Shown in pieces: positions 1-41,221 of a stretch of DNA of 41,221 bases; position 1 is the stretch's first letter, and the number at the start of each line of letters is the position of its first letter. The stretch lies in the NCBI GenBank assembly GCA_024278935.1, contig JAJRSF010000003.1:67730-108950 (forward strand). The letters are read 5' to 3'. The stretch is from Candidatus Zixiibacteriota bacterium. GTDB taxonomy: Bacteria > Zixibacteria > MSB-5A5 > GN15 > FEB-12. The notes below the pieces were generated by a model, which saw only the letters and a program-made list of their open reading frames with translations, was not told where the DNA came from and made no database searches. A program made the position numbers and the translations under genes.

Positions 1-176
1 AGCTACACCCCCATAACACTACCGAAGTAGTGGTTCAGGTGAAGCCTAAAATACTGATTTCCATCCATTTGTCAAACTTTATTTCAATAAATTTAGAGAT
101 AATTTATATGACCTTGAAATGACACAAAACAACATAAAATTGACTTAAATAGTCTTATTAATCTAAAGGAGAATAT

Positions 177-905
177 ATGACTATCGAAAACCTTATACAC
201 TACTCGCATTATATCCCTATTTTGACAACTTTTATCTCTGCTTACTTTGCTTATATCATCTTATCACGCTACGCTGAGAAAAAAGATGCCTATTATATGC
301 TCTGGTGGGGGCTTGGTGTTATCGCATATGGAGCAGGTACCTGTGTTGAATCTATCAATACTCTCTTTGGATGGAGCGTGCTTAACTTCAAGCTATGGTA
401 CATCTTAGGGGCATTGCTTGGTGGTGCACCGCTTGCTATCGGTTCGGTCTATCTGCTTTTGGGCAAAAAAGTCGGCCATATTTCAGTTGGTATATTATTG
501 ACTGTCGTTTCGATCACATCGGTTTTTGTCATTCTCTCTCCAATTAATATGTCGCTGGTCGACCCGTCTATTTTAAACTCAAAAGTTCTCGGATGGCAGT
601 CGATTCGCAAAGTCTCACCATTTATCAATGGTCTCGCCGGACTATTTCTAATCGGCGGTGCATTTTACTCCGCATTTAATTTTCGTAAAAATGAAGAGTT
701 CCGAAACCGTTATATCGGTAATATTTATATAGCTATCGGTGCCATTCTCCCCGGTATCGGTGGCGGATTCAGCCGAGCAGGTTTTACCGAAGCACTCTAT
801 ATTGGCGAATTTGTCGGAATTTTGCTTATCTGGTATGGCTATAATCATTGCCGAAAACCTGTTAAAAGTGAATTAGGAGCTGTAAAAACACAATTAGCAT
901 CATAA
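177..905 (+). CDS. Seven-helix integral membrane protein of unknown function
   Basis: I do not recognise a family for this 242-residue protein. Hydrophobic segments at roughly residues 12-32, 40-60, 73-95, 100-120, 146-168, 177-198 and 204-226 suggest seven membrane helices, with short charged loops and a short polar C-terminus. There is no cleavable signal peptide. The start is supported by AAGGAG at 166-171, six bases before the ATG. It stands alone on the plus strand and is followed by 330 bases without a gene that hold a strong hairpin terminator at 1054-1081. Seven helices could fit a sensor or small-molecule transporter, but no catalytic or ligand motif is visible, so no function is assigned. 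Confidence 0.75.
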   Translation: MTIENLIHYSHYIPILTTFISAYFAYIILSRYAEKKDAYYMLWWGLGVIAYGAGTCVESINTLFGWSVLNFKLWYILGALLGGAPLAIGSVYLLLGKKVGHISVGILLTVVSITSVFVILSPINMSLVDPSILNSKVLGWQSIRKVSPFINGLAGLFLIGGAFYSAFNFRKNEEFRNRYIGNIYIAIGAILPGIGGGFSRAGFTEALYIGEFVGILLIWYGYNHCRKPVKSELGAVKTQLAS

Positions 906-1236
906 ATATCAAATTATTTTAATTTATGACCGTATTATGACATTTAAGATAGATAAATTTAGTATACTTTATCTGCGAGTACGAAAAAATACTCAATGAG
1001 TATGAAACATACTCTGAAGTAAAAATTTAGTTATACCTCATTATACCTCTAAGAAAAAGCCTGCTCCTCCGCAGGCTTTTTTTTTGCACAGCTTGCAAGC
1101 TGAGCCAGGCTTCGCCTGATTTATTTGATTGATAACTTTCAGAAGAGTAGGGAAGAACCCAACGAGCTTTAAGCTCTTTAGTGGTTCTGCCAATTATCTA
1201 AAAGTTGCTAAAAACCTACACTTCGCCTAAATACTT
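906..1236. other. Gene-free stretch with small palindromes
   Basis: No credible coding region. It holds a 7-bp inverted repeat with a one-base centre at 989-1003 (ATACTCA-A-TGAGTAT), the terminator at 1054-1081, a perfect palindrome AGCTTGCAAGCT at 1090-1101, a short CAGGC/GCCTG hairpin at 1106-1118 and a nested hairpin at 1154-1188 (AGAACC, GAGCTT / AAGCTC, GGTTCT). The density of small palindromes resembles the other intergenic regions of this window. Confidence 0.6.
1054..1081. terminator. Bidirectional intrinsic terminator
   Basis: The stem AAAAAGCCTGC (1054-1064) pairs with GCAGGCTTTTT (1071-1081) around a six-base loop TCCTCC. A run of T follows on the plus strand and the A-run gives a U-tract on the minus strand. 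It can therefore end the plus-strand gene at 905 and also the minus-strand NifX-like gene ending at 1237. Confidence 0.85.
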
Positions 1237-1722
1237 CTACTCTTGATTCCGACCGCGACCGTTTCCTTTGCCATTCCCCGAATTGCGACCTTGACCTCGA
1301 CCCTGACGTTGCCAAAAGCCTGCCCCCCGACCTTCTCTATGAGGAAAATGCTCTGATACATTTTGTCCATGCCCATGACATGATTTGAGCGGATCCATCT
1401 CGGTCAACTTATCTGATTTCATTTCGTCAATGATTTCTTCGACAATTACTGATGACGACTTATAGACTTTTATCTTTTCAAAGTTGAGTGCTTCGATCGC
1501 ACGACGCCCCATGCCGTTACAAACGACACAGTCGATTTTATATTTTGTCAGTTGGTTCAGTGGATGGCAGGTTCCGTGACTATGATGAGCGTTATTGTTT
1601 TCGATAACTTCAATGTCATTCGTTTCACTATTGTATAATGTAAAAAATGATGATGATCCAAAATGATCACTTACGCTCTCTTTGAGTCCGGCGTTTCCGT
1701 TGGTTGGGATGCATGTCAACAT
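1237..1722 (-). CDS. NifX/NifB-type dinitrogenase iron-molybdenum cofactor domain protein
   Basis: A 161-residue cytosolic protein. The first ~105 residues match the dinitrogenase FeMo-cofactor-binding family: N-terminal IPTNGNAGL, then VSDHFG, a His-rich HHSHGTCHP segment, and CVVCNGMGRRAIEAL. Members bind or carry iron-sulfur or FeMo clusters, but stand-alone copies in non-diazotrophs have no settled role. After a short SCHGHGQ motif the C-terminus becomes an unusual Gly/Arg/Gln/Asn-rich tail (~residues 128-161), likely disordered. The Met start is fixed by the conserved beta-strand, which means the gene overlaps the end of the upstream DUF134 gene by 56 bases in another frame. The two genes are probably cotranscribed; the pairing of DUF134 with NifX-like proteins is a recurrent arrangement. 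Confidence 0.88.
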   Translation of the reverse strand: MLTCIPTNGNAGLKESVSDHFGSSSFFTLYNSETNDIEVIENNNAHHSHGTCHPLNQLTKYKIDCVVCNGMGRRAIEALNFEKIKVYKSSSVIVEEIIDEMKSDKLTEMDPLKSCHGHGQNVSEHFPHREGRGAGFWQRQGRGQGRNSGNGKGNGRGRNQE

Positions 1723-2014
1723 GGCAATCCTGGCTTTCTTTTAAGTTTAAAATTATTGCGTTATTATGAAGTATAGCTTCCGCTATCTGTTTTCGAGTTT
1801 TATACAGGAGGCGTTGGATAGTCCCTCGCGAAACACCCATTTTCTCCCCGGCATCTTCCTGCGATAAATTTTCTATATCACAAAGACGTATCGCTTCAAA
1901 CTGATCAAGCGACAATGTTGTCGTTTCTAAATCAGCTAAAGCAATCCCTTGCGGTTTATAAATTCTGTCGGCTTGGTAGTTCTGACAGCATCGTTTTTTT
2001 CTCGGTCTCGGCAT
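1667..2014 (-). CDS. UPF0251/DUF134 family helix-turn-helix DNA-binding protein
   Basis: This 115-residue protein begins MPRPRK and has the family's pattern: an N-terminal Cys pair (residues 9-10), LSLDQFEAIRLCDIENLSQ, then a sigma-70 region-4-like helix-turn-helix (EDAGEKMGVSRGTIQRLLYKTR, about residues 54-75). It is very likely a transcription regulator, perhaps iron- or redox-responsive through the N-terminal cysteines (inference). The ATG at 2012-2014 follows AGGAGA at about 2021-2027 on the minus strand, and a perfect palindrome lies directly upstream (2029-2050), fitting autoregulation. Its 3' end overlaps the NifX-like gene by 56 bases. Confidence 0.88.
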   Translation of the reverse strand: MPRPRKKRCCQNYQADRIYKPQGIALADLETTTLSLDQFEAIRLCDIENLSQEDAGEKMGVSRGTIQRLLYKTRKQIAEAILHNNAIILNLKESQDCHVDMHPNQRKRRTQRERK

Positions 2015-2028
2015 ATTGTCATTCTCCT

Positions 2029-2050
2029 GTTATGTGCTTATGCACATAAC
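2029..2050. promoter_or_regulatory. Perfect palindromic operator candidate upstream of DUF134
   Basis: Arms GTTATGTGC (2029-2037) and GCACATAAC (2042-2050) are perfectly complementary around TTAT. The palindrome ends two bases from the ribosome binding site and 15 bases upstream of the DUF134 start codon. Position and symmetry fit a dimeric HTH regulator repressing its own operon. The link to DUF134 is inferred. Confidence 0.6.
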
Positions 2051-2107
2051 TAATATCGGCAGATATATCCCTTTTGTCAATATTTTTTTGTGGTAGAAGA
2101 CTTAATA

Positions 2108-2163
2108 CAGTATACCAAAATAAACCATCCCGGGCTTGACCCGGGAACCAGCCTTGTATACTG
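2108..2163. repeat. Dispersed palindromic repeat, copy 1
   Basis: The outer arms CAGTATAC (2108-2115) and GTATACTG (2156-2163) enclose an inner hairpin TCCCGGGCTTGACCCGGGA (2128-2146). A second copy of the inner hairpin is at 28781-28799 in the other orientation, with one base pair exchanged on both arms. This points to selection on the fold, or to a mobile REP-like element. Confidence 0.65.
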
Positions 2164-2382
2164 CTGCCGCTTTCATAACATTACACTTTCCCTACAAACT
2201 CATCGTTGTTTCGTAGGCTCCCCCTGTATTATATGGAAATAAATGTTTTTATAAAAAAAGCAAAGTTATCAAAAATAACCGTATTTCGAAAAGCAAACCC
2301 ATTTTGCTGTAACCTCGTAATGCAAATAACATTACAGCGAAAAAGTTGTTTTCGGTTGTGGATAACTATGATGACGCAAATA

Positions 2383-2414
2383 AAAAAGGCAGAACCGAAA
2401 ATGATTCTGCCTTA
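2383..2414 (-). terminator. Intrinsic terminator after the FKBP gene
   Basis: AAGGCAGAA (2387-2395) pairs with TTCTGCCTT (2406-2414). On the minus strand the stem is followed by a TTTTTT run. It lies about 60 bases past the FKBP stop codon and ends the minus-strand operon. Confidence 0.8.
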
Positions 2415-2472
2415 CTATATTACATGTAAAAATTTGAGGGTTTTAACATGCTCCCCGTTTTCACGAGGTTTA

Positions 2473-2994
2473 CTATTTAATAATTTGAATCAAATCAATT
2501 TCAAAAACTAAAGTAGTATTTGCTGGAATACCGCGTCCGCCTTTACCATAACCAAGATGTGGAGGAATAACCATCATTCGAGTTCCACCAGGTTTCATTC
2601 CAACCATACCATCAGACCAACCTGTTATAAGACCTCGACCGAGAGTACAAACAAATGTAGATGATTTACCTGTTTGTGGATTAGGATCTTTTGAACTTTG
2701 GAATCTGGTTTTCTTATTACCTTCATCATCAGCAAACCAAAGAGTATAATCACATTCAACTTTACTTCCGAGTTTACATTCTTCACCTTCACCAACAACA
2801 AGCTCTGTATATTTTACACCTAATTTGGTTGTTGTCATTTCTGGAGCTTTTGCTTTTGCTTCTGTTGTATCTTTTTTCATTTCCATTTTGTGTTCCGTAG
2901 AATCCATCTTATGTTTATATTCAGTTGAGTCACCGGCAAAAGCGACCGCAGAACATACCATAAGAGCAGTTAAAGTTAATAAAGCTTTTTTCAT
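2473..2994 (-). CDS. Secreted FKBP-type peptidyl-prolyl cis-trans isomerase
   Basis: A 173-residue protein with a classic signal peptide (residues 1-20, ending VAFA), a charged Lys/Thr/Glu/Met-rich linker to about residue 52 and one FKBP domain to the C-terminus. Diagnostic parts are GWSDGMVGMKPGGTRMMVIPP, the LGYG turn and IPANTTLVFEIDLI. It should isomerise X-Pro bonds in the periplasm and help fold exported proteins. The linker suits tethering or spacing from the membrane, but no lipobox is present. The gene follows purA by 15 bases, so the two probably share a transcript; a terminator follows at 2383-2414. Confidence 0.92.
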   Translation of the reverse strand: MKKALLTLTALMVCSAVAFAGDSTEYKHKMDSTEHKMEMKKDTTEAKAKAPEMTTTKLGVKYTELVVGEGEECKLGSKVECDYTLWFADDEGNKKTRFQSSKDPNPQTGKSSTFVCTLGRGLITGWSDGMVGMKPGGTRMMVIPPHLGYGKGGRGIPANTTLVFEIDLIQIIK

Positions 2995-3009
2995 TCTTTT
3001 CCTTTTTGT

Positions 3010-4296
3010 TTATACTAAAACCTTGATAGTTTCTTTTCTTTTTGCACCTGTTGATATTATACAAATTTTAACATCTAAGTCTCGGGCTATATAGTTTAAA
3101 TATTTTTGGGCGTTTTCAGGTAACTCATCAAAATGTACTTTACCGGTTGTAGGATCGCTCCATCCCGGGAAAGTTTTATAGACAGGTTTGACATGTTGTA
3201 GCTCAGCCAAATCAAGTGGCACTTCTTTTAATGTTTCGCCGTTTAATTCATAACCAACACAAACATCAATTTGTTCCATACCATCTAAAACATCTAGTTT
3301 TGTAATCGCCACAGAATCAACACCATTGATTCGAACTGCATGCCGAAGTTGTACTAAATCAAGCCAGCCACATCTGCGAGGTCGCCCGGTTGTCGCTCCA
3401 AACTCATCCCCTTTACGGCGGAGTTCTTCACCTGCTTCATCAACAAGTTCCGTCGGGAATGGTCCCGCACCAACACGAGTTGTATACGCTTTGACAATTC
3501 CAACAACTTCATCAACCATCCGAGGTCCCATACCTAAACCGGTAAAGGCACCACCCGATGTTGTATTCGATGATGTCGCAAACGGATAGGTTCCGAGGTC
3601 AACATCAAGCATCGAACCTTGAGCACCCTCAAAGAGAATCGTCTTATCCTCTTTGTAAGCCTTGTGTAATAAAAGTGAAACATCAACGGCAAGCTCTTTA
3701 AACAGATCTATCATAGCAATAAGATCGTTATATGTCCGTTCTAAATCAGCTCGTTCATCGGTTGAACCGGTGAAATATTTTTCTTTGATTTCTTTTTGAT
3801 ACTCCAGACGTTTTTTCAATCTGTCCGGTGAAAAAATATCTGCAATACGGATACCATGTCGAGCAACTTTGTCGACATAGGCAGGACCTATACCACGCTT
3901 GGTAGTACCAATCGACGATGTACCCCGTTTGGATTCTTCGACAGCATCGATCATTTTGTGATACGGTAGCACAAGATTCGCAGCCGATGAAATAAAGAGT
4001 CGACCTTTGTAATCAATACCTTGTTCGGTGAGAAAATCGAGCTCTTCTTTAAATCCGAATGGATCTAAGACAACGCCATTTCCAATCACACAAATTTTTC
4101 CGGGATGAATGATTCCTGATGGAATCAGATGCAGTACATATTTTTTATCTTCAACGATAATAGTATGCCCCGCGTTTACTCCGCCTTGAAACCGAGCGAC
4201 AACGTCAGCATCGGCAGCTAGAAGATCGACAATTTTGCCTTTCCCCTCATCTCCCCATTGACATCCAACAATAATTTTGTTTTTTCCCATGTTCAT
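3010..4296 (-). CDS. purA: Adenylosuccinate synthase
   Basis: A 428-residue cytosolic enzyme joining IMP and aspartate with GTP to give adenylosuccinate, the first committed step to AMP. The full family signature is present: GCQWGDEGKGK near the N-terminus, GVNAGHTI, SSIGTTKRGIGPAY for the IMP site, ATTGRPRRCGWLD, and TKLDVLDG for guanine recognition. Length is normal. Two Met codons lie close together (residues 1 and 3) and neither has a strong ribosome binding site, so the start is uncertain by two residues. It lies between engB and the FKBP gene on the same strand. Confidence 0.97.
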   Translation of the reverse strand: MNMGKNKIIVGCQWGDEGKGKIVDLLAADADVVARFQGGVNAGHTIIVEDKKYVLHLIPSGIIHPGKICVIGNGVVLDPFGFKEELDFLTEQGIDYKGRLFISSAANLVLPYHKMIDAVEESKRGTSSIGTTKRGIGPAYVDKVARHGIRIADIFSPDRLKKRLEYQKEIKEKYFTGSTDERADLERTYNDLIAMIDLFKELAVDVSLLLHKAYKEDKTILFEGAQGSMLDVDLGTYPFATSSNTTSGGAFTGLGMGPRMVDEVVGIVKAYTTRVGAGPFPTELVDEAGEELRRKGDEFGATTGRPRRCGWLDLVQLRHAVRINGVDSVAITKLDVLDGMEQIDVCVGYELNGETLKEVPLDLAELQHVKPVYKTFPGWSDPTTGKVHFDELPENAQKYLNYIARDLDVKICIISTGAKRKETIKVLV

Positions 4297-4312
4297 CTTT
4301 ATTATGTAAGGT

Positions 4313-4894
4313 TCATTTTTTCTTCTGTATCAAAGCAAAGATAGCTTGCAGCACTTCGTCTTTGCCGGTTCCCTTTGTGGTCGAAAACGGAATCGCATTC
4401 AGTCCGTAGGAGTTGTAAATCTGTCTCACTTTGCGGTTCGTTTTGTCTCGGGTAATTTTATCTGTCTTGGTAAGAATCGCCATACAGGGAAGTTCTTTTT
4501 CTGCAAGCCATTTGATAAGCTCTTCATCTTCCTGGTTTGGGTCTCTACGACAATCAAGCAAGAGCATTAGAGCTGCGAGATTTTCAGTTGCGACAAGGTA
4601 ATCTTCAATCAACTGACCCCATGATTCCCGTTCGACTTTTGAAACCTTTGCGTAGCCGTAGCCGGGTAAATCGACAAAATAAAATTCTTCATTTATCAAA
4701 AAGAAATTTAAGGCTCTTGTTTTCCCTGGGGTTTGGGAAACTTTGGCAGCTTTTCTATGACCGGTAATTTTATTCAACAACGAAGATTTCCCCACGTTTG
4801 ACCGCCCTGCAAAGGCAATCTGAGGTAGAGAATCTTTAGGGAGTTGATGTAATTTATAAAAAGAACCGATAAATTTTACGTCTATGTTTTTCAA
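4313..4894 (-). CDS. engB: Ribosome biogenesis GTPase EngB (YsxC/YihA)
   Basis: A 193-residue TRAFAC-class GTPase that acts in late 50S ribosomal subunit assembly. All G motifs can be read: GRSNVGKSS (G1), the TPGKTRALN segment (G2), DLPGYGYA (G3) and TKTDK (G4). Length is usual for the family. The start at 4892-4894 is a TTG codon, chosen because the protein then begins at the normal distance before the G1 loop. It lies 16 bases upstream of purA and 35 bases downstream of lon, all on the minus strand. Confidence 0.95.
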   Translation of the reverse strand: MKNIDVKFIGSFYKLHQLPKDSLPQIAFAGRSNVGKSSLLNKITGHRKAAKVSQTPGKTRALNFFLINEEFYFVDLPGYGYAKVSKVERESWGQLIEDYLVATENLAALMLLLDCRRDPNQEDEELIKWLAEKELPCMAILTKTDKITRDKTNRKVRQIYNSYGLNAIPFSTTKGTGKDEVLQAIFALIQKKK

Positions 4895-4929
4895 CTTGTG
4901 TATATCTTATCTCTATTTTTTTAAAACAA

Positions 4930-7239
4930 TTATAAACGCGGACGACTACCAACCGAACGAACTGTTTTTCTTTTGACATATGGTGTAGTCACCATAGCAA
5001 TTTGCAATACTTCTTTTACACGTTTAACAAAATGCAATTTGAGTCCTTCAAGAAGATTTGCCGGAAGTTCTTTTACATCTTTTTTATTTTTATACGGTAC
5101 AATAATTTCTTTTATGCCATTTCTCTTTGCGGCTAGTAGTTTTTCATTGAGACCACCAATAGGTAACACATCGCCGGACAAAGTAATTTCACCGGTCATA
5201 GCAACATCGGTACGGATCGGAATCTCAACAAGCGACGAAAGCAGTGCAGTAATAAGAGTCACACCGGCTGATGGTCCGTCTTTTGGAACGGCACCTTCCG
5301 GGATATGTACATGTAATTCCAGATGATCGTAAAAGTCTTTTGACAATCCAAACTGTTCTCTGTTTTTACGGATATACGATAACGCCGCAACAGCAGATTC
5401 CTGCATGACATCACCAAGTTGCCCTGTCAAAGTCAGTTTTGCTTTTCCATACAACGGCACAACTTCAACAGGCAATGTCTCACCGCCAACAACAGTCCAT
5501 GCAAGCCCAACGGCATAACCGATAGTTGGTGTTGTTTTCAAATTTGAATCTTCAAACTTTGGAACGCCCAAAGCTTTGTGTATTTTATTTATTGTAATAT
5601 CAACTTTCTTAATTCTTTTTCCCGAAGCAACATCAACAACTATTTTCCGAAGCACGGCACTTATCTGACGTTCAAGTTCACGCACACCTGATTCGCGAGT
5701 GTAGCTTCTGATAATTTCAAATAGCGATTCATCCTGAAAAGTTATAGCTATTTTTGATAAGCCTAGTTCTTTCAAAAGTTTTGGCAAAAGGAAATCTTTG
5801 GCAATTGCAAGTTTTTCAAAATCAAGATAGCCCGGTAGTTGTATAATTTCCATCCGATCCCGAAGAGCCGGTGGTATTGATGCTATCGAGTTTGCAGTTG
5901 TGATAAAGAGTGTATCTGATAAATCATATTCGACTTCGATATAATTATCAGCGAAGGTTCCATTTTGTTCCGGGTCTAACACTTCAAGAAGTGCCGAGGC
6001 AGGGTCGCCCCGAAAGTCTTTGCCAATTTTATCAATTTCGTCTAAGAGAAAGACCGGGTTTGATGAGCCAGCTTTTTTGAGTGACTGAATAATCCTTCCC
6101 GGCAATGCACCGATATAGGTTCTTCGGTGTCCTCTGATTTCGGATTCATCATGTACGCCACCGAGTGACATGCGAACAAATTTACGATTCATCGCATTGG
6201 CGATTGAACGACCAACCGATGTTTTACCAACCCCCGGAGGACCGACCAAACAAAGGATAGAACCTTTTACTTTTCCGGCTAACCGAATTATTGCAAGGTG
6301 TTCTATAATTCTGCTTTTTGGTTTATCAAGTCCGAAATGGTCGCCATCTAAAATCGCTTTTACTTCTTTAAAGTCAACTCGGTCTTTGGTTGGCTTATTC
6401 CACGGAATGCCTAAGAGCCAATCGAGGTATGAACGAACAACTCCTGCTTCGGCTGAATAGGGATGCATCTTGGCTAGTTTTTTTATTTCTTCTTCCGCTT
6501 TATTTTTTACTTCGACCGGATAATCATAGCTTTCAATTTTTGCGTAGAGATCATCGACTTCGGCAGTAGGTTCGTCATGTTGCCCGAGTTCATCTTTGAT
6601 AACTTTTAATTGTTGTTGCAGATAAAATTCACGTTGCGATTGAGTCATTGACTCCCGCACGGTACCATCGATTTCCTGTTCGATTTTTAATATCTCTATT
6701 TCTTCATTTAAAATATCGGAGAGAATCGCAAACTGTGATTTTATATCAAACTCTTCTAGAATCGATTGTTTGGTTTCTATCTTTTGTAAAATATGAGCTG
6801 AGATTGTATCTGACTTTTGTTGATACTCATTGATTGATGCAAGGGTTACCAAAACTTCGTCCGGGACTCTTCTGTTGAGTCTGATATATTCAGAAAATTG
6901 TTCGGAGACTGCCCGACACAAAGCTTCTGTTTCTCTGTCGGTAGATTCTTTTTGTGCTTCTACAATTTCTGTCGTTGCTGAGAAATATTTATTTTTTTTG
7001 GTTACTTTTTTAACACTCGCCCTAATAAGTCCTTCAACCAGAACTTTAAAAGTACCATTCGGCATTTTCATCACTTGCAGTACACGAGCAACAACACCAA
7101 CTTCGTAAAGATCAGCTGGTTTTGGTTTGTCGACCGATGCTTCTTTTTGTGAAAGGAGCAGAATTTGTTTATCGTCAGACATCGCTTCTTGCAAGGCGTT
7201 GATAGTAAAATTCCGACCAATAAGAAGTGGGTATATCAT
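4930..7239 (-). CDS. lon: ATP-dependent protease Lon (start codon unresolved)
   Basis: Lon degrades misfolded and regulatory proteins as a cytosolic hexamer. Visible are the N-terminal substrate domain, the AAA+ Walker A (GPPGVGKTSVGRS) and Walker B (FLLDEIDKIG), and the serine-lysine protease domain (PKDGPSAGVT with the Ser, and a following NEKLLAAKR with the Lys). The first ATG (7237-7239) is internal: upstream in the same frame, back to 7302, the codons read TIDIKQELPVIPLRDVVVFPH, the conserved first strand of Lon. No ATG, GTG or TTG precedes it before a TAA at 7303-7305. The true start may be AUA (7297-7299 or 7291-7293) or AUU (7270-7272). Alternatively translation begins at ATG 7326 and reads through the TAA, or one A is missing after ATG 7310. 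The real gene very likely reaches at least 7299. Confidence 0.96.
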   Translation of the reverse strand: MIYPLLIGRNFTINALQEAMSDDKQILLLSQKEASVDKPKPADLYEVGVVARVLQVMKMPNGTFKVLVEGLIRASVKKVTKKNKYFSATTEIVEAQKESTDRETEALCRAVSEQFSEYIRLNRRVPDEVLVTLASINEYQQKSDTISAHILQKIETKQSILEEFDIKSQFAILSDILNEEIEILKIEQEIDGTVRESMTQSQREFYLQQQLKVIKDELGQHDEPTAEVDDLYAKIESYDYPVEVKNKAEEEIKKLAKMHPYSAEAGVVRSYLDWLLGIPWNKPTKDRVDFKEVKAILDGDHFGLDKPKSRIIEHLAIIRLAGKVKGSILCLVGPPGVGKTSVGRSIANAMNRKFVRMSLGGVHDESEIRGHRRTYIGALPGRIIQSLKKAGSSNPVFLLDEIDKIGKDFRGDPASALLEVLDPEQNGTFADNYIEVEYDLSDTLFITTANSIASIPPALRDRMEIIQLPGYLDFEKLAIAKDFLLPKLLKELGLSKIAITFQDESLFEIIRSYTRESGVRELERQISAVLRKIVVDVASGKRIKKVDITINKIHKALGVPKFEDSNLKTTPTIGYAVGLAWTVVGGETLPVEVVPLYGKAKLTLTGQLGDVMQESAVAALSYIRKNREQFGLSKDFYDHLELHVHIPEGAVPKDGPSAGVTLITALLSSLVEIPIRTDVAMTGEITLSGDVLPIGGLNEKLLAAKRNGIKEIIVPYKNKKDVKELPANLLEGLKLHFVKRVKEVLQIAMVTTPYVKRKTVRSVGSRPRL

Positions 7240-7441
7240 GTGTGGAAAAACGACTACATCGCGAAGCGGAATAACAGGTAGTTCCTGTTTTATATCTATC
7301 GTTTAATCATTATGTTTGATTTTCATATATTATCACTAATTCCTATATTTTTAGCCTACTTTCTAACATACTTCTTTTTTTCAGCAAGGTAAATACATTT
7401 TTGGCAAATGAGATAGAAATGTGAAGTTTAGATATGAATTT

Positions 7442-8362
7442 TTATGATGCGAGATAAGCAATAATCCACAAAGTTGGGACAATAAAGATTAAGACGCTTA
7501 GTATCAGATAGTTACGAGGATTTTTTTGTGCCTCTTCTTCTACAAGAGGTCGTTTGCTGTTTGTGTGGATCAACATGATTTCTTCAAGAGTCGCCTTAAG
7601 CTCCGATGTATCAACAAACCTGTCTTTTGGATTTTTGGCGAGAAGTTTTGTTAAGAGGAGCGAAACAGCTTTATCGTTTGAACTATCACCAATTTCTGAG
7701 TAATCCGGACTATACTCTATTATTGCCTGAGAGAGTTTATCTTCGTTTTGCCCCTCAAAGGGAAGTTTCCCAATCAGAATTCGATAAGCAATAACACCTA
7801 GAGCAAAAAAGTCTGTCTGGAATGTTACGGGGTTGTTCTGCACTTGTTCAGGTGCTAAAAAGTGATACGCTTCATAGGGTGCGATAAATTCGGGAGAGTT
7901 TTGAAAATTCTCAAATGGAGATAGCCCAAAATCGGTCAGAACTGCCTGCCCATCATTTTTAATAATTATATTCGAAAGTTTCAAATTGCCATGATGGAGA
8001 TTTTCTCTATGAAGAGCCGAAAGACCATTGGTTATTTGTAGGAGTAGTTTCAGCAGACTTTCTTGACTGAATTCTTCCTGCTTTAAATATTTTTGTAATG
8101 GAGTACCCTCAAGATATTCGGAGACAATCTGAGTCGATTTTTCATTTTGTTCAACCGCTAAGACAGTGCAAAGATTTTTGTTTTTGATATCAATATATCT
8201 TTTAATCTTCGGCAGATCACGTTTGATAGAATCAGATGGTTTGAGCTGTTTCACTAACACCTGAATCTGTTTCTCAGAATCAAAGGCTTTATAAATAACC
8301 GATAAAACCGATTCGCCGATTTTATGCATATTTTCATACTGATGTATCATATTTGTATCCAT
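7442..8362 (-). CDS. Membrane-anchored protein kinase-fold protein, probable pseudokinase
   Basis: This 306-residue protein has a PknB-like kinase fold and one C-terminal membrane helix (about 283-305), with the kinase domain in the cytoplasm. Retained are the Lys of VLVK (K38), Asn131, the DFG motif (D144-G146) and APE (170-172). The glycine-rich loop is poor (KIGESVLSVIY). The catalytic HRD is HGN (124-126), so the general-base aspartate is Asn. By family knowledge this loss removes or strongly lowers phosphotransfer, so it may bind ATP and act as a scaffold or sensor. It lies between yraN and lon on the same strand. The next gap (7303-7441) shows no clear terminator. Confidence 0.82.
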   Translation of the reverse strand: MDTNMIHQYENMHKIGESVLSVIYKAFDSEKQIQVLVKQLKPSDSIKRDLPKIKRYIDIKNKNLCTVLAVEQNEKSTQIVSEYLEGTPLQKYLKQEEFSQESLLKLLLQITNGLSALHRENLHHGNLKLSNIIIKNDGQAVLTDFGLSPFENFQNSPEFIAPYEAYHFLAPEQVQNNPVTFQTDFFALGVIAYRILIGKLPFEGQNEDKLSQAIIEYSPDYSEIGDSSNDKAVSLLLTKLLAKNPKDRFVDTSELKATLEEIMLIHTNSKRPLVEEEAQKNPRNYLILSVLIFIVPTLWIIAYLAS

Positions 8363-8437
8363 ATCTATTAATAACGGCTATTTTAGGGTAAATCTTTATC
8401 TTTATTTTAAGAAGCAATTTACTATAGATTTCCAACT

Positions 8438-8821
8438 TTATTCCGACACATCAAAAGCATTTTCGTAATGCTCGAGGATACCATCAACAAAAGTGACAAC
8501 ATCAAAACGCATATCCAGCCCTGATAAATTATGTACAAGAATAAATTGCTATGCGGCAATTGAAAGGTTTTTGATTTTTCGCTTGTCTACTCGCTCTGAT
8601 GGATGTCCGAATTTTTTTGATGACGCCGATTTTACTTCGACAAAAATTAGAAGATTTTCTTTCTGCACAATCAAGTCGATTTCTTTACGACCTGCCTGCC
8701 AGTTTTTTTCGACTATCTTATACCCGTTCTCTTCGAAATATTTCCCGACAAGTTCTTCGAACTCTTTGCCACGAGCTCTGTTTTCTTTTGTATATGATTT
8801 TTTAAAGTTAGACGAGGTCAT
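8438..8821 (-). pseudogene. yraN: UPF0102/YraN family nuclease-like protein interrupted by in-frame TAG
   Basis: YraN proteins are small restriction-endonuclease-fold proteins, usually next to rnhB, of unsettled role. The frame from ATG 8819-8821 carries NRARGKEFEELVGKYF, then EIDLIVQKENLLIFVEVKS, the family's nuclease-like core. It meets TAG at 8549-8551 after KIKNLSIAA. The same frame continues 36 codons to TAA at 8438-8440 and gives the missing C-terminus, including LDMRFDVVTF and HYENAF. So one stop codon splits an otherwise intact gene. Causes could be a real nonsense mutation, read-through or a sequence error. The ATG overlaps the rnhB stop by 14 bases, supporting this start over an upstream Met at 8881. 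Confidence 0.85.
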
Positions 8822-9467
8822 ACTGATTGATAATGTCGGCAACTGGCTTAAAAGTTTTCCGATGAATATCTGTCGGACCAAATTCTTTTAACTCAGCAAT
8901 ATGGGCGGCTGTTGGATAGCCTTTGTGTTTTGCAAATGAAAATGATGGGTAGAGCGTTTGATAATGATCCATAATCCGATCACGGGTAACTTTGGCAACA
9001 ACCGATGCTGCCGCTACTGACTGGCAAAGCGCATCGCCACCAATAACAGCGTATTGTGGTTGCACAATTTGTGGGATTGGATAGTTGCCATCAACAATGA
9101 CAAAGTCAGGGTTCTCTGATAAATCAGAAACTGCTTTTCGCATTGCCATAAGCGAGGCTTGTAAAATATTTATCTTGTCGATATCTTCGTTGTCTAAAAT
9201 TCCAATAGCACAGACTAAACCAAGCTGAGCGATCTCATCAAAAATACGGTCACGCTTAGCAGGTGATAATTTTTTGGAATCGGTCAGACCTTCAATTATA
9301 ATATCATATGGTAAAATAACGGCAGCAGCTACAACAGGACCTGCCAATGGGCCACGTCCTACTTCATCAACACCACAAATAGAGTTGTACCCTTGAGAGT
9401 GCAAAGTAGTTTCTAAGTTTTCCATCATAGCGTTAAACTGGCTGTTTTTTTGATTTTTCATTTTCAT
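8808..9467 (-). CDS. rnhB: Ribonuclease HII
   Basis: A 219-residue enzyme that cuts RNA in RNA-DNA hybrids and removes misinserted ribonucleotides. The acidic active site can be followed: GVDEVGRGPLAGPVVAAAV with the first Asp and Glu, DSKKLSPAKRD, the Asp of VDGNYPIP, and the SVAAASVVAKVTRDRIM block with the last Asp. Length is normal. It precedes yraN, with a 14-base overlap, as in many bacteria. The expected upstream partner rplS is 1.7 kb away, separated by two plus-strand genes. Confidence 0.96.
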   Translation of the reverse strand: MKMKNQKNSQFNAMMENLETTLHSQGYNSICGVDEVGRGPLAGPVVAAAVILPYDIIIEGLTDSKKLSPAKRDRIFDEIAQLGLVCAIGILDNEDIDKINILQASLMAMRKAVSDLSENPDFVIVDGNYPIPQIVQPQYAVIGGDALCQSVAAASVVAKVTRDRIMDHYQTLYPSFSFAKHKGYPTAAHIAELKEFGPTDIHRKTFKPVADIINQYDLV

Positions 9468-9559
9468 CTACCTATATGATATTTTCTTTTGTCAAAACAA
9501 TCAACAAAATTATTTATATTATTGTTATCGGATAAAAACTGTTGTAATATTAGTCTGTT

Positions 9560-10159
9560 ATGAAAAAAATAAATAAACCTGAAAAAAGAGAACAGGCTGA
9601 TAATTTTGAATTTAAAATTGTAGCCGGGACTCTCAAGAATCGCACTATCAAAGCACCTAACTTAGGTGTTACTCGTCCGCCACTTACTCGGTTGCGGAAA
9701 TCTATTTTTGATTATTTGAAACCATATCTCGATGAGGCAAACTATCTCGACCTTTTCTCTGGCACAGGGTCGTACCTTTTTGAAGCAGTCTCGCGAGGTG
9801 TGACTAGTGCGACTGGCGTTGAGCTTGAAAAAGAGTTAGTTGATTCAATTATCAAACAAGCGAAAAAATTTGACATCGCCGATAGGCTTACATGTATGCG
9901 TGAAGATGTTTTCAAAGCGATACCTCGGCTTGAAAAACAGAAGCAGAAGTTCGACATCATCATGATAGCTCCTCCGCAATACAAAGGGATCATCGACGAT
10001 ACTTTGATGGCATTACGAGACCATCCGATAGTTACTGAAGAGCATCTAATTCTTTGCCAGCACGACACATGCGAATCTATCCGCCCTATCGACGGTATCG
10101 AAATTGTGCAGACCCGCAAATACGGCAACACAACTTTCACGGTCATGCGGTTGGGGTGA
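9560..10159 (+). CDS. rsmD: 16S rRNA (guanine-966-N2)-methyltransferase RsmD family
   Basis: A 199-residue Rossmann-fold methyltransferase expected to methylate G966 of 16S rRNA using SAM. Family marks are IVAGTLKNRTIKAP, RPPLTRLRKSIFDYL, the SAM motif LDLFSGTGSYLFEAVSRG and GVELEKELV. The catalytic motif IV, usually (D/N)PP(Y/F), reads APPQY (in MIAPPQYKG). The Asp-to-Ala change is a variant I associate with some RsmD groups, but it leaves activity open. The gene lies on the plus strand, divergent from rnhB, about 90 bases from its start. Confidence 0.88.
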   Translation: MKKINKPEKREQADNFEFKIVAGTLKNRTIKAPNLGVTRPPLTRLRKSIFDYLKPYLDEANYLDLFSGTGSYLFEAVSRGVTSATGVELEKELVDSIIKQAKKFDIADRLTCMREDVFKAIPRLEKQKQKFDIIMIAPPQYKGIIDDTLMALRDHPIVTEEHLILCQHDTCESIRPIDGIEIVQTRKYGNTTFTVMRLG

Positions 10160-10216
10160 TTGGAGCTCTTAATTCTAGAAGAATTATATACACCAATACA
10201 TCCTTCCGCCACTCCT

Positions 10217-10272
10217 CTCCGGCTTTAGCCGGAGTCCAGAATCAAGTGGGCGGCAGACGCCCTCGTCTGCCC
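10217..10272. repeat. Pair of short palindromes between rsmD and the beta-lactamase
   Basis: Hairpin one: CTCCGGC (10217-10223), TTTA loop, GCCGGAG (10228-10234). Hairpin two: GGCAGACG (10252-10259), CCCT loop, CGTCTGCC (10264-10271). Neither is followed by a T-run, so they look like dispersed palindromic elements rather than terminators. They sit directly before the beta-lactamase gene and may mark an insertion junction. Confidence 0.55.
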
Positions 10273-10297
10273 CATCAAAAACTGAAAAGAAATAATA

Positions 10298-11095
10298 ATG
10301 CGAATCAAACGAATAATTATAATTATCATCTTGATTTTATTTTCTATTAACTTCGCATCATCACAAGCAGAAACAAACGACAAAGATATTGCTACTGTTT
10401 TCAAAGAACAAGACGCGCGAGGCACAATGGTTCTTGTATCGCTCGATAATAAAACCAGATACATTCATAATTATAAAAGAGCTAATACGCGTCTCTCTCC
10501 CGCATCAACTTTTAAAATTGTTAATTCTATCATAGCATTAGAAGAAGCTGTTATACAAGACCAATATGAAATTATAAAATGGGATGGAACCAATCGATTG
10601 TACGATGCATGGAACAAAGACCAAAATATGAAAACTGCTTTTAAGTATTCCTGTGTTTGGTTTTATCAGAAACTCGCTAAAAAAATCGGCATTAAAACAT
10701 ATCTTAGTTATTTTGAACGATTCAACTATGGCAACAAACTAATCGGCGATAATGTCACCCAATTTTGGTTAGGTGAAGAATTAGAAATTTCAGCAATGGA
10801 ACAGATTGAGTTTCTTAAAAATATACATAAACAAAAATTTGATATATCAAAAAGAACCTATAAGATACTTCAAGAAATCATGCTTGTTGATAGTACAGAC
10901 AATTTCAAACTTTTCGCAAAGACAGGTGCCATCACTAGAAACGGGATAGGTCATGGCTGGTATGTTGGGTATGTGACGACAAAAGAGACGACATGGTTCT
11001 TTGCGACGAATATTTTAATAGATGGTATGAAAGATTTAGCAAAACGAATAGAAATCACTCATGCTGTATTAAAGAAAAAAGAAATTCTGAGGTAA
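10298..11095 (+). CDS. Class D (OXA-type) beta-lactamase
   Basis: A 265-residue secreted serine beta-lactamase. An N-terminal signal peptide (about residues 1-23) is followed by every class D motif at close to the standard spacing: S70-T-F-K73 (active serine and carbamylatable lysine), S118-C-V120, Y144-G-N146, a tryptophan in QFWLGEELEIS (W157), and K208-T-G210. It should hydrolyse beta-lactams in the periplasm. No BlaR/MecR-like sensor helices or regulator are nearby. The gene is divergent from its usual surroundings, lying between rsmD and rplS with palindromes upstream and a shared terminator downstream, consistent with acquisition. The substrate range cannot be read from the sequence. 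Confidence 0.92.
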   Translation: MRIKRIIIIIILILFSINFASSQAETNDKDIATVFKEQDARGTMVLVSLDNKTRYIHNYKRANTRLSPASTFKIVNSIIALEEAVIQDQYEIIKWDGTNRLYDAWNKDQNMKTAFKYSCVWFYQKLAKKIGIKTYLSYFERFNYGNKLIGDNVTQFWLGEELEISAMEQIEFLKNIHKQKFDISKRTYKILQEIMLVDSTDNFKLFAKTGAITRNGIGHGWYVGYVTTKETTWFFATNILIDGMKDLAKRIEITHAVLKKKEILR

Positions 11096-11160
11096 CTTAC
11101 TCTCTTGTTCTAAACTCAATTCGTCTTTAATATGTCAAACTACAAAATCACTCATACAAA

Positions 11161-11186
11161 AAAACGCCTGCGTTGGCAGGCGTTTT
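11161..11186. terminator. Bidirectional terminator between beta-lactamase and rplS
   Basis: AAAACGCCTGC (11161-11171) pairs with GCAGGCGTTTT (11176-11186) around GTTG. A-rich and T-rich flanks allow it to act on both strands, ending the plus-strand beta-lactamase transcript and the minus-strand ribosomal operon that ends with rplS at 11212. Confidence 0.85.
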
Positions 11187-11211
11187 AATTTTAGAACAAA
11201 TCAGAAAAATA

Positions 11212-11634
11212 TTATTTAGATTTATCTTCTGATTTTTTTGCTTCTGCTTTTGGAGTTGCTTTTGGTTTTTTCTCAGCAGCTTTTTGTGTATCAACAATTT
11301 TTTCTTTGATACGAGCAGATTTACCGGTAAGGTCGCGCAGGTAATACAATTTCGCACGACGAACTCTACCGGAACGTATTAGTTCAACTTTTTCAATATT
11401 AGGTGAATGAGATGGAAACACTCTTTCTACCCCAATACCATTGGACATTTTTCGAACAGTGAAAGTCTGGTTGGTTCCGCTTCCGCGTCTACCGATGACA
11501 ACACCCTGAAAGACCTGGGTTCTTTCTTTGTCACCTTCTTTGATTTTCACATGGACACGAAGAGTGTCGCCCGCGTTAAATTCAGGAATATCATCCCTCA
11601 TATAACTCTTCTCGATTTGGGCAATTCTTTTCAT
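11212..11634 (-). CDS. rplS: 50S ribosomal protein L19
   Basis: The L19 core (to about residue 115) is unmistakable: [49 protein letters not shown] and [14 protein letters not shown]. The 140-residue protein carries an extra Lys/Ala/Glu-rich C-terminal tail of about 25 residues, likely disordered on the ribosome surface. It is the last gene of the ffh-rpsP-khpA-rimM-trmD-rplS operon, 20 bases after trmD. The customary following gene rnhB is displaced. Confidence 0.97.
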
Positions 11635-11654
11635 GAAATCATTCCTTTCAATCG

Positions 11655-12407
11655 CTATATTTTATTTCTTTTATTTTCAACAAATTTATGTTCATCTTCA
11701 GTTAAATCAGCATCAATCAAAAGATCAGGTCGATTCGTTAAACATTTTTTAATCGCTTCCGATCTTCTAAACTTTTTAATCTTTTTATGGTCTCCGCTTA
11801 ACAGTTCTTTGGGAACTTCAGCACCTTGGTACTCAGACGGTCTGGTATAACATGGGGTTCCAACAATCTGGTCCATGTATGAATCTTCAAGTGCTGATTC
11901 AAAATTTCCAAGCACTCTCGGAATCAACCGTCCCACTGCTTCAATCATTACCATCGCGGCAGGTTCACCGCCGGTTAAAATATAATCGCCGATAGAAAGT
12001 TCATCAATATCATACAATGTTAATATCCGTTCATCAACGCCAAGGTAATGTCCGCAGATAATCGTGAGTCGTTCACAAAGAGAATATTCTATCGCTGTTG
12101 GTTGACAAAATTGTTTTCCGGCAGCCGATGTGAGTATGATTTTTTCTTTATCGTTTTTGACATTTTCAGACTTATGATGATACCCAAGTGATTTTAAGCA
12201 GGCGTCGATCGGTTCCACTTTGAGAACCATGCCACCACCACCACCATATGGGGTTTCATCTACCGTCTGATGTTTGTCAAAAGCAAACTCGCGGAGATTT
12301 ATTATTTCGATGTCAAAGAGCTGTTTTTCAACCGCTTTCCCTATAAGTGACTGTTTCAGCGAGAGGCTAAAAAAGTCAGGAAAGAGAGTGATAATTTCAA
12401 ATTTCAT
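11655..12407 (-). CDS. trmD: tRNA (guanine-37-N1)-methyltransferase
   Basis: A 250-residue SPOUT-class methyltransferase that modifies G37 next to the anticodon to prevent +1 frameshifting. Recognisable parts are [11 protein letters not shown] at the start, [18 protein letters not shown], the knot segment [12 protein letters not shown] and [20 protein letters not shown]. It starts 15 bases downstream of rimM, and the order rimM-trmD-rplS is a conserved bacterial arrangement. Confidence 0.96.
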
Positions 12408-12422
12408 TTTTACCTAGCCGAC

Positions 12423-12935
12423 TTATTCTATGATACCGGCTTTATCAATCAGTACCAGTTTCTTATCTATATCAATCGACTTTACAAAATGTTTCACAGC
12501 CGGAAAACGAATAAGTTCTTTTGCCTCTGTCTCAATGAGATAGACATCGTTTGCCGGGTATTGTTCTACTTCTATAATTTCACCAATAGGTTCGTTTGTT
12601 TCAATACTTGCAACTTTACAACCTACTAAATCAAAAACATAAAATGATTCATCAGGCAACTCTTCTAAATCTTCTTTTAAAAGAGCGATCTCACGATTGG
12701 TAAAGACGGCAGCATTTTCAGGGTTGTTGACCCCTTTCAGTTTTACCACCGGACGGTTCCCTATAAGGACGGTTTTGATTACTTCAAACTTTTTCCACTT
12801 CGATTTACTCTTTACATAGAATTCATCCAAAGCTAAAAACCGTTCGATATCATCGCTCACCGGTGTAATATATAAATCACCGTTTAGTCCTCTGGAACGA
12901 CCTAGTTTGCCAATTATGATATAAGTTTCACTCAC
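12423..12935 (-). CDS. rimM: Ribosome maturation factor RimM
   Basis: A 170-residue 16S rRNA processing factor that binds S19 during 30S head assembly. The N-terminal RimM domain shows IIGKLGRSRGLNGDLYI. The C-terminal PRC-barrel includes DLVGCKVASIETNEPIGEI followed by YPANDVYLIE and the FPAVKHFV segment. It is closely packed between khpA and trmD. Confidence 0.93.
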   Translation of the reverse strand: MSETYIIIGKLGRSRGLNGDLYITPVSDDIERFLALDEFYVKSKSKWKKFEVIKTVLIGNRPVVKLKGVNNPENAAVFTNREIALLKEDLEELPDESFYVFDLVGCKVASIETNEPIGEIIEVEQYPANDVYLIETEAKELIRFPAVKHFVKSIDIDKKLVLIDKAGIIE

Positions 12936-12939
12936 GAGA

Positions 12940-13170
12940 CTATTCTAAAATTTCCAATACTGCTCTTTTACCTTGTCTTGCTGAAACAGCAGCAAGTAAA
13001 GTACGAATAGATTTAGCAGTTTGACCTTGTTTACCAATAACTTTACCAAGATCGCCTTCGCCAACTCTTAATTCATAGACAGTAGTACGGCTTCCTTCGA
13101 CTTCACGAATATCAACCGCATCAGGGTTATCTACTAACGATTTTACTATAAATCCGACAAAATCTTTCAT
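12940..13170 (-). CDS. khpA: KH-domain RNA-binding protein KhpA
   Basis: A 76-residue single KH domain. The GXXG loop is in VIGKQGQTAKSIRTLL, preceded by TVYELRVGEGDLG, the usual order for the KhpA (YlqC) family. KhpA binds RNA, often with KhpB, and affects cell size and ribosome-linked processes. Its place between rpsP and rimM is the standard one, four bases before rimM. Confidence 0.93.
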   Translation of the reverse strand: MKDFVGFIVKSLVDNPDAVDIREVEGSRTTVYELRVGEGDLGKVIGKQGQTAKSIRTLLAAVSARQGKRAVLEILE

Positions 13171-13276
13171 TTCAAGTACGTCCTTTTCAATTTGTGTATC
13201 AGGTATCGTTTGTATTTTTTTCTTAAACTCAACAAACTATAATTTTAGTCTTCCTGCTATTCAGCAGTTCACTCTG

Positions 13277-13768
13277 CTATTCAGCAGGTGCGTCGCCTTC
13301 GGTAGCTTTTGCTTCGGCGGCAGCTTTTGCTTCTTCAGCGGCTTTTGCTTTTGCAGCAGCAGCTTCTTCGGCTTCTTTTGCTTTTGCGGCGGCATCAGCT
13401 TCAGCAGCTTCGGCAGCAGCTAGGGCAGCTTTTTTAATTTTGCGAGTTTTCTTTTTACGTTCTTTGATAGTAGCTTTCAGTTCAATAGCGGAAACATCTT
13501 CACCCTTTTGAGCTTTTTCATATTTTTCAATAAAGCCAATTTGGGTTAGAAGAGCTTTTACAGTTGACGTTGGAGTAGCACCATCGTTTAACCAGAGTGT
13601 TAATTTTTCTTCGTTGATGCTCACTTCAGCCGGAACTTTGATTGGGTTGTATGTCCCAATGATTTCCAGAAAGCGACCATCGCGGGCACGGCGTGAATCA
13701 GCAGTAACAATGCGATAAAACGCTTGTTTCTTTTTGCCCATTCTGAGTAGTCTTACATTTACAGCCAA
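13277..13768 (-). CDS. rpsP: 30S ribosomal protein S16 with long Ala/Glu/Lys tail
   Basis: The S16 core (residues 1 to about 85) is clear: [36 protein letters not shown] and [17 protein letters not shown]. Most S16 proteins end near residue 80-90, but this one continues to 163 with a basic stretch and then a low-complexity tail of Ala, Glu and Lys, probably helical or disordered. Similar tails occur in some FCB-group bacteria. The ribosome binding site AAGGAGGT lies just before the ATG at 13766-13768. It follows ffh by 23 bases. Confidence 0.96.
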
Positions 13769-13791
13769 TTAAATGACCTCCTTAAAAGTTT

Positions 13792-15114
13792 TTAGAAACG
13801 AGGCATCCCACCGGGGATTCCACGCATCTTCTTTTTATTAAAATTTCCAAACATTTTTTGCATTTGAAAAAATTGCTTCAGCAACTGGTTGACAGATTGA
13901 ACCGTGTTACCGGAACCTGCAGCAATTCGTTTTTTTCGAGAACCATCAATTACTTTTGGGTTTTGTCTTTCATAGGTAGTCATCGATTTTATAATCGCGA
14001 CCATCCGTTCCATACCCCGTTCATCGATTTTTACACCTTTGAGAGCTTTATTCGCACCCGGAATCATTCCGAGAATTGATTCAAGCGGTCCCATTTTTTT
14101 AAGCTGTTCCATTTGAGTCAGGAAATCTTCAAAATCAAATTTTTGTTTGAGAAGTTTTTCCTGCATCTTGGTAGCTTGTTCTATATCAATATTTTCTTGT
14201 ACTTTTTCTACTAAGGATAATACATCGCCCATGCCTAAAATCCGAGTTGCCATACGTTCGGGATGGAAGATTTCCAGGTCGGAAAGTTTTTCGCCGGTCG
14301 ATGCAAGCTTTATCGGACAACCGGTTACTTCACGGATCGAGAGTGCAGCACCACCACGAGCGTCACCATCCATTTTGGAAAGGACAACACCGGTAATATG
14401 TAAAAGGTCATTGAAAGATTGTGCCACATTAACAGCGTCCTGCCCAGTCATCGCATCGGCGACAAGCAGAATTTCATCAGGCTTGGTTTTTTGTTTTATC
14501 TCGTCAAGCTCCGCCATTAGTTCATCATCAACATGCAAACGTCCGGCAGTATCTAAAATTACTAAATCAATAAAATTCTTTTCGGCGTACTTGACCGCTG
14601 CATAGCAAATTTCAGGAGGTGTTTTTCCTTCGAGGAAAAAATGTTCGACCTGAATAGAGTCTGCTAAAACTTTGAGCTGTTTTACCGCAGCCGGTCTGTT
14701 ATTATCGGCAGCTACAAGAAGTGGTTTTTTCTTTTTCCGTTTGGCGTCAAGTGCAAGTTTGCCGGAGAGTGTTGTTTTACCTGAGCCTTGCAGACCGCAG
14801 ATCATATATACAGATGGTGTTTTTGTAATTGGAGCGACAGGAACTGCTTTGGTTCCCAGGAGTTTGACCATTTCGTCATGGACAACTTTTATAACTTGTT
14901 GTGATGGGTCGAGTGCTTTGAGAACTTCGGTACCGACAGCTTGTTCTTCGACTGCTTTGATAAAGTTTTTGGCGACTTTATAGTTTACGTCTGCTTCAAG
15001 GAGAGCTTGACGAACTTCACGCATAGCATCTTTGATATTCTTTTCAGAAAGGATACCTTTTCCGCGTAGCTTTTTAAAAGCGGAGTCTAATTTGTCAGTT
15101 AACGATCCAAACAT
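13792..15114 (-). CDS. ffh: Signal recognition particle GTPase Ffh (SRP54)
   Basis: A 440-residue protein that binds signal peptides of nascent membrane proteins and 4.5S RNA, and docks with FtsY. The N domain is followed by the G domain (GLQGSGKTTLSGKLA, DTAGRLHVDDELM, SKMDGDARGG), then the methionine-rich M domain with GPLESILGMIPG and SRKKRIAAGSGNTVQ for RNA binding. It ends in the typical Met/Lys/Gly-rich tail. It heads the ribosomal operon. A short inverted repeat, ATCACAC/GTGTGAT (15129-15151), lies just upstream of its start. Confidence 0.97.
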   Translation of the reverse strand: MFGSLTDKLDSAFKKLRGKGILSEKNIKDAMREVRQALLEADVNYKVAKNFIKAVEEQAVGTEVLKALDPSQQVIKVVHDEMVKLLGTKAVPVAPITKTPSVYMICGLQGSGKTTLSGKLALDAKRKKKKPLLVAADNNRPAAVKQLKVLADSIQVEHFFLEGKTPPEICYAAVKYAEKNFIDLVILDTAGRLHVDDELMAELDEIKQKTKPDEILLVADAMTGQDAVNVAQSFNDLLHITGVVLSKMDGDARGGAALSIREVTGCPIKLASTGEKLSDLEIFHPERMATRILGMGDVLSLVEKVQENIDIEQATKMQEKLLKQKFDFEDFLTQMEQLKKMGPLESILGMIPGANKALKGVKIDERGMERMVAIIKSMTTYERQNPKVIDGSRKKRIAAGSGNTVQSVNQLLKQFFQMQKMFGNFNKKKMRGIPGGMPRF

Positions 15115-15487
15115 TTCTTTCTCATCTTATCACACCTATTTAAAGTGTGATTAAAAAACAGCATCGCGAGGAGTCCGAAATGGCAACGTGGCGATCTTAG
15201 ATTTCTAAGATTAAAAAACCACACCCAACTATTGGTACTTTGGTTCGCAATGACTATCCTACGCAGTAATCTAAAGATTTGCATAGAACGCAGTTATTCT
15301 CATTCAGCCTGAGCAGCCTAAGCTGATGCAACTGATTTAGCCCAACAATATAGCAAAATTCATATTTTAGGCAAGTGATTAATTCGCAAAAACGAGCTAT
15401 TGTTGAAAGTGGCTATCACGCTTAAGCTGCTGTCTAGCACGTTATTATGAGATTCTCAACTTATTTCGAGTTCAGAGCCGTTTTCTC
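15115..15487. repeat. Gene-free stretch with degenerate dispersed repeat
   Basis: No gene is supported. It contains two small hairpins (15129-15151; ATCTTAG/CTAAGAT at 15194-15211), each followed by GATTAAAAAAC. Between and after them are pieces resembling a common bacterial intergenic repeat: a GCGAGGAG ... ACGTGGCGATCT stretch at about 15165-15197 and GTTCGCAATGAC at about 15243-15254. This looks like a decayed repeat element of about 130 bases. The rest, to 15487, shows nothing I can name. Confidence 0.45.
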
Positions 15488-16024
15488 CTACTCAATTGTG
15501 CTCAAAGATTCGAATATTCTCGTAGACATATTGTAATAGGCGATTATCTCAACGAGACTGACAATATCTCTATCGGATAAGCCTTCCGAGCGTAAATTTG
15601 CGACATCATCGGGCGAAACCACATCTGGCGAACGGGTAATCTTGACCGCATAATCAGCAATCGCTTTCTCGCGTGAGTTCAGACCTGCCTGGGTGTAATC
15701 ATGTACAAATTTTGATGCGAATTTTTCATCTTGCTCCCGACCGAGAGCTTCTTTATGCCACGCTGTTCAGTGGACACATCCGTTGAAGTTAGCGACAATC
15801 AAAGCGGCGATTTCAATCTCTTTGACTGAAAGCCCGGTTTTGTTATCAGCAATTGAATCGTGGAGCCTGTTGATATCGAGTGCTATTTGCGGAGTTGTGC
15901 TTGTCAGCCGTGCAAGGTCGGGGATGACTTTTGTTGTTTTATCCATAACTTCGTCATACATCTTTTTTGCTTCGGTGTTGGTCGTGTCTCGTTTTTCGAT
16001 TTCGACCCATGGTTTCCATGGCAT
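15488..16024 (-). CDS. AhpD-like peroxidase-family protein, predicted selenoprotein (CxxU)
   Basis: The frame from ATG 16022-16024 (AAAGGAGA just upstream) runs into TGA at 15767-15769 and continues in frame for 92 codons to TAG at 15488-15490. That gives 178 residues with the all-helical carboxymuconolactone decarboxylase/AhpD fold seen in peroxidase-related enzymes. TGA falls exactly on the second position of the redox motif: C83-V-H-U86-T-A-W-H90 matches the family's C-x-x-C-x-x-x-H. A stem-loop at 15733-15748 with a GGUC apical loop follows at SECIS distance. Selenocysteine is therefore much likelier than a broken gene. Expected role is thiol- or selenol-based reduction of peroxides or disulfides in the cytoplasm. 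The Sec machinery is not in this window. Confidence 0.85.
15733..15748 (-). promoter_or_regulatory. Predicted bacterial SECIS element in the AhpD-like gene
   Basis: On the minus strand GCTCTC and GGGAGC pair (one G-U) around loop GGUC. The stem starts 18 nt after the TGA, so the loop starts 24 nt after it, within the range known for bacterial SECIS elements. A GGU apex is also found in the E. coli fdhF element. The assignment is predicted, not demonstrated. Confidence 0.7.
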
Positions 16025-16054
16025 AATTTTCTCCTTTAGTTTGAAATACAAATA

Positions 16055-16098
16055 AGTCACCCTGAACAACCTGCAGGTTGTGAGCGGAGTCGAAGGGT
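16055..16098. repeat. Dispersed repeat with inserted palindrome, copy 1
   Basis: The motif GTCACCCTGA ... GAGCGGAGTCGAAGGG is split by a perfect 16-base palindrome ACAACCTGCAGGTTGT (16066-16081). An uninterrupted relative is at 27311-27340 on the other strand. It lies just upstream of the AhpD-like gene. Confidence 0.65.
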
Positions 16099-16245
16099 AC
16101 TCAACTAAGAACTATTATACGAATATGGAGCGTGAAAAGTTTATAATTAATGCTAATTCACCCCCACTAAAAATTCCACAATATTAGCCGATATAGAAAC
16201 TAATAACTTCTATTGCGTTAAACATGGTCACCAAAAGGAGAGCCG

Positions 16246-17562
16246 ATGCTCAAGAAATCTCTAAAAGGTCTCACAACCTACATGATATATGCCGGAACAT
16301 TACTATTATCTATACTTTCATTTTTCACCCCCTACGCCGGGATGACAATTCTGCTCGATGAAAGACTCGCTCTTATTGGGACCCTTGGTTTGCAAATCGC
16401 TATGCTTGGGATAGCCTGGAACCTGATGACAATCAAAGAAAATAAACTGACTTATATTTCTGTTTTCTGTATCGCAGCATCGTTTTCGATTTTCTTTTCA
16501 TTCGCAAATTTTGACACCAATCTCAAAGAAAATACACGTGTAAATTCTGCTCGGAAAAACTATACCGAGGCAGCCCGCGACGTTATCGCAGACTATAGCA
16601 AAACTTCCCGACAAGCAGCCCTCAAAGGACGTTACCAAATCGACCGCTTGCAGACGCTTATGACTTTAGAACAGACAAGCGGATGGGCAACAGTTGTTGA
16701 TGAAGGTTCCGGCGACAAATTTTTGCAAGAATTTATTGAAGGTGCCAGAGCGACAGTCGCATCATGGAAAAAAACACAGGGTCAAAAATATAAGCATGGC
16801 TCCGGTAAAGGAATCGTATACAACTATTTCACCGGAAAGATTAACCAAGCGGAAAATAATTTAGCCATCGTAAATAATTATATCACAAAACTGGACTCTA
16901 TCGGAAGAACTCTCAACAGCACGCTGACTGTTGCAACGCAAAGTGTCGTCGTGAATGATGCATGGGCGATGTTCCCGAGTAGCGAAATTGCTATCATGAC
17001 CGCATTGGCTCCGACCTACCCATCACCGCCAAGTCGACTCGACTTTATGGAAACAGCCGACTCACGACAGACTGCTTTTATGATGGTCATTAATGATTTT
17101 GCCGAGATGGATCGTATGGCACTCTTTGCTTTTCTGCTTGCATTTGCGATTGATTTTATTGTTATCATGATGGCGTTTGCAGGGTCGTATATTATCAACG
17201 ATGTTGATTATCTGTATGATCGTGTCAAACTTGATACTGCCAGACGATTGAAAAATTTGTCGCTTGATGACGTGGATGAGATCACAAGGCTAACCGATGA
17301 GTCGTTTATAAAGTTTAGAAAAGCGAGCGAGTTTGGTATTAATATGATTGAATCAAATATGAGATATGAACATAAAAAAGAACATACCAAAATTGTACTC
17401 AAACGTGAGCGTGAAGAATCTATCCGTAGTGATGAACGTCAGACGACTCTCGACGAACTTACCCGTGACCGAATCAGCAATGATCAACGGGTGAAAACAA
17501 GCAACCGCCTGCAAACAGTTTTAGAACTGAAACGCAAAGCCCCTAAAGAATTTGTAGTTTAG
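16246..17562 (+). CDS. Membrane protein with large extracytoplasmic domain and cytoplasmic coiled coil
   Basis: No family recognised. The 438-residue protein has three N-terminal hydrophobic segments (about 13-32, 40-60, 67-88), a long hydrophilic region with helical repeats (about 90-285), a fourth membrane segment (about 293-317) and a strongly charged, probably coiled-coil C-terminus (about 330-438) rich in Arg, Glu and Lys. Helix count puts both long domains either side of the fourth segment in different compartments, as in sensors or transducers, but no HAMP, kinase or methyl-accepting motif can be seen. AAAGGAGAG is a good ribosome binding site. It stands alone on the plus strand. Confidence 0.78.
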   Translation: MLKKSLKGLTTYMIYAGTLLLSILSFFTPYAGMTILLDERLALIGTLGLQIAMLGIAWNLMTIKENKLTYISVFCIAASFSIFFSFANFDTNLKENTRVNSARKNYTEAARDVIADYSKTSRQAALKGRYQIDRLQTLMTLEQTSGWATVVDEGSGDKFLQEFIEGARATVASWKKTQGQKYKHGSGKGIVYNYFTGKINQAENNLAIVNNYITKLDSIGRTLNSTLTVATQSVVVNDAWAMFPSSEIAIMTALAPTYPSPPSRLDFMETADSRQTAFMMVINDFAEMDRMALFAFLLAFAIDFIVIMMAFAGSYIINDVDYLYDRVKLDTARRLKNLSLDDVDEITRLTDESFIKFRKASEFGINMIESNMRYEHKKEHTKIVLKREREESIRSDERQTTLDELTRDRISNDQRVKTSNRLQTVLELKRKAPKEFVV

Positions 17563-17587
17563 AATTTTCTTATAACTAATCTTGTAG

Positions 17588-17610
17588 GTCAGGTCTTTCC
17601 GAGACCGGAC
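17588..17610. repeat. Imperfect palindrome after the 438-residue membrane protein
   Basis: GTC-A-GGTCT (17588-17596) pairs with AGACC-G-GAC (17602-17610) around TTCCG. It lies between convergent genes (17562 plus, 17636 minus) but lacks a T-run on either side, so it is more likely a dispersed palindrome than an intrinsic terminator. Confidence 0.45.
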
Positions 17611-17635
17611 AAACTTTACTTGATACAAAATTTAA

Positions 17636-18313
17636 TTATATACCATAACCGACATAAAATGAGAATACTTTATTTTTTAAAGAGAATGTTTCGCTCTTGT
17701 ATATATCTGACAATCCTTCTGTATACCTAACATCAATAGTTATCTGTTGATTTTTTACATTAAACATATAATCAAGCCCAAGACCTAAACCAAAGCTATA
17801 ATTATTAAACCAATACTTTGTATCTACAGAATAGTCATTCCAATACCCAGAGCTGGAATATTCGGCTTCTAGTATATACCCTATTGTCGGAGCAATATAA
17901 AAGTTCAAATTACTTATACTTTTTGTTGAATACTTAATCAATATTGGTGCCTCTATGTATGGCAATTCCATTTTGCCATTTGCCGTTCCAAGAACAAATC
18001 CACCATCATCAACTATAGTAATAGTTTCTTTCCATCCTTTTTTAATATATAAAACCTCCAATTGAATAGAAAAATGTGAATTTAAAGAGGTTGAAAAATA
18101 TCCACCATGAGACATTTCGTTTATAGACTCAATCTCGGACAAACTAAAATTATTATTTGAGTTAACTAAGTTATACCCAACTTTAAAACCTATAGAATAT
18201 TTCTTAGAAGTTTTATCATTTTGATTTGTTTTTGATTCTTGAGCTAACAATACATTACTAAATGCCAGAGCAATAATTGCACTAGCAAACGTTACTAATA
18301 GAATTTTTTTCAT
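17636..18313 (-). CDS. PorT-like outer-membrane beta-barrel protein
   Basis: A 225-residue protein with a signal peptide (residues 1-24, ending VLLA) and alternating-strand segments of the small OMP_b-brl/PorT type: YSIGFKVGYNL, GGYFSTSLNSHFSIQLEVLYIKKGW, LPYIEAPILIKYS, FYIAPTIGYILEAEY and IDVRYTEGLSDIY, ending in a strand with terminal FYVGYGI. It is paralogous to the protein at 28997-29641, with the same order of segments. Barrels of this type in Bacteroidota serve secretion, adhesion or unknown roles. No specific function is shown. It begins 30 bases after the kdsD stop. Confidence 0.82.
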   Translation of the reverse strand: MKKILLVTFASAIIALAFSNVLLAQESKTNQNDKTSKKYSIGFKVGYNLVNSNNNFSLSEIESINEMSHGGYFSTSLNSHFSIQLEVLYIKKGWKETITIVDDGGFVLGTANGKMELPYIEAPILIKYSTKSISNLNFYIAPTIGYILEAEYSSSGYWNDYSVDTKYWFNNYSFGLGLGLDYMFNVKNQQITIDVRYTEGLSDIYKSETFSLKNKVFSFYVGYGI

Positions 18314-18343
18314 GGTTCTCCTCCAATATAAAATAATTATTAT

Positions 18344-19308
18344 TTACACTAATTTAGATTTTAGAATATCATGTAGGTGTACAACGCCGCAGAGTTTGCC
18401 GGTTTTGTCAACTGTTGGGAGTTGGGAAATTGAGAACTGTTCCATCATCTGCAAGGCTCTATCAAGCAAAGCATCACGGTCAACAGCTTTTGGATTTTGA
18501 ATCATAACATCGGATGCTTTCAGATTATAAAAAGAACCCGACTGTTCGGCTATCCGACGCAAGTCACCATCGGTAAAGATTCCTAGCAACTTTCCAGAGT
18601 TATCAACTGTTACAACACATCCCAACCGTTTTGAAGTCATTTGCAAAATCATATCATTCATCGATGCGTCTGTTTTGACAATCGGAAGTTCGGCACCATC
18701 ATGATGTACATCGGAAACTTTTGTAAGCAGTCTATTGCCTAAAGAACCACCGGGGTGAAACGTCGCAAAATCTTCGGCGGAAAAATTTCGTGCTTGCAGA
18801 AGTGCCACTGCTAGAGCATCGCCCATGACAAGTGCAGCAGTCGATGATGATGTTGGTACTAAATTGTTGGGGCAGGCTTCCCGTTCGACCGAACAATCAA
18901 GCGGCATATCGGCACGTTTGTAAAGTTCCGAATCGACCGTTCCACAGAGAACTATGATAGGCACCGCAAGCCGACGAGCGGCAGAGATCAGTTATTCCAT
19001 CTCGCCAAGCCGACCGGATTTTGATATAAGCATAAGAATATCGTCGGTTCGCATCAGACCTAAATCACCATGCATTGCTTCGGCAGGGTGTAAGAAAAAT
19101 GACGAGATCCCTGTTGAGTTAAAAGTCGCGACAATTTTTTTGCCGATAAGCCCCGACTTCCCCATCCCGGCAACAATCACTCGACCTTTGCAGTCTAAGA
19201 TTGATTCTACGGCACGGTCGAAGTTTTCGTCAAGGTTCTCAGCCATCGCTTTGACAGCTTCGGCTTCGGTGAGGATAACCTCGCGGGCATTTTTTTATAA
19301 TCGCTCAT
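18344..19308 (-). pseudogene. kdsD: Arabinose-5-phosphate isomerase (KdsD/KpsF family), disrupted twice
   Basis: KdsD converts ribulose-5-phosphate to arabinose-5-phosphate, the Kdo precursor. The SIS domain (GRVIVAGMGKSGLIGKKI, FFLHPAEAMHGDLGLM, MGDALAVALL) and the two CBS domains (SDVHHDGAELPIV ..., VMIQNPKAVDRDALL ... VVHLHDIL) are all present, but in pieces. An in-frame TAA at 18992-18994 separates GRLGEME from LISAARRLAVPII. At the start, ATG 19306-19308 overlaps the kdsC stop (ATGA), yet its frame joins the SIS frame only if the A7 run at 19290-19296 gains one A. Either the gene is decayed, or the A-run slips, or the assembly is wrong. It is the third gene of kdsA-kdsC-kdsD. Confidence 0.85.
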
Positions 19309-19874
19309 ATCAAATAATCATTCGCATCTTTTTGGATTGCATCAAAATAATATTCTATCACTTCACGGACGGCACCATGCCCGCCATCTTTTTCAGTTAC
19401 AAAATCAACAACATCGATCAGTTGTTTGGTAGAGTCAGCAACTGCTATCGAAAGTCCACATTGCTTAGCTAGTTTTATATCTAAAATTTCATTACCTACA
19501 AAAGCAACTTGTTCAAATGTCAGATCAAGTTTTTCAAGCAGAGGTTTTATCATGGCTACTTTGCTTTGGGTTCCTTTGAGCACCTTGCCATCGTCGGACT
19601 TTGTTAGCTTCGCTTGTAAGACATGGGTCACGCCCAAATCTTTCATCCTTGTATCAGTCGCTGCTGAATGCCTACCCGAAACGATTGCAATCTCAAGCCC
19701 TGCTCGCATAGAGAGAACCATGAACAAGCCATCGGAGATATTAAATTTTTTAAGCTCGAACCCATCAGGTCCAAAATAAATCGAGTCATCAGTCAGGACA
19801 CCGTCGACATCAAGTGCTAACAGTTTTATATTTTTAAAGCGTTCGACTAATTGTTCTGTTGAAATTTTATTCAT
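19305..19874 (-). CDS. kdsC: 3-deoxy-D-manno-octulosonate 8-phosphate phosphatase (HAD family)
   Basis: A 189-residue phosphatase that releases Kdo from Kdo-8-phosphate. HAD motifs: LALDVDGVLTDD (nucleophile Asp), IVSGR, the Lys of the GTQSKVAM segment, and FVGNEILDI in place of the common GDDxxD, a variation also known in related sugar-acid phosphatases. Length is normal for KdsC. It overlaps kdsA upstream and kdsD downstream by four bases each (ATGA), a tight translationally coupled operon. Confidence 0.93.
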   Translation of the reverse strand: MNKISTEQLVERFKNIKLLALDVDGVLTDDSIYFGPDGFELKKFNISDGLFMVLSMRAGLEIAIVSGRHSAATDTRMKDLGVTHVLQAKLTKSDDGKVLKGTQSKVAMIKPLLEKLDLTFEQVAFVGNEILDIKLAKQCGLSIAVADSTKQLIDVVDFVTEKDGGHGAVREVIEYYFDAIQKDANDYLI

Positions 19875-20674
19875 GCGTGTGACGCTTTCTTTACAGCTAA
19901 AATTTCGGTCAACATCTGTTCCAGTTTCTCAAGCGGAAGCATCGCCCCAGCATCGGAGAGTCCTTCGCTTGGATTCGGATGAGTCTCGACAAAAAGTCCG
20001 TCGAAACCAATCGATGCGGCAGCTTTTGCCATTGGGATAACATATTGCGGTTGCCCAGTCGACACTGCACCGCCACCTCCGGGAAGTTGGAGCGAATGGG
20101 TGGCATCGTAGACAATCGGACAGCCGGTTTCTTTCATAATCAGTAAGGCTCTAAAATCGACCACCAAGTTGCGATAGCCGAATGAAGATCCCCGTTCGCA
20201 GAGCATGATTTTTCCATTTGAAACTTTGCCGGCGATTTTTGCCATATCTTCGGGAGCTAAAAACTGTCCTTTTTTGATATTGACCCAACATCCTGACTCG
20301 GCCGCTTTGACAACTAAGTCGGTTTGGCGACACAGGAAGGCAGGGATTTGAAGTATGTCAGCCACTTTGGCAGCTTTGTCAATTTCGATAGTTTCATGTA
20401 CATCGGTGCAAATAGGAAGACCATACTTTACTTTGACTTTTTGTAAAATTTCAAGTGCTTTGTCATCGCCAATTCCTGAAAATGAACCTGCCGACAAGCG
20501 GTTTGCTTTTTTAAATGATGCTTTAAACACATACGGTATGTCGAGTTTGTCGGTGATAGTTTTGACCGATTCGGCAATGAGCATACAGTTTTCTTCGGAC
20601 TCGACAACGCATGGTCCGGCGATTAAGAAAAACGATTTTGGATCCTTTTGGATTTTTTGTATATCAATATTCAT
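19871..20674 (-). CDS. kdsA: Kdo-8-phosphate synthase
   Basis: Joins arabinose-5-phosphate and PEP to make Kdo-8-phosphate for lipopolysaccharide. Family marks: FFLIAGPCVVES, FKASFKKANRLSAGSFSG, TDVHE, CERGSSFGYRNLVVD, DATHSLQLPGG and ETHPNPSEGLSDA. The Cys in AGPC identifies the metal-dependent class. I chose the Met at 20674 (the frame is open to 20710) because it begins at the usual distance before the first strand. It is the first gene of the kds operon. A long minus-strand hairpin (20738-20785) lies in its 5' leader. Confidence 0.95.
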   Translation of the reverse strand: MNIDIQKIQKDPKSFFLIAGPCVVESEENCMLIAESVKTITDKLDIPYVFKASFKKANRLSAGSFSGIGDDKALEILQKVKVKYGLPICTDVHETIEIDKAAKVADILQIPAFLCRQTDLVVKAAESGCWVNIKKGQFLAPEDMAKIAGKVSNGKIMLCERGSSFGYRNLVVDFRALLIMKETGCPIVYDATHSLQLPGGGGAVSTGQPQYVIPMAKAAASIGFDGLFVETHPNPSEGLSDAGAMLPLEKLEQMLTEILAVKKASHA

Positions 20675-20737
20675 ACGGTGGAATATATAGCGGTAGCTCG
20701 GTTCAGGCAATGAGAAAGATTTTGGGGTGAAGACGAT

Positions 20738-20785
20738 AAAAAGCTGTCAGGGGAGGAAACGTATCAACAGATACCGCCTGACAGC
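20738..20785 (-). terminator. Terminator-like or leader hairpin upstream of kdsA
   Basis: GCTGTCAGG (20743-20751) pairs with CCTGACAGC (20777-20785). Inside, GTATC and GATAC form a second small stem. On the minus strand the outer stem is followed by TTTTT. It sits about 70 bases before the kdsA start, so it could end transcription from upstream or act as a leader attenuator. Its arms match the terminator at 21395-21420. Confidence 0.6.
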
Positions 20786-20901
20786 ACTGGATCAGATGCA
20801 TATGCCAAAGTTTTTTACTTATTTCTAAACAGTATATATCTTACAAACGTCACATAAGTATTAGTATTTAATTCTATGATTACTGATAAAAGGAGGAGTT
20901 A

Positions 20902-21390
20902 TTGAGATTCAAGCAGACAATATTATTAATCGTAATTTTAATTATTAGTACAAATATTTCTCAGGCTGAGTCTTTTGGAATTAATCTTTATGGCTTGTCA
21001 TTCCACTCCGGTGTAGAAGGTTACAATTACGATCGACTTAATGAAGTGAATAAAGGGATTGGGGTGCGGGCTGATTTTGGTAAAAAAGATGGCGACGCTA
21101 TTTTTATGGAAGCTGGAAAATATAATGACTCTTTTGAGAACGAAGCCAAATATGTTTCTGTTGGATATCAATATCGAATTTGGAAACAACTTCGGTTTGG
21201 CATAAATGCTGCTTTTTATAATACCAAGTCAACAAACAATGGTGAGACTTTTTTTGCACCGATTCCAATTATGTCTTATCGTGTCTGGCGTGTGACTGTT
21301 AACACTGTTTATCTTCCGAAATACCAGCGGATAAATCCATTTACAATAGTTGGTGCCTATCTGACTTTTACTATTATTCAGGGTAAATAA
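20902..21390 (+). CDS. PagP-like outer-membrane beta-barrel (possible lipid A acyltransferase)
   Basis: A 162-residue protein with a TTG start at 20902-20904, chosen because AAAGGAGGAG precedes it and a signal peptide (about residues 1-22, ending SQA) follows. The rest resembles PagP in strand order: a His in GLSFHSG, an Asp-Ser pair in KYNDSF, then GYQYRIWKQLRFGINAAFY, FFAPIPIMSYR and VTVNTVYLP. In E. coli PagP a His and an Asp-Ser pair are catalytic, and all three seem kept here. PagP adds palmitate to lipid A and raises resistance to cationic peptides. The match is by eye and remote, so the activity is a hypothesis. The gene is flanked by hairpins with the same arms. Confidence 0.6.
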   Translation: MRFKQTILLIVILIISTNISQAESFGINLYGLSFHSGVEGYNYDRLNEVNKGIGVRADFGKKDGDAIFMEAGKYNDSFENEAKYVSVGYQYRIWKQLRFGINAAFYNTKSTNNGETFFAPIPIMSYRVWRVTVNTVYLPKYQRINPFTIVGAYLTFTIIQGK

Positions 21391-21420
21391 AAAAGCTGTC
21401 AGGCGAGGACGCCTGACAGC
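21389..21420 (-). terminator. Intrinsic terminator of the metal-handling operon
   Basis: A perfect 11-bp stem GCTGTCAGGCG (21395-21405) / CGCCTGACAGC (21410-21420), loop AGGA. On the minus strand it is followed by TTTTTTA. It lies 12 bases past the stop of the anchor protein at 21432. Confidence 0.85.
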
Positions 21421-21431
21421 ACGGGATTATT

Positions 21432-22055
21432 CTATTCCATCAGTTTGATATCAGAATATGAACCGCTGACCTGAAGCGTGACAATCATATTTTCTGATGT
21501 ACGGTTTCGCCAGAACCAACCATGTTTACCATCGAAAGCAGCTTCCATAGTTCCCTCGTTTCGTTCCATAGTTCCTTTTTCATAGTTGTGATAATTAATT
21601 TTCAGAGCCTTTGAATCGGCATGTGCATCAAAGTTTGCTTTGCCGCCATCGGTAAACCATACAAAGTTAACTTGTTCACCCTTGAGCATGGCAAGTTTGA
21701 TTTCTTTGCCTTCATTAGGTTTTAATATGATTTTCATTTCATCACTGTTTATGTTTTCAACTGACTTCGTAGCAGTTTCTATAGGCAGTTCTTTGACAAT
21801 TTCAGAACTGTCATCTGGTTGAGTTTTTTGAGCGGCTCTGTCGGCGGCAGCTTCTTCGGCAAGCGATGTTTTTATCTCCCCCATTTTAACTAAACCAATT
21901 AATTCCCCGATACCTGTTGGATCAATGCCGTACTCAGCCGGAAGCACAACTGATATAAGAATAGCGGCAGCGATAAAGATTGCTAAAATAGTAGACTTGA
22001 TAAGTTTCGCCATTGAGGGAAGCTCTGGATTTGTATCTATGTTATTATTTTTCAT
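21432..22055 (-). CDS. Transmembrane anchor protein associated with metal-efflux loci
   Basis: A 207-residue protein with one membrane helix near the N-terminus (about 18-42) and a periplasmic domain. After a low-complexity Ala/Glu/Asp linker the C-terminal part reads KPNEGKEIKLAML, VNFVWFTDGGKANFDAHAD and KHGWFWRNRTSENMIVTLQVSG. This matches a family often called transmembrane anchor protein, found beside HupE/UreJ and heavy-metal RND efflux genes. Its molecular role is not established. It follows the HupE-like gene by 15 bases, with AAGGAAAA as ribosome binding site, and ends the operon before a terminator. Confidence 0.8.
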   Translation of the reverse strand: MKNNNIDTNPELPSMAKLIKSTILAIFIAAAILISVVLPAEYGIDPTGIGELIGLVKMGEIKTSLAEEAAADRAAQKTQPDDSSEIVKELPIETATKSVENINSDEMKIILKPNEGKEIKLAMLKGEQVNFVWFTDGGKANFDAHADSKALKINYHNYEKGTMERNEGTMEAAFDGKHGWFWRNRTSENMIVTLQVSGSYSDIKLME

Positions 22056-22070
22056 CTGTTTTTCCTTTTC

Positions 22071-22787
22071 TTAGTTAATAAAATATCCGGTCATTTGGTA
22101 GCCGCCAAAAATAAATCCACCTGCCATAAGAGCGACATTGGCATGGTATGCGTGATTATTAAATGATTCTGAACGTCGCCAGAAACTTATCACAAGAAGT
22201 ATTATCGCCAAGCCCATAATTTGTCCAAGTTCAACACCGATGTTAAATGCGAACAGATTTGGAATCAGCCCATCTTCAGAAATTTTGTACTCTAAGATTT
22301 TAGTCGCTAAACCGAATCCATGAAACAGTCCAAAGATAAGCGTAGCTAATTTTGTACTTGGCTGGAAGCCGAACCAACTTTTAAATGCATTCATATTATC
22401 AAGTGCCTTATAGACAATTGAAAATCCGATAATAGCATCGATGATAAAAGCATTTATACTGACATTCATAAGAACGCCCGAAAGAAGTGTGACTGAATGT
22501 CCAACGGCAAAAAGTGTTACATAAATAGATACATCTTTTAATCGGTATAAAAAGAAAATGACGCCGAATAAAAAGAGAAGATGGTCGTAGCCGGTGACCA
22601 TATGTTTTGCTCCGAGATAAATGAATGGGATAATCATTCGACCGGAACTTTCCTGAATATACCCTTTGTCACCCTCGGTGACACCATGGGCATATGCTTC
22701 TGGAATAACCGCCAAAACAATTGCCATAAGACCTAACAGGAACAGCAGGTTATTTTTGTGTAAAGATTGTTTGAAATAGTCAATCAT
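22071..22787 (-). CDS. HupE/UreJ family membrane protein, probable metal transporter
   Basis: A 238-residue protein with a cleavable or N-terminal helix (to about residue 33) and six to seven further hydrophobic segments. HupE/UreJ marks are a His after the first helix (AYAHG), GYDHLLFLFGV, VGHSVTLL, FGLFHGFGLA and FNIGVELGQ. HupE is a nickel permease in hydrogenase systems, but this wider family is also found with other metals and no hydrogenase or urease genes are here. GAGGTTAACCT precedes the ATG. It is cotranscribed with the anchor protein downstream. Confidence 0.87.
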   Translation of the reverse strand: MIDYFKQSLHKNNLLFLLGLMAIVLAVIPEAYAHGVTEGDKGYIQESSGRMIIPFIYLGAKHMVTGYDHLLFLFGVIFFLYRLKDVSIYVTLFAVGHSVTLLSGVLMNVSINAFIIDAIIGFSIVYKALDNMNAFKSWFGFQPSTKLATLIFGLFHGFGLATKILEYKISEDGLIPNLFAFNIGVELGQIMGLAIILLVISFWRRSESFNNHAYHANVALMAGGFIFGGYQMTGYFIN

Positions 22788-22916
22788 AGGTTAACCTCAT
22801 AAAAAAATTCTTTGATGAATTTCATAAAACTAATTTTCTACTTTCACAGTTTGAGTGTAAACTACCAAGTGGAAAAATAATTTATTCTAATTTGTATTGT
22901 AAAATAATCAGAAAAA

Positions 22917-23330
22917 TCAGGCAAAAAGAGGAGGTCCACGAATGATTAAAGAGGAAGTTTTGTAACTATCTATAAGAGGTGGTTTTAGAATATCATAATA
23001 AGAAGTGCCGGTATTATCGGTGAGAATAATTAAGTTTGCACAAAAGATATATCTATTATCATCAGAATTAGTTTTTTGCAATTGTGTTCTTACGATATGC
23101 CAGTCGATTTGATTGTCGTATGTATGTTGATGATCATTTGAGTGAGGTTTGTCTTGCTCATCATGGGTATGGTCGGAAGGATGTTCGACATTGACATCAA
23201 CAGGATGAGAACTAATTTCAAATTCCATTAAACCGTCATCATGAAAATGATGCACATGATAAAACGGGTTTACCTGACTAAAGTAAACTAATATTAGAAA
23301 TAAAAATGTTCTCATTCCGCGAGATGTCAT
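22917..23330 (-). CDS. His/Asp-rich periplasmic protein
   Basis: Family not firmly recognised. The start is uncertain among Met codons at 23354, 23330 and 23315; I prefer one of the latter two, which place the hydrophobic signal segment (RTFLFLILVYF) first. The middle is strongly His- and Asp-rich (YHVHHFHDD, then HPSDHTHDEQDKPHSNDHQH), which suits zinc, nickel or copper binding. It ends RGPPLFA, an ending I associate with small proteins near metal-efflux genes. A 129-base gap separates it from the HupE-like gene. It may be a periplasmic metal buffer or sensor (inference). Confidence 0.65.
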   Translation of the reverse strand: MTSRGMRTFLFLILVYFSQVNPFYHVHHFHDDGLMEFEISSHPVDVNVEHPSDHTHDEQDKPHSNDHQHTYDNQIDWHIVRTQLQKTNSDDNRYIFCANLIILTDNTGTSYYDILKPPLIDSYKTSSLIIRGPPLFA

Positions 23331-23427
23331 TGTGTAGTTATATCCATTCTTCAAAATTAAATTTCTGCGACAATATATATATTTATGATTCTTATACCTA
23401 CAAAAAGAGACATGGTTTCACAAACAG

Positions 23428-24063
23428 TTATTTTCTTATACTGATAGAAAAAGCTAACGCTTCTGATTCGACCAGTAATAATGACAATGAAAATTGTTCA
23501 TTTGCTATCCAAGAAATTCCTTCGTGGTATGACTTTCCATCGTAATTTAGAAACATAGCAAATTGATTTTTATAACCCAAGCTTGCACCACTCAGCAAAA
23601 ATGTCTCATCGAAATCAGGCAATAACGTTGCACTCCCAACAGAGAGTTGTAAATTGTAGTCTGCATTTACTTTCAAAGTTTTCATAAGCTGTGCATAAAG
23701 AGATTGATCACTTCCCCCGGTTTGCACCGAGCCAGACCCAACAATAAGCCCGGGCTGCCAACTATTTTCTTTTTCAAACAAAAGTTGCGTCCTGACATTC
23801 CAAAGTATTTTTTCAGTTTCAACAGCATAGCCTAAGCCGGCATCGAGCCATTTAAAAACTCCATACTTACTGTTAAATACCGTTTTCTCTTCATCTGCCG
23901 ATGGAATCATCAACCCTGAAAACATCAAAACATTTTGAGTGAGCAATGCTCCGCTATTACTGCCACCACCTGAACATGCCGGGCATGATGGACCGCATTC
24001 CTGTGCGATCGCAGTCCCGACCAATAGAAGCATGACAAGTATACAAATAATATTTTTTCTCAT
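23428..24063 (-). CDS. Outer-membrane beta-barrel protein with N-terminal Cys motif
   Basis: A 211-residue protein with a signal peptide (about 1-20) and, directly after it, C23-G-P-S-C-P-A-C30 followed by a Gly/Ser stretch. This cluster of three cysteines could bind a metal at the mature N-terminus. The remainder alternates short strands (LDAGLGYAVET, WNVRTQLLFEKE, LQLSVGSATLLP, FAMFLNYDGK, FSLSLLLVES, AFSISIRK) as in a small outer-membrane barrel. I know no precise family. It starts nine bases after the preceding barrel gene, so the two are surely cotranscribed. Confidence 0.72.
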   Translation of the reverse strand: MRKNIICILVMLLLVGTAIAQECGPSCPACSGGGSNSGALLTQNVLMFSGLMIPSADEEKTVFNSKYGVFKWLDAGLGYAVETEKILWNVRTQLLFEKENSWQPGLIVGSGSVQTGGSDQSLYAQLMKTLKVNADYNLQLSVGSATLLPDFDETFLLSGASLGYKNQFAMFLNYDGKSYHEGISWIANEQFSLSLLLVESEALAFSISIRK

Positions 24064-24072
24064 ATAAATTCC

Positions 24073-24933
24073 TTAATTCATGATTCTGATACCAACAAGT
24101 ATACTTGTGGTTCGTTCTGTTTGCATACCATTCTGATCTTGCCATACCGGAATCTGTAATAAACTTTCGAAGATATATGATGACCAGGTAATTTTGAAAC
24201 CGGGAGCTAACAAAAACAGAGATTCGCCAGTATCGGAGATATCTGTCCCATTTTCATTTTCAGCTAATATCTTTATGTATGCAGATTCTACTACCGGAGT
24301 AATAGAAAAAGTTGCATCGGAACCTATGCTTAACTGATAGCCTAATGCTCCGACAATCGAAAACTCATTTCCAACTTCAATAGAATTATCAGATGTTGTC
24401 GCGACATTATTTAAGATATAAGAAATATTAAGGTCTAATCCTAACCGTCTGGCTCTTGCTGAAAAGTAAGTACCAAAGCGTAAGTCATAGCTGTTTGAAG
24501 TGAACTCATCGGCACCGGTCGGAAATTCCATCCCAAGCGTTGGAGCTATTCCTATTGTATAATTTGGTTTGTTGATACGAGCAAGTCTGTATTTTGCCAT
24601 AATAAGCAAATCACCAAAACCGGTATTTGAACCCATCATAGTCATTTCTCTTTTCATCACTGCCTGACGAACCATAAGAGCTAAGTTTGATTTTAAACCG
24701 TAGGCAACAACAATCGGGTACATCTGCATTTTCATTTCCTGCTGCATAGTAGGATGGTTGTCCCGCTTCATAAATCTAAACTGTGATTTGAAAATCCATC
24801 GGTTTGCGGCAGGTGTAAGCCCTGCATCGGCAGAGATTCCTGTCGACGAAACTGTATCAACCCAAAACAGGTTCAGTACGAAGAAAAATATGAAAATCAA
24901 TGGTAGTATAGTTTTTGTTTTATTTGTTTTCAT
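24073..24933 (-). CDS. Outer-membrane beta-barrel (transporter-like)
   Basis: A 286-residue protein with an N-terminal hydrophobic signal (about residues 10-30) and a Met-rich early part (MQQEMKMQMYPIVVAYGL, VMKREMTMMGSN), then strands such as FGDLLIMAKYRL, YTIGIAPTLGMEFPTG, LRFGTYFSARA, LGYQLSIGSDATFSITPV and a C-terminal TTSILVGIRIMN. Shape and length fit barrels of the phenol-degradation/MetA transporter type that often accompany metal loci. The methionine-rich stretch could touch copper or silver (inference). It starts four bases after the HMA lipoprotein frame. Confidence 0.75.
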   Translation of the reverse strand: MKTNKTKTILPLIFIFFFVLNLFWVDTVSSTGISADAGLTPAANRWIFKSQFRFMKRDNHPTMQQEMKMQMYPIVVAYGLKSNLALMVRQAVMKREMTMMGSNTGFGDLLIMAKYRLARINKPNYTIGIAPTLGMEFPTGADEFTSNSYDLRFGTYFSARARRLGLDLNISYILNNVATTSDNSIEVGNEFSIVGALGYQLSIGSDATFSITPVVESAYIKILAENENGTDISDTGESLFLLAPGFKITWSSYIFESLLQIPVWQDQNGMQTERTTSILVGIRIMN

Positions 24934-24937
24934 AAGT

Positions 24938-25273
24938 CTACTTCAACCGCTTTCCGGCAGTGAAATTTGCCTCTTTAACAGCATCGAAAATTTGCTGATC
25001 GGTTACTTCTGTCTCGGGTGAAATCACAACTTGTAGCTGTTGTTTTTCCCAATTCGCTTTTGATGCTACCACTCCGGGAATCATACTTATAAGATTTTAC
25101 AGACCCCCATGACAGCCGGGACAATCCATTCCGAATATTTCATAAATTCTGAGTTCGTTGTCATTGTTCATAAATTCTGCTAAATCTTTACCGCCTGATG
25201 CACAGCCGATTAAACTGACAAGAACAAAAACTGACAGGATTGATAATATTAGTAATTTCTTATTTTTTAACAT
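24938..25273 (-). pseudogene. HMA-domain lipoprotein interrupted by in-frame TAA
   Basis: From ATG 25271-25273 the frame gives a lipoprotein signal with lipobox SLIGC, then LRIYEIFGMDCPGCHGGL and a TAA at 25097-25099. The same frame continues to TAG at 24938-24940 with NLISMIPGVVASKANWEKQQ and DQQIFDAVKEANF. Together this is a complete heavy-metal-associated domain (beta-alpha-beta-beta-alpha-beta) with the GMDCxxC metal site (C51, C54). The stop falls in the first helix, where homologues have Lys, Glu or Gln. Without read-through only the metal loop on a lipid anchor would be made. It may be a recent nonsense mutation or a sequence error. It lies in the metal-handling cluster. Confidence 0.78.
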
Positions 25274-25368
25274 ATTTGCATAACCTTTATTGTCAAAATT
25301 AATTTAACGCCTGAATCATGTTACGATGATTAGGCTATTTAGTATTTGATTAAATTAAAGTTGGAAAA

Positions 25369-25785
25369 TCAACAAAGAAAAATGACTGATGATAAATTTT
25401 CGGAATAGTTTTTTTGATTATCTCGAATTTTTGATTTAAAGAAATATGAATTTCTTTGATCAAAAGAAGATATATTTATGATGTTGATATATTTTTGAAG
25501 TATAGTCGTTTTTATAAATCTGTCGGAATCATTTACTTTTTCTCTTTTTGCCAAAAGAGGTGTATCTAATTCAATGTCGATACAGTCGATACAATCTTCA
25601 AGCCCGACCTTACTGCTGTTAGTACTACAGCCTGTATTCTCATCGTTACAGCAAGATTGAATCTGAGTTCTGACTTCGCTATCCTCACTCAAGCAAAAAG
25701 TATTGCTCTGTCCCGAAGTTATGACTCCTGCAAACAGAATAAGAGATAATGACCAGATGAAAATTTTCTTGTAACAGATATTCAT
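25369..25785 (-). CDS. Small Cys-rich secreted protein
   Basis: Family not recognised. Starting at the Met at 25785 gives 138 residues with a signal peptide (FIWSLSLILFAGVITSG) and a mature part holding seven cysteines in its first half: FCLSED, QSCCNDENTGC and LEDCIDCIDIE. Such spacing suits metal binding or disulfides. The second half is polar, Asn/Ser/Lys-rich, and ends FLC. An upstream Met at 25890 would overlap the DUF4430 gene and lacks a signal. Position between the DUF4430 lipoprotein and the HMA lipoprotein suggests a shared envelope role. Confidence 0.6.
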   Translation of the reverse strand: MNICYKKIFIWSLSLILFAGVITSGQSNTFCLSEDSEVRTQIQSCCNDENTGCSTNSSKVGLEDCIDCIDIELDTPLLAKREKVNDSDRFIKTTILQKYINIINISSFDQRNSYFFKSKIRDNQKNYSENLSSVIFLC

Positions 25786-25843
25786 ATAAAGAATATACTC
25801 GATTTTGCTAAAAAGCCAATAAGAAAATTTAGGGCTATTTTGC

Positions 25844-26275
25844 TTAATCGCCTGACTGTCCTGAGCCATCTGCAGATGGTTCTGAGGCATCTGTAGATGA
25901 TTCTGAGCCGGGTTGGCGGAAATACCAAATGATTGTATCAGAAGGAGTTGTCGGAATCAGATCGGCAGCTTTGGACGCCATCTCGCCGTTTACTTCAAAA
26001 AACCAGAAGGTGTGCATATTATTTTCGACACCATCGATACCCTTGACAAAAGTCCCCATCGCCGACGACACTTCTTGTACATCATGGTTCGCCTTGAGAA
26101 TTTCGAGTACGTTCATCGAGTCAACCCCAACTGTAACAATAACGACCGAGTCTTTTAATTCAGTTGGTGCCGGAGTTTTTGTGACACCCTGGTCCGATTT
26201 TTCTACTTTTTTGCCACAGCTTACAAGAGTTAATAATAGTACAGATACAAATAATATTAAAAGATTCTTTTTCAT
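25844..26275 (-). CDS. DUF4430 (transcobalamin-like C-terminal) lipoprotein
   Basis: A 143-residue lipoprotein: signal with lipobox LTLVSC, a short linker, then a DUF4430-like domain (VGVDSMNVLEILKANHDV, GTFVKGIDGVENN, TFWFFEVNGEMASKAAD, DTIIWYFRQ). In known relatives this small fold occurs in cobalamin-binding and surface proteins, but here the ligand is unknown. The tail is a Ser/Gly/Asp-rich low-complexity stretch (residues about 124-143). AGGAAT lies before the ATG. It is the first gene of the minus-strand envelope cluster and is divergent from the plus-strand gene at 26394. Confidence 0.78.
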   Translation of the reverse strand: MKKNLLILFVSVLLLTLVSCGKKVEKSDQGVTKTPAPTELKDSVVIVTVGVDSMNVLEILKANHDVQEVSSAMGTFVKGIDGVENNMHTFWFFEVNGEMASKAADLIPTTPSDTIIWYFRQPGSESSTDASEPSADGSGQSGD

Positions 26276-26393
26276 AATATATTCCTCAGATTTTTGATTA
26301 AAAAAATATTTCTATAAATTAAAGTTGATTTATTACAAATTGCAAACAATTTGATAGATATAAAATATTAAGCACCTATTAAAGGAATCTCAG

Positions 26394-27284
26394 ATGGAAT
26401 ATGGAAGAATCGTCAGCAGGTCGTTTGAAATAGCTTGGGAACATAAATGGTTATGGATCTTCGGAATGTTTGCCGCCGGTACCGGACTTAATTTGAAGTT
26501 TGAATATCTGATGGGAACTTCAGCAACTAACCCATTTGATATGACTCAAATGAGCCAGATCGACACTGCCGGACTGATGGCTGCATACGTTGGGCTTATC
26601 CCGCTTTTTCTCATAATGGGATTGATGGTTATATTTGCCAAAGCTGCAATTATTGATTCGGTCAATCGGATTGAACGAGGCGGGACATTTTCATTCTCGA
26701 CTGCATTTTCAGGTGGCGTTGATTATTTTTTACGGTTTTTAGGACTTGCCATAATATTTTTTGTAGTCATTTCAGCACTAATGTCAGTTATCGCTTTGGT
26801 TGTTGTACTCCTGTTTGCTGTCAATAATGTTCTGGGAGGTTTTGGAGCATTTTTCGCATTTTTCATAACATTCTTTCTTATTTTTATGATATCGCAAATG
26901 GCAAATAATGCCTACCGTGTCATAGTCTTGCGGAATACAGGCATACTGGATGGTATCAGCGAAGGAGTGCAGCTTGTTAAATTGCATTTTGGAAAAAATG
27001 TCGCCGCATTTTTTATCATGTTTGCTTTCGGAATTGCCTTTGGGGTATTTACTTTTATAATGTGGATGATGCTCAATTTTCCGATTGATTCAATCATTCA
27101 AGCACTCAACCTGACATCGATACCGGCTATGTTCGCTGCAGTAATTATCGGTTTGCCTATTTCATTTTTGATTGCCGGCTATTTTGGACTTTTTAATGTA
27201 ACCTTTTTACACTCTTTTATATTGAGCTGGTTGACCCAAAACCTGAATCGGCATATTTTCCACAACCGCCTCAACAGGATTTAG
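26394..27284 (+). CDS. Polytopic membrane protein, six helices, function unknown
   Basis: A 296-residue integral membrane protein starting MEYGRIVSRSFEIAWEHKWLWIFGMF, a beginning shared by a wide set of DUF4013/DUF7544-like membrane proteins. Hydrophobic segments lie near residues 20-35, 62-85, 115-145, 145-170, 200-228 and 240-275. Neither catalytic residues nor a substrate can be proposed. A ribosome binding site AAAGGAAT precedes the ATG. It is divergent from the DUF4430 lipoprotein and followed by a hairpin-forming repeat at 27301-27350. Confidence 0.72.
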   Translation: MEYGRIVSRSFEIAWEHKWLWIFGMFAAGTGLNLKFEYLMGTSATNPFDMTQMSQIDTAGLMAAYVGLIPLFLIMGLMVIFAKAAIIDSVNRIERGGTFSFSTAFSGGVDYFLRFLGLAIIFFVVISALMSVIALVVVLLFAVNNVLGGFGAFFAFFITFFLIFMISQMANNAYRVIVLRNTGILDGISEGVQLVKLHFGKNVAAFFIMFAFGIAFGVFTFIMWMMLNFPIDSIIQALNLTSIPAMFAAVIIGLPISFLIAGYFGLFNVTFLHSFILSWLTQNLNRHIFHNRLNRI

Positions 27285-27300
27285 ACCAGTAAAAGCTACA

Positions 27301-27350
27301 ATTCTTTCATAAGTCCCTTCGACTTCGCTCAGGGTGACTTGTGAAAGAAT
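27301..27350. repeat. Dispersed repeat forming a long hairpin, copy 2
   Basis: ATTCTTTCA (27301-27309) and AAGTC (27311-27315) pair with GACTT (27336-27340) and TGAAAGAAT (27342-27350). The centre carries CCCTTCGACTTCGCTCAGGG, the reverse of the element at 16055-16098. It may also stabilise or end the upstream transcript. Confidence 0.65.
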
Positions 27351-27397
27351 AAATATTTTACCTTGCTTTCATGGGTGAAAACCATTATTTCCACAGT

Positions 27398-28570
27398 ATG
27401 AAAAAGATACTATATATACTTACGTTTGCGATGCTCATCTCTTCGACAGCATCGGCACAAAATACATTTTATTCGCTGTTTACATACAGCTATGAAATTC
27501 CTGTTGTCACTATCAATGACAATGCCGCCGGGTTGCAAAAATCACTTTTTCCGAAGATGTACAAAAACCGTTCGCTTACTCAAGATATGCGATGGGTACA
27601 GGAAAACGACAGTTTGCTGAAATCGTTTTGGGAAATTCAAGGCGATACAATTTTGCATGTGCTGACTGAACTCTCGGGTATTGAATGGAGCGAGAAAGAA
27701 CTGAATCTGTACTTGCTTCGCTACTATTCTCAAATAGGTTCGGCTGACCCATTGATTCTTCCGCTTGGCGGGATTCATAATGGGACTTTTATTGAAGCTG
27801 CTCCTGATGTGCAGAAACAAAAACTGCTTCTAATTTATCATCTTGCCAAAAGAATGCTACACCAGATAAACCGACCTGAGAATTCTAATAAATCAATTAG
27901 CTATCATCCTTTGATGCGGAAGACGCCTTATCGGTTTGATAATTTGGCGATGCTTCTTGCATTGACAACATCGTATTCGATTTTAGGGGTAGACACAACT
28001 TACGAAATTACCCAATCTAAATTTTGGAAAAATAAATTTCCTGGACGAAAAATATTTCAAGATTATTTTGAACGTGATTGGATATTGACTCCTGAAAAAA
28101 CATTAGCCGACTATATCGCAAGTGAACCAACTCGTTCTCGATTGGTAACTGTTACTCGTACACCACGGGTGAAACAGTCAAATGTCTATGAGGAGCGAAG
28201 AACGTTTGTCGAGGACCTTCCACTAAAAGGTAAATTTGGTTTTGCTGTTAAGCTCAATGATGCCGGGCATACTGCCGTGACGGTTATCGACGAGTTCCGT
28301 CTTGCCTATGCGTGCGGTCTTCGTGCCGATGATGTTATCCGTAGGGTCGATGGGAAACTTGTGCGGAACCATAAACAGATTGTCAATTACTTGCTTGAAA
28401 AATTCAACGATGGTGGCTCTGTTGTTGGTATTAACCGGATGGGTCAGGCGATGGAGATTATAATCCAACCGCTTGAGATAGATTATTTACAAGATGAATA
28501 CTACCTTGATGAATACAATCAGGACGACACGATTTATTTTGATACGCTCGACCCAAGTATTGGGAATTAA
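27398..28570 (+). CDS. Secreted protein with C-terminal PDZ domain
   Basis: Starting at the Met at 27398 gives 390 residues with a signal peptide (KKILYILTFAMLISSTASA). The middle, about 270 residues, is helical and I do not recognise it. No HExxH or serine-protease motif is visible. Near the C-terminus a PDZ-like domain is clear: KGKFGFAVKL, AYACGLRADDVIRRVDGKLV, NHKQIVNYLLEKF and VVGINRMGQ. The last part is very acidic (Asp/Tyr-rich). PDZ domains recognise protein C-termini in envelope proteases and scaffolds, so a periplasmic adaptor or quality-control role is possible. Confidence 0.75.
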   Translation: MKKILYILTFAMLISSTASAQNTFYSLFTYSYEIPVVTINDNAAGLQKSLFPKMYKNRSLTQDMRWVQENDSLLKSFWEIQGDTILHVLTELSGIEWSEKELNLYLLRYYSQIGSADPLILPLGGIHNGTFIEAAPDVQKQKLLLIYHLAKRMLHQINRPENSNKSISYHPLMRKTPYRFDNLAMLLALTTSYSILGVDTTYEITQSKFWKNKFPGRKIFQDYFERDWILTPEKTLADYIASEPTRSRLVTVTRTPRVKQSNVYEERRTFVEDLPLKGKFGFAVKLNDAGHTAVTVIDEFRLAYACGLRADDVIRRVDGKLVRNHKQIVNYLLEKFNDGGSVVGINRMGQAMEIIIQPLEIDYLQDEYYLDEYNQDDTIYFDTLDPSIGN

Positions 28571-28640
28571 GAACTGACAGAACTGCCTAAAAAGCTCTTT
28601 AAATTTTTTATTTCTTTCTAACTTACCTCCACCCCCCCTT

Positions 28641-28673
28641 ACCTGCGGACGCAGTGTCTGCAGACACGCAGGT
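28641..28673. repeat. Nested palindrome
   Basis: The perfect 12-base palindrome TGTCTGCAGACA (28655-28666) lies between arms ACCTGCG (28641-28647) and CGCAGGT (28667-28673). It follows the PDZ gene by 70 bases. No T-run follows, so a terminator role is doubtful. Confidence 0.55.
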
Positions 28674-28780
28674 ATCCAGCAAGTCGATTGAAGAAAATAT
28701 AATAAGTCATAGTACAAGTCATCCTATTTATTTTACTTGCTAATATATATACAATCTGTTCTTGATGCATAAGGTCTGGA

Positions 28781-28799
28781 TCCCTGGTCAAGCCAGGGA
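28781..28799. repeat. Dispersed palindromic repeat, copy 2
   Basis: TCCCTGGTCAAGCCAGGGA. It equals the reverse complement of the inner hairpin at 2128-2146 except for one exchanged pair (G-C there, T-A here); the loop TCAAG is the same. The paired exchange keeps the stem intact. Confidence 0.65.
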
Positions 28800-28938
28800 A
28801 GGGGTTTGACGTTATACTATAATAGTTTTCTATAACTTAAGATGCTAAACATGACTGACAGGTGATGTCAGTCTAATTTAGTATGTGGTGAATCACTCAC
28901 AACGGAACAGGCAAGCGGTTTCCCTACACAGAACATAA

Positions 28939-28974
28939 AAAAATGCAGGTCTCAAAATCGAAGCCTGCATTTTT
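28939..28974 (-). terminator. Intrinsic terminator after the second PorT-like gene
   Basis: AAAAATGCAGG (28939-28949) pairs with CCTGCATTTTT (28964-28974). The minus-strand U-tract follows the stem, about 20 bases past the stop at 28997. The loop sequence is nearly the same as that of the terminator at 29731-29752. Confidence 0.8.
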
Positions 28975-28996
28975 ATAAAATCTAATTTTTGTATTA

Positions 28997-29641
28997 CTAC
29001 TGGAGTCTGAACCTATAGCCTAAGTGAATCGCTAGGTCAGAGTTCTTTAGTTCGCCATACTTTACAATATCACCTAACCCTTTTGTATAACGAAAATCGA
29101 ATGTTAGTTCACCTGAACTAATTGGAAAGTCAAAACCACCACCAACAACGAGCCCAATATCTGTTGTATTAAAAAGAGAATCAATTTGCTCTACACCGCT
29201 AGATTCAATATCATGCCAATTAGCTTTGGCCTCTAATTGAAAACTCAATGATGGTCCTATAAATAAATTTACCTGCGTTGCAGAACTTGATGGAAAATTG
29301 TATTTGATCAATACCGGAATTTCTACATAAGAAATATTTACTTCAGATACAAAACTGCCTGCAGGTGAAAAGGAAAATTTATACCCTTTTGTAATATACT
29401 GTATTTCCGGTTGCAAAGTTACTTTTGCACTCAGAGGTTTCGAAACAAATCCTCCGTAAGAAAGTTTTGTTATATTCTCAAGATCAGAGAAAGAGTCGTC
29501 ATGAGTTGGGTTTGAAATATTCAAACCTGTTTTAAATCCGAAAGAAACATTGCTTTTACTTTTTTTGTCAATAGCATTTGATATAGAGGTAGTACTCACG
29601 AGAAATATTAATACTCCCAAAACAGATGATAACATTTTCAT
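28997..29641 (-). CDS. PorT-like outer-membrane beta-barrel protein (paralogue)
   Basis: A 214-residue protein with a signal peptide (to about residue 23) and the same segment order as the barrel at 17636-18313: SFGFKTGLNISNP, LSYGGFVSKPLSAKVTLQPEIQYITKGYKF, ISYVEIPVLIKYNFP, LFIGPSLSFQLEAK, DIGLVVGGGFDFP and FDFRYTKGLGDIV, ending HLGYRFRLQ with a charged and aromatic last strand. It is an eight-stranded-type barrel of unknown role. The shared IPVLIKY and KGLGDI segments support recent paralogy within the genome. It is monocistronic, with its own terminator. Confidence 0.82.
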   Translation of the reverse strand: MKMLSSVLGVLIFLVSTTSISNAIDKKSKSNVSFGFKTGLNISNPTHDDSFSDLENITKLSYGGFVSKPLSAKVTLQPEIQYITKGYKFSFSPAGSFVSEVNISYVEIPVLIKYNFPSSSATQVNLFIGPSLSFQLEAKANWHDIESSGVEQIDSLFNTTDIGLVVGGGFDFPISSGELTFDFRYTKGLGDIVKYGELKNSDLAIHLGYRFRLQ

Positions 29642-29723
29642 TATTGATTCTCCCTATTATATATTTTTTTTACAGAACAACTTACCAATTTTAAAAACTT
29701 TACGCAATAAATATATGAGACAT

Positions 29724-29752
29724 AAAAAAACAGGTCTCAAAATCGAGACCTG
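29724..29752 (-). terminator. Intrinsic terminator after the cupin lipoprotein
   Basis: CAGGTCTC (29731-29738) pairs with GAGACCTG (29745-29752). On the minus strand a TTTTTTT run follows. It lies about 30 bases past the stop at 29784 and probably ends the cytochrome operon that starts upstream. Confidence 0.8.
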
Positions 29753-29783
29753 CCTTACTAATATTATATAAGAAACTAAGTTT

Positions 29784-30491
29784 CTATTTTTTAAATGACA
29801 CCAACAGATAAACCGCTTCGGTTTCACCTGCGTTTTTCATACCATGTGAACCGGGTGTGAAAAAACGATAGTCACCAATTTTATGATTCAGCTCTACATC
29901 GCCAACATCACCAACTTGACAAACCAGATAATAATCGGTCTCAGGGATATAAAGTCTGTGTATCCCTGTATGCTGTCCAATACTTTCACCCGGGGCAAGT
30001 GTGACTCGCACAACTTTAAACTGATCATTGTCCAAGATTTTAACAACGTGTTCTGCATGAGTCGTTACATCGTCACCCAAAAACGTGGTTTCAGTTTTCG
30101 GAATTGCAACATTGGTTCGTTTGATTATTGAAAACTTCGCTACTAAAGTATCATTGTTTTCAAGTGAGAAATTCGTATGGTCATGCCAATGTATATCACC
30201 GAATTTCCAACTCTTTACAGTCTTATTACCATTCTCAATCATAGTAATATCGTAATCAGTTAAAGAATAAATAAGACGCCCGCCCGATTCAAAAGCAGGG
30301 ATCATCTCACCCTGATGCAATTCGACATTTATGATTTGAATATATTCATTCTCGTACACTATGGAAGTATGAAGCGTATCCATCTCGCTTATTGATTTGT
30401 AATGAAACTTTGAATCAGACTTATCATCACTTGAGCAAGATACAAGCAGAAGCCCAATTATGGCTATTATGATTACTATCATTTTTTTCAT
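29784..30491 (-). CDS. Lipoprotein with two cupin-like domains
   Basis: I chose the Met at 30491, because GGAGA lies six bases upstream and the lipobox LLVSC then falls at a normal place. The mature 235-residue protein has two tandem cupin-like repeats: one with ELHQGEMIPAFESGGRLIY and FGDIHWHDHTNFSLEN, another with TLAPGESIGQHTGIHRLYI and FFTPGSHGMKNAGETEAVYLLVSF. Histidines in WHDHT and QHTGIHR could bind a metal. It starts just after the 11-haem/cytochrome b gene on the same strand, so it may belong to the cytochrome operon, perhaps as a periplasmic metalloprotein. Its reaction cannot be named. Confidence 0.75.
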   Translation of the reverse strand: MKKMIVIIIAIIGLLLVSCSSDDKSDSKFHYKSISEMDTLHTSIVYENEYIQIINVELHQGEMIPAFESGGRLIYSLTDYDITMIENGNKTVKSWKFGDIHWHDHTNFSLENNDTLVAKFSIIKRTNVAIPKTETTFLGDDVTTHAEHVVKILDNDQFKVVRVTLAPGESIGQHTGIHRLYIPETDYYLVCQVGDVGDVELNHKIGDYRFFTPGSHGMKNAGETEAVYLLVSFKK

Positions 30492-30515
30492 TTGATTCTC
30501 CATATCTGCGTAATA

Positions 30516-32459
30516 TTAAGATTCATCTGTTTTCTTCGATTCTTTTGCTGCTTCTTCATCTTGTAATTCTTTATACCATCTTGGATGATGATGCTTGATT
30601 TCATCTTCAGGCATATCACCATTGAGCCATGTAAATGACATTGGGTATTGGTCAGGATGGAATATGACAAAGAAGAAATGGAATACACCAATAGCAAGCA
30701 TAGCAAGCCACGCTTCATAATGATGAATAGTTTCAGAAACCGAGACTATCCATGGTGGGAAATAAGTTGTGTAAAATGTTGGGAACCATAAAACAGTACC
30801 AGTAAATACCATTACAAAAGTACCCCACGCCAATGCCCAGTATTCGGCTTTCATTGTGTAATCAAAATAACCGAACTGTGCTTTCTCTTTACTCAAGCCG
30901 AGATAGTACATCATATTTTGTTTAATCTCTTTAAGATCAGACCAAGCAGGAAGCATTTTGATAATCTTGGTGCGTCCATCTTTGGTTGCCATAATATAGA
31001 CAACATGATGGATTGAAATATAAATCATCGCTACCGCTGATATTCGATGTATCAGACCGCGGGCAGATTCAAACATTCCGACAAATTTTAAACTTTCCAC
31101 CCACCATGCATTTGGAAATTTCAGAGCAAAGCCTGTTAAGACCAGCACAATGAATGTCACCGTTATAATTATATGCTGGAAGACAAGGTTGCCATTTAGT
31201 CGTTTGACTGACTTTTGCGTTTTTAAATATCTGCTACGCATTATCATATATCTAATAAATATTATCGCATTATGAGCTAGCATACCGCCAATCACAACGA
31301 TGATTAGAAGGATATAAATAACTTTGATAAGATAATTTAGCTGACCATACTCACCAGACTCAGCCATGTGCGTATAACTTGCCGCAAAAGCATCGTTGGC
31401 ATCGGGGTGACAGGTTTGACAAGTTTGGGTACGGTTATCAAGATGTAAAGAAGATGCCGGGTTTGTTGATGGTAAGATATCATGAGCATTATGACATGAA
31501 GCACATGTTGCCGCTTTAATAGAACCACCCTTAATAGCGAGACCGTGATAAGTATCTTGATAAGTAGTAAACCTATCTTTCCCTAATCCATACTTGGCAG
31601 TTAATCGATCATCATTGTGACATTTTCCACAGACATAATCAGAAAGCTGGGCATAGTTCACAGGTGAATCGACATCATGGATTCCTAAGATTTCATGTTC
31701 TCCATGACAATCAGCACAGTTCGGAGAATCCAAAATTCCTGCCGCTAATGCTTTGCCATGGATACCTCTGCTATATTTCACATATGTTGCCTGGTGACAT
31801 TTGGCACAGGTTTTTGGCACATTCATTTTGTTTACTTTTGAATCTGAATGAGAGACTCGTTTTAAATCATGCACTCCATGACAGTCATTACAAGTTGCCG
31901 CAGTTTCGACTCCCTCTGCTAACCGTTTGGCGTGGATGCCTTTCATATAACGACCCGATGTTGAAGATAGTTTTATATCTGGATCGGTTGAAAGCATTTT
32001 CTTTTCATGGCAGTTGGCACATGTAAAAGAAAGGTTATGTTTTGATGTTGTGGCATCGGCATCATCGGATGATCGTATGGTATGTTTACCATGACAAGAT
32101 GCACAGTTTGGAGTGAGTTCGTTATGCTGAACTTTTCCATGAGCAGATGCGTCGAATACTTCGGCTACATCGTCATGACATCCGGCACAATCGACAAGTT
32201 CCAACACCTCTTCATGAGGATAATCATCGACACCTTCTAAATCAACGTGACAGTCAATACACATCATATCGGCATGCACTGAAACATCAGTTGAGTCAGA
32301 AGTTACATACATAAGAACTTCTTCACCATGAAAATTGATTCCTGTAAGTTCAGAATCATCATGGCAAGAAAGACATGTTTCGTTATCATCCTCAGCAAAA
32401 GCTGTTACACTAAAGCAAAGAAAGATGCTGAAAAGAAAAATAGTTTTAAGTTTATTCAT
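30516..32459 (-). CDS. Undecahaem cytochrome c fused to membrane cytochrome b (CbcL-like)
   Basis: Starting at the Met at 32459 (signal peptide ending TAFA) gives 647 residues. The first ~370 hold eleven CxxCH haem sites (CLSCH, CIDCH, CAGCH, CASCH, CANCH, CNDCH, CAKCH, CADCH, CGKCH, CASCH, CQTCH). The C-terminal part is a cytochrome b of the b561/FdnI type with about five helices and His pairs such as FQHIIITV, HRISAVAMIYISIHHVVYI, and a late IHHYEAWLAMLAIGVFHFFF, plus the conserved PDQYPMSFTWLNG. Fusions like this, such as CbcL of Geobacter, take electrons from menaquinol and pass them to periplasmic haems. It is the last cytochrome of the island. Confidence 0.9.
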   Translation of the reverse strand: MNKLKTIFLFSIFLCFSVTAFAEDDNETCLSCHDDSELTGINFHGEEVLMYVTSDSTDVSVHADMMCIDCHVDLEGVDDYPHEEVLELVDCAGCHDDVAEVFDASAHGKVQHNELTPNCASCHGKHTIRSSDDADATTSKHNLSFTCANCHEKKMLSTDPDIKLSSTSGRYMKGIHAKRLAEGVETAATCNDCHGVHDLKRVSHSDSKVNKMNVPKTCAKCHQATYVKYSRGIHGKALAAGILDSPNCADCHGEHEILGIHDVDSPVNYAQLSDYVCGKCHNDDRLTAKYGLGKDRFTTYQDTYHGLAIKGGSIKAATCASCHNAHDILPSTNPASSLHLDNRTQTCQTCHPDANDAFAASYTHMAESGEYGQLNYLIKVIYILLIIVVIGGMLAHNAIIFIRYMIMRSRYLKTQKSVKRLNGNLVFQHIIITVTFIVLVLTGFALKFPNAWWVESLKFVGMFESARGLIHRISAVAMIYISIHHVVYIMATKDGRTKIIKMLPAWSDLKEIKQNMMYYLGLSKEKAQFGYFDYTMKAEYWALAWGTFVMVFTGTVLWFPTFYTTYFPPWIVSVSETIHHYEAWLAMLAIGVFHFFFVIFHPDQYPMSFTWLNGDMPEDEIKHHHPRWYKELQDEEAAKESKKTDES

Positions 32460-32489
32460 TTTAAAATCCCGGTTAAAATGATACATATA

Positions 32490-34058
32490 TTAATGACATT
32501 CGGCACAAACCGAGTCGTTTATTTTCGTTTCACCATGTTGTTCAGTTGAGTGACAACTTGAGCAAGCAAGTTCCATATCTTCAGTGTGTAGTTCATGCGG
32601 CAACTCGCCATCATCGTAGTCAACTACTTCAGGGAAGAATGCATTGCCATGACAAAATGTCTGGCAAGATTTATCAGGCGAAAAGGCATCGCCACGAGAA
32701 GCAGGTTGATATGATGTTTTAATCTTCTTCATGGCATTTTCAAATTTATCAGCAGCATGGTTTAAGATATGCATAGAGTATTTAATGTTGTGAACCATGT
32801 GTCCTTCATGAACAAGATTATAGTTTTCTTTCATATTTGTATATTCAGACTGCGCTAAGCGTCGTTGTTTTTTAGAACCGCCAATAGATTTAAAGTCAGC
32901 ATATCCTTTTTTCATATATGCTTTATAATCTTTCATAGCAAGAAGTGAACCAGATTTCCAGTTGTCAAACATCAGGTCATAGTTTGAACCATGACAAGTG
33001 ACACAAGAATTACGTGACGCTTCTTTTTTATCCTGATGTGCCATGATGTCGCCTTCAGGAGTGATATGAGTATGACAACCAGTACAAGAAACTTGTGCCT
33101 GGAACATTGCCGATGGCATATCATGTTTATCTGAACTTCCGATTCCCATGTAAAGCTGTTTCGGTTGGTTATGTTGTCTAATATGACAGTTCTCGCATTG
33201 AATATCTAAGGCACCAACCATTTCAAAGTTACCATGCTCAATAGGGTCGTGACATTTATGGCAATCAATGCCTGTGTTTGTTACATGAATATCATGCAGT
33301 TCACCATTAGAAAATTCATTTTGTAACCGTTCGACATGACAGGAGTAACATTTTCCTTTTGGAACCGATGCGTTGCCTTCAACAATTTTTGTATGACATT
33401 GTTTACACTCAACTTCAAGCTCAAGGTACGGCTCATGGTTAAACATAAAGCCACCATGTTCAACTTCGTTTTTTGGATTACCATGACAGGAATAACAACC
33501 TGTAATAGCTTCTCCTTGCCCGGCATCTTTAAAATGGCAGACAAAGCAGGTTTGGTCATTGACAGTCATATGGCTCAGAGTTTCTTCTTCGTTCTGTGCC
33601 ATTTGATTATGACAAGATGTACAATGTAGTTTACCGGAACGGAGAACTTTGTCAAAATGTGTACTATGTTTGAAGAAAATATTTTCTTTATATTTTAAGC
33701 CGTCATCAAGAGTTTCAAAATCATGACATCCATCGGCTAAACAGTTTTCATCGAGTACTCTTGTTTGTGGTCTGGTGTTAAATGTCTCGGTTGCATATTT
33801 GAGAGTCGATAGTAAAAGATCTCCGCCATCATAATCATGGCAAGCGACACAGTCAACATCGGCATGAGTCGATGCTTGCCAGTGGCGAACATAAGGATCC
33901 ATATAGTGACAGGAATCACAGAATTCTGAATTTGTTGTTTCATACGAAGCAAATGCATATAAACCAATGAAGATGAGAACAAAAAGTCCGAGAACTGCAA
34001 TCAATCCTTTTACATTTTGCTTTAAAAGGACGCCAACATCTTTAAATAATTTTGTCAT
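32490..34058 (-). CDS. Fifteen-haem NapC/NirT-like membrane-anchored cytochrome c
   Basis: A 522-residue protein with a single N-terminal membrane helix (about 19-40) and a NapC-like start (FCDSCHYMDPYVRHWQASTHADVDCVACH), then a long periplasmic haem array. I count thirteen CxxCH sites plus two unusual ones: C-LADG-CH (CX4CH) and C-QTF-CH (CX3CH). The last five residues are themselves a haem motif (CAECH). A region without haem sites (about 385-465), Lys- and Met-rich, separates the last three motifs. It probably draws from quinol or the adjacent cytochrome b and forwards electrons. Its start overlaps the previous stop by one base (TGATG). Confidence 0.9.
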   Translation of the reverse strand: MTKLFKDVGVLLKQNVKGLIAVLGLFVLIFIGLYAFASYETTNSEFCDSCHYMDPYVRHWQASTHADVDCVACHDYDGGDLLLSTLKYATETFNTRPQTRVLDENCLADGCHDFETLDDGLKYKENIFFKHSTHFDKVLRSGKLHCTSCHNQMAQNEEETLSHMTVNDQTCFVCHFKDAGQGEAITGCYSCHGNPKNEVEHGGFMFNHEPYLELEVECKQCHTKIVEGNASVPKGKCYSCHVERLQNEFSNGELHDIHVTNTGIDCHKCHDPIEHGNFEMVGALDIQCENCHIRQHNQPKQLYMGIGSSDKHDMPSAMFQAQVSCTGCHTHITPEGDIMAHQDKKEASRNSCVTCHGSNYDLMFDNWKSGSLLAMKDYKAYMKKGYADFKSIGGSKKQRRLAQSEYTNMKENYNLVHEGHMVHNIKYSMHILNHAADKFENAMKKIKTSYQPASRGDAFSPDKSCQTFCHGNAFFPEVVDYDDGELPHELHTEDMELACSSCHSTEQHGETKINDSVCAECH

Positions 34059-35002
34059 CAGTTGTTTCCTTTGCTTTCACTCTTTGATTGATCAATAATA
34101 TCTTGTGATTCTTTTTTTATAATTGCTTCATATTCAAGTGGGTGATGATGTTTCATTTCGGATTCAGTTAACTGTCCATGCCACCATGTCCAACTCATTG
34201 GGAAAACTTCAGGGTTAAAATGTACATTGTAAAAATGCCATATAACGATAGAGAGCGTAGCAAGCAGTCCTTCATCGGAGTGCATTTCTCGTCCTATATC
34301 ATAGAAATATTTTGGGAAAAGTTCTTTGTACCACATGATTGCCCCGGAACCGATCATGATAACCATGCCCCAATAGACAGCCCAGTAATCAAATTTTTCA
34401 ATAAAAGAGAAGCGGTCAAATTTTGGACCTGATTTTGATTTACCGATATAGTAACGCATAGTACCCATAAAATCAGCAGCATCTTTTAAGTTTGGAACCA
34501 TCAGGAAAAAATCTCTGCGACCGACTCTTGAACCCAAGGAGTAGATGACATGCCAAATACCTACGATGATCAGACCAACAGCACCGATACGATGAATGAA
34601 TGTTGAATTGTGCAGTCCACCTAAGAGATCAATCACAATAAATTTTGAAAGACCAAATTCAGGGAATTTTAACGGCATACCTGTTATGATTAAAATTATA
34701 ACCGAGACAAACATAAGCATATGCTGGTATCTGAAATTTTTTCCAAACCGTTCAAAATTTCGTTCGACTTTTTCTTCAGGCAACATTTCACTGAGTGAAT
34801 CGGGGTGCAGTTTTGTGACAGCTTCGTTTAGCAGGCTTGAAGATTCGTACTGTAATCTTTCGGTGACAGTGTCTGTTATTTCTGTAATCTGTTTTTTTGT
34901 AGGGTCAATTTTTACAATATCAACAGCAGATTTTACAATATTATCTGATAAGCCTTTTATAAAGACTTCTCTATTATCTAAATTCTTCTTTTTGTCATTC
35001 AT
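34058..35002 (-). CDS. Cytochrome b561/FdnI-type membrane cytochrome b
   Basis: A 314-residue protein with an N-terminal cytoplasmic part of about 90 residues and four to five membrane helices (FRYQHMLMFVSVIILIITG, FIHRIGAVGLIIVGIWHVIYS, a YWAVYWGMVIMIGSGAIMWY helix and LLATLSIVIWHFYNVHF). His residues in QH, HR, WH and WHFYNVH suit two b-haems. The final PEVFPMSWTWWHGQLTE matches the end of the fused cytochrome b in this island, so they are paralogues. It likely oxidises menaquinol and feeds the neighbouring 9- and 15-haem proteins. Tight spacing with both neighbours shows an operon. Confidence 0.87.
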   Translation of the reverse strand: MNDKKKNLDNREVFIKGLSDNIVKSAVDIVKIDPTKKQITEITDTVTERLQYESSSLLNEAVTKLHPDSLSEMLPEEKVERNFERFGKNFRYQHMLMFVSVIILIITGMPLKFPEFGLSKFIVIDLLGGLHNSTFIHRIGAVGLIIVGIWHVIYSLGSRVGRRDFFLMVPNLKDAADFMGTMRYYIGKSKSGPKFDRFSFIEKFDYWAVYWGMVIMIGSGAIMWYKELFPKYFYDIGREMHSDEGLLATLSIVIWHFYNVHFNPEVFPMSWTWWHGQLTESEMKHHHPLEYEAIIKKESQDIIDQSKSESKGNN

Positions 35003-35008
35003 CTGTTG

Positions 35009-36058
35009 TTACCTTTTTGCTCGGGCGTTTTTTGCTCTTCGGAATAAATCCATAGCGATAAAAGCAAGCAGTCCTAAAAGAACCGACACAGTTAATACTA
35101 AGAAGGCTTTTGAGATATAATAAATGATCCCCGACTCTTCACTTTTTGGATTGATATGAATTTGCTGTCCTGATGAAAACTCAGCAGATGCTCCCGGATG
35201 ACAGCCTTCTTTACCGCAGGTCTTCGGAATATTGTCAGGGTGTACCGATGATTTCGGATCATCTTCCCCGCGAATATCATGATAGTCATGGCATGAGGCA
35301 CAGTTGGCAACTGTTTTACTTCCCATCTGCAGTCCAACCCCATGAAATGAATGTTCAAAAGTTGCTGCTCTGTCAGTTTTGATATTATATTTATTCACCA
35401 CACCCTGGGTGCCATGGCACTCGGTGCATGTTTGAGAAATCCGAGCATCGGAAACTCGTGACTCATCAGAGTTATGCTTTTTAATATTATGTTCACCGTG
35501 ACAATCAGAACAAACCGGTGCATCTTTAATTCCGTCAGCAACCGCCCGTCCATGGGTTGACTCTTTATATACTGCGTAAATATCCATGTGGCAGGTTCCG
35601 CATGTTTTCGGAATGTTCTGCCAATAAAATTTTGATTCAATCGTTTTGTGTGAATATACATCATGGTCGCCATGACAATCCTGACAGACGGGTGCTTTTT
35701 CATTTCCGTTTAATACTGCCATACCATGTACAGAATGTTCATACTGGTCATACATCTTACCATCTGGAGCGCCAACAGGGTTCCCGGTATAATGACAGCG
35801 ACGGCAATTAACTTTTTTTACAACTTTATGTGGAATCTCATTGATATCATTATGACAATCAGTACAATCTTTGTCGTTATGTACCGAGCGTGCGATAATT
35901 GATTCGTCAATATATAAAGGTACTTTTCGTCCTGTTTCTTCAGCACGATGAATCTCTTTTTTACTATGACAAATCTGACATTTTTCTAATGCCTGAATAT
36001 CTGCGGAACTCCCGCAGAGGAGAAATAAAAATATTACTAAAAAGCTAAGTTGTTTCAT
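35009..36058 (-). CDS. Nonahaem cytochrome c with C-terminal membrane anchor
   Basis: A 349-residue protein with a signal peptide (to about residue 24), nine predicted haem sites and one C-terminal membrane helix (about 311-335). The sites are CQICH, CTDCH, CRRCH, CQDCH, CGTCH, CSDCH, CTECH, CASCH and an unusual C-GKEG-CH (CX4CH). Repeated blocks of the form HG(x)AV-GIK-APVCSDCHGEH occur, as in tetrahaem and octahaem cytochromes of the reductase type. It shares this block pattern with the 7-haem and 11-haem proteins, suggesting duplication. It should carry electrons on the periplasmic face. It starts four bases after the 7-haem gene. Confidence 0.9.
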   Translation of the reverse strand: MKQLSFLVIFLFLLCGSSADIQALEKCQICHSKKEIHRAEETGRKVPLYIDESIIARSVHNDKDCTDCHNDINEIPHKVVKKVNCRRCHYTGNPVGAPDGKMYDQYEHSVHGMAVLNGNEKAPVCQDCHGDHDVYSHKTIESKFYWQNIPKTCGTCHMDIYAVYKESTHGRAVADGIKDAPVCSDCHGEHNIKKHNSDESRVSDARISQTCTECHGTQGVVNKYNIKTDRAATFEHSFHGVGLQMGSKTVANCASCHDYHDIRGEDDPKSSVHPDNIPKTCGKEGCHPGASAEFSSGQQIHINPKSEESGIIYYISKAFLVLTVSVLLGLLAFIAMDLFRRAKNARAKR

Positions 36059-36062
36059 TTAC

Positions 36063-36863
36063 TTATTCCACCCTTTTAACGCGACGTTTATATTCTAAGA
36101 TGCGATACAAAATAAAACCTATAATTATTATTGAAATAAAGAAATAATAGAACTTACGGACAAAAAACTTTCCACCGGAAGTTTCTTCAGATGCGGAAGT
36201 ATGAATTGTACCATGGGCAAAGTCAGGAGGTAGATCAACGTGGCAGGCACCGCAGGTTGCTTCTATATTATCATTATGTATGAGTGACTTTGGGTTGCTT
36301 TGTGGGAAAATATTATGTACACCGTGACAGGAAGCACAGTTTGCTACCGATGCTTCACCGAGTTCATTGCCGATACCATGAAACGATTCTTTAAAAGTGG
36401 CAATCCGATCAGCTTTCAGACCAAATTTTCCGACTACTCTTTCTGATGTATGACATTCGGAACATGTTTTTGGAACATTGGTTGAATAGACTTTTGATTC
36501 TGGATTAAAATGCGAAATTATATTATGACCACCATGACAATCAGTACATCCCGGTGATTCTTTTATACCATTTGCTAATGCGACACCATGGATTGATTCT
36601 TTATAAATGTTTAAGACTTCTTCATGACAAGAACCGCAATCGACATCTGTTCGAAATGCATGTTGTTCGGCAGGGTCAATATCGTGACAATCTATACAGT
36701 ATAATTTTTTATGAACTGACATATTGATGAGCGATGTATCTATATGTTGTGTAGTTTCAGATGATTGGTCACCATGAGCCAGATGGCACTTTAAACATGC
36801 AGAATCATCAGCTATTACTGATTTTGCTAGAAATAAAAAAATAACTAAAATGAGTGATTTCAT
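36063..36863 (-). CDS. Heptahaem cytochrome c with C-terminal membrane anchor
   Basis: A 266-residue protein with a signal peptide (residues 1-18), seven CxxCH sites (CLKCH, CIDCH, CGSCH, CTDCH, CSECH, CASCH, CGACH) and one C-terminal helix (about 233-253) followed by a basic tail. Block patterns (IHGVALANGIKESPGCTDCHGGHNI) match the 9- and 11-haem proteins. Seven-haem anchored proteins are partners of cytochrome b in Geobacter Cbc-type quinol oxidoreductases, which fits this operon order (7-haem, 9-haem, cytochrome b, 15-haem). GGAG lies before the ATG. It is the first gene of this operon. Confidence 0.9.
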   Translation of the reverse strand: MKSLILVIFLFLAKSVIADDSACLKCHLAHGDQSSETTQHIDTSLINMSVHKKLYCIDCHDIDPAEQHAFRTDVDCGSCHEEVLNIYKESIHGVALANGIKESPGCTDCHGGHNIISHFNPESKVYSTNVPKTCSECHTSERVVGKFGLKADRIATFKESFHGIGNELGEASVANCASCHGVHNIFPQSNPKSLIHNDNIEATCGACHVDLPPDFAHGTIHTSASEETSGGKFFVRKFYYFFISIIIIGFILYRILEYKRRVKRVE

Positions 36864-37040
36864 ATTACTCCAAACCTTATGATGCCATTGTCACTTATTA
36901 AGGTGGCAATTGACTCCTTTATGATATACTAACTTATCTTTATTGTTTGCTTAATATAGGTAAATAATCACTAACGGCAAGTTATTATTTTCACAAAGGG
37001 AGAATATTATCTCTCCTTGTGCAGTCTTGTATTTGTTGGG
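36864..37040. other. Spacer between two cytochrome operons with imperfect hairpin
   Basis: An imperfect hairpin at 36992-37021 (CACAA-GG-AGA / TCT-CC-TTGTG with bulges) follows the NapC-like gene on the minus strand. Only a short, broken T-run follows, so termination is uncertain. No other feature is visible; a promoter for the 7-haem operon is expected but I cannot place it. Confidence 0.4.
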
Positions 37041-38558
37041 TTAATAACCGGAATCTGAGTTATGGCATTCAGTACAATTCATCTCTGCCCAGGCACCATC
37101 GACATCTTCGGGATGAGTAAAATCAATACCGGTGATATCATGTTCCAGTTCTTCGACAATCTCCGAAGGTCCTTGTGCTACAATAAGATGGCAGGTTGAA
37201 CATTCGTTTGAAAGTACTTTTCCATACTGATTTTCCATAACGCCATCATGGCATCTAAAACAGCCGTCATTAACAAAATGTGATAAATTATTTTGACGGT
37301 CTCGGTAATCAGTTTTCATTTCAGGGAAGAAATTGTTTTCATATATTTGAGTAAGCTCTTTAATAGCTTGTATAATAAGTGGGCGTTTTTCAGTCGCTAT
37401 TTCGGGATACTCTTCTTCATAGTATGCTACTAATCTAGCCCGTATTGAATCGATTGCTTCCGGTTTGGTCTCATATTCAGCATTGAGAAGTTCCAGACCG
37501 ATTTCACGAATATATTTCAGTTCAGGTGAAATACGTCTTGTTGAAATCGCCAGATTGATAAGTTTTGCCGGCGGGTTGAATTTGTGCGATGGTCTGTTAT
37601 GACAATCCATACAGTCAAAGCGTCGTACCTCTAACAATGGGTCAGAGAAATCAGGAGCATCTTCATCGGGATCAGTATAAATAAGTGTATCGTTTGTTGC
37701 ATTATCAATAATTCTGACCCAGTTGATTTCTTCACGTTTAAAATCATTGGCGACATAGTCAACAGTTGAGCCAAGCATGTGCCAATGGATTCCTTCGAGT
37801 TTACCGGTACGGGGGTTACCACCACCGATTTTGACGAGCATTTTAATTGTCCAAGGAGTGTTGTCTTCATCTGTTTTATAATACGTGTGGGTTACCATTT
37901 TTTCGCCGTAGAACTGTTGTGGCCAGTGACATCCTTCGCAAGTTTCCTGGGCAGGACGGAGATTATGTACCGGCGTTTGAATAGGACGTGCAAAAGTGTT
38001 GGCTGCCATAGCATATAGTTGTCGCATACCATCGATTTTTGCTTTCACATAAAAAGAAGCACCCGGGCCGATATGACATTCCACACAAGGAACGCGGGCA
38101 TGGGCTGAGTTTTGATATGTGATAAACTGTGGCGACATTACTTCGTGACATGTTTCACCACAAAAATTGACCGAGTCGGTTGCTTCGTATGCTTTTGTAC
38201 CGGAATAAATTACTAAAATAATTAAGACACCTAAGACAGATAAGAATATACCGATGTTTCGTAAGTAATGAGGGTCAGTTGTGTCGAATGTCAAGTTGAA
38301 TGAAAATTTTTCACCTTTTGCTTTTGCTTTTCTTACTTGAATCCAAACAGAAAGCATGAATATAGCAAAGCCCATAACAGCAAACATAGGTGCGATTACA
38401 AATGTTACCAATGAACTGTACGGGTTGTCAGATTCTCCCGCGGTAAGATCAATAAGAAGTAAAACGAAGAATAATAATAATCCTGCTACAAATAAAGCAG
38501 CCCCAATACCGCCGAGCGGATTTCTTAGTAATGACCGTTTTCTCATTTCAGCAACCAT
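37041..38558 (-). CDS. Seven-haem NapC/NirT-like cytochrome c with three membrane helices
   Basis: I place the start at Met 38558 (MVAEMRKRS), because AAGGA lies eight bases upstream; an earlier Met at 38576 spans that site. The 505-residue protein has three N-terminal helices (about 15-37, 47-68, 99-119). Then come haem sites C-GET-CH (CX3CH), CVECH, CEGCH, CMDCH, CFRCH, CSTCH and CTECH. The beginning (FCGETCHEVMSPQFITYQNSAHARVPCVECHIGPG) is NapC-like, and the larger form with extra helices is found near metal-reduction and outer-membrane conduits. It likely passes electrons from quinol to the MtrA-like protein. The C-terminus ends with a haem site seven residues from the end. Confidence 0.9.
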   Translation of the reverse strand: MVAEMRKRSLLRNPLGGIGAALFVAGLLLFFVLLLIDLTAGESDNPYSSLVTFVIAPMFAVMGFAIFMLSVWIQVRKAKAKGEKFSFNLTFDTTDPHYLRNIGIFLSVLGVLIILVIYSGTKAYEATDSVNFCGETCHEVMSPQFITYQNSAHARVPCVECHIGPGASFYVKAKIDGMRQLYAMAANTFARPIQTPVHNLRPAQETCEGCHWPQQFYGEKMVTHTYYKTDEDNTPWTIKMLVKIGGGNPRTGKLEGIHWHMLGSTVDYVANDFKREEINWVRIIDNATNDTLIYTDPDEDAPDFSDPLLEVRRFDCMDCHNRPSHKFNPPAKLINLAISTRRISPELKYIREIGLELLNAEYETKPEAIDSIRARLVAYYEEEYPEIATEKRPLIIQAIKELTQIYENNFFPEMKTDYRDRQNNLSHFVNDGCFRCHDGVMENQYGKVLSNECSTCHLIVAQGPSEIVEELEHDITGIDFTHPEDVDGAWAEMNCTECHNSDSGY

Positions 38559-38656
38559 AATATAATCCTTAATCAATTGTTTATAACATAATATTCATTA
38601 ACATCTTAATTTTGGATTAGTATAGTAGTAAAACAATACAAAACAAGTACTTTTTT

Positions 38657-38695
38657 TCACAAAGTCGTACTGCCTTGCGACAGTACGACTTGTGA
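38657..38695 (-). other. Long intercistronic hairpin
   Basis: TCACAA-A-GTCGTACTG (38657-38672) pairs with CAGTACGACTTGTGA (38681-38695): 15 pairs, one bulged A, eight-base loop. On the minus strand an A-run, not a T-run, follows. It lies between the barrel gene and the NapC-like gene and may be an mRNA-stabilising or processing element. Confidence 0.55.
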
Positions 38696-38773
38696 TAAAG
38701 AAGTAATAACAAAAAGGAGGTAAATTTAAGCTTAATGTCGGGTCAGTTGTTATAAAGCTGACCTGTTATTATA

Positions 38774-40984
38774 TTAAAAATTAATCTTAAATCCTGACCG
38801 TATCATCAAAAATGTACCCGATTCATTTCCAAAGACATACCCTTGATCGTCAGTTAAATCTGCGTATTCACCATCTAGAGTAAATGTCATAGTTGGTGAG
38901 ATTTTATAACTCAGACCGCCTTCAAGTTTCAGGAGAGTGTAGTCTAAGTCTGAATAGCTGTTCATGTTGGTGAAATCATAATCTTGGTTTTCTACTAAAT
39001 CGCCACCTGTAAGGATTTCGATTTCATGTAAGTCCGGCATAAGAACTTCATCTAAAGATGATTCCGCTTTATTCCAAGTTACCATTCCGTGTAGATTTAA
39101 TTTTGCTGATGCGGTATAGTTCATTGAAGCAAATAGATTGTGAACTTTGCTTTTGTAATCTGTCATTGCATAGATAGAACCATAATGTCGAGTGTCGCCA
39201 CCGGCGACGTATATATGACCACCTCAACCATCAAACAGAGCTACCGCAATAGGGAGTCGTGATTTGTCATAGTTATATGAATACCCTGTCTGCAGTGAGA
39301 ATCTTGCTGATGGTGTATGCATAATTGAAATTGATGGAATAAACGATGAGTGTTCGACATCTAAAGAATCGAGATCATCATTTTTATCCATTTTTCCTTT
39401 TAATCCCATTGTTAGAGAAAGTTTTGAGCCAGGGTTATAACTCATATTCCAATCACATGACATCACTTGCGTTGGAGAAGTTGTTATATCCTGATATCTC
39501 AAATCTTCCCGTTGGAAATAGAAGACCCAAATAGAAGCACCTGTTAAAGGATCTAAGACAAATTCACCTGACGATTCAAACAACCCTTTGCCGGATACAA
39601 ATGGGTCAGATATTTTTTCAAATCTGATTTTTAATGATGAACGATAGTAAAGAGATTTGCGATAATTAAACTTCGCTTGCAAATAGAGTTTCTTTGTAGA
39701 AGTACCATCACCAACAACGGGATAATCATCACGATTGACCATATCATAGCCAAGAAGACCAGACACAGTTAGTTTTTTATTCATTCGTTTAATCAATTCA
39801 GCAGACAAATTTGTATTTGTTCTGTTTAATGCTGAATAACGAGTAAAGTCAAAATCAACATAGTTACTGTCGGAAAGGTCTTCTCTAAATGTAGGAAGAT
39901 CTATATAGATAGAATCAGAGTCTAGTTTTGATATAGCAACTTTGGCAATCAGTTTTGTGTTTGGATCTATAAATGTTGCATAGTTAAAAGCTGATGAATA
40001 CGAATTATTTTTTAATTCAGTATATTTATTTTCAGCAGATGCATACCCAATTGAACCTGCGAGATAGCCATTACCAAGATTTCTTTTAAACTTAACCTTG
40101 TGAGACATCTTTTCAGTTTTTGGAGAAACTGAAAACTCTGCTTCGACATCTTCATAAATAAGACGAGGTCCAAATTCACCAGCTGCAGTTCCTGCTGCTT
40201 TTATTGGATGCATCGCATTATCATAATATGCTAAAGATGCTTGTTCTTTAGGATCATAGAGTCTGTACCCAAATTGATAACCTACATCAAAGCTACCAAC
40301 TTCAGCGTCAACACCTAATTCAAGTTGATGTTGGGTGTTATTAACTTCACCTTCCATTGATGTTAAGTGACAAGCAAAACAATGACTTGATGCTATTTTC
40401 TGCTCGGTACCTGTTTTTAAAATCATGCGATGTGTAGCATTAAAACGCACATTATTTTTCTCAGATAACAAGACTGAAAATTGCGTTAATAGTTCCTGAC
40501 GGTATGTATTATAGTCAGCACCAGGGTCTTGAATGTCATGAGTCAACATTTTACCACCTAGCCAACTATTTGGTGAAGCTCCAACTGTATCAGCAGCCGG
40601 TAAATATTCTTGGGCACTCATAACATCAAGAAGGTCTTGTCCTTCTTGTTTTAATAAAGAACGGTACTGCATAGAAAATTTTAATTTATCTGAAACTTTT
40701 GCATTCAATTTAGCATACGCATTTTTACTATCATAGTAATGACTGACAAAACGCATAATAGAATTCTGACCTACAGAAAGATAGTTGAGGGAAAATTCAG
40801 GTAAAGTTTCATTGTCGCCTAGATCATATTCACCAACTTTTTTTGTGTAGTCAGTAAAATCAGTATAATGACCACCGATCCAAAGTGAATAACTTTCGAA
40901 CTTGACTCCTTCATCAGCAAACGAAAAAGAACTCGCCAGAAGAAGTACAACTATTACAAAAACAAACTTTAGCAATGATTTCAT
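38774..40984 (-). CDS. MtrB-like outer-membrane barrel with haem motif and predicted selenocysteine
   Basis: A signal peptide (residues 1-23, ending SFSFA) begins a frame that meets TGA at 39224-39226 after 586 codons. The same frame continues for 149 codons to TAA at 38774-38776 and ends with beta-strand repeats and a terminal phenylalanine (FLMIRSGFKINF), as outer-membrane barrels do. The full 736 residues fit the MtrB/PioB porin family, which encloses a periplasmic multihaem cytochrome and carries electrons across the outer membrane. The preceding gene is MtrA-like, ten bases upstream. Two oddities: a haem-binding CFACH (C202-H206) inside the barrel protein, and TGA at position 587 (DG-U-GG) with a SECIS-like hairpin behind it. 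Without read-through the barrel loses its last fifth. Confidence 0.85.
39194..39208 (-). promoter_or_regulatory. Predicted bacterial SECIS element in the MtrB-like gene
   Basis: On the minus strand GTCGCC pairs perfectly with GGCGAC around apical loop GGU. It begins 15 nt after the TGA, so the loop begins 21 nt after it, inside the known bacterial range. Loop start GGU is the same as in the AhpD-like gene and at the apex of the E. coli fdhF element. Confidence 0.65.
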
Positions 40985-40993
40985 ATGTATCTC

Positions 40994-41221
40994 CTATCTG
41001 GTTAAGGCGTTGCCGCCGGTTGAGGTTGTTTGTGATGGCATATCAGAACCATGGATTTCAGTATGACATTGTGTACACTTCGTAGTAAAGCCACGTTCCA
41101 TACTTTCTAAAGTTGATTCACCTGCCCGTTCAGGAGCATTTGGAGGTGTAAAGGCACCATCAACTGCAACAACTGTTGCGTGGAAATGCATAGGGTGACA
41201 ACTTAAACATAAAGCTGGTTC
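40994..41221 (-). CDS. C-terminal part of MtrA/DmsE-like decahaem cytochrome c (runs off window)
   Basis: The frame is open to the end of the window, so only the last 75 residues are seen. They hold two haem sites, CLSCH (followed by PMHFHA) and CTQCH in KCTQCHTEIHGSDMPSQT, the ending typical of DmsE/MtrA-type periplasmic decahaem cytochromes. Such proteins insert into an MtrB-type barrel. The stop at 40994 lies ten bases before the barrel gene, with AGGAG in the gap, so the two are cotranscribed and probably form one porin-cytochrome complex. The total number of haems cannot be known from this window. Confidence 0.88.
   Translation of the reverse strand, partial: EPALCLSCHPMHFHATVVAVDGAFTPPNAPERAGESTLESMERGFTTKCTQCHTEIHGSDMPSQTTSTGGNALTR

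Follow-up and report, generated by a model that had tools for sequence, protein, structure and literature searches.

The locus analysed here raises the question of whether a TGA that interrupts a large outer-membrane β-barrel gene is read as an amino acid and, if so, what this would mean for the encoded protein. In the window (the whole stretch of 41,221 nucleotides under analysis), the barrel frame runs on the minus strand from position 40984 to 38774 and comprises 736 codons, with a TGA at 39224-39226 (minus strand, codon 587) as its sole interruption. The 149 codons that follow encode a β-rich sequence with a terminal phenylalanine. An earlier reading of the same DNA, made from the sequence alone (hereafter the sequence-only reading), had placed the break and the 149 codons leading to this phenylalanine at exactly these positions and had proposed that the UGA is read as selenocysteine (Sec), giving a 736-residue barrel; the proposal is supported by the presence of the TGA in 60 of 60 homologues, by a covarying downstream hairpin and by the Sec machinery of the genome. 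Overall, the gene (38774-40984, minus strand) very probably encodes a Sec-containing barrel of the GSU2204 family, with a recoded UGA; this barrel probably forms the porin component of a conduit of the OmcK/OmcL type.

The assignment to the GSU2204 (OmcL-type) family is based on the NCBIfam profile NF041027, which the barrel matched over all 580 profile positions with 526 bits (cut-off 350). The match covers residues 11-586, and the end of the profile at residue 586 is immediately followed by the UGA at 587. All 29 members of our barrel alignment match the same profile, and four full-length members from outside the phylum also score over its cut-off. Pfam holds no family named for this barrel, and a sequence search returned no related solved structure. 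Within the 29 aligned sequences, H201-C202-x-x-C205-H206 is invariant, a motif that includes the CFACH stretch of the window protein (residues 202-206; 40367-40381, minus strand). The designation of the barrel as MtrB-like in the sequence-only reading holds for its architecture and operon but not for the MtrB/PioB profile TIGR03509 (cut-off 240 bits), to which the whole barrel gave no match and its C-terminal part only 12.8 bits.

Searching 146 related genomes, we found the barrel gene in 60 of them, and the near-complete matches carried exactly one TGA each, the exception being a decayed copy in genome G009. This copy (L092; G009:C2:10238-11746) consists of fragments with extra stops, an added TAG and frame changes, and the TGA and the hairpin can still be read in it. 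With a profile search across 386 genomes, the barrel was also found in four genomes from other phyla, likewise carrying a TGA, and nearly every match spanning the Sec position had one TGA at the site. Comparison of homologues at this site had been suggested as a check in the sequence-only reading: read directly in 60 sequences, five of them from other phyla, the codon was TGA in every case and never one for Cys, Trp, Arg or Gly. Full-length homologues with the same TGA are 42-78% identical, and the residues flanking Sec are conserved, usually as FDG-U-[GA]GH within the phylum and, for example, as GGUGGH in distant members. Three out-of-phylum loci (L094, L096 and L097) have a Cys some 15 residues past Sec (S[AL]CDK) that is missing from in-phylum members. 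A remote Sec-less relative (L098; G374:C1:526500-530500), which scores 102 bits against NF041027 and is below the cut-off, has FDGGSGT in the Sec region and CTTNCH replacing CXXCH; it sits downstream of a frame with nine CXXCH motifs, in a genome that has selB. No barrel relatives were found in plasmids or viral contigs in our searches. The missing Cys counterparts in the barrel family are unusual for a selenoprotein and, since they are absent, suggest that selenium chemistry in the barrel may not be easily replaced by sulfur.

Downstream of the UGA lies a bSECIS-type hairpin, GUCGCC-GGU-GGCGAC (39194-39208, minus strand), which starts 15 nt past the TGA and forms a perfect stem of 6 bp with a GGU loop, exactly as the sequence-only reading had described it. 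Folding of the region after the TGA, a further check suggested there, likewise bears it out: the hairpin covaries among relatives and agrees with all four published bSECIS constraints (apical loop of 3-9 nt with G in its first two positions, stem of 4-16 bp, 16-37 nt from the UGA, and MFE of at most -7.5 kcal/mol; PMC13188914), with its GGU loop, 6 bp, 21 nt between UGA and loop, and -11.3 kcal/mol. Taken alone, a hairpin in a single sequence is weak evidence for Sec. Perfect stems of at least 6 bp occur in the same zone for 51 of the window's 1852 TGA triplets (2.8%), a stem as good appeared there in 404 of 20000 synonymous-codon draws (2.0%), and the fold stability of the barrel hairpin is at the level of shuffled sequence (z 0.12). 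The hairpin is significant because it is conserved among homologues, along with the TGA. We analyzed its covariation, with a seven-pair stem, in 44 distinct sequences that were aligned by their loops and picked for a clear loop register, so that the figures lean somewhat towards structure; 89% of cells were paired versus 69% in shuffles, two-sided (compensatory) changes were present in six of the seven stem pairs, and the covariation score was 0.541 versus 0.155 in shuffles, with none of 500 shuffles as high. Slid versions of the stem scored at most 0.140. The stem codes for different amino acids in different members (AGGDA, DTVGV, DTVSV, VTGGD), so its pairing is retained despite changes in the protein. 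Between the UGA and the 3-nt loop core, the distance ranges from 17 to 28 nt among relatives and is 24 nt in most.

The Sec machinery, which the sequence-only reading had proposed to look for, was found in full in the genome (3.4 Mb in 68 contigs), each component over its cut-off: tRNA-Sec (64.5 bits), selB (314 bits), selA (505 bits, directly before selB) and selD (372 bits), the last being itself a selenoprotein with a CAGU Sec motif. As assembled, selA contains one in-frame TGA at residue 331 (G000:C64:9720-11099; L047, L105). The relatives read have sense codons at this residue, nearly all for Leu (in genome G003, from the same genus, TTA), and we rejected it as a further Sec codon; because it is not conserved in relatives, it is probably an assembly error or a nonsense polymorphism. 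For Sec to be made by exactly the genome assembled here, this TGA would have to be an error, or the population would have to contain intact copies. A kdsD-like gene in the window is split by an in-frame TAA (about 18992-18994, minus strand), and both stops look like isolated substitutions in the assembly, unlike the conserved TGA of the barrel. Six or seven MAGs carrying the barrel gene had no selB over the cut-off, probably through incompleteness. Co-occurrence of selB and the barrel gene is uninformative, as nearly the whole phylum has selB.

A second UGA in the window, also pointed out in the sequence-only reading, is indeed present at 15767-15769 (minus strand), with a GGUC-loop hairpin downstream. 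It belongs to a second selenoprotein frame (15488-16024, minus strand), an independent AhpD-like, peroxidase-related gene with a CVHU motif and 118.7 bits against TIGR01926. AhpD-like CxxU selenoproteins are known. Elsewhere in the window, a frame at 10298-11095 (plus strand) resembles a class D beta-lactamase/penicillin-binding domain (STFK and KTG motifs recognized by eye).

Other readings of the barrel TGA have to be weighed against this evidence. A sequencing error or a nonsense mutation in a normally uninterrupted gene would find company in this assembly, where conserved genes contain at least two further isolated stops in frame (the selA TGA at a Leu codon and the kdsD TAA). However, unlike the selA stop, the barrel TGA recurs in 60 of 60 homologues with a covarying hairpin, and this conservation refutes a point change, which retains practically no probability. 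Equally implausible is a genome-wide reassignment of TGA, for example to Trp or Gly: it would explain in-frame TGA codons in several genes, but TGA terminates 7 of the 40 window genes counted and is thus used as a normal stop, so that the code is not reassigned; moreover, tRNA-Sec and selB are present, and Trp or Gly codons never occupy the site in homologues. Marginally less far-fetched, and still very unlikely, is a barrel made in two pieces, with termination at the UGA and separate synthesis of the last five strands from a downstream ATG at 39166, which does open a frame of 130 codons. We rejected it on the grounds that residues preceding this ATG are conserved (G602 and H600 among them), that the bSECIS-like hairpin falls within the stretch before it, and that the aligned homologues do not show the frame break. 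Taken together, these sequence comparisons show that members of this barrel family read the UGA as an amino acid, with a bSECIS-type hairpin and in Sec-decoding organisms; the inserted amino acid is almost certainly Sec.

The position of Sec in the barrel was derived from a strand assignment. An AlphaFold model from five sequences was of low confidence (pLDDT 35) and served only for the strand pattern; three long strands were split by hand and one was moved using the alignment, resulting in 26 predicted strands, which is also the strand number of MtrB. Amphipathic alternation in the strand segments is about twice that in the rest of the protein (1.16 vs 0.62). Each of the twelve even-numbered connections spans 2-4 residues and is free of deletions, as expected of periplasmic turns, and most other connections are long, many of them with indels. 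According to this predicted topology, Sec587 would reside between strands 21 and 22, in an extracellular loop formed by residues 577-609, and HCxxCH in the extracellular loop that precedes strand 8, while a stop at the UGA would lose strands 22-26.

The barrel gene is flanked by cytochrome genes. Upstream, the contig end cuts a GSU2203/OmcK-family decaheme cytochrome gene, of which the C-terminal 75 codons remain (40994-41221, minus strand; 81 bits against NF041028, profile positions 244-317). The full decaheme gene of a relative (L010) scores 329 bits against this profile, over the cut-off, and a nearly full gene from another phylum (L093) is likewise over the GSU2203 cut-off. Among the in-phylum loci, 30 extend for at least 700 bases upstream of the barrel, three of them being second copies of records already included, and in every one of the 30 a multiheme gene lies 6-57 nt upstream; this gene has ten CXXCH motifs in 28 of the loci and eight or nine in the two cut by contig ends. 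Downstream, a NapC/NirT-type multiheme cytochrome with a membrane anchor (37041-38576, minus strand; PF03264, 34.8 bits, over the gathering score) appears to be associated with the barrel, and a run of five genes for multiheme cytochromes and cytochrome b561-type proteins (30516-36863, minus strand) probably supplies inner-membrane and periplasmic electron partners. Growth on hematite and magnetite raises the expression of both GSU2203 (OmcK) and GSU2204 in Geobacter (PMC4070692), and a porin-cytochrome conduit composed of OmcK and OmcL has been described for HotSeep-1 and Geobacter (PMC10553843). Because the latter study cites the hematite/magnetite induction, we infer that its OmcL porin is GSU2204; its main text makes no mention of selenocysteine.

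Based on this operon and the literature, the barrel and the decaheme cytochrome likely form an electron conduit. An unlikely alternative, though one of some weight, is that Sec is inserted into a specialised porin or an outer-membrane selenium/thiol redox enzyme whose only tie to the cytochrome is the shared operon. The lack of a match to the MtrB/PioB profile would suit such a protein, as would the link of another Geobacter porin, ExtI, to selenite and tellurite reduction (PMC5877670). The consistent pairing with a DmsE/MtrA-type decaheme, the run of multiheme genes downstream and the predicted, MtrB-like strand number argue instead for the conduit.

For the Sec-containing conduit, we propose a model in which SelB and Sec-tRNA would recode UGA 587, with the downstream hairpin serving as the bSECIS, as the comparative evidence suggests. 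Read-through would complete the barrel, and would be needed because the UGA precedes the last five of ~26 strands and the C-terminal Phe signal; a polypeptide ending at the UGA could presumably not close as a barrel. The barrel and the decaheme encoded upstream would then pass electrons through the outer membrane to an acceptor or partner outside the cell. Since the predicted topology places Sec587 and HCxxCH in extracellular loops, a surface residue at the outer mouth is the most likely role for Sec; our guess, a tentative one to which we would give rather less than even weight, is that it may act at this outer face as a redox or metal/heme-ligand residue. That Sec587 and HCxxCH meet at the outer mouth as a single redox site, such as a c-type heme ligated by a selenolate, seems decidedly improbable; it may be relevant to this possibility that the Sec-less relative L098 is likewise without a canonical CXXCH.

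Standard gene calling truncates the barrel ahead of its last five predicted strands and, as selenium is also omitted from the main text of PMC10553843, the conduit is easily mis-annotated. The conduit would also probably fail in any expression host that lacks Sec decoding. If Sec proves essential, selenium supply would directly limit one route of extracellular respiration.

With respect to known systems, the barrel family and its selenium are already catalogued and are not new. The sequence-only reading knew of no selenoprotein in the porin-cytochrome family, a claim which does not stand: a 2026 review of prokaryotic selenoproteins lists the GSU2204 family, with the gloss MtrB/PioB family outer membrane beta-barrel protein, as well as the multiheme cytochrome ExtKL, which contains selenocysteine (PMC13188914). 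The main text of the work cited there for the GSU2204 family (PMC2398784) does not describe the family under the terms searched. New in the present analysis are the predicted 26-strand topology, with Sec587 and HCxxCH in extracellular loops, and the finding that termination at the UGA would cost the last five strands. Compared with NF041027, the barrel (526 bits) shares the CXXCH, a Sec exactly at the profile end and the decaheme gene upstream; it comes from another lineage, and we found no defining difference. It resembles the OmcKL conduit (GSU2203-GSU2204; PMC10553843, PMC4070692) in having an OmcK-type decaheme gene adjoining the porin gene. With MtrB/PioB (TIGR03509) of the MtrCAB conduits it has in common a large barrel, here with ~26 predicted strands, paired with a DmsE/MtrA-type decaheme, but differs by its Sec and its HCxxCH. 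ExtKL (NF040886, ext clusters) likewise represents a selenoprotein from a porin-cytochrome gene cluster of Geobacter; there, however, Sec is located in the cytochrome, whereas in the present system it is located in the barrel.
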